In this document: piece by piece, positions 1 to 43,076 of the stretch
How the letters are laid out: every line of letters starts with the position of its first letter
How positions within the stretch are numbered: position 1 is the stretch's first letter
Assembly: GCA_944385995.1 (NCBI GenBank)
Contig: CALWZL010000012.1
Coordinates: 1-43,076 of the forward strand
Direction of reading: 5' to 3'
Source of the DNA: an uncultured Faecalibacterium sp.
GTDB taxonomy: Bacteria > Bacillota > Clostridia > Oscillospirales > Ruminococcaceae
Length of the DNA stretch: 43,076 nucleotides
Made by a program: the position numbers and the translations under genes
Notes under the pieces: model-generated
What the model saw: the letters and a program-made list of their open reading frames with translations, nothing else
Told to the model about the DNA's origin: nothing
The model's database searches: none

Positions 1-253
1 CTATGTTTCGGAAATCGGCACAACCATATAACCGTCTGTGATGAAACTTATTTTTATTTCATCGATGACATTGTACCAGCAAGCAAGGCATTTGTATATA
101 CAAAATCAGAATGCTTGTTGGGGCACTCCCCAATCCCCTGCCCGTCACAGAAGTTCCTTCTGCGGCTGCGCGTTTTGCAAACGCTTTCTCCGGCCCTTGC
201 CACCTGTCTTGTGTATGTCCAGGGCCGGGCTTGTGCGAAACACAAAAAGAAAA

Positions 254-293
254 GAGCCGGGTTCAGAGGTTTGACTTCCTCTGAACCCGACTC
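254..293. terminator. Rho-independent terminator, probably bidirectional
   Basis: A 16-base arm at 254-269 pairs with 278-293 with one mismatch around an 8-nt loop. On the minus strand it is followed by a T-rich tract (complement of 241-253). On the plus strand the following bases are only moderately T-rich. It would end a gene entering from the left. Confidence 0.7.
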
Positions 294-337
294 TTCATCA
301 TTTATATCGCAAAAAATTTTTCAATTAGTGCCCAAAA

Positions 338-365
338 TTGCAGCTCTGATTCGTTTACATGATAA
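338..365 (+). promoter_or_regulatory. Weak candidate promoter for the YcxB-like gene
   Basis: TTGCAG (338-343) and TGATAA (360-365) are separated by 16 bases and lie about 115 bases upstream of the start at 480. This is a weak match, proposed only because it falls between the terminator and the first gene. Confidence 0.25.
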
Positions 366-479
366 AAAGAAATCTCTGGCAAAAATCATCGGACTATGGC
401 ACAATGGAAGCAGAACTATATTTCAAGCAGACTAACCCGCACGAAACGCCTCAGCCATACCATACGGAAGGTGATGAAA

Positions 480-1124
480 ATGGAATCCAGCCATACCGAC
501 AATCCCTACCTGTTTCAAATCAGCTCCTATGATATCGGTCGCCTTTTGCCCCAGGTGAGCAAGGCGCTTGAAAAAAGATCGGAACATCTTTCCCGGGAAC
601 GCTATCCCAAAATGTGGCGATACATTGACCGCCTCCCCTCCCCCTCCCGGGGAGCCAGCCGGAGCCGGCTGCGCACCAGGCTGTTCAGCATTCTTTGCCT
701 AGCTGCAGGAGTGATTCTGGTTGTGCCCGGTCTGATGGAGCCAAAGGAGCTGCTGGTGCCTCTTGTAGTCGGTGCAGCCGCTGTGGTGCTGGGCGTCAGC
801 GGGTTATGGCGCACCAGAAAGAGTCGGGAAAAAACATTTGACCGCTCGGCCCGGCTGCTTCTGGAAGGGAAAGATCAAACCCCGGAAAGTCCTGCTCCGG
901 TTGTTTCTTTCTCGGACCAGGGCATGACCTTCTCAGAAAAAGATAAAACGGAGTTTGTTCCGTACAGTGACTTTGAATCAGCATGGGAAACAGAAGACAC
1001 CCTGCTTCTTGTGTTCGGGCAGCGGGTTACCCTTTTGCAGAAACAGGATTTGGTACAGGGCGATCTTCCAGGCTTGTCCCGGCTGCTCTCTGAAAAAGTC
1101 GCAGCGTATCAGCGCATGGATTGA
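480..1124 (+). CDS. YcxB-like C-terminal domain membrane protein
   Basis: A 214-residue protein if started at the ATG at 480, which has GGAAGG at 466-471 as ribosome binding site; ATGs at 396 and 474 are in frame but worse placed. It has a polar N-terminus, two adjacent hydrophobic segments at about residues 70-110, then a cytoplasmic C-terminal part with the pattern of YcxB-like domains: a beta-rich stretch containing FSDQGMTF, an aromatic-acidic FVPYSDFESAWE segment and a final helix. YcxB-like proteins are common in Firmicutes and have no known function. It is the first gene of the small-gene cluster running to 6344. The family call is by pattern and moderate; the membrane prediction is firm. 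Confidence 0.65.
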   Translation: MESSHTDNPYLFQISSYDIGRLLPQVSKALEKRSEHLSRERYPKMWRYIDRLPSPSRGASRSRLRTRLFSILCLAAGVILVVPGLMEPKELLVPLVVGAAAVVLGVSGLWRTRKSREKTFDRSARLLLEGKDQTPESPAPVVSFSDQGMTFSEKDKTEFVPYSDFESAWETEDTLLLVFGQRVTLLQKQDLVQGDLPGLSRLLSEKVAAYQRMD

Positions 1125-1171
1125 TTCCCATATCAATCAAGATTCCACCGGCAAAGAAAGGTCAAAACAAC

Positions 1172-2707
1172 ATGGCACTCACCTATCAAGCATTTTTGAA
1201 GAAAGGCATCGACCTGGCCCCATTGGGCTGGGAGACAGCGGGAGCATTCATTCCTTATTTCTGTACCCCCAGAGGAGCCAAGGTTCTTGGCTGGGCCGGT
1301 GTGGATGGCATCCACTACTGCACCATCCGCGGTTTTGGGGAGATGATTTTTGCAGTCAGCCCTATGAATATCGGCGATTATGTCCATCCCATTGCCCGGA
1401 ATTTTGAAGATTTGCTGCGGTTGCTCCTGTCTTGCACCGATATGGCCGCCCTGGAACAATGTTACGCCTGGGATGAGGAGCAGTACAAAGCCTTTCTGAT
1501 GGATTACCCCGCGACACCTGAGCAGCAGGCCGTGCTGGATGCCATCCGGGCAAAAACCAACCTTGAGCCAATGGACGATGCCTTTCATTATGTAAAGCAG
1601 CTCCAGTCGGCGTTTGATCTTTCTGCCATTCCCTATACAGAGGATTACTACGATGAGGACATGAACCCCGCCGCGCCAAAGGAAACTCCACCATGGGAAG
1701 TAACCTTTGACGGCGGTTTTGAGGGCCATCCGAAGGGCCAGCGGTCCGGCAAAGAAATTCCCGTAAACACACAGTTTGATTGGGCCGGGCGGCACTGGAT
1801 CATCCCTTCTGTCTATTCCTGCTCCAAAGGACTGGTGGTCGATTTCTGTATGCAGGTGGAGCCTGCAGACATCCTCGCCTTCATGGACAAGTGGCATCTG
1901 AACGTGGACGCCGATGAAGAGCAATTCACCCGGGAACAACGGATGCAGATGGAACTGGACAACCCCATGCATCTGGATTTTCACCCCGTCCTTCGGCTGA
2001 ACGGGAAAGAGCTCCATTTTTCTCATGGCTATGGAACATCCTACATTCCCTGTCTGCCGGACGGATCTGCGGCCGAGGCAGAGCAGGATGCCAAACAGAC
2101 GATGGACCACTATCAGCTCGACACAGCTTTGGGATGGGTCATCCAACGCTTCAGCTGCCCCTGGGCAACCAGGAAAAAGCCGGAGATCAAGCACCTGTCG
2201 GTGACCATGGTACAGCAGGAAGCTTCCATCCCCGGCCCCCATTTCCAGGCAGCGAAACCAGGTGACACTTTCTCTTTCGTTTACCCCGAAGGCAGTACGG
2301 AATACACTCTGACGGTACAGGAATACCAGGCACAGATCCTGGATACCAGCCGGATGATGCAGGATATGGAGTATCCTGCCCATTATTACGTTATGAGTTA
2401 TACGGTCACACCGGAATTTTCAGGCGGCAATCTGAATGTAGCGGATTGCTCCGATGGAGACCATCCCAGACCAAAGCCTCGCCCGAGCAATCCATTTGAA
2501 CCTACAGCCCTCCATGATGCTTTTGTGATCGGCATCATCGGCGGAGCAGACGGTCCCACTGCTATCATAAGTGGACCGTCTGCCGCCCAAGGCAAACTTC
2601 GCGCTGCCTGCTCCAGCCTGCATTTTGATCCCGTTGATCGTGTGGAATGGAGACTCGTATTCCGTGAAAAACAATATAAAGACAAAATCTTTGACATACA
2701 AGCCTGA
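1172..2707 (+). CDS. 511-residue protein with C-terminal GIIGGADGPTAI segment, function unknown
   Basis: The start at 1172 is chosen for GAAAGG at 1156-1161; an upstream in-frame ATG at 1121 lacks a good site. No signal peptide or membrane segment is seen, so it is probably cytoplasmic. The first ~130 residues (GAFIPYFCTP, GIHYCTIRGFGEMIF, then a helical part) recall SUKH/SMI1-like immunity folds, but only loosely. Residues 453-465 read IGIIGGADGPTAI, which resembles a conserved segment of the beta subunits of sodium-pumping decarboxylases (OadB/GcdB). Here it sits in a soluble protein, so it is not evidence of a decarboxylase. The tail after it (ACSSLHF, VEWRLVFREK) looks like a compact conserved module. 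The DNA encoding the motif is an 18-bp inverted repeat (2540-2587). Confidence 0.75.
   Translation: MALTYQAFLKKGIDLAPLGWETAGAFIPYFCTPRGAKVLGWAGVDGIHYCTIRGFGEMIFAVSPMNIGDYVHPIARNFEDLLRLLLSCTDMAALEQCYAWDEEQYKAFLMDYPATPEQQAVLDAIRAKTNLEPMDDAFHYVKQLQSAFDLSAIPYTEDYYDEDMNPAAPKETPPWEVTFDGGFEGHPKGQRSGKEIPVNTQFDWAGRHWIIPSVYSCSKGLVVDFCMQVEPADILAFMDKWHLNVDADEEQFTREQRMQMELDNPMHLDFHPVLRLNGKELHFSHGYGTSYIPCLPDGSAAEAEQDAKQTMDHYQLDTALGWVIQRFSCPWATRKKPEIKHLSVTMVQQEASIPGPHFQAAKPGDTFSFVYPEGSTEYTLTVQEYQAQILDTSRMMQDMEYPAHYYVMSYTVTPEFSGGNLNVADCSDGDHPRPKPRPSNPFEPTALHDAFVIGIIGGADGPTAIISGPSAAQGKLRAACSSLHFDPVDRVEWRLVFREKQYKDKIFDIQA
2540..2587. repeat. Imperfect inverted repeat inside a coding region
   Basis: The arm at 2540-2560 pairs with the arm at 2570-2587 through 18 base pairs. 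It is interrupted only by a 2-nt and a 1-nt bulge, and the loop is 9 nt. It covers the codons for GGADGPTAIISGPSAA of the 511-residue protein. No T tract follows, so it is not a standard terminator. Confidence 0.75.
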
Positions 2708-2759
2708 TCCACACTGCCCTGACCAAAAAGTCAAATCAGTTCAGCTGAGGAGGTGTCCC

Positions 2760-2870
2760 ATGAAAAAAGCAGCTGTCTGGATTGCAGTAGATCTATCAGC
2801 CAGCTGCGTTTTCGCACACAAATCTATTGGCATCTTTCTGACCGCCGCAGATAGGAGGCATTCGATATGA
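2760..2870 (+). CDS. Possible 36-residue small protein or decayed leader
   Basis: An ATG at 2760 follows a strong GAGGAGG site with good spacing and opens 36 codons whose stop overlaps the next gene's ATG by 4 bases (ATGA). The product starts MKKAAVWIAV, like a signal-peptide beginning, but is then not convincingly hydrophobic. It could be a translated coupling peptide for the downstream gene, or the remains of a lipoprotein gene. Its existence is inferred from the ribosome binding site and the overlap only. Confidence 0.4.
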   Translation: MKKAAVWIAVDLSASCVFAHKSIGIFLTAADRRHSI

Positions 2871-3274
2871 AAAACAACAAATCACTTGTGATCGGGATAG
2901 CAGCAGTCCTATTGATCCTGACCGTTTCTTTTTTGGTTGGAACTGGATTTTGTAAGCGGACGGATGCGATTTTAACCGGTTATTCTGTTTCGAAGGACGG
3001 CACAGAAATCACTTTAGAAGCTTCGGTTCAGTCCTCCATGGGGTATATCAGAGGGTTCAAAGATGATGGCGGCGGTATAAAGCCGCACTATCTGACTTTT
3101 TATGCAACATTCGGTGGATTGAACAGCTCATTTGGAGCTAAAAACGCGTTTGTGCTGGAAGTCCATGAAGATGATCGTGAGATTTATTTCAACCGCGCCG
3201 ACGGGGGATACGAACTTGTTTTGCAAAAGAATACGGAAACGGGCATATGGGAAGAGCCCAATACACAAAGGTAA
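2867..3274 (+). CDS. Secreted or membrane-anchored small protein, unknown function
   Basis: 135 residues, start at 2867 with AGGAGG about 10 bases upstream. A positively charged N-terminus (MKNNK) is followed by a hydrophobic segment at about residues 7-27, fitting an uncleaved anchor or signal peptide; there is no clear lipobox. The rest is a mixed beta-type extracytoplasmic domain with several glycines and aromatic residues. I do not recognise a family. It overlaps the small frame at 2760 by 4 bases, which suggests translational coupling. Downstream, 3275-3391 holds no supported gene. Confidence 0.65.
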   Translation: MKNNKSLVIGIAAVLLILTVSFLVGTGFCKRTDAILTGYSVSKDGTEITLEASVQSSMGYIRGFKDDGGGIKPHYLTFYATFGGLNSSFGAKNAFVLEVHEDDREIYFNRADGGYELVLQKNTETGIWEEPNTQR

Positions 3275-3391
3275 CATAAAACAAAAGCGCATCTCCTGTG
3301 GACAAAAAGAATCTTACCGCTCTGGCGGCAGCAGAACATCCTGCATGATCCTTTGCTTGGCAAGCACCATCGAATCAGATTGGAGCGCCTT

Positions 3392-3649
3392 ATGAAGCAA
3401 TGGACTTTTGGAAAACAGATCGGCATGGGGATGATTCTGCTGTTTGCCAGCGGCATCCTTGCCGCTGTGCTGCACAACAGCATTTTTCTCAATCTGGCCT
3501 GGATTCTCTACGGCCTACTGTTTGTGATCCATCCCGTCTACCCGGAACAGGCTAAGTTCCGCTACAGCGAAGAAGGTGCCCAAAAGATCGCCCGCATGGC
3601 CGGCCTTATCTGCATCGCCATTGGACTGATTACGGAATTTGGAGTATAA
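3392..3649 (+). CDS. Small two-helix membrane protein (possibly DUF6199-like)
   Basis: 85 residues from the ATG at 3392, with a weak GGAG about 8 bases upstream; an in-frame ATG at 3353 is less well placed. The protein has hydrophobic segments at about residues 10-45 and again at 70-85, separated by a polar stretch that includes PVYPEQAKFRYSEEG. The layout of a short loop with an S/E-rich turn before a final glycine-containing helix resembles small DUF6199-type proteins, but this is a weak resemblance. One base separates its stop from the next ATG (3651), so the two are almost certainly co-transcribed. Confidence 0.6.
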   Translation: MKQWTFGKQIGMGMILLFASGILAAVLHNSIFLNLAWILYGLLFVIHPVYPEQAKFRYSEEGAQKIARMAGLICIAIGLITEFGV

Positions 3650-3650
3650 G

Positions 3651-4085
3651 ATGAAAAAGATTTTTAAAAGTCTCCCTCGCCTTCTGGGCCAGATGGCCAT
3701 TGTAGCGGCTGTACTGATTGGTTTTCAGGTTGTGACGGGCGGTATGTGGCTTTTCGGACTGCCCGAACTAGACCAGGTGGAATCGGTCAGCATTGCCTAT
3801 CCGCAGGTTACAGAGGAAGTAAAAATTGTGACCGGCGAGGAGGACAAGGAACTGGCCCTGAAACTCACCGGCTTTCTCAAATACAATCTGTTCCAGAAGG
3901 CTGCGGACGGCCAGCAGCCGCTGATTATCATCACCTACCACCTGCAGGACGGCACCGATCGGAACATCGCCGCCAATGGGACCACCGTCTGGTGGAAGGA
4001 CAAAGCCTATGCCCTCAAGGACCCGGACATCTTTGTCAATCTAACCGAAGGCCTTTTCTTTCTGGCAGAGGTACAGACCAGATAA
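3651..4085 (+). CDS. Membrane-anchored DUF5301-like protein
   Basis: 144 residues. The N-terminus (MKKIFK then a hydrophobic stretch to about residue 32) looks like a signal anchor with no lipobox cysteine. The outer domain begins with LPELDQVESVSIAY and contains a short beta/alpha unit that ends in WWKDKAYAL and a helix. This order (leader, LP..L..V..I, helix, strand pair with an aromatic turn) is like DUF5301-type extracytoplasmic proteins. The lipoprotein gene at 5217 has a similar start (LPFEPADLDAVEMF), so the two may be distant paralogues. No function is known. Confidence 0.6.
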   Translation: MKKIFKSLPRLLGQMAIVAAVLIGFQVVTGGMWLFGLPELDQVESVSIAYPQVTEEVKIVTGEEDKELALKLTGFLKYNLFQKAADGQQPLIIITYHLQDGTDRNIAANGTTVWWKDKAYALKDPDIFVNLTEGLFFLAEVQTR

Positions 4086-4122
4086 AAGCTGATTCAAAAT
4101 TTCAGAAAGAAGCGTTTGTAGG

Positions 4123-4641
4123 ATGAAAAAGAATGTAATCTCTCTGATTGCAGCAGCAGCCCTGCTGCTGGCCGGCCTGACGGCCTGCAAAGCCAAAACG
4201 CCCCAGGATCTTGCATCGGAAGCCCTGAGCCTGGACCTTTCAGCCGGCAGCGTAGTTTCTTCTTATGACACCCACAGCGGCAATGGCGACGGAACATCCT
4301 GCATTGTTCTTTCCTTCCAGGACGATTCCGTTTTGGAGCAGATTCATGCCAGCGATGCCTGGCATCCTCTCCCGGTTGACCAGACCACCCAGGTCCTTGT
4401 CTATGGCTTCTCGAAGGAAACCGGTGATGCCTCCTGGCAGATCGGCCCTTTTCTGACGGATGACAGCGGGAATCCACTGGTGCCGGAGGTTCAGAACGGA
4501 TACTATGTTCTTCTGGACCGGCAGGCCGAAGATGGCAAAGCCCCTGGGTCTGACATCCTGGACCGTGGGTCCTTCAACTTTACCTTTGGCCTCTATGACA
4601 CCGACACAGACACCCTTTACTGCTGCGAGCTGGACACCTGA
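4123..4641 (+). CDS. Putative lipoprotein, unknown function
   Basis: 172 residues with a clear lipoprotein signal: MKKN, a hydrophobic core, and lipobox LTAC with the acylated cysteine at residue 22. The mature part is rich in Asp, Ser and Gly and probably a beta-type domain exposed outside the membrane. No family was recognised. It starts 37 bases after the preceding gene and is followed after 13 bases by a small membrane protein gene, fitting one transcript for 3392-4945. Confidence 0.7.
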   Translation: MKKNVISLIAAAALLLAGLTACKAKTPQDLASEALSLDLSAGSVVSSYDTHSGNGDGTSCIVLSFQDDSVLEQIHASDAWHPLPVDQTTQVLVYGFSKETGDASWQIGPFLTDDSGNPLVPEVQNGYYVLLDRQAEDGKAPGSDILDRGSFNFTFGLYDTDTDTLYCCELDT

Positions 4642-4654
4642 GAGGAAACTTGAT

Positions 4655-4945
4655 ATGAACCAGAAGATATCCAGAGCACTGGAAGTTCTCATAGAATCCA
4701 TCTATTACCTTATCCTGAGTTATGCGCTGACCAACATGGTGCTGCTGTTTTGGCGGCACTGGCTTTTCATCCTCTTTTTTGCCTCGGAGTGCTGGCTGAT
4801 GGAGCGCTACTCGAAAAGGATTCAGGTATTGACTGGAAGCAAAGTCTTGTCTGCAGTTGTATGGATTGTCTGCTTTACGATTCATCTGGGAATTGTTTAT
4901 TTCTTTGGCCGCGTTGTGGGGGAGATTCTGCCGTTTTCCGCATAA
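4655..4945 (+). CDS. Small membrane protein, unknown function
   Basis: 96 residues from the ATG at 4655, preceded by GAGAGGAAA as ribosome binding site. Two or three hydrophobic segments (about residues 12-33, 36-48 and 65-90) are separated by a charged stretch, ERYSKRIQ. It resembles small accessory membrane proteins rather than a transporter. No motif or family was recognised. It lies just upstream of the DUF4367 remnant. Confidence 0.6.
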   Translation: MNQKISRALEVLIESIYYLILSYALTNMVLLFWRHWLFILFFASECWLMERYSKRIQVLTGSKVLSAVVWIVCFTIHLGIVYFFGRVVGEILPFSA

Positions 4946-4990
4946 GCGCTGAACCCCGCAGCAGTTTGCAGGGGTCCGGGAGGTTATGGA

Positions 4991-5186
4991 ATGATCGTCT
5001 ATCTGCAAATAATCGACACAAACGGTTTCGGTGAACGGACAGAATGCCGATTTCCACCTGGAAAGCGACCCGGAATCTGCCAACGCCCTGGTCTGGCTCT
5101 CGGCCTCCGGCGATACCATCTACTGCCTCACCGCTCCCCTGCCGGCATCCACACTGATTCAGATTGCGGAAAGCATCCCCGCTTGA
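4991..5186 (+). pseudogene. Decayed C-terminal fragment of a DUF4367-type protein
   Basis: From 5013 to 5186 one frame reads without stops to a TGA. It encodes a tail ending in LVWLSASGDTIYCLTAPLP and then LIQIAESIPA. This matches the usual end of DUF4367 domains, with a tryptophan or aromatic strand, a short hairpin and a final L..IAESI helix. The frame has a stop at 5010-5012. The frame starting at the ATG at 4991 (MIVYLQIIDT) looks like the preceding strand, so a frameshift near 5015-5027 probably separates the two pieces. No ribosome binding site or signal peptide remains. Intact DUF4367 proteins are usually membrane-bound anti-sigma-like or secreted proteins. Confidence 0.5.
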
Positions 5187-5216
5187 TTTCACTGAAACAC
5201 AAAGGAGGTTATGACC

Positions 5217-5678
5217 ATGAAAAAACGATTATTGGCGCTGGCTGTTATCCTGGGGCTTCTTCTAAGCCTCTCCCTGGCCAGCTGCGCCCGGACGGTGTAC
5301 ATCGAACTGCCCTTTGAACCGGCAGACCTGGACGCCGTTGAGATGTTCCGTTTTCAGAATCTGGCAGAAGCTGAGAAAAAGGTTATCACTGATCCTGCGG
5401 ACGTGAAAGACCTATGCGACCTGCTGGAAAGCATTTCACTGAAGGACAAGAAAACCGAACCTGTTGCCGGCGGCTCTGTGACCAGCTTCCGGTTCCATTG
5501 CGCCGACGGCACGACCTATGAAGTTATTTATTCCGCCATCGCCGTGAAATCCGGGCGGATCAAAATAACCGGCTGGGAAACGGACTATTTCACCTCCGCC
5601 GACCTGGGAGCCTGCTGGAACAACTACGACTACCCCGTCACAGACGCAGCTGAGAGCGAGCTGCCGGCGCTCTACTGA
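5217..5678 (+). CDS. Putative lipoprotein, DUF5301-like
   Basis: 153 residues from the ATG at 5217, chosen over the ATG at 5211 because AAAGGAGG at 5201-5208 is 8 bases from it. The signal peptide ends in a lipobox (LASC, cysteine at about residue 22). The mature domain begins with an LP...L..V pattern like the protein at 3651, followed by VKDLCDLLESI and a beta-rich end. A role outside the membrane is inferred from the lipobox only. The gene follows the DUF4367 remnant by 30 bases and precedes a run of three very small membrane proteins. Confidence 0.7.
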   Translation: MKKRLLALAVILGLLLSLSLASCARTVYIELPFEPADLDAVEMFRFQNLAEAEKKVITDPADVKDLCDLLESISLKDKKTEPVAGGSVTSFRFHCADGTTYEVIYSAIAVKSGRIKITGWETDYFTSADLGACWNNYDYPVTDAAESELPALY

Positions 5679-5732
5679 GCTGCCCGGTGCTGCAAAAAGC
5701 GGTCTATCCTTTCCCTGCAAGGAGGAAACACG

Positions 5733-5957
5733 ATGAAGAAACTGCTCTTTGGAATGATGCTGTTTTGTTCCGGTTCCCTTTCAGCCGCCATGCTGTTGGC
5801 CGGTTCCATGGCCAATGATTGGACGCTGAATGGCCAGTCCTCTGCCCTCTGGAATATCTCCCGGTACGGCCTCCTGCCTGCCCTGTACATCTTCCTCGGG
5901 CTGGCCGTTCTAGGACTGGTGATTGCTGTATGGGGACTGGTTGACCCTGAAAAATGA
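5733..5957 (+). CDS. Small two-helix membrane protein A
   Basis: 74 residues with an AAGGAGG site 8 bases upstream of the ATG. It begins MKKLLFGMMLF and has hydrophobic segments at about residues 4-25 and 45-70, ending AVWGLVDPEK. The beginning and end are shared in pattern with the 52-residue protein at 6186 (MKKMIFGIAL ... AVWGFIEKE). The two are probably diverged copies. Confidence 0.65.
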   Translation: MKKLLFGMMLFCSGSLSAAMLLAGSMANDWTLNGQSSALWNISRYGLLPALYIFLGLAVLGLVIAVWGLVDPEK

Positions 5958-6023
5958 ACTGACACCATTGCTTGTGGCGGCCTTGCAACGCCAGGGAAAC
6001 AAAATCAAGGGAACGTGTACTTG

Positions 6024-6167
6024 ATGAATAGCATCAAAATTGAGTTATTGGGAATCGGCATCATTCTTTTGGGCATCGCTTTGAGTACCAGTCATTTTTG
6101 GGCTTATACACTGGGCACGATTGGATTTTGCGTCATTGCAGCTGGATGCTTTTGGAAAAATTCATAA
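6024..6167 (+). CDS. Small membrane protein B (47 residues)
   Basis: A 48-codon frame from the ATG at 6024 encodes a hydrophobic protein with two short membrane segments and a GIGIILLGIAL start. It lies between two similar very small genes, and AAGGGAA lies 10 or so bases upstream. The amino-acid composition and its position in a row of like genes support it; no family is known. Confidence 0.5.
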   Translation: MNSIKIELLGIGIILLGIALSTSHFWAYTLGTIGFCVIAAGCFWKNS

Positions 6168-6185
6168 ACCCTTGGAGGAAAACCC

Positions 6186-6344
6186 ATGAAAAAAATGATC
6201 TTTGGTATTGCCCTGATCTTGTTTGGGTTCAGCATGGCTTATATTTCGGCACAGGCGCAGCGGGCTATCATGCAGCCCGTATCGCTGCTGGCCGTATTTG
6301 CCGGGCTGCTGTTCGCAGTTTGGGGATTTATCGAAAAAGAGTAA
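6186..6344 (+). CDS. Small two-helix membrane protein C (52 residues)
   Basis: A 53-codon frame from the ATG at 6186 with GGAGG eight bases upstream. The protein starts MKKMIFGIALILFGFS and ends LLFAVWGFIEKE, matching the ends of the protein at 5733. It is the last gene of the small-gene cluster and is followed by a terminator. Function unknown. Confidence 0.6.
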   Translation: MKKMIFGIALILFGFSMAYISAQAQRAIMQPVSLLAVFAGLLFAVWGFIEKE

Positions 6345-6377
6345 GGCCGTTCCTTCGCCTTTAAAAGGGAATGGTAA

Positions 6378-6420
6378 AAAGCCCAATGGACTGCTTGAGC
6401 CAAGTTCATTGGGCTTTCTT
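6378..6420 (+). terminator. Rho-independent terminator of the small-gene cluster
   Basis: AGCCCAATG (6380-6388) pairs with CATTGGGCT near 6407-6415 and is followed by TTTCTT on the plus strand. A-rich bases on the left side allow some function on the minus strand too. Confidence 0.8.
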
Positions 6421-6428
6421 GGTATAAC

Positions 6429-6462
6429 GAAAAAGCGGCTCTGCCTGCGCAAAGCCGCTCTA
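6429..6462 (-). terminator. Rho-independent terminator of the ABC exporter operon
   Basis: AGCGGCT (6434-6440) pairs with AGCCGCT (6453-6459). On the minus strand the hairpin is followed by TTTTTCG. It lies 10 bases after the permease stop. Confidence 0.75.
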
Positions 6463-6471
6463 ACAGATGAT

Positions 6472-8598
6472 TTAACGTATTCTCAAGATCCTGCACACCT
6501 TACGGCGGGTCAGGCGGTAAACGCCATACAGCACGGCAGACAACACCGCCATCACGGCGATGCAGGTACCTATACCGGCCCTTTCCCCTGGTGTAAACTG
6601 GTTGTCATTGAAGTAAAGGATCATTCCATAAAAGGCACTGATCACCGTTGTTCCCACCACAGCAGGCACCAGAAAGACCCGGGAAATTTGCCCCCGCACT
6701 GTCTGGAACAGGTAGGCGTTGGGTGCGCCCAGATGCCGCAGATCATCGTATACCCTGGCATTGGTCACGGCAATGGTCATGCAGCGGGTGAAAGCAATCA
6801 CAAGCACCGCTGCAAAGCAGATCAAGGCAATGAACACAAACAGCATCAGAAAAACGGCCATGGTGGTCACAAAATCGTTTTGGTCCAGAACCCGGAACTG
6901 GGGCATATAAAGCCAGTAGTTTCGGAAATCCGATGTGTCGCACTGGTCGTAATCCACCACTGGAAGATCATACGCCTTCAAACATTCCGGATCATCATAG
7001 TCATAGCTACCCTTCTCTGCAATTTGCAATTGCCGGATCACAGGGTCCCAGGCGTCGAAAACTTCCACTTCCGGGCTGGCACGACGCACCATTTCGTGGA
7101 ACAAAGCATCTGCAAAGGGATAACTGGACTGGACATCCGCTACATTGAAACAGACGTAGGTCTGCTTCCAGTAGTCGGTCAGGCCATTGGTAATGGCTGC
7201 GTAATCCCCGTCATCCAGCACATAACAGCCAAGCAGCATGGTATACTGCAGGGGCTCGACCGGAGTAACCTTTAGGCTCTGCCCGGTCACCATATTGGTG
7301 ACAATGGTTACATTGCCGCCTGACATATAGCTGCTGCCCCCGTCATCATCCAGTACATTGGCGCAGGTACCCGGGGCCAGATCCACCGCCTGACCCGTCA
7401 GGGCATTCCATGCCGACTCAGAGAAAAAGGTCCCGCCGGAAGCAATCTCACTGTACTCGGTGGTATAGGTGACACCCAAAACACCATTGTCCTGTTCCAC
7501 CGACACCATGCCATCGCCGCCCAAAGAGGCTGCCTCTGCCTGGGCCCAGGAAGTAATCTCCACATTGTAGTCCTGGGCCATGGATTCCACTTCCCTTTGC
7601 CCTATCTGCTCCTGGTCCTTGCGCATGTGCCAGGCAAAATCCACCGGACGGCTGGAGAAACTGTAGGAAGAATTGCTGCTCATGGTAGGGGTATAAAAGG
7701 CTGCAAAATAAGCTCCAGCAATCAGGAGTGTCATTACCAGCATGGTCCGCACCGTCTGCCTGCCCTGGAATTTCATCATGGAAGTGGTAATCAGATTCTG
7801 ATAGGCCTTTCCTTTGCGCCACCCATTCACCACCGTGTGGAGCAGAATCATATAGACGCCGATCAGCGCTGGCAGATAGAAGATACTGCTCACGATGGCC
7901 GGCGGATACCAATGGGTCACATTGATAAAAAAGCTCGGCATCATGTAACCGGCCAGTCCTCCCGCAACCGCCAGCAGGATGCCTGCCCATCCATACCAGC
8001 GCTTTACCTCATGAATCGGCTCGGAACGGTGGGATTCCTGCACCACGTCCATGATGTTGGTGGTGCGGACAGCCCGGCCGCCCATCCAGAACAGGGCTGC
8101 CACCACATAGGCCGCAAAAAGCAGGGACAGCAAATAGGCTGCCGGGGCAAAGGTCAGGGCCATCTCCTGGGAGTCCACTAGAAACAGCCGGAACAGCTGC
8201 CAGACGCCCCAGGCCAGCGGGCCCCCCAGAGCAGCTCCCGCTGCACAGGATGCCAGGGACAGCACCGCCAGTTCCTTTCCCATTTCGGCCCACAGCTGCC
8301 GTCGGGCGGCTCCCAGGGCCAGGAAAAGACCGGTTTCCCGGGATTTCTGCCGGAAGAACAGCCCCGCCGCATAGGCCGTAAAGACGGCGCATCCCACCAC
8401 CGCCAGCACAAAAATCATCATCACCTGTTTGCGGGAATCGCCGCCCTCGGGCAGCACCGACAGAATGGTGGGGGAACGCATCATACAGCTGTAAGCTGTC
8501 ATCAGCAAAACCGAAAAGAAGCTGCATCCTGCCAGCAGAGCGTAACGGCTCTTGTTTTTGCGGCGCAGCACCCTGCATACCTCTGAAAAATGCCGCAT
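6472..8598 (-). CDS. FtsX-type ABC transporter permease
   Basis: 708 residues from the ATG at 8598, chosen for GAGGTG seven bases upstream; an in-frame GTG at 8607 is possible. One membrane helix near residues 20-42 is followed by a first FtsX block at about 60-175, then further helices to about 310. A large extracytoplasmic domain spans roughly 315-590, and the last block of three helices is at about 590-700. This matches the BceB/YtrF group of macrolide- or peptide-type exporters in length and layout. The gene overlaps or abuts its ATPase gene (stop at 8609) and forms the second gene of the pair. BceB-type proteins normally sense and remove antimicrobial peptides; the substrate here is unknown. 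Confidence 0.85.
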   Translation of the reverse strand: MRHFSEVCRVLRRKNKSRYALLAGCSFFSVLLMTAYSCMMRSPTILSVLPEGGDSRKQVMMIFVLAVVGCAVFTAYAAGLFFRQKSRETGLFLALGAARRQLWAEMGKELAVLSLASCAAGAALGGPLAWGVWQLFRLFLVDSQEMALTFAPAAYLLSLLFAAYVVAALFWMGGRAVRTTNIMDVVQESHRSEPIHEVKRWYGWAGILLAVAGGLAGYMMPSFFINVTHWYPPAIVSSIFYLPALIGVYMILLHTVVNGWRKGKAYQNLITTSMMKFQGRQTVRTMLVMTLLIAGAYFAAFYTPTMSSNSSYSFSSRPVDFAWHMRKDQEQIGQREVESMAQDYNVEITSWAQAEAASLGGDGMVSVEQDNGVLGVTYTTEYSEIASGGTFFSESAWNALTGQAVDLAPGTCANVLDDDGGSSYMSGGNVTIVTNMVTGQSLKVTPVEPLQYTMLLGCYVLDDGDYAAITNGLTDYWKQTYVCFNVADVQSSYPFADALFHEMVRRASPEVEVFDAWDPVIRQLQIAEKGSYDYDDPECLKAYDLPVVDYDQCDTSDFRNYWLYMPQFRVLDQNDFVTTMAVFLMLFVFIALICFAAVLVIAFTRCMTIAVTNARVYDDLRHLGAPNAYLFQTVRGQISRVFLVPAVVGTTVISAFYGMILYFNDNQFTPGERAGIGTCIAVMAVLSAVLYGVYRLTRRKVCRILRIR

Positions 8599-8608
8599 TT
8601 GTCTCACC

Positions 8609-9352
8609 TCATTCCTGATTCAGTTCCCGGATGGTGTCCAGCAGTTTGTCCTGGAAGGCCGTCCGGTCATCGGTCCCCTTTTCCAGGGTCTTGCAGACCA
8701 CACCGTCTTGCAGGATCACCACCTTGTCGCAGAAAGACGCAGCGTAGGAGTCATGGGTCACCATCAGGATGGTGGCCTCCAGGGCATTCCGCGCCTGCTC
8801 AAAGGACCGGATGACTGCACGGCTGGATTTGGAATCCAGGTTTCCGGTGGGCTCATCTGCCAAAATCAGCAGCGGATGATTGATGAGGGCTCGGGCCACT
8901 GCGGTGCGCTGCTTTTCACCGCCCGAAATCTCTGCCGGGTATTTATCCTTGATGGCGCTGATTCCAAATACAATGCACAGCTGATTGGCCCGCTCCTCGG
9001 TGCGGGCCGTAATGTTGTTGCCCAGGATGGCCGGCAGCAAAATGTTTTCCCGGACCGTCAGGCCGTCCAGCAGCAGAAAATCCTGAAATACAAAACCCAG
9101 CTGCTGGTTGCGGACTTTGGCCAGCTCCTCTTCCCCCAGCCGGGCCAGCTGGGTGCTGCCCAGGGTGACGCTGCCCTTATCAATGGGAATGTAACAGGAG
9201 ATACAGTTCAGCAAAGTGGTCTTGCCCGAACCGGAGGGCCCCATCACCGCCACAAACGCTCCCTTTTTGACTTCCAGAGACACCCCTTTGAGGACCTCAT
9301 AGGAAGTTTTTCCTACACGATAGGATTTGTGCAAATCCTGCACCTTCAGCAT
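8609..9352 (-). CDS. ABC transporter ATP-binding protein (BceA/MacB-type)
   Basis: 247 residues, typical for the family. Walker A GPSGSGKTT is at 38-46, the Q-loop near FVFQD at 88-91, the signature ISGGEKQR at 142-149 and Walker B LLILADEP at 161-168, followed by GNLDS and the switch histidine in VTHD. It powers the permease encoded immediately downstream. GAAAGGACGG lies about 10 to 20 bases upstream of the ATG. The gene is divergent from a LytTR/GHKL two-component system rather than the OmpR-type system usually paired with BceAB. The direct repeats next to its promoter suggest control by that LytTR protein. Confidence 0.92.
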   Translation of the reverse strand: MLKVQDLHKSYRVGKTSYEVLKGVSLEVKKGAFVAVMGPSGSGKTTLLNCISCYIPIDKGSVTLGSTQLARLGEEELAKVRNQQLGFVFQDFLLLDGLTVRENILLPAILGNNITARTEERANQLCIVFGISAIKDKYPAEISGGEKQRTAVARALINHPLLILADEPTGNLDSKSSRAVIRSFEQARNALEATILMVTHDSYAASFCDKVVILQDGVVCKTLEKGTDDRTAFQDKLLDTIRELNQE

Positions 9353-9400
9353 ATAGATCGACCGTCCTTTCCCGGTTGTATGGTTGTTTCTGACAAGTCC

Positions 9401-9429
9401 ATCCTACCAGCCCAAAAGCCCCGGTGCAA
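9401..9429 (-). promoter_or_regulatory. Promoter of the ABC exporter operon
   Basis: On the minus strand, TTGCAC (complement of 9424-9429) and TAGGAT (complement of 9401-9406) are 17 bases apart. This gives a leader of about 40 bases before the ATG at 9352. The nearest repeat (9437-9448) ends 7 bases upstream of the -35. Confidence 0.5.
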
Positions 9430-9436
9430 ACCGGGT

Positions 9437-9520
9437 TGTCATTTTTGGCATCCCCGCTGTCAAGTTTGGAGCCGCTGTGCAGCGGGATGTAATCTTTGAC
9501 GGTCTTGGTGTCAAGTTTGG
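9437..9520. repeat. Two pairs of 12-bp direct repeats, probable LytTR operators
   Basis: Four copies of a TGTCAAGTTTGG-like 12-mer start at 9437 (10/12 match), 9458 (exact), 9488 (8/12) and 9509 (exact). Within each pair the start-to-start distance is exactly 21 bases, two helical turns. That is the usual spacing of half-sites for LytTR-domain regulators such as AgrA and ComE. One pair lies just upstream of each divergent promoter. Binding by the adjacent LytTR protein is inferred. Confidence 0.6.
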
Positions 9521-9522
9521 TT

Positions 9523-9550
9523 TTGCGGAACCGGTCCAATGTGGTACAAT
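9523..9550 (+). promoter_or_regulatory. Promoter of the LytTR/GHKL operon
   Basis: TTGCGG (9523-9528) and TACAAT (9545-9550) are separated by 16 bases. The last direct repeat ends 2 bases before the -35, an activator-like position. Confidence 0.6.
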
Positions 9551-9586
9551 CAATGTAACCATAGAAAACCAACAGGAGGAATTTCT

Positions 9587-10300
9587 GTGCTGAGGATCGG
9601 GATTTGTGATGACCAGGCCCAGGCTCGTCTGCTGCTGCGGTCTGCATTGGAACGGATTCTAGACGAGCAGAATGTACAAGCCCAGTGTTTCGAGTTTTCG
9701 TCCGGCGAGACCCTGCTACAGTGGTATGAACGCCACGCGGGAGAGCTGGACCTGCTTTTTCTGGATATGGAACTCCACGCTCTGGATGGGATGGAGACGG
9801 CCCGCCGCCTTCGGGCAGTGGATCAAGAGCTGCAGCTGGTGTTTGTCACCGGCTATGCAGACCATGTGTTTGATGGCTATACGGTGGGTGCCTTGGGCTA
9901 CCTGATGAAGCCCCCCACCCGGGAACAGCTGGAATCGGTCCTTGCGCGGGCCCAGGCCGCCCTGGTGCGGCAGCTGGGCCAGGCTTTTGTATGCCGCAAT
10001 GGGGAAACTTACTACCGCATCCCGGTGGGGAAAATTCTGTATTTTGCATCTGACCGGCGGCAGGTGCAGTGTGTGACACCCGACCGCACCTATACCTTCT
10101 ACGGGAAACTGGATGAGGTAGCCGCCCAGCTGGGGGGCGGTTTTGTCCGCATCCATCAGCGATATTTGATCCGGGCCGGGGCGGTGGCCCGGCTGGAAGG
10201 CGGCGAGGTCACTTTACAGGATGGCACCCGCCTGCCAGTGAGCCGTTCCTGCCAGCAGTCCGCCCTGCTGGCCCTCACCCGGGCAGAATTGGAGGGATGA
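9587..10300 (+). CDS. LytTR-family response regulator
   Basis: 237 residues if started at the GTG at 9587, six bases after AGGAGGA. The receiver domain (1-~125) shows acidic residues DD at 8-9, phospho-acceptor Asp60 in LFLDMELHALDG, a Thr at 88 and Lys108 in YLMKPP. The LytTR DNA-binding domain occupies about 135-235, with the usual IPVGKILYFASD, VRIHQRYLI and LPVSRS segments. It would be phosphorylated by the kinase encoded 4 bases downstream and bind direct-repeat DNA. Likely targets are its own promoter and the divergent ABC exporter, given the repeats between them. The regulator type is near certain; the targets are inference. Confidence 0.93.
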   Translation: MLRIGICDDQAQARLLLRSALERILDEQNVQAQCFEFSSGETLLQWYERHAGELDLLFLDMELHALDGMETARRLRAVDQELQLVFVTGYADHVFDGYTVGALGYLMKPPTREQLESVLARAQAALVRQLGQAFVCRNGETYYRIPVGKILYFASDRRQVQCVTPDRTYTFYGKLDEVAAQLGGGFVRIHQRYLIRAGAVARLEGGEVTLQDGTRLPVSRSCQQSALLALTRAELEG

Positions 10301-10304
10301 CGCT

Positions 10305-11576
10305 ATGCTGAATTATCCCCAACTGTGGCAGAGCGGGCTCTGGCTGGCCGCGGCTGCCCTCAACGGCCTGGCCCTCTTTGGCGGCTGGGCCCATTTTGCC
10401 CAGGTTCGGCCGGGGCGGTTCTGGAAAGCTGCCCTGTTCTGCACCCTGGCCATTGCCAGCATCGCCGTCATCTGGATCGGGGACCCCAACCTGCTCTATA
10501 CCCTGCCCTTTTTCCTTCTGATGGGCCTCTTCTGCACCCGGGGCCCATGGGCGGGCCGGCTGGCCGTCACCGTGATCTTTTTCACCCTCATCATGTCGAT
10601 CAGCGCCATCCTGGACACCTATCTGGAACTACTGGATGCGCAGGCCGGCCTCAGCCAGCTGCTGCGCCTTCTATTCTACGGCGGACTGTATCTGCTGCTG
10701 CGCCGCCGGCTGCCGGAGCAGCCACCCAGTTTGTCGGGGCAGCTGTGGAATCTGGTGCTGGGGCTGGCCGCCATGCCTCTGTGCGCCCTGATCGCGGTGG
10801 TCCTGCTGACCACCCGCAAGTATGAATCCAGCGCAGTCAACGCGGTGGCCCTGAACCAGGGGCTGGTGGTGCTGCCCTTTGCTCTGTTCACCTCCCTGAT
10901 GCTTCTGCTGGCCATTTCGGTGCTGGCCCACCAGGAACGCCTGGAACGCGCCAGCCAGCTGGCCAGCCTGCGGGAAACCTATTACCAGGGCCTCCGGCAG
11001 CAGGAAACCCAGGTGCGGCGGCTGCGCCACGACCTGCGGAATCACCTGACCGTTTTGCAGGGCCTTCTGGAGGCGGGTGAACAGCACCAGGCCCTGGACT
11101 ATCTGCATCAGATGTGCGGTTCCCCTGCTCTTCAGCCCAGGGGCCGCATCTGCGAGAATGAAACCGCCAACGTGGTGCTGTCTGCCAAGCGGGAAGAGCT
11201 GGAACGGCAGGGCATCGCTGCGGATTTTGGGGTTTCTCTGCCGGAAAAGCTGTCCATTGCGGACACCGATCTCTGTGCTCTGCTGGGCAACGCTCTGGAC
11301 AACGCCATCGAAGGGGTTCAGGGTGTGCCGGACCCATGGGTCACCCTCCGCTGCAAGGCAGACAAAGGCCTGTTTATGCTGCGGGTCCTAAACCCGGTGG
11401 GCGGCACCGTCCACCCCGACCTCTCCACCACCAAGTCGGACAAACAGGCCCACGGTTTCGGTCTGCCCGGCATGGAGGAAATCACCCGACGCTATCACGG
11501 CACCCTGGAAGCAGGAATGCAAAATGGTCGTTTTGAGCTGGTGATCTGCTTTCCGATTCCGCAGAATCCAAACTGA
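10305..11576 (+). CDS. GHKL-domain sensor histidine kinase (AgrC-like)
   Basis: 423 residues. About six membrane helices fill residues 10-210. A linker leads to the phospho-acceptor His242 in RRLRHDLRNHL, with the following helix pair as dimerisation domain. The ATPase domain has the N box LGNALDNAIEG (328-338), and a G box HGFGLPGM near the end. No extracytoplasmic sensor domain is present, so the signal is probably read within the membrane, as in AgrC or BceS-like kinases. It starts 4 bases after the regulator stop, with GGAGG overlapping that stop, and ends at a terminator shared with the convergent alpha-galactosidase operon. Confidence 0.92.
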   Translation: MLNYPQLWQSGLWLAAAALNGLALFGGWAHFAQVRPGRFWKAALFCTLAIASIAVIWIGDPNLLYTLPFFLLMGLFCTRGPWAGRLAVTVIFFTLIMSISAILDTYLELLDAQAGLSQLLRLLFYGGLYLLLRRRLPEQPPSLSGQLWNLVLGLAAMPLCALIAVVLLTTRKYESSAVNAVALNQGLVVLPFALFTSLMLLLAISVLAHQERLERASQLASLRETYYQGLRQQETQVRRLRHDLRNHLTVLQGLLEAGEQHQALDYLHQMCGSPALQPRGRICENETANVVLSAKREELERQGIAADFGVSLPEKLSIADTDLCALLGNALDNAIEGVQGVPDPWVTLRCKADKGLFMLRVLNPVGGTVHPDLSTTKSDKQAHGFGLPGMEEITRRYHGTLEAGMQNGRFELVICFPIPQNPN

Positions 11577-11625
11577 AAAAGCCGCCGTACTCGGGGGATA
11601 ATCCCGTTACGGCGGCTCTGTTTAT
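11575..11625. terminator. Bidirectional terminator between convergent operons
   Basis: AGCCGCCGTA (11580-11589) pairs with TACGGCGGCT (11608-11617). A runs precede it and CTGTTT follows, so it can serve the kinase gene on the plus strand and the alpha-galactosidase operon on the minus strand. Confidence 0.8.
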
Positions 11626-13817
11626 GATTCGATGGCTTCCCGTACCAGCTCCCAGGCAAAGGCGGCGTCATCCTGCTTGACCAGGGGCGCCATCAGGCCG
11701 AGGGCGGCCAGCTCGTCCCCGCCATAGAGCTGCCCCGAAGCGGCGTCCCGGTAGAGGGTGCTTTTTTCCAGGAAGGGCAGCCGCACCGGAGTGTGGGCAA
11801 AGAGGGGGTCATACCGGGTCTGGAACACCTGCACCAGACACCGGCTGCCGTCCCCGGCCAGAACGGCCCAGCCGGTATAGGGGCCCGGCAGGTCCAGGGT
11901 GAAAAACCGGCTGAACTGGACCCAGCGCCGCTCGGCTTTCCGCCGGGCAATCTGGCTGGCAATTTCCCGGCGCTCCTCCTCGGTGAGGAGGGTCAAATCC
12001 AGCTCATAGCCCAGATTGAACAGACGGGCCGCCTGCCATCGGGTGTCCAGCGGGGTGGTGCGGCCGGTCTGGTGGTTGGGGGTGATGCTGACATGGGCCC
12101 CCATGGCCACCGGCGGATAGAGCAGGCTGTACCCCGCCTGGATGGTCAGACGGTCGTGGCCGTCGGTGTTGTCGCTGGTCCAGTTCTGGGCTACATAATA
12201 GAGCATCCCCGGGTCAAAGCGGGCCCCGCCGCTGGAACATCCCTCGATCAAAAGCCGCGGATAGGCGGCGGTGACCCGTTCCAGCAGCCGGTAGAGCCCC
12301 AGAATGTAGCGATGGGCTGTCTCCCCTTGCCGCGCCCCGGGGGCCATGGAACAGAAATCGGTGAGGGGCCGGTTCATGTCCCACTTGATGTAGTCGATGC
12401 CGCATTTCTGGAGGTAGCTGTCCAACACCCCGAAGAGATAGTCCACCACCTCGGGCCGGGACAGGTCCAGCAGGTATTCGTGGCGGCCCTGGGTCATGGG
12501 ATAACCCGGGGTCTGCAAGACCCAGTCAGGATGGGTCTGGAACAATTCGCTGTCTGCGGTGACGGCCTCCGGCTCAAACCACAGGCCGAACTTCATCCCC
12601 TTGCCATGGACAATCCGGGCCGCCGCCGGGATGCCGCCGGGCAGCTTGCGCAGGTTGCACCGCCAGTCCCCCATGGAATCATGGCTGGAATTGCCCTTGC
12701 GGAACCACCCGTCGTCCAGCACAAAGAGTTCCACCCCCAGCTGACGGGCCAGCTCGGCCTGATGTTCGATTTTGGAGAGGGTGACATCGTAGTACATCGA
12801 CTCCCAGGAGTTCAAAAGGACCGGCCGCTCCACCCCGGCGAACCGGGGCGGCATCAGATGGTGGAGGTAGAGGGCGTGGAAATTTTGCCGCAAGCCGTTG
12901 AGGCCGCCGTCGGTACAGTTGAGAATGGCCTCGGGGGTGGTAAACTTCTCCCCCGGCTCCAGATGCCAGGCGAAACCCTCGGGGTGAATCCCGATCTGGG
13001 CCCGGACCCTCCCAAACTGATCCAGCTCCACCTGGGCCAGAAAGTTCCCGCTGTAGACCAGATGGAAGCCGATGACAAGGCCCCGGTCGGCGGTGGCATC
13101 GGGGGCAGCCAGGGCGAAGAAGGGCTGGTGCTGGGGACTGCTGGACCCCCGGACGCTCTCGATCCTTTGGACCCCGTGGTGGAGCGGGAACCGCTGGATG
13201 TTGGCCTCTTTGGCGTGGGTGCCGTAAAGGGTCAGCATCTCCCAGGGCAGGGCCGGCAGTTCCAGGGAGGCGCTCTGGATGCTGCGGAGGGTCAGAGGGC
13301 GGGCGCCGGTGTTTTCGGCCACCTGATGCCGGGTCAGAATTCCCAGCCCGGCAAACAGGGTGTAATAGAGCCGCACCGTCAGCCCGGCGGCCGGGTCGGC
13401 CAGGGTGACTTCCAGAGTGGCGGTCTCACCAGGGGCGCCAAAGGTGGCGGGCAGACCCTCCAGGGCGGGCTTTTGGTCCAGCGCCCGCCAGGACACAAAG
13501 TCCAGTTCGGTGTGACAGATGCCCCCTGTTTCCACCTGGATGGCCGGAATCCTGAAATCCCCCCGGCTCCGGGCGGGATATTCAAAGGGAAAGTCATCAA
13601 AGGAGACATTGGGGACGGTGCAGTCGTCATGACAGGTGTTGTAGCCCCGCTTATAATAGACCGGCTGGCCCCCGCCGTGCCAGCTGCGGAGAGCGGGACC
13701 GAAATACCGGTGGACCAGATACCGGCCGTCCACCACCTGGATCACATAGCTGATGATGCCATTGGTGAGATGGACGGCTTGCAGGGCCTCATCGAAGAAA
13801 ATCTGCGGGTTCTGCAT
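11622..13817 (-). CDS. GH36 alpha-galactosidase
   Basis: 731 residues from the ATG at 13817, preceded by CAGGAGG. It hydrolyses terminal alpha-1,6-galactose from melibiose, raffinose and stachyose. An N-terminal beta-sandwich (about 1-325) is followed by the TIM barrel and a C-terminal beta domain. The nucleophile is Asp480 in YIKWDMNR and the acid/base is Asp549 in WTSDNTD. The substrate-site motifs VLDDGWF (366-372), LWFEPE (412-417) and EGCSSGGARFD (525-535) are all present. These positions match the well-studied tetrameric GH36 enzymes of bacilli and lactobacilli. There is no signal peptide, so it acts in the cytoplasm. It is the last gene after scrB and scrA, so galactose removal and sucrose uptake are co-expressed. 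Confidence 0.95.
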   Translation of the reverse strand: MQNPQIFFDEALQAVHLTNGIISYVIQVVDGRYLVHRYFGPALRSWHGGGQPVYYKRGYNTCHDDCTVPNVSFDDFPFEYPARSRGDFRIPAIQVETGGICHTELDFVSWRALDQKPALEGLPATFGAPGETATLEVTLADPAAGLTVRLYYTLFAGLGILTRHQVAENTGARPLTLRSIQSASLELPALPWEMLTLYGTHAKEANIQRFPLHHGVQRIESVRGSSSPQHQPFFALAAPDATADRGLVIGFHLVYSGNFLAQVELDQFGRVRAQIGIHPEGFAWHLEPGEKFTTPEAILNCTDGGLNGLRQNFHALYLHHLMPPRFAGVERPVLLNSWESMYYDVTLSKIEHQAELARQLGVELFVLDDGWFRKGNSSHDSMGDWRCNLRKLPGGIPAAARIVHGKGMKFGLWFEPEAVTADSELFQTHPDWVLQTPGYPMTQGRHEYLLDLSRPEVVDYLFGVLDSYLQKCGIDYIKWDMNRPLTDFCSMAPGARQGETAHRYILGLYRLLERVTAAYPRLLIEGCSSGGARFDPGMLYYVAQNWTSDNTDGHDRLTIQAGYSLLYPPVAMGAHVSITPNHQTGRTTPLDTRWQAARLFNLGYELDLTLLTEEERREIASQIARRKAERRWVQFSRFFTLDLPGPYTGWAVLAGDGSRCLVQVFQTRYDPLFAHTPVRLPFLEKSTLYRDAASGQLYGGDELAALGLMAPLVKQDDAAFAWELVREAIES

Positions 13818-13837
13818 GGTGAAAACCTCCTGAAAAG

Positions 13838-13892
13838 GCAGAGGCGGCCCGCGCCGCCGGAACACTGCACCGGCCCGGCGCTGCCGCCTCTG
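13838..13892 (-). other. Intercistronic stem-loop between scrA and the alpha-galactosidase gene
   Basis: CAGAGGCGGC (13839-13848) pairs with GCCGCCTCTG (13883-13892); the GC-rich interior can pair further. No T tract follows on the minus strand, so it is more likely an mRNA-processing or stability element than a terminator. Confidence 0.45.
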
Positions 13893-13928
13893 GTTGGAAG
13901 AAATGAAGGAAGGAGTGGAGAGTGTAAT

Positions 13929-15332
13929 TTACTGCTGCTGTTCCATTTTGGTGTTGAATCCGAACAGCCAGGTCAGGCCAAAGGCCACCGCAAAGGAAAT
14001 CAGGTTGACCACAATGTACCAGGGCAGCTGCTCATTGAGATAGAGCAGGGTGCCGGGGATGCCGGTGATGGACATACCGGTGGCCCGCAGGCCGATGAGG
14101 GAGGCCAGAAAGCCGCCCACGCCGCCGCCGATCATGGCCATGATGTAGGGCTTGACGAATTTCAGGTTGACACCGAAGACGGCGGGTTCGGTGATGCCCA
14201 GCAAAGCGCTGAGGCAGGAGGGATAGGCCACCTGTTTGGTCTTATTGGAAGCGGCCTTGATGGCGACGGCCAGGACAGCGCCGGCCTGGGCCACGTTGCC
14301 GCAGGTGCCGATGGGGTTCAGATAGTTCCAGCCGTCCTGGGCCAGCATGCTGATCTCCAGGAAGTTGAGGATGTGATGGATGCCAAAGATGCCCAGCAGC
14401 TGGCCAAAGCAGCCATACAGGAACCCGCCGATGCCGAAAGGCAGGAAGATGACATTTTCCACCACCACCAGGATGACCTGTTCCACGGCGTGAAGGACGG
14501 GGCCAATGGCAAACAGGGCGATGACGATGCCGAACAGCAGGGTCAGGAAGGGGGTGACAATCAGGTCGATGGCGTCGGGGACATGCTTGCGGAGCCACTG
14601 CTCAAACTTGGAGGCCAGGATACCGGTGGCGAAGGCGGGCAGCACCGAGCCCTGATAGCCCGACACCGACAGGAAACCGAAGAAGGTGAGGGGTTCGGCG
14701 GCGCCGGAACCCACGTCGTAGGCGCTGGGGAGGCTGGGACTCACCAGCATCAGGCCCAGGACGATGCCGATGACCGGGCTTCCGCCGAAGTTGCGGAAGG
14801 TGGACCAGCAGACCAGGGCGGGCAGGAAGGAAAAAGCGGTGTCGGTCAAAATCTGGGTGAAGGTCAGCAGCTGGGCGGGAACGTCGGCGGCGGTCATCCC
14901 AAAGACATTCAGGACGGCTTCCTGGGTCAGCAGGCCCCGCAGGCCCATAAACAGACCGGTGGCCACCAGTACCGGGATGATGGGAACGAACACGTCCGAG
15001 AACATCCGCACCGCCCGCTGGAAGGCATTGCCGTAGACCGGCTTTTGCTGGGGCTGGTCGGCAGTGGAAGAGACGGCGTCGGCGTGGCCCACCAGCTTCA
15101 CCACTTCATCGTAGATCCGGTTCACCAGGCCGGTGCCCAGGATGATCTGGTACTGGCCCGCGTTGAAAAACGAGCCTTTCACGTTGTCCAGGTCCTCGAC
15201 GGCCTTGGCGTCGATTTTCTCCTTGTCGGTGACGATCAGCCGCAGACGGGTGGCGCAGTGGCGGACCGAGACGATGTTTCCTTTGCCGCCTACCTTTTCG
15301 ATGATCGCGGCGGCCAGTTCTTTGTCGGACAT
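13929..15332 (-). CDS. scrA: Sucrose-family PTS transporter, EIIBC
   Basis: 467 residues from the ATG at 15332, chosen for AAAGGAGG and because the protein then starts at the EIIB domain. EIIB (about 1-80) has the phospho-cysteine Cys26 in RHCATRLRL. EIIC (about 105-460) has around ten membrane helices, with the family segments PVLVATGLFMG, GIFGIHHILNF and CLSALLGITEPAVFGVN. No EIIA domain is attached, so a separate EIIA (often a glucose-type one) must act with it. It imports sucrose with phosphorylation. The gene follows scrB by 22 bases. The next gene encodes an alpha-galactosidase, so a related alpha-galactoside substrate is also possible. Confidence 0.92.
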   Translation of the reverse strand: MSDKELAAAIIEKVGGKGNIVSVRHCATRLRLIVTDKEKIDAKAVEDLDNVKGSFFNAGQYQIILGTGLVNRIYDEVVKLVGHADAVSSTADQPQQKPVYGNAFQRAVRMFSDVFVPIIPVLVATGLFMGLRGLLTQEAVLNVFGMTAADVPAQLLTFTQILTDTAFSFLPALVCWSTFRNFGGSPVIGIVLGLMLVSPSLPSAYDVGSGAAEPLTFFGFLSVSGYQGSVLPAFATGILASKFEQWLRKHVPDAIDLIVTPFLTLLFGIVIALFAIGPVLHAVEQVILVVVENVIFLPFGIGGFLYGCFGQLLGIFGIHHILNFLEISMLAQDGWNYLNPIGTCGNVAQAGAVLAVAIKAASNKTKQVAYPSCLSALLGITEPAVFGVNLKFVKPYIMAMIGGGVGGFLASLIGLRATGMSITGIPGTLLYLNEQLPWYIVVNLISFAVAFGLTWLFGFNTKMEQQQ

Positions 15333-15354
15333 GATGGTTTCCTCCTTTATCAAA

Positions 15355-16692
15355 TCAGATGCAGTGGATGGGGCGCAGGGTGATGCCGCAGCCGTCCGCG
15401 CCCCGAACGTCCAGGCCCAGCGTCTCGCTGGCGGGGTCAATGCGGGCGGAGAGCACCAGGCTTCCCCCGTTGATGAACACTTCCAGGCTGGAGCGGTCGC
15501 TCCAGAGTTCCAGGTTTTTGAGCTGTTCCAGCGGGCAGGTTTTGCTTTCGGGCTGGCCGGTGAGCCAGGCGGTCCGGGTCAAGGTGAGGGTCCTTGCCGC
15601 CGGGTCGAAGTCCAGCGCCGCTTCCCCGCCGTGAAGGGTCAGAGAGAAGGGTTTGTCCCCTGCCAGACCCTCGATGCCCAGCCAGAAGGTCCGGCTGTCC
15701 AGCGCTTCAGGCTGGATGGGCTCGCCCAACAGGCTGTAGAGTTCCTCGGGGGGCGTCTGCCAGAGCCGGCCCGCCCGCCAGTGGAGCACCCGCGGCATGG
15801 TCAGGCAGTGGACCGAGGGTTCCGCTGCCGAAAAGGCTGCCTCCTCCGCCTCCTCCATCCGGGACATCCAGGCAAAGAGAATCCGCCTCCCCTTCCCGTC
15901 GGTGAAGGTCTGGGGGGAGTAGAAGTCGAAGCCCCCGTCGGTGACCGTGCGGCCCCGGTCCAGGTCGGCATCCTCCGGGGAGAGGCGGCCGGTTTCAGGG
16001 TCAAAGGTCACCGGCTTGTAGGCCGAATAGCTGGACAGACAGGCGTCGGTGTCGTTGTTCCGGGCCTGGGGGCAGTAGAGCAGGACATACTGCCCATCCA
16101 GCAAAAACAAATCCGGGCACTCCACCATCTCATACTGCCGGCTGTACGCCAGGGGGTGGAGATAGTCCCAGCCGAAACCATCCCGGCTGCGGGCCAGAGC
16201 CAGAGCCCCCCGGCCATCCGACCGCTGGGCGCCGACGAGCATATAGTACAGGCCATTTTCGGCCCGAAAGACATCCGGGTCCCGGAAATGGGGGGTGTAG
16301 CCTTCCGGCGTTTCCAGCACCGGCCCCAGCTTCAGGTAGTGGCGGCCATCTTCTGTGACGGCCATACACTGGCGGCTGGTCCGCCGCCCTTCTTCCTTGT
16401 GGTTGCCGGTGTAGTAGAGGCAGAGTTTGCCGTCGATTTCCAGCCCGCTGCCGGAATAGACCCCGTTTTGGTCGTAGGGCTGGTCGGGCACCAGGGCGCT
16501 GCCTCGGAACTGCCAGTGAATCAGATCGTCGGAAGCGAAGCTCCCCCACTCTTTATAGGAGTGGTTCTTTTCAAACTTGTTCCACTGAAAGTAAACGTAA
16601 TAGCTGCCGCGGTACCACACCAGGCCGTTGGGGTCGTTGAGAAGGCCGGCGGGCGGTTCCAGATGAAACCCTTGGCGGCGTGTTTTTTCCAT
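15355..16692 (-). CDS. scrB: Sucrose-6-phosphate hydrolase, GH32
   Basis: 445 residues. It cleaves sucrose-6-phosphate into glucose-6-phosphate and fructose in the cytoplasm. The nucleophile is Asp20 in LLNDPNG, the stabilising Asp138 lies in FRDPD, and the acid/base Glu191 lies in ECPDLF. The five-bladed propeller is followed by a short C-terminal beta-sandwich from about residue 345. The length is slightly shorter than many ScrB proteins (about 480) but no core motif is missing. It is the first gene of the scrB-scrA-alpha-galactosidase operon, divergent from an AraC regulator. It could also work on unphosphorylated sucrose released from raffinose. Confidence 0.93.
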   Translation of the reverse strand: MEKTRRQGFHLEPPAGLLNDPNGLVWYRGSYYVYFQWNKFEKNHSYKEWGSFASDDLIHWQFRGSALVPDQPYDQNGVYSGSGLEIDGKLCLYYTGNHKEEGRRTSRQCMAVTEDGRHYLKLGPVLETPEGYTPHFRDPDVFRAENGLYYMLVGAQRSDGRGALALARSRDGFGWDYLHPLAYSRQYEMVECPDLFLLDGQYVLLYCPQARNNDTDACLSSYSAYKPVTFDPETGRLSPEDADLDRGRTVTDGGFDFYSPQTFTDGKGRRILFAWMSRMEEAEEAAFSAAEPSVHCLTMPRVLHWRAGRLWQTPPEELYSLLGEPIQPEALDSRTFWLGIEGLAGDKPFSLTLHGGEAALDFDPAARTLTLTRTAWLTGQPESKTCPLEQLKNLELWSDRSSLEVFINGGSLVLSARIDPASETLGLDVRGADGCGITLRPIHCI

Positions 16693-16739
16693 CGAGATTC
16701 CCTCTTTCCTGTGCTGTGTTCTCTGTGGTCTGTGCTTTT

Positions 16740-16768
16740 ATTTAACACGGAAAGCGCCTCTTTTTACA
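16740..16768 (-). promoter_or_regulatory. Candidate promoter of the scrB operon
   Basis: On the minus strand, TGTAAA (complement of 16763-16768) and TTAAAT (complement of 16740-16745) are 17 bases apart and about 48 bases from the scrB ATG. Confidence 0.4.
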
Positions 16769-16789
16769 TGGCAATAACAAAAGAAGATA

Positions 16790-16818
16790 TGGAAAAAACA
16801 AACTTTTTCTGGTATACT
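16790..16818 (+). promoter_or_regulatory. Promoter of the AraC regulator gene, likely leaderless
   Basis: TATACT (16813-16818) has TGGAAA 17 bases upstream. Transcription would start about 7 bases after the -10, at or within a base of the ATG at 16825, leaving no room for a ribosome binding site. Confidence 0.5.
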
Positions 16819-16824
16819 GATTTT

Positions 16825-17694
16825 ATGGAAAAGATGCGTGAGTACAAAGAGACGAAGCACAGCATCGTCTTCAAAGCCCATTCCGACCTGGCCTTTTACA
16901 GCGCCGGGCAGGAGTGGTGCGCCCCGGGGCAGCATTACGGACCCAAGTTCCGCACCTATCAGATGATTCACTTTGTCCTCAGCGGCAAGGGCCGGCTGGA
17001 AGTGGCAGGCCGCACCTTTCATCTGGGGGCGGGAGACGCCTTTCTGGTGCCGGCCGAGACGGTGACTTATTACGAGGCCGACCAGGAAGACCCCTGGCAC
17101 TACACCTGGATCAACTTTCTGGGCATCACCTCCCGTCAGTACCTGCTGGAACTGATGGAGCAGGCCGAGGAAACCTACGTCCTGCGGCATCTGCCAGTGG
17201 AAAAATATTACGCCACCATCCAGGAAGTGCTCCCCCTGAACACCGCCTCAGTGAGCGATTACCTGCTGGCCAACAGCATGACCCTGTACATCCTGTCCCA
17301 GCTGTTTTATGATACCGGTCAGGATCAGGACCCCGCCCGCCGGGGTTCCATCGCCGAGGAAGTCAAGCTGTATCTGGATGTCAACTACTATGAACCCCTC
17401 CAGATTCGTCAGGTGGCCCGGCAATTTGGGGTCCATCCCAACTACCTGACCCGTGTATTCCGCCAGGCCTACGGCGTCGGCCCCAAGGAATACCTCACCG
17501 ACCGGAAACTGAAAAAGGCCGAGGCCATGCTCACTTCCACCGATTACGCGGTGGCGGTGGTGGCCAGCTCTCTGGGGTTTGAAGATGCCTTCGCCTTTTC
17601 CCGGCTGTTCAAAAAGCGGGTGGGCTGCTCCCCCAGCGAATTCCGCAGCCGGCAGACAGAGCCCCACAAGAACGCTGCCTCTCAAAAACGATAG
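16825..17694 (+). CDS. AraC-family regulator with cupin domain
   Basis: 289 residues from the ATG at 16825. An N-terminal sugar-sensing cupin (about 20-110) contains VLSGKGRLEVAGR and AGDAFLVPAE. The C-terminal double helix-turn-helix is at about 188-285, with IRQVARQFGVHPNYLTRVFR and the second half VASSLGFEDAFAFSRLFKK. This is the MsmR/RafR type that activates alpha-galactoside operons. It is divergent from scrB-scrA-alpha-galactosidase, its likely target. The start is uncertain: in-frame ATGs at 16768, 16789 and 16834 exist, none with a good ribosome binding site, and a promoter sits directly before 16825. Confidence 0.88.
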   Translation: MEKMREYKETKHSIVFKAHSDLAFYSAGQEWCAPGQHYGPKFRTYQMIHFVLSGKGRLEVAGRTFHLGAGDAFLVPAETVTYYEADQEDPWHYTWINFLGITSRQYLLELMEQAEETYVLRHLPVEKYYATIQEVLPLNTASVSDYLLANSMTLYILSQLFYDTGQDQDPARRGSIAEEVKLYLDVNYYEPLQIRQVARQFGVHPNYLTRVFRQAYGVGPKEYLTDRKLKKAEAMLTSTDYAVAVVASSLGFEDAFAFSRLFKKRVGCSPSEFRSRQTEPHKNAASQKR

Positions 17695-17703
17695 TGAAAA
17701 CCA

Positions 17704-17745
17704 GAAAAGCCCGGCAGGCTCCCAAGGGAACCGCCGGGCTTTCTG
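17704..17745 (+). terminator. Terminator of the AraC gene
   Basis: AAAGCCCGGC (about 17706-17715) pairs with GCCGGGCTTT (about 17733-17742), followed by CTGCTGTTT. Confidence 0.8.
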
Positions 17746-17763
17746 CTGTTTGCGGCGCGAGAT

Positions 17764-17780
17764 GTAAGTATTGACATTAC
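17764..17780. promoter_or_regulatory. Operator 1, GTAA-N9-TTAC
   Basis: GTAA at 17764-17767 and TTAC at 17777-17780 form an inverted repeat with a 9-base spacer that covers the -35 box. Sites of this form are typical of HxlR/DUF24 redox regulators; no such gene lies in the window. Confidence 0.55.
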
Positions 17781-17799
17781 ATATCCATGGTGGTATACT
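17771..17799 (+). promoter_or_regulatory. Strong promoter of the oxidoreductase gene
   Basis: TTGACA (17771-17776) and TATACT (17794-17799) with a 17-base spacer: the best sigma-A match in the window. Confidence 0.8.
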
Positions 17800-17809
17800 G
17801 CCCGATGTT

Positions 17810-17826
17810 GTAATGTTTGCATTTAC
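17810..17826. promoter_or_regulatory. Operator 2, GTAA-N9-TTAC
   Basis: A second copy of the GTAA-N9-TTAC site lies just after the expected transcription start, 46 bases from operator 1. Together they bracket the promoter, an arrangement that fits repression. Confidence 0.5.
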
Positions 17827-17851
17827 ATCTTTGCAAAAAGGAGGGCTTGCC

Positions 17852-18853
17852 ATGAAGGCAGTGCAGATTGACCGATATACAAAAGAGATTCGCCCGGTTG
17901 TGCGGGAAATTCCGACGCCGGACATTGGCCCCGGCGAGGTGCTGGTCAAGGTGAAAGCGGCGGCGGTGAACCCGCTGGAGCTGCTGATTTTGACCGGCAG
18001 CGTCCGGCTGATTCAGGACTACCCCATGCCTCTCACCCTGGGCAACGAGTGCTCCGGCGTGGTGGAGCGGGTGGGCAGCCGGGTCATCGGCTTTAAAAAG
18101 GGCGACAAGGTCTATGCCCGGCTTCCCCTTGCCAAAATCGGCGCTTTCGCCGAATATGTCGCGGTGGATCAGTCGGCCCTGGCCCCCATGCCGAAAGGCT
18201 ACGACTTCACCACAGCCGCGGCCATCCCCCTCACCGGCCTGACCGCCTGGCAGGGCATCACCGAGGAGCTGGAAGCCAAGCCCGGGAGTACCCTGCTGAT
18301 CCCCGGCGGGTCGGGCAGTTTTGGACAGATGGCGGTGCCCATCGCCAAATCCTTGGGCCTGCGGGTGATCGTCACCGGCAACAGCCGGGCCCGGGAGTCC
18401 ATTCTGGCCGCCGGGGCCGACCGGTATCTGGACTACAAACAGGAAAACTACTGGGAAGTTTTGTCCGGTGTGGATTACGTCATTGACACCTTAGGCGCCG
18501 GGGAGTTCCAGCGGGAACTGTCGGTGCTGAGGCCGGGCGGGCGGCTGCTGAGCCTGCGGACCGGCCCCAACAAAGCCTTTGCGGTGAAAAATCATTTCGG
18601 CGCCGCCAAGCGGCTGTTGTTCACGGCGGCGGGGGCCAAATATGACAGGGCCGCCCGCAAGCAGGGCAAGGAATACCGGTTTATCTTTGTGCATTCTGAC
18701 GGCGCCCAGCTGCGGCACATCACCCAAATCGTGGAGCAAAACCACATTGTCCCCGCCACCGATCCCCGCACCTTTACCCTGGACACCGCCCGCCAGGCCC
18801 TGGAGCTGGTGCAGAAGGGCCCCACCAGCGGCAAAGTGCTGATTACCTTCTGA
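17852..18853 (+). CDS. MDR-family NAD(P)H oxidoreductase (quinone reductase-like)
   Basis: 333 residues from the ATG at 17852, preceded by AAAAGGAGG. The N-terminal GroES-like domain (about 1-120) contains VNPLELLIL and the family segment GNECSGVVERVG. The Rossmann domain has the glycine motif IPGGSGSFGQMAVPIAKSLG (about 150-170). Zinc-binding cysteines of alcohol dehydrogenases are absent, so it belongs to the zinc-independent quinone-reductase/enone-reductase group. It likely reduces quinones or reactive carbonyls with NAD(P)H. It has a consensus promoter with two operator-like sites and is followed by a nitroreductase remnant, another electrophile-detoxifying family. Confidence 0.88.
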   Translation: MKAVQIDRYTKEIRPVVREIPTPDIGPGEVLVKVKAAAVNPLELLILTGSVRLIQDYPMPLTLGNECSGVVERVGSRVIGFKKGDKVYARLPLAKIGAFAEYVAVDQSALAPMPKGYDFTTAAAIPLTGLTAWQGITEELEAKPGSTLLIPGGSGSFGQMAVPIAKSLGLRVIVTGNSRARESILAAGADRYLDYKQENYWEVLSGVDYVIDTLGAGEFQRELSVLRPGGRLLSLRTGPNKAFAVKNHFGAAKRLLFTAAGAKYDRAARKQGKEYRFIFVHSDGAQLRHITQIVEQNHIVPATDPRTFTLDTARQALELVQKGPTSGKVLITF

Positions 18854-18868
18854 GGAGGAGGAAAAACC

Positions 18869-19045
18869 ACGACTGAAAAACTCTCCATCCCCGTTGTGGA
18901 AACCATCCCCTTCGGGGTAAAGGTCAACATCCACCTGGTGGACAAAGCGGTAGCGGCCGGAGGTGAAAAGCTGGGCACTTACGGTGTCATCAAGGGGTCA
19001 TCCGCCTTTCTGGGGATCCATCGGGACAACGCCTCTTTCATCTGA
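18869..19045 (+). pseudogene. Nitroreductase-family remnant
   Basis: A stop-free frame of 59 codons follows GGAGGAGG, but an ACG stands where a start codon should be. The peptide contains KVNIHLVD and then EKLGTYGVIKGSSAFLG. This is the central signature of TM-nitroreductases (yGvIkGa..fl.g). Most of the expected 230 or so residues are missing: the N-terminal FMN-binding arginine region is gone and the frame stops soon after the signature. It is a remnant by inference from this signature; it lies 15 bases after the oxidoreductase stop, so the two were probably once one operon. Confidence 0.6.
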
Positions 19046-19078
19046 AAGCGAGCGGTCAGAATTGCATACTCCCACAAG

Positions 19079-19126
19079 CAAAAAGCCGTACTTCAGGTCC
19101 TTTCTGCCCGAAAGTACGGCTTTTTG
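19079..19126. terminator. Bidirectional terminator
   Basis: AAAAGCCGTACTT (from about 19081) pairs with AAGTACGGCTTTT (to about 19125), with T and A runs on both sides. It serves the oxidoreductase operon on plus and the AraC gene on minus. Confidence 0.85.
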
Positions 19127-19147
19127 TCTTCTTTCCAGAATTGGATG

Positions 19148-20098
19148 TTACGGCTTTTCCCGGCCGCTGCCAAACCCGGCGGAGGGCGTCTCGTAAACAG
19201 TCTGAATGGTATCATACCGGCTTTGGCGTTTGCGGTAGCGGTCAGGGCTGACCCCTTTTTCTGCTTTGAATACCTTCCCGAAATAATTGTCATTGGCGTA
19301 CCCCACCTGAGCGGCAATCTCCTGGAGGGAAAAGTCCGGCCGGGTGGAGAGAAGGTCACAGGCCTTGTCCATCCGCAGAGTGCGGATATATTTCCCCGGC
19401 GAAATGCCGAATTTGTGCCGGAATTCCTTGCACAGATAATATTTGGACAGGCCGGCATAGTCGGCGATCTGGTCCAGGCTCAGGTCCGGGCTGCGGTAAT
19501 TCTGATCGATGAACCGCTTGGCATAGTCCACCTTGGACAGGAAGGTGGCGGACTGGGTTACAGCGTATTCGGTGAGGCTGAGCCAGAAGTCGTAGGACAG
19601 CCGGGCATTCTGAAAATAGGATGCGAGCTGGCCCCCTGTCACCAGGCGGTACATATCAATGATTTTGGGCAGTAAACCGGAAGATTCGCTCAGCCGGATC
19701 ACCGGCCCGGCGGTGCGATAGATTTTCCACAGCATGGGCAGGCACTCTTTGGTGAACTCCAAAAAGAAAAATTCCCATCGGGCCGAGTCTTTGGGTATAT
19801 AGTACCGGCTGGGCCCCGGAATATCAATCAAAAAAGCGTACCCCGCAGGCACACTGTAATGAATGCCGTCCACTTCAATGGCGCCGCATCCGCTGACGGT
19901 GTACTGAATGACGCACTGATTGTCGGGCCGGCTGCGGTTGTCCCAGGAATAATGGGGATCTGTCACTTCCTGCAGGCCGATTCCCTTCAATGCCAGCAAG
20001 GGCAGGTCCGAGTTGAACTCAAATCCCACCGAACGCTGATCGGGGACCGATTGGATGATCCCCCAATCCATCGAAAACCGGTTGAATGTCTCTTCCAT
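19148..20098 (-). CDS. AraC-family regulator of the oligosaccharide ABC operon
   Basis: 316 residues. The N-terminal half is a cupin sensor with CVIQYTVSGCGAIEVDG and GYAFLIDIPGP at about 62-95. The C-terminal DNA-binding domain at about 190-290 has LDQIADYAGLSKYYLCKEFR and the second helix-turn-helix LQEIAAQVGYANDNYFGKVF. After it comes a 25-residue tail of no clear role. It lies divergent to the sugar ABC transporter and alpha-galactosidase operon starting at 20492, so it probably activates it in response to an imported sugar. It is different in sequence from the AraC protein at 16825. Confidence 0.9.
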   Translation of the reverse strand: MEETFNRFSMDWGIIQSVPDQRSVGFEFNSDLPLLALKGIGLQEVTDPHYSWDNRSRPDNQCVIQYTVSGCGAIEVDGIHYSVPAGYAFLIDIPGPSRYYIPKDSARWEFFFLEFTKECLPMLWKIYRTAGPVIRLSESSGLLPKIIDMYRLVTGGQLASYFQNARLSYDFWLSLTEYAVTQSATFLSKVDYAKRFIDQNYRSPDLSLDQIADYAGLSKYYLCKEFRHKFGISPGKYIRTLRMDKACDLLSTRPDFSLQEIAAQVGYANDNYFGKVFKAEKGVSPDRYRKRQSRYDTIQTVYETPSAGFGSGREKP

Positions 20099-20157
20099 GG
20101 TCCTTTCCTTTCCGTTTGTTTGTACAAGTCAAAGCCCAATTATCCCATCATACGACA

Positions 20158-20186
20158 ATTATACCATTATACTGTAAAATACACAA
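20158..20186 (-). promoter_or_regulatory. Promoter of the AraC gene
   Basis: On the minus strand, TTGTGT (complement of 20181-20186) and a perfect TATAAT (complement of 20158-20163) are 17 bases apart, about 60 bases from the ATG. A second TATAAT-like hexamer lies within the spacer. Confidence 0.65.
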
Positions 20187-20491
20187 TATTTTACGTTCAT
20201 GAGCTTGGGGTTACCATTTATCTTTGCGGCCGACCGTTGTAAAATAAAAGTGCAATCTACAAAAGAAATCTATACATCCGCAAGAAATCTGGCAAAACAG
20301 ACGAATTCATCCGCGCTTTGACTGCCGCCGGCACTGAAAGCAAGAAACTACTTTTTATGGCTGCAACGGCGTCAAAAGCCCGGATCATCTGGAAAGGAAG
20401 GGGATCGAGAAACGCAAAACCGGCGGCTGTGCCGCCTGCCATCTGTCGGTGAAATTTTCCCTGCGGCACCTGCAAAAAGGAGGAATTACCT
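20187..20491. promoter_or_regulatory. Regulatory leader region of the sugar ABC operon
   Basis: No gene is supported here. A weak plus promoter (TTTATC, 17 bases, then TAAAAT near 20238) would give a leader of about 240 bases. The leader holds a short GC hairpin (GGCGG-CTGTG-CCGCC near 20423-20437). No known riboswitch was recognised; AraC binding sites are expected here but were not identified. Confidence 0.3.
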
Positions 20492-21460
20492 GTGAAAACC
20501 AAGACTGCCGGCGCGGCTGTGGCCGTGCGCCATTCCAAAAGCATCTGGCAGCGGCTGTGGGATCAGCGGTATCTGATGATCCTGCTGGCCCCCGCCCTGA
20601 TCTGCCTGATTTTGTTCAATTACCTGCCCATGACCGGCCTGTATATGGCCTTCACCAATTTCACCCCCAGGGGCAACGGATACCTCCAGGACCTGCTGGG
20701 CGCCGAGTTTGTGGGGCTGGACTGGTTTGAATACTTTTTCTCCACCGACTTCTGGCGGATCATGCGGAACACCCTGGCCACCAGCCTGCTGACCCTGCTG
20801 TTCTCCTTCCCGCTGCCCATCCTGCTGGCCGTGCTGCTGAACGAGGTCAAGCACCCCAAAATCAAGTCCTTCGTTCAGACTGCCACCTATCTGCCCTACT
20901 TTATTTCCTGGGTCATTGCGGCCAACATCTTCATGACCTTCTTGTCCTCGGGCGGCATCATCAACGATCTGCTCCAGGCGGTCCACCTCACCGACAAGCC
21001 CATCTCCTTCTTCCAGCACGGGCCCTGGTTCTGGTTCATCATCGCCATCGCCAACGCCTGGAAGGGTCTGGGCTACAACGCCATCATCTACCTGTCCGCC
21101 ATCTCGGGCATCGACCAGGATATGTACGAGGCCGCCTCTCTGGACGGCGCGTCCCGCTGGCAAAAAATCTGGTACATCACCCTGCCGGCCATCAAGCCCA
21201 CCATCATCATTATGCTGATCCTGGCCGTGGGCAACGTCCTGAACACCGGCTACGAACAGCAGCTGTTGATGAGCAACGATGCCATCCTGGACTTTTCGGA
21301 CGTGCTGGACACCTACGCTTACCGCTACGGCCTGACCAACGGCATGTACTCCTATGGTACCGCCGTGGGCCTGTTCAAATCGGTGGTGTCCTTCATCCTG
21401 GTGATGGCGGCCAACGCCATCTCCAAAAAGGCGTCGGACAACGACACCGCCCTGTTCTGA
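20492..21460 (+). CDS. Sugar ABC transporter permease (LplB/CUT1 type)
   Basis: 322 residues from a GTG at 20492 that follows AAAAAGGAGG. Six membrane helices are seen from residue about 28 to 310. The cytoplasmic EAA loop that contacts the ATPase reads EAASLDGASRWQKIWYITLP. The sequence belongs to the LplB/YtcP-type group of the CUT1 family, used for oligosaccharides and complex glycans. With the permease at 21473 and the receptor at 22389 it forms an importer without its own ATPase; a shared MsmX-like ATPase elsewhere is the usual solution. Genes for two alpha-galactosidase-type enzymes follow, so raffinose-family sugars are the likely cargo. Confidence 0.92.
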   Translation: MKTKTAGAAVAVRHSKSIWQRLWDQRYLMILLAPALICLILFNYLPMTGLYMAFTNFTPRGNGYLQDLLGAEFVGLDWFEYFFSTDFWRIMRNTLATSLLTLLFSFPLPILLAVLLNEVKHPKIKSFVQTATYLPYFISWVIAANIFMTFLSSGGIINDLLQAVHLTDKPISFFQHGPWFWFIIAIANAWKGLGYNAIIYLSAISGIDQDMYEAASLDGASRWQKIWYITLPAIKPTIIIMLILAVGNVLNTGYEQQLLMSNDAILDFSDVLDTYAYRYGLTNGMYSYGTAVGLFKSVVSFILVMAANAISKKASDNDTALF

Positions 21461-21472
21461 GGAGGACCCATC

Positions 21473-22354
21473 ATGAAAACCAAAAAACGCAATCTCTCAG
21501 ACCTTTCCCTGGACCTGCTGAAGGTGCTGTTCCTGGCCTTTGCGGTCATCATCTGTCTGTACCCCTTCTGGAACATCTTCATCGTCTCCATCAATGACGC
21601 CAACGACGCCATGCGGGGCGGGCTCTACCTGCTGCCCCGGAAGCTGAGCCTCTCCAGCTACGCCGACATCCTGGGCCGCAGCACCTTCCAGCACTCAATT
21701 CTGGTAACGGTGGCCCGCACCCTCATCGGCACCCCCCTGGCGGTGCTGGTTACCAGCGCTTTGGCCTATGTATTGTCCTATCGGGACTTGGTCGGCCGGA
21801 AACCCCTGAACGTCCTGTTCATCTTCACCATGTACTTCGGCGGCGGCATGGTGCCCTACTACATGGTGCTGAAAAACCTGGGCCTGCTGGACAACTTCCT
21901 GGTTTTCATCCTGCCCAACCTGCTGTCGGTCTACAACATGATCCTGGTGCGCAACTACATCGAGAGTATGCCGGAAGCCCTGTTTGACGCGGCCCGCATC
22001 GACGGCGCCAACGATTTGACCATCTTCTTCCGGCTGGTGCTGCCCCTGTCCAAGCCCATCATCATGACCATCGCCCTGTTTGTGGCCATCAGCCAGTGGA
22101 ATTCCTGGTTTGACGCCTATTTGTACACCAACTCCCAGAGCCTCAAGACCATGCAGTCCATCCTGGTGGAAATCCTCAACCAGTACCAGACCTCGGACGC
22201 CGGCGCCGCCGCGGCCAACCGGATGAGCCAGTCCATCACCCCCGACAGCATCCGCATGGCGGCCACCATGGTCACCACCATCCCCATCATCATGGTGTAT
22301 CCCTTCATCCAGAAATATTTCGTCAAAGGCATTATGCTGGGCTCTGTGAAATAA
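21473..22354 (+). CDS. Sugar ABC transporter permease (YtcP/AraQ type)
   Basis: 293 residues, starting 12 bases after the first permease with GAGGA as ribosome binding site. Six membrane helices, with the EAA loop starting EALFDAARIDGANDLTIFF and ending at LPLSKP. It is the second half of the heteromeric CUT1 channel. The C-terminal end VKGIMLGSVK is typical for the YtcP branch. It is transcribed with its partner and the receptor gene that follows after 34 bases. Confidence 0.92.
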   Translation: MKTKKRNLSDLSLDLLKVLFLAFAVIICLYPFWNIFIVSINDANDAMRGGLYLLPRKLSLSSYADILGRSTFQHSILVTVARTLIGTPLAVLVTSALAYVLSYRDLVGRKPLNVLFIFTMYFGGGMVPYYMVLKNLGLLDNFLVFILPNLLSVYNMILVRNYIESMPEALFDAARIDGANDLTIFFRLVLPLSKPIIMTIALFVAISQWNSWFDAYLYTNSQSLKTMQSILVEILNQYQTSDAGAAAANRMSQSITPDSIRMAATMVTTIPIIMVYPFIQKYFVKGIMLGSVK

Positions 22355-22388
22355 GCCGGCATTCCATCTGATACAGGAGGAAAAGAAA

Positions 22389-23987
22389 ATGAAAAAGATT
22401 TCCCGTCGCGCGTTCCTGAAAGGTTCCGCTCTGGCAGCCGGCGCTGCTGCCCTCACCGCCTGCGGCGGCAGCGATACCGCCTCTTCCGCAGAGGAGGGCG
22501 GGGTGGTGACCCTCAGCTTCTTTGACAAAAACTCGGGCTCCAAGACCTTCGACGATCCGGTGGCCCAGCAGATCATGGCCGCCACCGGGGTCCAGCTGTC
22601 GGTGGAAAACCCCACCGGCGATCCCGATGAAAAGCTGAACCTGATGCTCTCGGGCCAGAATTACCCCGACATCATCCTGATGGGCCAGGGGGACATCGTC
22701 AACCGCTACATCGAAGCCGGCGCCCTGGTGGAGCTGGACGACCTGCTGGAAGAAAACTGCCCCAACCTGCTGGAGATGTACGGCGACACCCTGGAAAAGT
22801 GCCGCCACACCGACGGCCACATCTACTGGGTGGCCAACTGGTACGGCAAGGACACCAACCCCTGCAGCTCGGTGCTGATGCGCCGGGACTTCCTGGCTGA
22901 GATCGTGGACCAGGAGCGGGCCGAAAGCACCGAGCCCTTCACCCAGAGCGAATACCACGACATTCTGCGGAAGTTCAAGGAACTGCACCCCCAGGTGGGC
23001 GGCCAGGACAGCCTGCCCCTGACGGTGGTGGCAGATTCCAGCGGCTCCTTCGGCGCCCTGCGGGGGATGTTCGGTCAAATGCCCTACTACATGCCCGACG
23101 ACAAGACCCTCCAGTACTGGACCAGAGATCCCCAGTACATGAACTCGATGCTGTTCCTCAACGACCTGTACAACGAGGGCCTGCTGGACAGCGAGTGGGT
23201 GGTGAACAAGAAGGAACAGTGGCAGCAGAAGATGGCCGCCGGCTATGTGTTCAGCACCTTCAACGCCTACTGGGAGACCGACACCATCAACACCACCCTG
23301 GCTGCCTCGGTGGGGCCCGACGCCCAGTTCTTCCCCTACAAGGTGGTGGCCGACGGCCTGACCGCCGACCAGACCACCTACAACGGCCGCAGCTCTTTGG
23401 GCTGGGACGCCATCGCCATCACCAAGAACTGCAAGCATGTGGACGCCGCTCTCCGGCTGTACGACTACCTGGCCAGCGAGGAAGGCCAGTACCTGCTGCT
23501 GTGGGGCATCGAGGGCAAGGACTGGAACATGGTGGACGGCAAGCACGTCCCCGACGAGGAAGTTCTGGACGGCCTGCTCCACGACTTCGACACCACCTCC
23601 AATGAGACCGGCATCCGCAAGTGGACCTGGTTCATCAAAAACGGCAACGGCTCGGACGGCACCCCCTACGACCTGTCCACCAAGTATGAGCTGTCCGCCA
23701 CCGGCACCTTCGCCAACCAGGTGTTTGGGGATTCCGACTACTACGACACCATCTACTACAACAGCCTGGAGCCGGTGGGCAGCAGCGTGCTGGGCCTCCA
23801 GTGGCAGAAGGTCACCGACGTAATGACCCAGAACTACGCCAAGATCGTCAACGCCGCCAGCCATGAAGCGGCCCAGGCCGTCTATCAGGACATGATGCAG
23901 CAGATGGAGGATGCCGGCCTGAAAGATTGCGAGGCGTACATCACCGAGCAGTACCTGCAGCGTCTGGGCCTGTGGGGCGAGGCGTAA
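22389..23987 (+). CDS. Sugar-binding lipoprotein of the ABC importer
   Basis: 532 residues, matching the long (about 500) LplA/YtcQ-type receptors. The leader MKKISRRAFLKG has a twin-arginine-like SRRAFLKG and also a lipobox LTAC with Cys25, so it may be Tat-exported and lipid-anchored. The mature protein shows the periplasmic-binding fold with segments such as NYPDIILMGQGD and the carbohydrate-contacting aromatics spread along it. It captures the sugar outside the cell and delivers it to the two permeases upstream. AGGAGG precedes its ATG. A strong hairpin lies after its stop, which may raise its message level over the enzymes downstream. Confidence 0.92.
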   Translation: MKKISRRAFLKGSALAAGAAALTACGGSDTASSAEEGGVVTLSFFDKNSGSKTFDDPVAQQIMAATGVQLSVENPTGDPDEKLNLMLSGQNYPDIILMGQGDIVNRYIEAGALVELDDLLEENCPNLLEMYGDTLEKCRHTDGHIYWVANWYGKDTNPCSSVLMRRDFLAEIVDQERAESTEPFTQSEYHDILRKFKELHPQVGGQDSLPLTVVADSSGSFGALRGMFGQMPYYMPDDKTLQYWTRDPQYMNSMLFLNDLYNEGLLDSEWVVNKKEQWQQKMAAGYVFSTFNAYWETDTINTTLAASVGPDAQFFPYKVVADGLTADQTTYNGRSSLGWDAIAITKNCKHVDAALRLYDYLASEEGQYLLLWGIEGKDWNMVDGKHVPDEEVLDGLLHDFDTTSNETGIRKWTWFIKNGNGSDGTPYDLSTKYELSATGTFANQVFGDSDYYDTIYYNSLEPVGSSVLGLQWQKVTDVMTQNYAKIVNAASHEAAQAVYQDMMQQMEDAGLKDCEAYITEQYLQRLGLWGEA

Positions 23988-24037
23988 TCACAAGTCATTT
24001 TCCAACTTCTTCCTTTCTTCTTCATTCATCTTCCCCG

Positions 24038-24068
24038 GCAGGCAGATGCACCCGCGGCATCTGCCTGC
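24038..24068 (+). other. Perfect 12-bp stem-loop after the receptor gene
   Basis: GCAGGCAGATGC (24038-24049) pairs perfectly with GCATCTGCCTGC (24057-24068) around a 7-base loop. No T tract follows, and the next gene starts 22 bases later, so it is likely a 3'-end stabiliser or partial attenuator rather than a full terminator. Confidence 0.65.
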
Positions 24069-24089
24069 TGCGGCATCAGGAGGTCCGCC

Positions 24090-26333
24090 ATGGCGATCCA
24101 TATCGACGAGAAAAACCGCATTTTCACCCTCCATACCCTCCGCACCACCTATCAGATGAAGGTAGACAACACCGGCGTTTTGCTTCATACTTATTATGGA
24201 GCCAGGACCGATGACGGCGATTTGTCCCAGCTGATCTACCACATGGACCGGGGCTTCTCGGGAAACCCCTATGAAAAAGGCAAAACCGACAAGGGCTATT
24301 CCCTGGACGTGCTGCCTCAGGAATACAGCTGTTTCGGCACCGGGGATTACCGGGTCACCGCCCTGCGGGTCCGCAACACCGACGGCAGCCGGGCGGCCGA
24401 CCTGCGGTATCAGAGGCATGAGGTGCGCCCCGGCAAGTACGCCCTGGAGGGCCTGCCCGCCGTCCACGCCGACCAACAGGAGGCCGAGACACTGGTGGTC
24501 TGGCTGCGGGACCCCTATACCGGGATGGAGGCAGAGCTGCTGTTCGGGGTGCTGCCGGCGCTGGATGTCATCACCCGGGCGGTGAAGATCACCAACGAAG
24601 GCCAGACCCCGGTGGTGCTGGAAAAGGCCGCCAGCCTCAGCATCGACTGGCAGTACGGCGACTTTGACTGGGTCACCTTCCACGGCCGCCACTGCGGGGA
24701 GCGGAATCTCCAGCGCCAGCCGGTGGGCCACGGCATCCAGTCCATCGGCAGCGTCCGGGGCACCAGCAGCCACCACTATAATCCCTTCTCCATCCTCTGC
24801 GCCCCCGGCGCCAATGAGGAGCAGGGGGACTGCTACAGTTTCTCTTTCGTCTACAGCGGCGAGTTCGCCATGGAGGTGGAAAAGGACCAGATTGGCCAGA
24901 CCCGGCTGGTCTGCGGCATCCATCCCGATGATTTCGGGTGGAATCTGGCCCCCGGCGAGAGCTTCCAGACCCCGGAAGTAATTCTCAGCTACAGCGGCGC
25001 AGGCTTCGGCCTGCTGAGCCGCAACCTCCACAGGACCATCCGGGACCATATCTGCCGGGGCAAGTGGGCCGGCCAGCGCCGCCCCGTCCTGCTGAACAGC
25101 TGGGAGGGCACCTACTTTGACTTCACCGGGGACAAGCTGGTGGCCATGGCACAGGAGGCCGCCCAGCTGGGGGTGGAACTCTTTGTGCTGGACGACGGAT
25201 GGTTCGGCAAGCGGGACGACGACCACTCCGGCCTGGGAGACTGGTTTCCCAACGAGCAGAAGCTGGGCTGCTCCCTGCCGGAACTGGTGCGGCGGATCAC
25301 CGACACCGGCCTTCTGTTCGGCCTGTGGTTTGAGCCGGAGGGCATCTCGGAGGACAGTGACCTCTACCGGGCCCATCCCGACTGGGCGGTGCAGATCGAG
25401 GGCCGCCGGCCCAACCTCTCCCGCGACCAGCTGATCCTGGATGTGTCCCGCACCGACGTGCAGGATTACCTGATCGAACGGATGTGCACCATCCTGGACA
25501 GCGCCCCCATCTCCTACATCAAATGGGACATGAACCGCAGCATTTGCGACAAGTTTTCCCACCAGCTGGACGCCGCCCATCAGGGCCAGTTCAGCCACCG
25601 GTATGTGCTGGGGCTGTACCGGATTCTGGAAACCCTCTGCCAGCGGTACCCAGACCTGCTGATTGAAGGGTGCAGCGGGGGCGGCGGCCGGTTTGACACC
25701 GGCATGCTCTACTACTGCCCCCAGATCTGGTGCAGCGACAACAGCGACGCCATCAGCCGACTGGACATCCAGTACGGCACCTCCTTCGGCTATCCAGGCT
25801 GTACGATGGGGGCCCATGTGTCGGCGGTGCCCAACCACCAGACCGGCCGGGTGACCCCGCTGGCCACCCGCGCCGCGGTGGCCATGGCCGGCACCTTCGG
25901 CTATGAGCTGGACCTGGCCGCCCTGTCCGATGCCGAAAAGGAAGCCATCCGCCGGCAGATCGACACCTTCCAGGCCTCCAGCCAGCTGCTCCAGCAGGGG
26001 GACTATTACCGGCTGCGGGCCCCCGGCACCGGCTGCGCGGTGTGGGAAAACGTGGACGCCGCCGGAACCGAGGCCCTGGTGACGGCGGTCTACAGTCATG
26101 TGGTCTGCAACGGCGGCCTGATCCGGGTCAAAGTCCACGGCCTGCGGCCCGAGGGACAGTACCGGGTCCACCTGCTGAAAGAGGACGAGACCGCCGACTG
26201 GAGCCGCTTTGAATTTGCCCAGGACCGCTTTCTTTCGGGGGCTGCCCTGGAACACGCCGGCGTGGTGATCCCGCCGGCCTGGACCGATTATCAGGCCTGG
26301 CAGCTCCATATTACCCTGTGTGAAAAGGATTGA
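24090..26333 (+). CDS. GH36 alpha-galactosidase
   Basis: 747 residues, with AGGAGG before the ATG. It is a full-length GH36 enzyme with the nucleophile Asp480 in YIKWDMNR and acid/base Asp550 in WCSDNSD. The VLDDGWF (367-373), LWFEPE and EGCSGGGGRFD motifs are intact. No signal peptide, so it cleaves alpha-galactosides imported by the ABC system just upstream. It shares the core motifs with the enzyme at 11622 but differs widely elsewhere, so they are likely old paralogues or separately acquired, not a recent duplication. Six bases separate it from the DUF624 gene. Confidence 0.95.
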   Translation: MAIHIDEKNRIFTLHTLRTTYQMKVDNTGVLLHTYYGARTDDGDLSQLIYHMDRGFSGNPYEKGKTDKGYSLDVLPQEYSCFGTGDYRVTALRVRNTDGSRAADLRYQRHEVRPGKYALEGLPAVHADQQEAETLVVWLRDPYTGMEAELLFGVLPALDVITRAVKITNEGQTPVVLEKAASLSIDWQYGDFDWVTFHGRHCGERNLQRQPVGHGIQSIGSVRGTSSHHYNPFSILCAPGANEEQGDCYSFSFVYSGEFAMEVEKDQIGQTRLVCGIHPDDFGWNLAPGESFQTPEVILSYSGAGFGLLSRNLHRTIRDHICRGKWAGQRRPVLLNSWEGTYFDFTGDKLVAMAQEAAQLGVELFVLDDGWFGKRDDDHSGLGDWFPNEQKLGCSLPELVRRITDTGLLFGLWFEPEGISEDSDLYRAHPDWAVQIEGRRPNLSRDQLILDVSRTDVQDYLIERMCTILDSAPISYIKWDMNRSICDKFSHQLDAAHQGQFSHRYVLGLYRILETLCQRYPDLLIEGCSGGGGRFDTGMLYYCPQIWCSDNSDAISRLDIQYGTSFGYPGCTMGAHVSAVPNHQTGRVTPLATRAAVAMAGTFGYELDLAALSDAEKEAIRRQIDTFQASSQLLQQGDYYRLRAPGTGCAVWENVDAAGTEALVTAVYSHVVCNGGLIRVKVHGLRPEGQYRVHLLKEDETADWSRFEFAQDRFLSGAALEHAGVVIPPAWTDYQAWQLHITLCEKD

Positions 26334-26339
26334 TGTTCC

Positions 26340-26966
26340 ATGTTCCGCCTGAATTCTCCTGTGATGCAGCTGATGGCCCGGCTCTTTGACCTGATCTTGC
26401 TGAATCTGGTGTTCCTGCTCTGCTGCCTGCCGGTGGTGACCATCGGGGCCAGCTGCACCGCCCTCCACACCGTCTGCCTGAAATACGCCGATGGGGACGA
26501 GCCGCCGGTGCTGGGGACCTTCTTCACCGCCTTCCGCAAGAATTTTGTCCAGTCCACCTTATCCTGGCTGGTGCTTTTTGCCGCCAGCGCCTTTGTGTAT
26601 CTGGACACCGGCCTGGCCGCCCGGACCGGGGCCGGCGGCTCGCCCATGCAGGTTCTGCTGGCGGCGGCCTCGCTGGTTCTGCTGGCGGTGGGGCTCTATC
26701 TCTTTCCGATTCAGGCCCGGTATCAGAACTCCATCCGGGCCAACTGCCGCAACGCGCTTTTGCTGGCCGTCCGGCACTTTCCCAGGACGGCCCTGCTGGC
26801 CCTCACCGTCCTGATCCCCCTGGGGCTTCTGCTCTATGGCTCCACCGAACTGTTTCTGCTGCTGGGTGTCCTGATGCTGCTGATGGGCGGCTCGGTGATC
26901 GCCGGCATCCAGTCCAAAATCCTGCTGCCCATGTTCCGGCAGCACGAAAACGAAGGGAGAAATTGA
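26340..26966 (+). CDS. YesL/DUF624-family membrane protein
   Basis: 208 residues with four to five membrane helices. The first segment LFDLILLNLVFLLCCLPVVT and the following IGAS.TAL are the family signature of DUF624 (YesL), whose members are found beside LplB/YtcP-type sugar transporters in many Firmicutes. Their function is unknown; a helper role for the transporter or its sensor is suspected from gene context. It lies between two glycosidase-type genes within the operon, with its stop 2 bases before the next ATG. Confidence 0.85.
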   Translation: MFRLNSPVMQLMARLFDLILLNLVFLLCCLPVVTIGASCTALHTVCLKYADGDEPPVLGTFFTAFRKNFVQSTLSWLVLFAASAFVYLDTGLAARTGAGGSPMQVLLAAASLVLLAVGLYLFPIQARYQNSIRANCRNALLLAVRHFPRTALLALTVLIPLGLLLYGSTELFLLLGVLMLLMGGSVIAGIQSKILLPMFRQHENEGRN

Positions 26967-26968
26967 CC

Positions 26969-29029
26969 ATGGCTTCAATCGCCCAACCTGCGCCCTGGGC
27001 TGCGGACCGGCGGCCCATCCGGTGCGTCATCGACTGCCAGAAAGTGCAGTACACCGCAGATTTGCATTTTGGAGAAACCCATGACGAAAAGGCTTTCTGC
27101 GTTCGCATCGACGAACAGACAGCGGGGAATTGCAGGCTTGGCGTCATCCATCTGAAACTCTGGGGAGAGCCCCATGTGGGCTGTCCCAGCCTTGCCGCCC
27201 AGGCCCCCATCAAGCTCTGGATGCAGGCGGCCCGCCGGCCGGAGCGGATGACGGCATTGTATCTGTACAATCCCTGGTGGACAAGGCCCGCTTTTGTCGC
27301 GGGGTTTTCGGAGATTCCCGCCCGCACCCAGGTGCTTTTGCTGCAATACCCGGACGCCTTCGGATGTCTGGTGCCCATGGTAGGCAGGCGCTTTAAGGCC
27401 TGGGCGGCCCCCGGCACCGAAACTGAGCTTGCCCTGGAAATGGGCTGCGGCACCGCCGGCCTGCGGGAAGCAGACGAGCCTCTCTACCTCTACGCCCAAG
27501 GGACAGACCTCTTTGAAACCATCCACCGGGCCTTTGCCTGGCTGGCAGAGGAAAAAGGCCTTCGTCTCCGGCAGGACCGCCGTCTGCCCGAGCCTTTCCG
27601 GTATCTGGGCTGGTGCAGCTGGGATGCCTTTTACCGGGAGGTCAGCGAGGCGGGCATCCTGCAAAAAGCCCAGGAACTGCGGGCCAAACAGGTGCCGGTC
27701 CGCTGGTTTGTCATCGGCGACGGCTGGCTCCAGACCCGGGAGGACCAGCTCACCTCTCTGCGGCCCGACCCCGCCAAGTTTCCCCAGGGGTTCAAGCCCC
27801 TGGTGCAGGACCTGAAGCGGGATTTTTCCATCGACTGGGTGGGGGTATGGCACGCTCTGGCCGGCTTTTGGAGCGGCATCGCCCCGGACAGCGAAGCCGC
27901 CGCACAGGAACGTGGTGCTCTTTGCCGGACGGCAGGCGGAACCCTCCTCCCCTCCCCTGTCGGCGGGGAACGCTTTTACCGGGACTGGTACGACCTGCTC
28001 CGCCGGGAGGGCATCCGCTTTGTCAAGGTGGACGGCCAGAGCTCCACCGCCAACTACTTTGAAAACACCCTCCCGGCGGCCCAAGCTGCCGCCGGCCTGG
28101 GCCGCGCCCTGGAGGACGGGGGCGCCGGCATGGACGGTGCCATCCTCCACTGCATGGGGATGGCCATGGAGAACCTGCTGGCCCGGCCGGTCTCGGCCCT
28201 TTCCCGCAACAGCGACGATTTTCTCCCACGGAAGCCAGAGCACTTTGCCGAACATCTGCTGCAAAACGCCTACAATGCCCTCTACCACAACGAGCTCTAT
28301 TGCTGTGACTGGGATATGTTCTGGACCAGCCATCCCGACGCCCAAAAACACGCCCTCCTGCGGGCTATCAGCGGCGGGCCGGTCTATGTCAGCGATCCGG
28401 TGGGGCAAACCGACCCCGCCGTCCTGAAACCCCTGGCCTGTCTGGACGGACGCATTCTCTCAATGGCACGCTCGGCCAAACCCTCTGTAGACTGCGTCTT
28501 TTCCGACCCCATGCAGGACGGCACTCTGAAACTGCACAATATCGCCGCCTATGGCCAACATGGAACGGCGGGGGGCCTGGCTGTTTTCAACCTGACCCGT
28601 GTGCCCCAGCATTTTACATTCTCCCCCGGCGACATCCCTGAACTGGACAAAGACGCCGCTTACTGGGTGTATGATTTCTTTGCACAGAAAACCTGCCTCC
28701 TGGATGGCGGCAGAAACTGCCAGGGCAATCTGGCCCCCGGCGGCTATGGCTGGTTTATCCTGCTGCCTCACACGCAGCCCGCCGCCTTCCTCGGATTAGC
28801 CGACAAGTATGTGGGATTTGCAGCGGTGGAATCCATTTGGACCACCGACACCACAGCCTGTGCCGTCCTGTGCGAATCCGGCCGGGTGGGCTGGCTGTCG
28901 GAGCAGCCTCCCCGGAAAGTCTGGCTGAACGGCACCGACGTTACAGACCAGGTGAAAAAGGACGGTTTCCTTTACACCCTGGACTGCCCCGAAAAATCAG
29001 ATAAAGCCCTGCTGTCCCTGCAGTGGTAA
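26969..29029 (+). CDS. Raffinose-synthase/Sip1-type GH36 protein, probable alpha-galactosidase
   Basis: 686 residues from the ATG at 26969, with GAAGGGAG upstream; an in-frame TTG at 26963 is a less likely start. It belongs to the Sip1/raffinose-synthase branch of GH36: GWCSWDAFY (214-222), the nucleophile Asp355 in FVKVDGQ, and an acid/base candidate among Asp416/417 in SRNSDDF. Plant members transfer or hydrolyse galactose; bacterial members seem to act as hydrolases. Its place at the end of the ABC-alpha-galactosidase operon suggests it works on galactosyl oligosaccharides, perhaps a linkage the GH36 at 24090 does not take. It has no signal peptide. The operon ends at a terminator at 29297. 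Confidence 0.85.
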
Positions 29030-29141
29030 CCAAAAAGGCACCCGACAATTCAGACCCTAAAAACAGACTGAACCTGAAAATTGGGCTCGGTATGCGAATC
29101 CTTCCTCCTGACATCATCCGATGGAACAGTTCGATGGACGC

Positions 29142-29267
29142 CTTCTGTTCATACCAGGCAAGGTTGCAAATGACGAGCAGGTTGTTGATGTCCTCCAGGC
29201 CGAAGATCTCCTTCAGCTTGAGGGCGATCACCGCCAGAGAGTAGGGGTCGTTGCACCGGCCTGCATC
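29142..29267 (-). pseudogene. hcp: Fragment of hydroxylamine reductase (hybrid-cluster protein)
   Basis: On the minus strand, 42 codons read [20 protein letters not shown], then [10 protein letters not shown], and end at LAWYEQK. This matches the C-terminal part of Hcp proteins almost word for word (DAGQCNDSYSL...WYEQKA). It includes a cysteine and a glutamate, 35 residues apart, that ligate the hybrid cluster in intact Hcp. Upstream and downstream of this the similarity stops: on one side the terminator region, on the other an unrelated peptide. Some 500 residues are missing, so it is a relic. The intact gene, if any, must be elsewhere. Confidence 0.8.
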
Positions 29268-29296
29268 ATGTCCCCGGCTCTGCCGGGGCGTAAAGA

Positions 29297-29372
29297 AAAA
29301 CCCCTCAAGGGGCCGCGAAACAATCAGCCAACTGCATTGCTGGCTCATGCCGGCCCTTTGAGGGGCTTTGTC
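29297..29372. terminator. Large bidirectional terminator
   Basis: AACCCCTCAAGGGGCCG (from about 29299) pairs with CGGCCCTTTGAGGGGCTTT (to about 29370). Between them is a smaller AGCCA/TGGCT hairpin. It separates the plus-strand sugar operon from the minus-strand metal transporter gene. Confidence 0.75.
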
Positions 29373-29409
29373 TGTATTATACCTTTTCGGGGCTTGGCTG
29401 TGTTTGGTT

Positions 29410-30294
29410 TCAGAGGAACAGGGCAATCACAATCTGCATCCCCACCCCCAGGACGGCCCCCGCCGCCCAGGTCAGGCCGGTGATGAACAGGTTCTGCTTC
29501 CAGGAGGGGTTGGCACGCCACAGCACTGCCAGGCCCACCCCGGCGCCGGTACACAGGCCCGCCACCAGGCTGGAAAACCGCAGGGCCCCTTCCAGATACA
29601 TCTGGGTCAGCAGGACGCTGGCGGCACAGTTGGGGATCAGCCCCACCGCCGCCGCAAACACCGGCTGGAAAAAGCCCATCCGGCCCAAAGCGTCCGAGAT
29701 GACTTCCTCCCTGATTCCCTCCACCAGCAGACCGAAGGCCAGGCTGAACAGGAAGATGAAGAGGAAAATCTCGATGGTGTGGCGCAGAGCCGCCCGCCAC
29801 AGGGGGTGCTGATGACCTCCCTCTTCGTGGGTTTCGTGACAGTCCACCTCGTCGGCGTGGCCGGTGTAGCCGCCCCGGAGAGACCTGGGCAGCAGGGGCC
29901 GCAGGACAAAATCCAGCACAAAGCCAACGACCACGGCGTAGATCACCTTGATGGCCAGCAGGATCGCCAGTTTATCCCAGTAGTCCGGCATGGACACCAG
30001 CAGGGGGATGGCCTCGTCACTGGTGGCCAGATAGACCGCCATCAGGGTGCCCAGGGTGATAACCCGGGAAGCGTAAAAGTTGGAGGCTACCGCCGAGAAA
30101 CCGCACTGGGGCACACAGCCCAGCACCGCCCCCGGCACAGCTCCCCAGCGGCCGCCGCTGGCCAGCAGCTGCTCGATCCGCTCGCCGTGGCGGCGCTCCA
30201 CATATTCGATGAACAGATAAGCTGCAAACAGGAAAGGCAGCATTTTGAGGGTATCGTGGAGGGATTCCTCCAGCACTTCCAAGAACAATTCCAT
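29410..30294 (-). CDS. Putative heavy-metal/manganese exporter (ArsP_2-like)
   Basis: 294 residues with about eight membrane helices in two similar halves. The first half has [17 protein letters not shown] and [16 protein letters not shown]. The second has [17 protein letters not shown] and [15 protein letters not shown]. These paired G..P.C...A motifs mark the family named putative manganese transporter or ArsP_2-type 10-TM exporter. A loop between the halves (about residues 144-163) is rich in His, Asp, Glu and Cys and could bind metal. It lies downstream of a CorA-family gene but has its own promoter flanked by TTGCAA pairs. The direction and metal are inferred from family naming. Confidence 0.75.
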
Positions 30295-30354
30295 AACGTC
30301 TCCCGCAGGGCCTAGGGCCCCTTATCTCAAAGCCTGCCGCAATTCACAAGCAGG

Positions 30355-30430
30355 TTGCAATTTTGCAAGCGAGAGACAGTATACACGCTTGTCCTCAAAA
30401 ACGCAAGAGAAATTTGCAAAAAGATTGCAA
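30355..30430. promoter_or_regulatory. Four TTGCAA motifs flanking a promoter
   Basis: TTGCAA occurs at 30355, 30363, 30414 and 30425. One pair lies just after the expected transcription start and one pair just upstream of the -35, with 8- and 11-base steps. Likely sites for a metal-responsive repressor. Confidence 0.5.
30378..30406 (-). promoter_or_regulatory. Promoter of the metal exporter gene
   Basis: On the minus strand, TTGCGT (complement of 30401-30406) and TATACT (complement of 30378-30383) with a 17-base spacer. The leader is about 75 bases; it can form a stem between GCCTGC and GCAGG near 30332-30354. No known riboswitch motif was seen. Confidence 0.65.
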
Positions 30431-30459
30431 TTTTTGTTTTATTCCGGGAGAGACCGGCC

Positions 30460-31380
30460 TCACCAGAACTTTTTCTTTTTCATGATATACAGGCACAGCA
30501 GCACAATCAGGGCGCTGGCCGCGATCACCGCCGGATAGCCGTATTTCCAGGTCAGCTCGGGCATGCCGGAAAAGTTCATCCCGTACCACCCCGCCACCAG
30601 GGACAGGGGCAGGAAGATGGTGGTGACAATGGTCAGAATCTTCATGATCCGGTTCTGACGCAGGTCCATCTCGGCCTGAAACATCTCCCGCAGCTGGAGG
30701 CCGTACTCCCGCAGGGCTTTGGCTTCCCCCAGCAGGCGGCCCATCCGCTTTTCCACCCGGTGGAACATCTGGGCCTCGGGGTCTGAAAGGGAGCCGTTTT
30801 CCTGCAGCTCGCACACCAGCTCATCCATCTGGGTGTAATATTTGATCCAGCGGGAAATCTCCTTCCGCAGCACCATCATGCCCCCGTTGAAGCCCTCCAG
30901 CTGGCCATTGGTGACCTGGTCCTCCATCCGGGACAGCTGGTCCCCCAGCAGTTCCAGGTGGCGCAGGTCCTTGTCCACCAGTAGGGCCAGGAAGCCGCAG
31001 AAAAAGCCGGCGGGGGTCCAGCTGCGGCGGGGGTCCTCCTTGTGGAGGCGCTGCACCATCGACCGGGCGGTGCCGGTGTCGTCGCATAGCACCACCAGCC
31101 CCGGGGCCAGCAGGTAGCCGAAGGCGATGGTCTCCCCGCTTTTGGCCTGCCGGGGGGTGACGATGGTGCCGTTCAGGTAGCCCCGCCGCACCTCGGCCTT
31201 GCAGATCTGGGCGTCCCGGGCCAGGGGGGTGTGGCAGACCATATCCCCCTTGGCTTCCTGGGCCGGCTGGCGGGCCAGCTCCTCCGAGGTCAGCACCAGC
31301 AGGGTGCCGCCGGATGTCTCCCCCTTTTGGGACGGGGCCGGCTGGGGGGCCAGCCCATTGGAAAGCTGATACTGATACAT
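30460..31380 (-). CDS. CorA-family divalent metal transporter
   Basis: 306 residues. A long soluble N-terminal part with helices rich in Glu and Arg is followed by two membrane helices at the C-terminus. The GMN selectivity motif is at about 267-269 in WYGMNF, and a basic KKKK tail ends the chain. This is the classic CorA layout, carrying Mg2+ or related ions as a pentamer. The first 40 residues are rich in Pro, Gly and Gln, which is unusual. GGGGAGGAG precedes the ATG and a promoter is visible at 31440-31468. The neighbour downstream is a metal exporter, so the pair may balance Mg/Mn. Confidence 0.85.
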   Translation of the reverse strand: MYQYQLSNGLAPQPAPSQKGETSGGTLLVLTSEELARQPAQEAKGDMVCHTPLARDAQICKAEVRRGYLNGTIVTPRQAKSGETIAFGYLLAPGLVVLCDDTGTARSMVQRLHKEDPRRSWTPAGFFCGFLALLVDKDLRHLELLGDQLSRMEDQVTNGQLEGFNGGMMVLRKEISRWIKYYTQMDELVCELQENGSLSDPEAQMFHRVEKRMGRLLGEAKALREYGLQLREMFQAEMDLRQNRIMKILTIVTTIFLPLSLVAGWYGMNFSGMPELTWKYGYPAVIAASALIVLLCLYIMKKKKFW

Positions 31381-31439
31381 CTTTGCTCCTCCCCGCTGCC
31401 CCGGGGGCAGCTGTGTTTCCCGGGCATTCCTTCCCTTTC

Positions 31440-31468
31440 AGTATAGCGCATTTTGCCCCAAAGAACAA
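31440..31468 (-). promoter_or_regulatory. Promoter of the CorA-family gene
   Basis: On the minus strand, TTGTTC (complement of 31463-31468) and TATACT (complement of 31440-31445) with a 17-base spacer. The -35 lies in the T tract of the upstream terminator. Confidence 0.6.
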
Positions 31469-31502
31469 ACCCGGCGCGGCCTCAAAGGCTGTGCCGGGTT
31501 TT
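31467..31502 (-). terminator. Terminator of the LysR gene
   Basis: AACCCGGC at about 31469-31476 pairs with GCCGGGTT at about 31493-31500, and CGGCC with GGCTG inside. The minus strand continues TTTGTTCTTT. Confidence 0.75.
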
Positions 31503-31516
31503 GTGCTGTCAGAATC

Positions 31517-32413
31517 TCAATCGGTGCGCTCTTTCAGCAGGGTGGTTTTCAGCTGGCGGGCGGCGGCGCTCATGGGGCGCTGGCGGTCATACACCAGGCA
31601 GATCTGCCGCGGGGGGATCTCCTCCCGCAGATGAATCTGGACAATCTGCCGCTTCTGGATGGCCTCCCGGGCCATGGTTTCGGGGATGAAGGCCAGCCCC
31701 AGGTCGCACTGCACCAGGGGGAGGATCTGGTCGGCGGTGGCCGCCTCGGTGTCGGGGGCCAGCTCCAGCCCCTGAGACAAAAACAGCTGATGGTAAAACC
31801 GATAGGTCATGGTCTCCTTGCCCAGGCTGATGAAGGAGTAGTGCTCCAGGTCAGAGAGGGTCAGCTCCTGGCTGGCCAGGGCGGTGTAGGCCAGGCCCCC
31901 CACCAGGATCTCCCGGAAGCTCTGGAGGTGCACCTCCTGCAGAGGCGGCTGGGCGTCGGTGGGGGTGGTCACCACCGCAAAGTCCACCTCCCCGCTGCCC
32001 ACCGACCGTACCGCCTGGGGGGTGGAGTGGTTGTACATCTTGAGCCGGATGCCGGGGTATTCGGTGTGGAAGGCCTTGAGCTTTTCCAGCAGGTAGATGT
32101 TCAGGGCTGTCTCGCTGGCGCCGATGGAGACGCTGCCGTGTTCCAGGCTGGCGCTGGCGGCCAGCTCCTCCTCCGCCATCTGCACCTGGGCCATGGCCGC
32201 CGCAATGTGGCCGTAGAGGTGCTCCCCCTCCGGGGTCAGCTGGACGCCGCGGTTGGTGCGGATGAAGAGGGTGCAGTGGGTCTCCTGCTCCAGGCAGTTC
32301 ATGGCACGGGTGACGTTGGGCTGGCTGTTGCCCATGGCGTGGGCCGCCCGGGTGAAGTTCTGGTACTTGGCCACATAATAGAAAATCTTGTAGTATTCAA
32401 AGTTGACGTTCAT
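31517..32413 (-). CDS. LysR-family transcriptional regulator
   Basis: 298 residues from the ATG at 32413, preceded by GGAGG; an in-frame start six codons upstream is less likely. The winged helix-turn-helix at about 1-60 contains [20 protein letters not shown] and [15 protein letters not shown]. The effector domain spans about 88-295. It is divergent from the argG-purA-pyrB-pyrI operon and separated from it by 127 bases holding an inverted repeat (32438-32458), so it most likely controls that operon and itself. The ligand is unknown; aspartate, a nucleotide-pathway or an arginine-pathway metabolite would fit. Confidence 0.9.
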
Positions 32414-32437
32414 CTGCCCGCCTCCTGACATATCATT

Positions 32438-32458
32438 TTGTTATCATCACTATAACAA
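32438..32458. promoter_or_regulatory. LysR-type operator
   Basis: TTGTTAT (32438-32444) and ATAACAA (32452-32458) form a perfect 7-bp inverted repeat around 7 bases. It contains the T-N11-A form of LysR boxes, 9 bases upstream of the argG -35. Confidence 0.6.
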
Positions 32459-32466
32459 CAATGATT

Positions 32467-32495
32467 TTTACATATCTCAGCAAAGACAGTATAAT
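32467..32495 (+). promoter_or_regulatory. Promoter of the argG operon
   Basis: TTTACA (32467-32472) and a perfect TATAAT (32490-32495) with a 17-base spacer, about 45 bases before the argG ATG. Confidence 0.8.
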
Positions 32496-32540
32496 CAATC
32501 CCGAGCTCAAACACAAGCAGAAAAGGAGCAGTGGATCACC

Positions 32541-33773
32541 ATGTCTGAAATCAAAAAAGTGGTCCTGGCCTATTCCGGCGGCCTGGACACCTCCATCATC
32601 ATCCCCTGGCTGAAAGAGCACTACAACAACTGCGAAGTGATCGCCGTCTGCGGCAACATCGGCCAGACCGGCGAGCTGGACGGGCTGGAAGCCCGGGCCA
32701 GGGCCTCGGGGGCCAGCAAGCTGTACATCGAGGATTTGACCGACGAATTTGTGGACGACTACGTCATCCCCACCATGCAGGCCGGCGCCGACTATGAGGG
32801 CTACCTGCTGGGCACCAGCTTTGCCCGTCCTGTGCTGGCCAAGCGGGTGGTGGAGATCGCCAAAGCCGAGGGGGCCGACGCGGTCTGCCACGGCAGCACC
32901 GGCAAGGGCAACGACCAGGTCCGGTTTGAGCTGGCCATCATGCACTTTGACCCCCGCATGAAGATCATCACCCCCTGGCGGGAGTGGGACATCCAGAGCC
33001 GGGATGAGGAAATCGACTACGCCGAGGCCCACCACATCCCCCTGAAAATCACCCGGGAGACCAACTACTCCAAAGACAAAAACCTGTGGCATCTAAGTCA
33101 CGAGGGGCTAGACCTGGAAGACCCGGGCAACGAGCCCCAGTATGAAAAGCAGGGTTTTCTGGAGCTGAGCGTCTCCCCTCTCAAAGCCCCCGACACCCCC
33201 GAATATCTGGAGCTGACCTTTGAGAAGGGCGTCCCCACCGCTCTGGACGGCAAACCCATGAAGGCCTCGGCCATCATCGTCGCCCTCAACCAGATGGGCG
33301 GCCGCAACGGCATCGGCCTGTACGACGTGGTGGAAAACCGTCTGGTGGGGATGAAGAGCCGCGGGGTTTATGAAACCCCCGGCGGCACCATCCTCTACCA
33401 CGCCCATCAGGTGCTGGAAACCCTGACCCTGGACAAGCCCACCGCCCACAAAAAGCGGGAGCTGGCCATCACCTTCGGCGAGCTGGTCTACGACGGCCAG
33501 TGGTTCAGCCCCCTGCGCAAGGCTCTTTCCGCCTTTGTCACCGAGACCCAGCAGCACGTCACCGGCAAGGTGCGGCTGAAACTGTACAAGGGCAACATCT
33601 TCAACGCCGGGGTCTGGTCCCCCTACTCCCTCTACAGCCAGGAGATCGCCACCTTTGACGCCGGCGGCAGCTACTGCCAGTCGGACGCCACCGGCTTCAT
33701 CCAGCTCTACGGCCTGCCCACCCGGGTTCAGGCTGTGGTGGACCAGAAGAACGAGGAGGACGCATCATGCTGA
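32541..33773 (+). CDS. argG: Argininosuccinate synthase
   Basis: 410 residues from the ATG at 32541; AAAAGGAGC precedes it. It joins citrulline and L-aspartate using ATP, the step before ArgH in arginine synthesis. The ATP-pyrophosphatase motif AYSGGLDTS is at 10-18. The citrulline/aspartate-site segments [23 protein letters not shown]-like (here SRDEEIDYA) and [20 protein letters not shown] are conserved. No other arg gene is in the window. It is the first gene of an operon where argG, purA and pyrB all use aspartate, and its end overlaps purA by 7 bases. Confidence 0.97.
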
Positions 33774-35067
33774 CGGCTGTCACCGGCCTCAACTGGGGCG
33801 ACGAGGGCAAGGGCCGGGTCATTGACCTGCTGGCCCAGCAGGCCGACGTGGTGGTGCGCTACCAGGGCGGCAACAACGCCGGCCATACCGTGGTCACCGG
33901 CGACGGCACCTTTGTACTCAACCTGCTGCCCTCGGGGATCCTCCACCCCGGGGTCACCTGCATCCTGGGGGACGGGATGGTGGTGGATCTGGACCACCTG
34001 ACCCGGGAGATCCAGGACATCCGGGACCGCGGGGTCAGCGTCACCCCCAACCACCTGAAACTGTCGGCCCGGGCCACCATCTCAATGCCCTGGCACCGGA
34101 TCCAGGACGGGCTGGAGGAGGACCGGCTGGCCCGCAAGGGCGCCGCCTTCGGCTCCACCCGCCGGGGCATCGCCTACGCCTACAGCGACAAATACCGGAA
34201 AAAGACCCTCCGGCTGGGGGACCTGCTGCGGCTGGACACCGAACCGGTGCGCACCCGGCTGAAAACCATGCTGGAGGCCAAAAACCTGGAGCTGGGGGGC
34301 TGCTATTACCAGGAGCCCATGTCCTACCCCGCCCTGCTGGCCTGGTGCCAGGAAAAGGCGGAGGCCTTTGAGCCCTACATCTGCGACACCGGCCGCTATC
34401 TGCGGGATGCACTGGCAGCGGGCAAACGGGTGCTGCTGGAGGCCCAGCTGGGGGCCATGCGGGACATCGACTACGGCATCTTCCCCTACACTTCCAGCTC
34501 CTCCACCATCTCGGCCTATGGACCCATCGGCGCCGGCATCCCCGGCTGCCGGCTGGACCATGTGGTGGGGGTGCTGAAAGCCTACTCCACCTGTGTGGGG
34601 GCGGGGCCCTTCGCCGCCGAGCACGCCATGTCCGCCGCCTGGATGGACCAGCTGCGGGAGGCCGGGGCCGAGTACGGCGCTGCCACCGGCCGGCCCCGCC
34701 GGGTGGGCCCCTTTGACGCGGTGGCCAGCCGCTACGGCCTGGCCTGCCAGAACGCCGACCGGATCGCCCTCACCAAGCTGGATGTCCTCAGCGGGATGGA
34801 CCAGATCCTGGTCATCACCGCCTACCAGCAGGGGGCTGCGAGATCCGGGACTTTGACCCCTTCGACAGTCAGGAGGGCTGCCGGCCGGTGGTGGAGTTTC
34901 TGCCGGGCTGGCAGCAGGACCTGGCCGACTGCCGCAGCTGGGAGGACCTGCCCCAAAACGCAAAGGGCTACGTCACCGCCCTGGAACGACTGATCGGCCA
35001 CCCCATCCAGATGATCTCGGTGGGGCCTGAGCGGGACGCTTTCCTGACGAAAGGAGACTGGGCATGA
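33767..35067 (+). pseudogene. purA: Adenylosuccinate synthetase with a frameshift
   Basis: Encodes the enzyme that joins IMP and L-aspartate with GTP in AMP synthesis. WGDEGKGR (11-18), NNAGHT (36-41), the IMP loop STRRG and TKLDVLSGMDQ are intact. At the GGGGG run at 34831-34835 the frame changes. The original frame continues with unrelated residues to a stop at 34993. The frame one base off continues with CEIRDFDPF, then NAKGYVTALERLIG, and ends at [10 protein letters not shown], the proper PurA tail, stopping at 35065-35067. Adding one G would give a normal 433-residue protein. It is either a real mutation, a phase-variable G tract or a sequencing error. Confidence 0.92.
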
Positions 35068-36011
35068 GACATCTGATTGAACCGGCCGACTTCACCGACG
35101 CCGAGACCCTCGCCGTGCTGGACCTGGCCGACCGGATCGGGGCAGACCCCGCCCCCTACGCCCACGCCGCCGAGGGCCGGCGGCTGGCCACCTTGTTCTA
35201 TGAGCCCAGCACCCGGACCCGCCTTTCCTTTGAATCCGCCATGCTGCGGCTGGGAGGCCGGACCCTGGGCTTCTCGGGGGCGGAACAGTCCAGCGCCTCC
35301 AAGGGGGAGACGGTGGCCGACACCGCCCGGGTGGTGAGCTGCTACGCCGACATCATCGCCATGCGCCACCCCAAGGAGGGCGCGCCGCTGCGGGCCTCCA
35401 TGCACGCCGCCGTCCCGGTGATCAACGCCGGGGACGGCGGCCACAACCACCCCACCCAGACCCTCATTGACCTGATGACCATCCGCCAGCGCAAGGGCAG
35501 GCTGGACCATCTGACGGTGGGCTTCTGCGGGGATTTGAAGTTTGGCCGCACCGTCCACTCGCTGGTGAACCGGCTGGTGCGGTTTCCCGGCAACCGGTTT
35601 GTGTTCATCTCCCCCGAGGAGCTGCGGGTGCCCTCCTATCTGATCGAGGACACCCTGGCCCCCGCCGGGGCCGACTATCAGGAGACAACCTCCCTGGAGC
35701 AGGCCCTGCCCCGTCTAGATGTGCTCTACATGACCCGGGTCCAGAAGGAGCGGTTCTTCAACGAGGAGGACTACATCCGGCTGAAGGGGCTGTATGTGCT
35801 GGACCCTGAGAAAATGAAGCTGGCCCCGGCGGACATGCCTGTGCTCCATCCCCTGCCCCGGGTGGGGGAGATCGACCCCGCCCTGGACGCCGACCCCCGG
35901 GCCGCCTACTTTGACCAGGTGCAGAACGGGGTGTATGTGCGGATGGCCCTGATCCTGGCCCTGCTGGGCATCCCCGACCCCGTCACAGGAAAGAAGGTGC
36001 TGGCATGCTGA
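35064..36011 (+). CDS. pyrB: Aspartate carbamoyltransferase catalytic subunit
   Basis: 315 residues. It joins carbamoyl phosphate and L-aspartate, the committed step of pyrimidine synthesis. The carbamoyl-phosphate motif [13 protein letters not shown] is at 45-57, the SASKGE loop at 77-82 supplies a serine and lysine from the next subunit, and [12 protein letters not shown] (121-132) and HPLPRVGEI near 265 complete the site. Its ATG overlaps the restored purA stop by 4 bases and its end overlaps pyrI by 7 bases. The allosteric partner PyrI is present, so a CTP/ATP-controlled holoenzyme is likely. Confidence 0.97.
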
Positions 36012-36448
36012 ACGTGGAATCCATCCGGGACGGTGTGGTCATCGACCACATCACCGCCGGCCGGGGCATGGAGCTCTATCGCCTGCTGCATCTGGAAGGC
36101 CAGCAGCAGCCGGTGGCCCTGCTGCAATACGTCCGCAGCGAAAAATACGGCCGGAAAGACCTAATCAAGATCGAGGGGCTCCAGCAGCCCGGCCGGCTGG
36201 ACATCCTGGGGTATCTGGACCCCCGGATCACCCTGATTGTGATCCAGGACGGGCAGGTGGTCAACAAGTACCGCCCCACCCCGCCCAAGGTGCTGAAAAA
36301 CGTGGTGCGGTGCCGCAATCCCCGGTGCATCACCAGCCAGGAGCCGGACTGCGAACAGATCTTCCGGCTCTCCCCCGGCGGCAAATACCGCTGCATCTAC
36401 TGCAACCAGGAAATCTCGGTGAAAAACAGCGCCGACTTTGTCCTTTGA
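36005..36448 (+). CDS. pyrI: Aspartate carbamoyltransferase regulatory subunit
   Basis: 147 residues, near the usual 150. The N-terminal allosteric domain (about 1-95) includes the nucleotide-site segment ending at [13 protein letters not shown]. The C-terminal zinc domain has Cys103, Cys108, Cys130 and Cys133, the four ligands that hold it to PyrB. An extra Cys116 is present. It overlaps pyrB by 7 bases, so the two subunits are translationally coupled. It should give feedback control of aspartate use for pyrimidines. Confidence 0.96.
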
Positions 36449-36470
36449 CCCAACCAATGGAGGCATAACC

Positions 36471-37091
36471 ATGCAAAAACCCATCCTCTGCATCGGCCGC
36501 AGCTACGGCAGCGGCGGCCGGGAAATCGGGGAAAAGCTGGCCCAAAGGCTGGCAGTCCCCTGCTATGACAAGCTGCTGATCGAAAAGGCCACCCATGCCA
36601 GCGGCATCGACGCGGAAGTCCTGTCCGAGAACGACGAGCGGCTGCCCAGCTTTATGCTGTCGGGCAACTCCTTCGCCGACACCGCGTCCATGATGCGCTC
36701 CTTCTACTCCGAGACCCAGCAGGTGAACGACGCGGTTCACCAAACCATCCTGCGGCTGGCAGGCCAGGGGCCCTGCGTCTTTGTGGGCCGGTGCGCCTCG
36801 GCAGTGCTGAAGGGGGCAAACACCCTCTCGGTCTTTGTCTACGCCGACCCCGCAGACTGCGTGGCCCGAGTGATGGAGCGCAACCACATCGGCGAAAAAG
36901 AGGCCCAGCAGCGGATCCGCAAAATCAACCGGATGCGCCGCCAGTACTACGATTTTTACTCCGAGACCCTCTGGGGCCAGCCCGAGAGCTATGACCTGAT
37001 GATCTCCTCCAGCAAGTACGGCATCGACGGCTGCGTCGAGACCATTTTGCAGAGTGTAACCAGTTGGGAGGCGCTGCATTACCATGAATAA
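36471..37091 (+). CDS. Cytidylate kinase-like protein
   Basis: 206 residues from the ATG at 36471, preceded by GGAGG. The P-loop-like segment GRSYGSGGREIG is at 8-19, and FVGRCASAVL and the lid-type arginine region NHIGEKEAQQRIRKINRMRR follow. This is the cytidylate-kinase-like family (AAA_33/PF13189-type) and is distinct from canonical Cmk. The substrate is not proven, but the place right after pyrB-pyrI supports a nucleotide role. It starts 22 bases after pyrI and overlaps the MATE gene by 8 bases. Confidence 0.85.
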   Translation: MQKPILCIGRSYGSGGREIGEKLAQRLAVPCYDKLLIEKATHASGIDAEVLSENDERLPSFMLSGNSFADTASMMRSFYSETQQVNDAVHQTILRLAGQGPCVFVGRCASAVLKGANTLSVFVYADPADCVARVMERNHIGEKEAQQRIRKINRMRRQYYDFYSETLWGQPESYDLMISSSKYGIDGCVETILQSVTSWEALHYHE

Positions 37092-38427
37092 GGATTTGAC
37101 TGTGGGCAAGCCCCAGACCGTGCTGTGGGCCTTCTGCCTGCCCCTCTTCGGCAGCATTGTGTTCCAGCAGCTGTACAACATCGCCGACAGCCTGGTGGCG
37201 GGCAAGTTTGTGGGCGAGGACGCCCTGGCCGCCGTGGGCAACAGCTATGAGATCACCCTGATCTTCATCGCTTTCGCCTTTGGCTGCAACATCGGCAGCT
37301 CGGTCATTGTCTCCCAGTTCTTCGGCGCCAAAAAGTACGCCGAGGTGAAAACCGCCGCCCGCACCGCCATCATCAGCAGCACCGTTCTGTGCATCCTGCT
37401 AATGCTGGCGGGCGGCCTGGGCAGCGAGGCCCTGCTCCACGCCATCAACACCCCCGAAAACGTCTTTGCAGACTCTTTGCTCTACCTGAAGATCTACGTC
37501 TGGGGCCTGCCCTTCGTCTTTCTGTACAACATCGCCACCGGCATTTTCTCGGCCCTGGGGGACAGCAAGACCCCCTTCTATTTCCTGGCGGCCTCCTCCA
37601 CCTCCAACATCGCGGTGGATATCCTCTTTGTCACCGCCTTTCAAATGGGTGTGGCCGGCGTGGCCTGGGCCACCTTCCTGTGCCAGGGGGTCAGCTGCAT
37701 CCTGGCTCTGATCTTTGTGTTCCGCCGGCTGGGAACCATCCCCCACGAGGGCAAGGGCGAATTCTTCTCCTTCCCCATCCTGAAAAAGATCGCCGTTATC
37801 GCCATCCCCAGCATCCTCCAGCAGAGCTTCATCTCGGTGGGCAACATTATGATTCAGGGCATCATCAACGGGTTCGGTTCCAGCGTCATGGCCGGCTACT
37901 CCGCTTCCATCAAGCTGAACAACCTGGTCATTACCTCCTTCACCACCCTGGGCAACGGCATCTCCAACTACACCGCCCAGAACATCGGCGCCCAGAAGCT
38001 GCCCCGGGTCCGGGAAGGCTTCTCCGCCGGGCTGCGGATGGTCTGGCTTCTCTGCATTCCTTTGGTGCTTCTGTACATACTGGGCGGCAACATCCTGGTG
38101 GGCTTCTTTATGAATGACCCCTCCCCCACCGCCCTGTCCACCGGCGTCATGATTCTCCGAATTCTCTCCCCCTTCTACTTTGTGGTGTCCGCCAAGCTGG
38201 TGGCCGACGGCATCCTCCGGGGCGCTGGCCTGATGAACCGCTTCATGATCGCCACCTTTACCGACCTGATCGTCCGCGTTCTGCTGGCCTTCACCCTCTC
38301 CCGGACTTCTCTGGGGGCCACCGCTATCTGGTGCGCATGGCCCATCGGCTGGACCATCGCCTGTGTGCTGTCCATCCTCTTTTACCGGACCGGTCCCTGG
38401 CTCCGCAAGGTGGAACAGGAAGCCTGA
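37084..38427 (+). CDS. MATE-family efflux transporter
   Basis: 447 residues with twelve membrane helices in two halves, typical of MATE proteins. Family segments include FCLPLFGSIVFQQLYNIAD near the start, GATGIFSALGDSKTP-like (here ATGIFSALGDSKTP) and the second-half PSILQQSFISVGN. MATE proteins export drugs or metabolites using a Na+ or H+ gradient. It closes the argG-purA-pyrB-pyrI operon and overlaps the kinase-like gene, so it is likely co-expressed. A role in exporting a nucleotide-pathway compound is possible but unproven. A terminator lies downstream at 38554. Confidence 0.93.
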   Translation: MNKDLTVGKPQTVLWAFCLPLFGSIVFQQLYNIADSLVAGKFVGEDALAAVGNSYEITLIFIAFAFGCNIGSSVIVSQFFGAKKYAEVKTAARTAIISSTVLCILLMLAGGLGSEALLHAINTPENVFADSLLYLKIYVWGLPFVFLYNIATGIFSALGDSKTPFYFLAASSTSNIAVDILFVTAFQMGVAGVAWATFLCQGVSCILALIFVFRRLGTIPHEGKGEFFSFPILKKIAVIAIPSILQQSFISVGNIMIQGIINGFGSSVMAGYSASIKLNNLVITSFTTLGNGISNYTAQNIGAQKLPRVREGFSAGLRMVWLLCIPLVLLYILGGNILVGFFMNDPSPTALSTGVMILRILSPFYFVVSAKLVADGILRGAGLMNRFMIATFTDLIVRVLLAFTLSRTSLGATAIWCAWPIGWTIACVLSILFYRTGPWLRKVEQEA

Positions 38428-38501
38428 ACTTCCCGCCTTTCGCAAGCTGCCATTGCCTCCCGGAATCTGCCCGCCTCTGCCGGGTTGATTCCCCTGTCTC
38501 C

Positions 38502-38529
38502 ATCCCAAGAGCGCTCCGCTCTGGGATGA
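38502..38529. repeat. Near-perfect inverted repeat
   Basis: CATCCCAAGAGC pairs with GCTCTGGGATG around GCTCC, with one extra A. It lies 75 bases after the MATE stop and 25 before a terminator, in a region 38428-38653 without a gene. Confidence 0.55.
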
Positions 38530-38553
38530 TCCCGCGGGGCCAGGCGTTCCGCT

Positions 38554-38613
38554 GCAGAAAAAATCCGCTCGTTCCCGGCCGGCTGACGGCTGGAAACGGC
38601 GGATTTTTTCTGC
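38554..38613. terminator. Terminator after the MATE gene
   Basis: A perfect 15-bp stem, GCAGAAAAAATCCGC (38554-38568) with its complement at 38599-38613, containing T6 in the right arm and followed by TTTCTTC. Confidence 0.75.
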
Positions 38614-38653
38614 TTTCTTCTGCTCTATCTACTTTCCGTTTTGGGGATGCTCA

Positions 38654-38756
38654 GTGCTTCACCTGGCTCAGGGCGTCGTTGACGGCCTCGATGATGCCTT
38701 TGACCAGCTCGAAAAAACGATTCTTGTGTACTGCAAGAATCGCCGAATCAGGCTAA
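38654..38756 (-). other. Short unassigned minus-strand tail with internal terminator
   Basis: A perfect 9-bp hairpin (38718-38726 with 38734-38742) followed on the minus strand by TTTTTT is a good terminator. Beyond it a minus frame ends with ELVKGIIEAVNDALSQVKH, a helix-like peptide with no start; its stop is near 38651. It may be the tail of a lost gene or chance. Confidence 0.3.
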
Positions 38757-38801
38757 AACCAAACGGCCTGCGCCCCGTGCAATACAGGATTCAGACCGTA
38801 G

Positions 38802-38839
38802 AAAAGCGCCAGCTTCCAGAGAAGGAAACCGGCGCTTTT
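38802..38839 (-). terminator. Terminator of the DUF4097 operon
   Basis: AAAAGCGCC (38802-38810) pairs with GGCGCTTTT (38831-38839), 34 bases after the DUF4097 stop. It is nearly symmetrical in its A and T runs. Confidence 0.75.
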
Positions 38840-38872
38840 GGCTGTGATGGGGCAAACAGGGAACAATCCGGG

Positions 38873-39670
38873 TTACGGCCGGGAAACGGCTCCGCTGCTC
38901 CAGTTGAAGATGCCCTCCTCTTTGGAATAGGCGGCCTCCACATTCTTGTAAGAAGTATGGCCCAGGGCAGCCTGGACGATGAGTTCATGGGCCGTCACAT
39001 CTTCCAGGGAGACGCTGCCCACAATATTGGTCACCGTCAGCTGTCCGGAGGCGGTGACATTCTTGACCGCCACGCCGCCGACGGCGCCTTCGATCTCAGC
39101 GTTCCCAATCTGGGAGTCCAGCAGGGTCATCTTGCCCACAGCGCTGGCGGCGTTCAGCTGATCCGCCTGGATGCCGCTGAGCTTCACCGTGTTGACAGCG
39201 GATTCCGCCGTCAGCTGGGAAGCCTTCACCCCCTCTACCGAAAGGGTCCCCACCGCCAATGCCACCGAGAGTTCCTGGTACTTCTTTTGGGGCAGGGTAA
39301 TGACCAAATCATGGTCGGGCCGTCCGGAAACGGTTTTGCCGTCAATCCTAATCTTAATCAGGGACATGTTCTTCCCCTCGATTTCCTCCTTCGTTGTATG
39401 GATGCTCAGCAGGCCATCCTCCACCGAAATGGTATAGAGGGGCTTTTCGTCGGTGTCAGCATAGTCCACCGTGATGTGGTCGGTGTCAGCGGTGCGGATG
39501 GTGACATTGGAGATTGCGTCCTCCACGCTGATCCGGTCGATCTGCTGGGCCGTCTGGAACTGCCGGGGCACAAGCTCGGCATTTTCTTCTGCCGAAGGCG
39601 CGGCGAAACCGCACAGCAGGCCGGCGGCAAGCAGGCCGCAAAGGACTCGGGATACCCATTTCGTTTTCAT
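38873..39670 (-). CDS. Secreted DUF4097-type beta-strand repeat protein
   Basis: 265 residues from the ATG at 39670, nine bases after GGAAGG; an ATG at 39676 is too close to it. A signal peptide covers about 1-27 (ending near FAAPSAEE); a cysteine inside it is not in a proper lipobox. The rest is a right-handed stack of short strands with repeats such as LSVEGVKASQLTAES, VKLSGIQADQLNAAS and VSLEDVTAHELIVQA. This is the DUF4097 (bactofilin-/adhesin-like beta-helix) pattern. Such proteins sit at the envelope and are often under stress or two-component control. It follows a small membrane protein gene by 67 bases. Confidence 0.8.
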   Translation of the reverse strand: MKTKWVSRVLCGLLAAGLLCGFAAPSAEENAELVPRQFQTAQQIDRISVEDAISNVTIRTADTDHITVDYADTDEKPLYTISVEDGLLSIHTTKEEIEGKNMSLIKIRIDGKTVSGRPDHDLVITLPQKKYQELSVALAVGTLSVEGVKASQLTAESAVNTVKLSGIQADQLNAASAVGKMTLLDSQIGNAEIEGAVGGVAVKNVTASGQLTVTNIVGSVSLEDVTAHELIVQAALGHTSYKNVEAAYSKEEGIFNWSSGAVSRP

Positions 39671-39737
39671 CAACATGATCCTTCCTTTCTGATTTTCTCT
39701 ATTTGTTATGGAGACCCGCTGGGTCAAACCGCCGGGT

Positions 39738-40223
39738 TCATCCATCCCAATCCTTTCTCGCAAGACCGACCCCTACCCAGAGGACCACCAGGAGTACAAG
39801 ACCTGCTGTCTGGCCCACATCTTCCCCGTACTGGAACCAGATCAAGATCCAAAGGGCCAGCAGGATGGCAGACAGAAGCATGGGCCGTATCATCCCCTTG
39901 ATTGCACGGTCACGGGCCAAAAAAGCATCCCCTGTACGGGTTGCCTTGTTGTGATGGTCCAGCCAAACCAAAAGCAGCAGATGCAGGCCCAGAAACAGGG
40001 CTAGCACCAAAAACCGGTATACAGTCTCCGGGACCAAAAACGGAAACAAGAGGATGGCACACACCACAATCACGATTGCCGTCCTGCTGCGGCCGCTCTG
40101 GAACGAGCGCCCGTCTCGGTCATCGTCATAGAGCCTTTTCAGATTCCAGACGGTGCCAAAAAGCAGAAACAGCCCATAAAGGACCTGGCACACCCTATAC
40201 ATTTTTTCCGGCAGCAGTCCCAT
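39738..40223 (-). CDS. Four-helix membrane protein, unknown function
   Basis: 161 residues with AAAAGGAGG before the ATG. Hydrophobic segments lie at about residues 8-27, 45-66, 68-88 and 112-155 (two). A charged LKRLYDDDRDGRSF stretch is in the first loop and DHHNKATRTGD in another. No family was recognised. It is upstream of the DUF4097 gene on the same strand and divergent from a LytTR/GHKL system, so the pair may be its targets. Confidence 0.65.
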   Translation of the reverse strand: MGLLPEKMYRVCQVLYGLFLLFGTVWNLKRLYDDDRDGRSFQSGRSRTAIVIVVCAILLFPFLVPETVYRFLVLALFLGLHLLLLVWLDHHNKATRTGDAFLARDRAIKGMIRPMLLSAILLALWILIWFQYGEDVGQTAGLVLLVVLWVGVGLARKDWDG

Positions 40224-40332
40224 AGAACGACCTCCTTTTCAACCAGTATCCGCACCCAACAAAGCGGGGACTGTTTTTTCATCATCGTCTTATTTTGCAG
40301 CCGTTCCAACTCTTGCAGCTGCCTTCATGATG

Positions 40333-40361
40333 ATTAAAACACACCGTCGGCCTCCCTGCAA
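40333..40361 (-). promoter_or_regulatory. Candidate promoter of the membrane protein/DUF4097 operon
   Basis: On the minus strand, TTGCAG (complement of 40356-40361) and TTTAAT (complement of 40333-40338) are 17 bases apart, about 110 bases before the ATG at 40223. Confidence 0.4.
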
Positions 40362-40495
40362 TCTTTTTGCAGCGAAAGCGGAAAAACTGGCAGCCAAATT
40401 CTGTTCTCTCCCTTTCAGCCGCCCTGGTCTTGTCTTCTGCTTTGCGCCTGGCACCCGTTTTCATGACAGGATATCCCGTGTTCGCTGCATTTTCG

Positions 40496-40524
40496 TGGAA
40501 AATCACGCCGTATTTTGATACAAT
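40496..40524 (+). promoter_or_regulatory. Promoter of the second LytTR/GHKL operon
   Basis: TGGAAA (40496-40501) and TACAAT (40519-40524), 17 bases apart, about 95 bases before the ATG at 40621. A TTTTC-GTG-GAAAA inverted repeat overlaps the -35. The rest of 40224-40620 holds no supported gene. Confidence 0.5.
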
Positions 40525-40620
40525 AAAATGGATTATCTTCAGGCATCGGGAAATGCTGCTTCTGCCAGGAATGCCGCATGGAACATTTTGATGGAATCAT
40601 CTCACAGAGGAGGGATGCAG

Positions 40621-41334
40621 ATGAAGGTATTGGTTTGTGACGACAATCAGGATGACCTGGACCGGGTTGCCGCCCTGCTGGCAGAACCCTGCCGGAAGGT
40701 CCGGGCCCAGATCACCGCCGCCAGCCGGCCGGAAGAACTGGACGATTTGTCCTGCTTCGACCTGGCTTTTCTGGACATTGACATGAAGGGAATGGACGGG
40801 CTGACCCTGGCCCGGCGGCTCCGGGCTGTCCGCCCCGACGCCGTCATCGTGTTTGTGACAAACTTTGTCCAGTACGCCCCCGAAGGGTACGAGGTGCAGG
40901 CCTTCCGCTATCTGCTGAAGCCCACTCTGGAAGAAAAGCTGGTGCCCTGTTTTGACCTTGCAGTCCAGGAGCTGCTCTCCCGGAGACAGTCCATCACCGT
41001 CCGCGCCGGCGGGGAGATGGTGGAGCTGCCTCTCCGGGACATTCTCTACTTCCAATCCGACCAGCGGACGGCCACCGCCCATCTGGCCGGGGACAATCGG
41101 GAGGCATGCAGGTTTTACGCCAGCATCACCGATTTGGCCCGGCAGCTGGAGGGCGCGGGCTTTCTGCGGGTGCAGCGCAGTTATCTGGTGAACATGGCCT
41201 ACATCCGGCGGTTTCAGTCGGATGCCGTGGAACTGCAAAATGGGACACGGCTGCCGGTCAGCGAGAAATACTACGCCCAGCTCAAACAGCGGTATCTGCT
41301 GTGGAAAGGACAGACTACATGGAGGCTTTTCTGA
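40621..41334 (+). CDS. LytTR-family response regulator
   Basis: 237 residues from the ATG at 40621, 8 bases after AGAGGAGGG; an ATG at 40615 is too close to that site. The receiver domain has DD at 7-8, the phospho-acceptor Asp52 in LAFLDIDMKGMDG, Thr80 and Lys100 in YLLKPT. The LytTR domain at about 130-235 includes LPLRDILYFQSD, LRVQRSYLVNM and LPVSEKYY. It overlaps its kinase gene by 16 bases. It is a different regulator from that at 9587. Its targets may include the divergent membrane protein/DUF4097 pair. Confidence 0.93.
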   Translation: MKVLVCDDNQDDLDRVAALLAEPCRKVRAQITAASRPEELDDLSCFDLAFLDIDMKGMDGLTLARRLRAVRPDAVIVFVTNFVQYAPEGYEVQAFRYLLKPTLEEKLVPCFDLAVQELLSRRQSITVRAGGEMVELPLRDILYFQSDQRTATAHLAGDNREACRFYASITDLARQLEGAGFLRVQRSYLVNMAYIRRFQSDAVELQNGTRLPVSEKYYAQLKQRYLLWKGQTTWRLF

Positions 41335-42653
41335 GTTCGCTGGAAGTGGCGGCTTCCCTTTTCTTTTCGGTTGTTTTTACCGCCATGGAGACTGCCCTTT
41401 TCCTGCTGTTTCTGGATGTCTTCGGCACCCGACGCTTTCATGGAAAAACCTATGGAGTCATCGCTGTACTCTTTGCTCTGCTGGCCTTTTTATGGAGCAA
41501 CAGCTATTTTTATCTGGTGGGTCCTTCCTTCCCCTTGAAAATAGCGGTTATTATCACACTATTCTACCTGCTCTGCTCTACCTTGTACAGGGAACCGGAA
41601 CCTCTTTACCGGCTGTTCTTTGTGGTGCTTTGGTATCTGATGCACTACCTTTATTCCATCATTCTGACAACCCTGCCTGCCTTTTTGCTGGGGATCTCCT
41701 ATCAGAAATTCCGGGAATTCCGCTATGTGGGCTATTATATTCTTGCTGCTGCGGTGTGCTTTGGTTCCGAATGGTGCCTTACCCTCGCCTTTCGGAAGTT
41801 GTACCGGCGCAAAGAACAAACACTGCGGCCCCGGCAGCTGATCCTTTACTTTATCTTTCCGACGGCCTCTTTGATGTCTCTGGTGGCCTTTCTGCAGCTG
41901 CTCAACGGCATGGACGTGCTCCAGTGGTTTGTGCTGGCCTGCTGTGGCGCTTTGCTGCTGGCCAACGCCGCCGTCTTTTATCTGCTGCATCAGATGGAAC
42001 AGGCCGCCCAGAGTCAAAAAAAGCTGGTGGCCCTGGGCCAGCAGCTGCAGATGCAGACCGCCAACATGGAGTCGGCCCGGGGGCTCTATGAGGCCCAGCG
42101 AAAGGCCACCCATGATTTCCGGGCCCAGCTGGAGGTGTTGGGCCAGCTGATGCAAAATCAGGAGTACGCTGCTGCACAGAAGTATCTGGACTCAGTGTCA
42201 GGCCGCCAGTCGGACCGGCTGGTCCTAGTGGACTGCCATCACCCAATCCTGAACGCCCTGTTCAACACCAGAGCGGAGACAGCGGCACGAAAGCAAATCG
42301 AGATCCGCTTTGCGGTCAACGACCTGTCCTCCCTCCCCTTTGACCAGGCCGACTTGACGGTCCTGCTGGCCAATCTGCTGGACAACGCCATCGAGGCCTG
42401 TGAGAAGTGTAATCATCCCCGGTCCATCGAGGTGCGGGCGCTGCAAGAGGAGAGTTTCTTCTTTTCAGTCCGCAACACTTCCCTGCCGGTGGTCATCCAG
42501 GACGGCCACATTCCCACCACCAAGCCCGACCCCAGGCTCCACGGCTTCGGCCTGCCCAACGTGAAAGCCATCGTGGAGAAATACCACGGCACCTGCGCCA
42601 TGCAGTATGCCGACGGCTGGTTCCAGTTTGCGGGAGAAATGCCCATTTCGTGA
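41319..42653 (+). CDS. GHKL-domain sensor histidine kinase
   Basis: 444 residues from the ATG at 41319, with GGAAAGGA upstream inside the regulator gene. Seven or so membrane helices span residues 8-225. A coiled-coil linker (about 225-260) leads to the phospho-acceptor His265 in RKATHDFRAQ, where the usual Arg-Asn is replaced by Arg-Ala. The N box LLANLLDNAIEACEK and the final HGFGLPNVKAIVEKYHG complete a GHKL ATPase domain. It most likely reads a membrane signal or peptide and signals to the LytTR protein upstream. Confidence 0.92.
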   Translation: MEAFLSSLEVAASLFFSVVFTAMETALFLLFLDVFGTRRFHGKTYGVIAVLFALLAFLWSNSYFYLVGPSFPLKIAVIITLFYLLCSTLYREPEPLYRLFFVVLWYLMHYLYSIILTTLPAFLLGISYQKFREFRYVGYYILAAAVCFGSEWCLTLAFRKLYRRKEQTLRPRQLILYFIFPTASLMSLVAFLQLLNGMDVLQWFVLACCGALLLANAAVFYLLHQMEQAAQSQKKLVALGQQLQMQTANMESARGLYEAQRKATHDFRAQLEVLGQLMQNQEYAAAQKYLDSVSGRQSDRLVLVDCHHPILNALFNTRAETAARKQIEIRFAVNDLSSLPFDQADLTVLLANLLDNAIEACEKCNHPRSIEVRALQEESFFFSVRNTSLPVVIQDGHIPTTKPDPRLHGFGLPNVKAIVEKYHGTCAMQYADGWFQFAGEMPIS

Positions 42654-42750
42654 CCACAATACGCCTGTTGGCTGCATTTTGCTGGCATTTCAGCCCAAGT
42701 TACGCTATCATATTCAAAAACTGCCCACAATCTGAAAGGAGAAACCGACC

Positions 42751-43076
42751 ATGTACCTGCAGCAAATCATCATCCGTTCCCTCAGTGGTTTTTTGTTTCT
42801 GGCCCCCGGGATGCTCCTGTACTTTTGGGTTCAGAGCAAACAGGGCAGAAAACAGTCCCCACTGCATGAGGCAGGCTGTCTCCTGTTCGGATACTATCTG
42901 ATGGGGATGCTGACGGTCACCGGCATCCGGCAGTTCAAGGCCTTTTCTCCCCGGTTGTTTCTGGTGCCCTTCCTGGACATGATCGTCGGCCCGGAACAGA
43001 CCATCCTGAATGTTGTGCTGTTTGTACCGCTGGGCTTCTTCCTGCCCCTTCTGTACCAGGGGTCTCGTTCTCTTCG
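42751..43076 (+). CDS. VanZ-like family membrane protein (3' end cut by the window)
   Basis: The first 108 codons of a gene starting at the ATG at 42751, with AAAGGAGA upstream, running off the window. Helices lie at about residues 10-27, 45-60 and 85-105. DMIVGPEQTILNVVLFVPLG is the VanZ-like signature (a conserved N..FPLG-type helix). Family members link to teicoplanin resistance or to unknown envelope roles. It follows the second kinase gene by 97 bases, in the same direction, so envelope stress control is plausible. Confidence 0.8.
   Translation, partial: MYLQQIIIRSLSGFLFLAPGMLLYFWVQSKQGRKQSPLHEAGCLLFGYYLMGMLTVTGIRQFKAFSPRLFLVPFLDMIVGPEQTILNVVLFVPLGFFLPLLYQGSRSL

Follow-up and report, generated by a model that had tools for sequence, protein, structure and literature searches.

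The window analysed here, a stretch of 43,076 nucleotides from a contig of an uncultured Faecalibacterium sp. (CALWZL010000012.1), carries a run of second gene copies for biosynthetic enzymes, argG2, purA2, pyrB2 and pyrI2, divergent from a gene for a LysR-type regulator, here termed LysR2 (Table 1). The regulator combines an N-terminal HTH_1 domain (67.6 bits) with a C-terminal LysR substrate domain (120.1 bits), both over their cut-offs, and it probably starts at 32413, where the conserved sequence MNVNFEYY is preceded by AGGAGG, rather than at 32431. ArgG2 passes the argininosuccinate synthase equivalog cut-off, with the scores given in Table 1, and PyrI2 exceeds the cut-offs for its Pfam domains, while scoring 151.5 bits versus 171 and 109.4 bits versus 148.6 against the NCBIfam PyrI models. 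An earlier note on this DNA described the four enzyme genes as a single run with overlaps of 7, 4 and 7 bases. The gene order holds, but purA2 is not a single open frame, and its 4-base overlap with pyrB2 exists only for a second purA frame (34840–35064) and not for the 408-aa frame. Nor does the run end at 36448, as had been proposed, since a Cytidylate_kin2 gene, 22 bases past pyrI2, and an overlapping MATE gene continue on the same strand. The Cytidylate_kin2 gene was not seen in the other units.

Table 1. Features of the LysR2 locus in the window.
Feature	Coordinates	Strand	Remarks
LysR2 regulator	31517..32413	-	298 aa from conserved start; longest frame extends to 32431; PF00126 + PF03466
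LysR2 predicted operator and promoter	32430..32495	+	63 bits; matrix from 16 Lachnospiraceae sites only
argG2, argininosuccinate synthase, second copy	32541..33773	+	NF001770, 569 bits versus cut-off 334
purA2, adenylosuccinate synthase, second copy	33767..35067	+	PF00709; frame broken near 34837
pyrB2, aspartate carbamoyltransferase catalytic chain, second copy	35064..36011	+	TIGR00670, 328.6 bits versus 237
pyrI2, ATCase regulatory chain, second copy	36005..36448	+	PF01948 + PF02748 over cut-off
Cytidylate_kin2 family protein, kinase-like	36471..37091	+	PF13189, E 1e-45
MATE family exporter (predicted)	37084..38427	+	PF01554

In the 408-aa purA2 frame, which begins at 33767, homology to PurA ends near 34837 and the last 75 PurA codons lie in the second frame (Pfam E 1e-17); the PF00709 match covers residues 4–360 in the first frame and its last 59 matched residues fall in the second. 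With 367.5 bits, the first frame lies below the adenylosuccinate synthase equivalog cut-off of 402 because the gene is broken, and orthologues in twelve Faecalibacterium genomes are 433-aa frames. Either a true mutation or an assembly error could account for the break. As to programmed frameshifting, an in-frame slippery heptamer of the usual kind was not found when the region was read by eye. Much of the locus is gone in two near relatives of the window genome. In one of these (G015), argG is fused at about codon 194 to codon 19 of pyrB and PurA2 is absent, and in the other (G001), which has the same flanking genes, only the tails of LysR and MATE and a 20-residue PurA match remain. We consider the chances about even that the operon of the window lineage is a decaying relic: the broken purA2 frame and the two sets of remnants speak for this, whereas the LysR, argG, pyrB, pyrI and MATE frames of the window are all open, the operator is strong and the purA2 break may reflect a one-base assembly error. 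Decay in this lineage is compatible with the explanation that we favour for the system as a whole.

The sequence beside the divergent LysR gene, where the earlier note had placed a clear operator, does hold a predicted operator. It consists of an ATATCA-type box and an inverted repeat, TGTTAT-N7-ATAACA, at 32439–32457, and the accompanying promoter comprises TTTTTAC (32465–32471), an 18-base spacer and TATAAT (32490–32495), all between LysR2 and argG2. A predicted operator of this layout, positioned upstream of and over the -35 element, recurs in all 34 regions examined and in two families, and it precedes five different first genes, purA2, argG2, pyrB2, the MATE gene and DUF4866, the last of which is frequently accompanied by a ThrE-type exporter gene. 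When the matrix trained on Lachnospiraceae sites was applied to 1.76 Mb of collected loci, each of the 43 matches of at least 10 bits belonged either to the system or to a close paralogue of LysR2, and no match occurred at 77 housekeeping purA loci. Unlinked cassettes in Faecalibacterium carry the operator as well: of 31 genomes, 14 had such sites, 24 altogether, and the reversed pattern yielded none. The same type of operator also lies before LysR paralogues adjoining pckA, ATP synthase and aminotransferase genes, so that the motif by itself does not imply aspartate.

Each enzyme of the run has a housekeeping counterpart in the window genome: a separate argG on contigs C97/C15, adjoining argH as judged by reading, a purA on C1 (62% identity) and a pyrB-pyrI pair on C4 (70% for PyrB). 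Housekeeping PurA is also present in all 12 Faecalibacterium genomes that carry PurA2. An altered aspartate loop in PurA2 was considered as a sign of drug resistance and rejected: the loop sequence AATGRPRR is identical in PurA2 and housekeeping PurA, so that target-site resistance is not seen at that loop.

Of 30 other Faecalibacterium genomes, 14 carried an orthologous LysR2 gene, as did 14 of 397 Lachnospiraceae genomes, and in the regulator tree LysR2 forms a single clade with 21 orthologues (support 96/96). PurA2 is likewise a single clade (100/100), within which the window copy groups with those of the Lachnospiraceae (98/93). The Faecalibacterium genomes with LysR2 themselves constitute one clade, and their shared content therefore counts as a single inheritance. 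The gene order is not unique to the strain, since argG-purA-pyrB-pyrI recurs on L071, a metagenome-assembled contig labelled Pseudobutyrivibrio, where the three overlaps measure 7 bases, 4 or 10 bases according to which pyrB start is taken, and 7 bases. This second occurrence, together with the return of the operator layout in two families, exceeds what chance would give. Among the biosynthetic enzymes, argG, purA and pyrB(-pyrI) are those that recur under the LysR2 operator in the two families, with the PyrB-PyrI pair complete in several loci, and this bears out the proposal that L-aspartate, as common substrate, is what unites them. In L082, L150, L155, L156 and several Lachnospiraceae loci, a ThrE-type gene and DUF4866 lie under the operator, as does YoaK in L215, while in G348 (L212) a MATE gene whose product is 77% identical to that of the window follows the operator directly. 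The exporter/DUF4866 part stands alone in 6 of the 14 Lachnospiraceae LysR2 loci and one is solo, the enzymes being missing in 7 of the 14. DUF4866 was not found in the window genome, where MATE is the sole exporter candidate of the unit.

The LysR2 units are horizontally mobile. Their distribution is patchy, they are readily lost, and both Lachnospira eligens and Roseburia sp. 831b carry the system on a plasmid. No convincing pair of terminal repeats was found for the 3.8-kb cassette, and the best ArgG match on plasmids reached 71%, which is under the 85–87% of ArgG2. A phage origin was rejected, as L150, which came from a phage collection, reads as a Lachnospiraceae contig with nadA/nadB/nadC-like frames; the viral contig collection yielded one partial PyrB relative (67%), no DUF4866 relative and no ArgG match. 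The dN/dS values of 0.03–0.10 for PurA2, PyrB2 and ArgG2 indicate purifying selection, with the comparison between the window and L071 giving no ratio because dS was saturated. It is improbable that selection acts on LysR2, exporters and DUF4866 as the unit and that the enzymes are passengers lacking a joint function. The loci carrying the exporter/DUF4866 part alone would fit such hitchhiking, as would the enzyme genes broken in the window, G015, G001, G016, G026 and G633, but the enzymes are under purifying selection and the same three recur in separate lineages.

The suggestion that the unit allocates aspartate among its competing uses has fared less well than that of the common substrate. 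The enzymes are second copies on horizontally mobile units that are broken or lost in the window lineage, and the regulator and operator are shared with the ThrE type, YoaK, MATE and DUF4866, 6 of 14 Lachnospiraceae loci containing just the exporter/DUF4866 part. The second copies, the mobility, the decay and the sharing with exporters are better accommodated by an inducible resistance or overflow response than by a central allocator. In the partition or overflow version, which stays close to the proposal of the earlier note, LysR2 would sense intracellular aspartate, raise three sinks and open an exporter as a safety valve, and LysR-controlled exporters of this kind are known (PMC11743413). 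This version, a serious rival although it seems rather unlikely to us, accounts for the common substrate and for an operator shared with exporter-type genes; however, the sinks are costly, housekeeping copies are present in the same genomes, half of the Lachnospiraceae LysR2 loci (7/14) lack the enzymes, and the units are patchy, mobile and easily lost. Distinctly more doubtful is a spare biosynthetic set, for which LysR2 would sense a shortage of nucleotides or arginine and add enzyme that escapes the normal control of the purine, pyrimidine and arginine pathways. Retention of a complete PyrB-PyrI pair in several loci and the low dN/dS agree with it, but it explains neither why exporter-type genes and DUF4866 share the operator nor why the recurrent enzymes are the aspartate-using steps.

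The reading that we prefer, with a probability of roughly 0.4, is that the horizontally moving LysR2 regulon provides an inducible bypass-plus-export response to an antimetabolite that mimics aspartate. The occurrence of the same regulator type and DNA site before predicted exporter genes suggests that the set is likely to protect against an aspartate-like poison. LysR2, responding to the mimic as its signal, would bind the conserved operator and activate transcription. Spare ArgG, PurA and PyrB-PyrI could then keep the synthesis of arginine, AMP and UMP going once the antimetabolite enters, whether the benefit came from dosage, from control of their own or from differences elsewhere than in the aspartate loop, while the ThrE-type, YoaK and MATE proteins would export the mimic and DUF4866 might act on it or aid its export. 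Spelled out as a mobile, LysR-switched immunity regulon of gut Faecalibacterium and Lachnospiraceae against an aspartate mimic, with three exporter types, DUF4866 and inducible spare ArgG, PurA and PyrB, the steps at which the mimic would stop arginine, AMP and UMP from being made, the proposal is put forward tentatively. Hadacidin and alanosine are aspartate analogues that act on purine synthesis; we know of no aspartate-like gut toxin.

Observations in keeping with bypass and export are the redundancy with housekeeping genes, the recurrence of argG, purA and pyrB(-pyrI), the exporter-type genes under the same regulator and operator, the unlinked operator-bearing cassettes, the PurA2 clade, the low dN/dS, the plasmid location and the SerR-SerE precedent. 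Those that count against it are the unchanged PurA2 loop, the operator before LysR paralogues next to other genes, a window unit that lacks DUF4866, the single inheritance of the Faecalibacterium content and the features of two proteins. The ThrE-type protein, a regulon member encoded outside the window, combines PF06738 and PF12821 and matches the Pfam ThrE domains, yet its 24.8 bits fall very far short of the 550 required by the NCBIfam ThrE model, and no solved relative was found by sequence up to E 0.1. For DUF4866, the structural model (pLDDT 82) gave no PDB fold match at E <=0.001, the best being 0.1, and a class-wide survey scored 0 of 291 genomes, with control genomes silent too, so that this is no proof of absence.

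Some of the components resemble known systems. Antimetabolite resistance through a spare target enzyme is of a general known kind, and the LysR2 units share with it second copies of essential enzymes, separate control, exporter-type genes and mobility, but differ in bringing three targets together and in the unaltered aspartate loop of PurA2. The pyrBI operon encodes aspartate transcarbamoylase, and the arrangement of pyrB ahead of a slightly overlapping pyrI is the same here; unlike that operon, the pair lies behind a LysR operator, argG and purA, and is the second in the genome. SerR is a LysR regulator that senses an amino acid and turns on its exporter SerE (PMC11743413), LysG is a LysR regulator paired with the amino-acid exporter LysE (PMC5648196), the ThrE family comprises amino-acid exporters (PMC8850433), and LysO confers resistance to the antimetabolite thialysine through export (PMC8498466). 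The predicted placing of exporter genes under a LysR operator (DUF4866-ThrE in L150, L155 and L156, MATE in L212) resembles SerR-SerE and LysG-LysE, whereas several exporter types, DUF4866 and three isozymes under one layout, in dispersed and mobile units, do not. The open-licence PMC literature gave no description of a LysR2 regulon among the matches listed. Should the preferred reading be correct, the gut would contain something resembling aspartate, be it a weapon, a compound of the diet or a drug, for which several commensals are prepared, LysR2 and its operator would constitute a sensor for finding that compound, and DUF4866 and YoaK would gain a context. Even on a rival reading, an operator layout common to two families links three pathways through their sole common substrate.

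The window is one entire contig of a 2.25-Mb genome (114 contigs, 88% complete). The same genome carries a separate argG adjoining a gene read as argH and split across contigs C97 and C15, and, outside the operon, a further purA (62%) and a further pyrB-pyrI (PyrB 70%). Since each of these genes is present elsewhere, the window operon is a second set. The earlier note had described argG, purA, pyrB and pyrI as one run with overlaps of 7, 4 and 7 bases; rechecking the sequence bore out the overlaps and the order but not an intact purA, the last 75 codons of which lie in a different frame. The same locus is damaged in two near relatives, where it adjoins the same CorA and ArsP_2 genes: in G015 the start of LysR, the whole of purA and most of argG are gone, and G001 retains only the LysR and MATE tails and a 20-residue PurA match. 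With the window's frameshift, all three loci carry a lesion, and the window copy is among the worst preserved. Its Cytidylate_kin2 gene was seen in no other unit; a paralogue fragment (32%) lies near argH/argF on L014.

Coordinates and gene content of loci (G, other genomes compared; L, collected DNA stretches)
Sequence	Position	Feature
Window	29410-31380	Flanking genes for an ArsP_2-type heavy-metal exporter and a CorA-type transporter; kept in G001 and G015
Window	31517-38427	LysR; divergent from it argG, purA, pyrB, pyrI, Cytidylate_kin2 gene, MATE exporter
Window	32430-32495	Operator (predicted LysR2 site and promoter)
Window	near 34837	purA frame break
Window	36471-37091	Cytidylate_kin2 gene
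L013	5413-6303	Paralogous LysR beside housekeeping pyrB-pyrI
L015	4372-5289	Paralogous LysR, same operator type
L157	7001-7903	Paralogous LysR, same operator type
L224	7172-8062	Paralogous LysR, same operator type
L225	6325-7266	Paralogous LysR, same operator type
L059 (Faecalibacterium)	1370-3511	MetE-like methyltransferase gene with own LysR, adjoining cassette
L082 (Lachnospiraceae)	2713-4832	MetE-like methyltransferase gene with own LysR, adjoining cassette
L226 (OR846746, Listeria-labelled)	4495-5942	DUF4866 gene (34%), then directly YoaK/DUF1275 gene (41%)
G356		purA-pyrB-pyrI
G525		purA-pyrB-pyrI-DUF4866-ThrE
G347		DUF4866-ThrE-purA
G486		purA-DUF4866-ThrE
G633		purA (frame split); DUF4866 and ThrE as neighbours
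G470		pyrB-pyrI (PyrI partial); YoaK behind LysR
G348		MATE (L071 is another contig of this genome)
G373, G629, G450, G741, G362, G507		DUF4866 with ThrE and/or YoaK (G450 and G741 near copies; G741 DUF4866 broken)
G431		LysR2, no target

Within Faecalibacterium, a PurA paralogue (74–76%) occurs in 12 of the 30 other genomes, all 12 also carrying the housekeeping PurA, and none equally close was found in 30 genomes searched outside the genus (best 60%). PyrB2 is present in 13 of 31 genomes, the window genome counted, and LysR2 at 89% or more in 14, the window's LysR2 standing at 62%. ArgG2 is full-length in six other genomes (two copies in G010), contig-split in G003 and a remnant in G026, G025, G016, G005 and G015. 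DUF4866, an uncharacterised protein, was found in 11 of the 31 genomes, every one among the 14 with LysR2, and was not found in the window genome in this survey. The core block is LysR2-(argG2)-purA2-pyrB2, except that pyrB2 is missing from G007, two genes separate purA2 from LysR2 in G003, and LysR2 is distant in G029; PyrI2 was seen in none of these blocks. The flanks vary: with G025 as reference, matches were mostly limited to the block in all 11 comparisons. G027 of the same genus (1.9 Mb, 99% complete) yielded no PurA or ArgG match at E 0.001 and a single PyrB match; it may be auxotrophic for purines and arginine.

ThrE (a predicted exporter), DUF4866 and argG2 occur together in a further, unlinked 3.8-kb cassette, which has sharp ends in most genomes compared and contains no recombinase. 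Relative to G012, identity over the shared parts is 98–99% in six of the seven genomes compared and 91% in G010; the copies (L058–L062, L065, L067, L068 and L194) are nearly identical across species and occupy varied genomic places. A MetE-like frame and a LysR are also close by on L211.

Outside the genus, comparison of gene order in a scan of named genomes showed that argG2-purA2-pyrB2-pyrI2, the order on which the earlier note had remarked, recurs on L071, a MAG contig labelled Pseudobutyrivibrio (ArgG 87%, PyrB 78% and PyrI 78% to the window); its PurA is 73% to that of G028 and 81% to the window's over the first 350 codons. Other units face LysR2 on L082 (Lachnospiraceae MAG; DUF4866-ThrE-purA2) and LysR on the 627-kb plasmid of Lachnospira eligens ATCC 27750 (DUF4866-ThrE-purA-pyrB) and a plasmid of Roseburia sp. 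831b (DUF4866-ThrE). LysR2 orthologues occur in 14 of 397 Lachnospiraceae genomes (E up to 1.1e-118), and two weaker LysR matches (51–52%) fall outside the LysR2 clade. Counting all units of a genome, seven of the 14 include enzymes, six the exporter/DUF4866 part only and one neither. The DUF4866-YoaK pair of L226, a stretch with no ThrE or LysR2 match, is the same as in some of these loci.

All 34 regions examined that separate the first target from LysR2 or from a cassette gene, several being near duplicates, had a common operator layout (an upstream box, then another that is ATATCAA-like, followed by TTTTTAC and, after 18 bases, TATAAT); the first genes behind it are purA2, argG2, pyrB2, DUF4866 and MATE. 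Between argG and the divergent LysR, where the earlier note had claimed a clear operator, the predicted site scored 63 bits with a matrix trained on 16 Lachnospiraceae sites. Scanning 1,757,125 bases, collected around system genes and 77 housekeeping purA loci rather than sampled randomly from genomes, gave 43 matches of at least 10 bits: 17 in Lachnospiraceae (16 of them training sites), the window, 19 Faecalibacterium loci (L070 duplicating L054), five paralogous LysR genes and one before YoaK (L215). None fell at the 77 housekeeping purA loci; two Faecalibacterium sites scored below 10 bits (L056, 2.9; L058, 8.6), and three shuffles of 238,499 bases reached at most -9.6. A pattern from Faecalibacterium sites, allowing up to three mismatches, found 24 sites in 14 of 31 whole genomes, the same 14 that carry LysR2, and none when reversed; as it was drawn from part of these sites, some matches arise by construction, which does not apply to the lack of matches elsewhere. 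Ten sites lie between LysR2 and purA2 or argG2, ten at DUF4866 cassettes (argG2 absent or a remnant at several), two at LysR2 alone and two before purA2 or argG2 with no adjoining LysR2; the pattern had no match in the window genome or at the G007 DUF4866.

The LysR paralogues with this operator type upstream (41–56% to LysR2, 26–54 bits) constitute a LysR subfamily with one common motif. Apart from that on L013, they lie opposite pckA, ATP synthase genes or an aminotransferase-YoaK group; cross-talk may therefore occur, and the motif by itself need not indicate a link to aspartate.

In trees, PurA2 forms one clade (100/100) apart from housekeeping PurA. Within it, the window copy groups with three Lachnospiraceae copies (98/93), and the remaining 12 Faecalibacterium copies cluster separately (95/96). 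Judged by housekeeping PurA, the 14 genomes with LysR2 form a single clade, so their shared content reflects one inheritance; for the window lineage, separate acquisition is the simplest reading. LysR2 is likewise one clade (96/96), with enzyme-type and exporter-type loci mixed within it. Median dN/dS in the genus is 0.08 for PurA2, PyrB2 and DUF4866, 0.10 for LysR2, 0.03 for ArgG2 and 0.05 for housekeeping PurA. Median dS is 0.05 for DUF4866 against 0.42–0.66 for the others, a sign of its recent spread.

The locus is laid out as expected for a LysR activator whose target is divergent, the targets being exporter-type membrane proteins (the ThrE-type protein far below the curated ThrE cut-off), DUF4866 and three enzymes. 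That the products of argG, purA and pyrB share aspartate held up: it is the one substrate common to the three operator-linked enzymes. LysR-exporter pairs such as SerR-SerE are the nearest known kind (PMC11743413); the present system adds isozymes of biosynthetic enzymes, several types of exporter and cassettes that are both mobile and dispersed, a combination not described with a LysR-exporter pair among the literature matches listed. Because exporter-only loci exist, the basic task would be removal of something, and because spare enzymes stand beside exporters, aspartate sites would be where the compound removed acts. A mimic of aspartate would fit, and we infer that LysR2 may sense one; aspartate itself is a possible signal and removed compound. 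Since the PurA2 aspartate loop is unchanged, resistance, if conferred, would work by means of dosage, separate control or distant residues.
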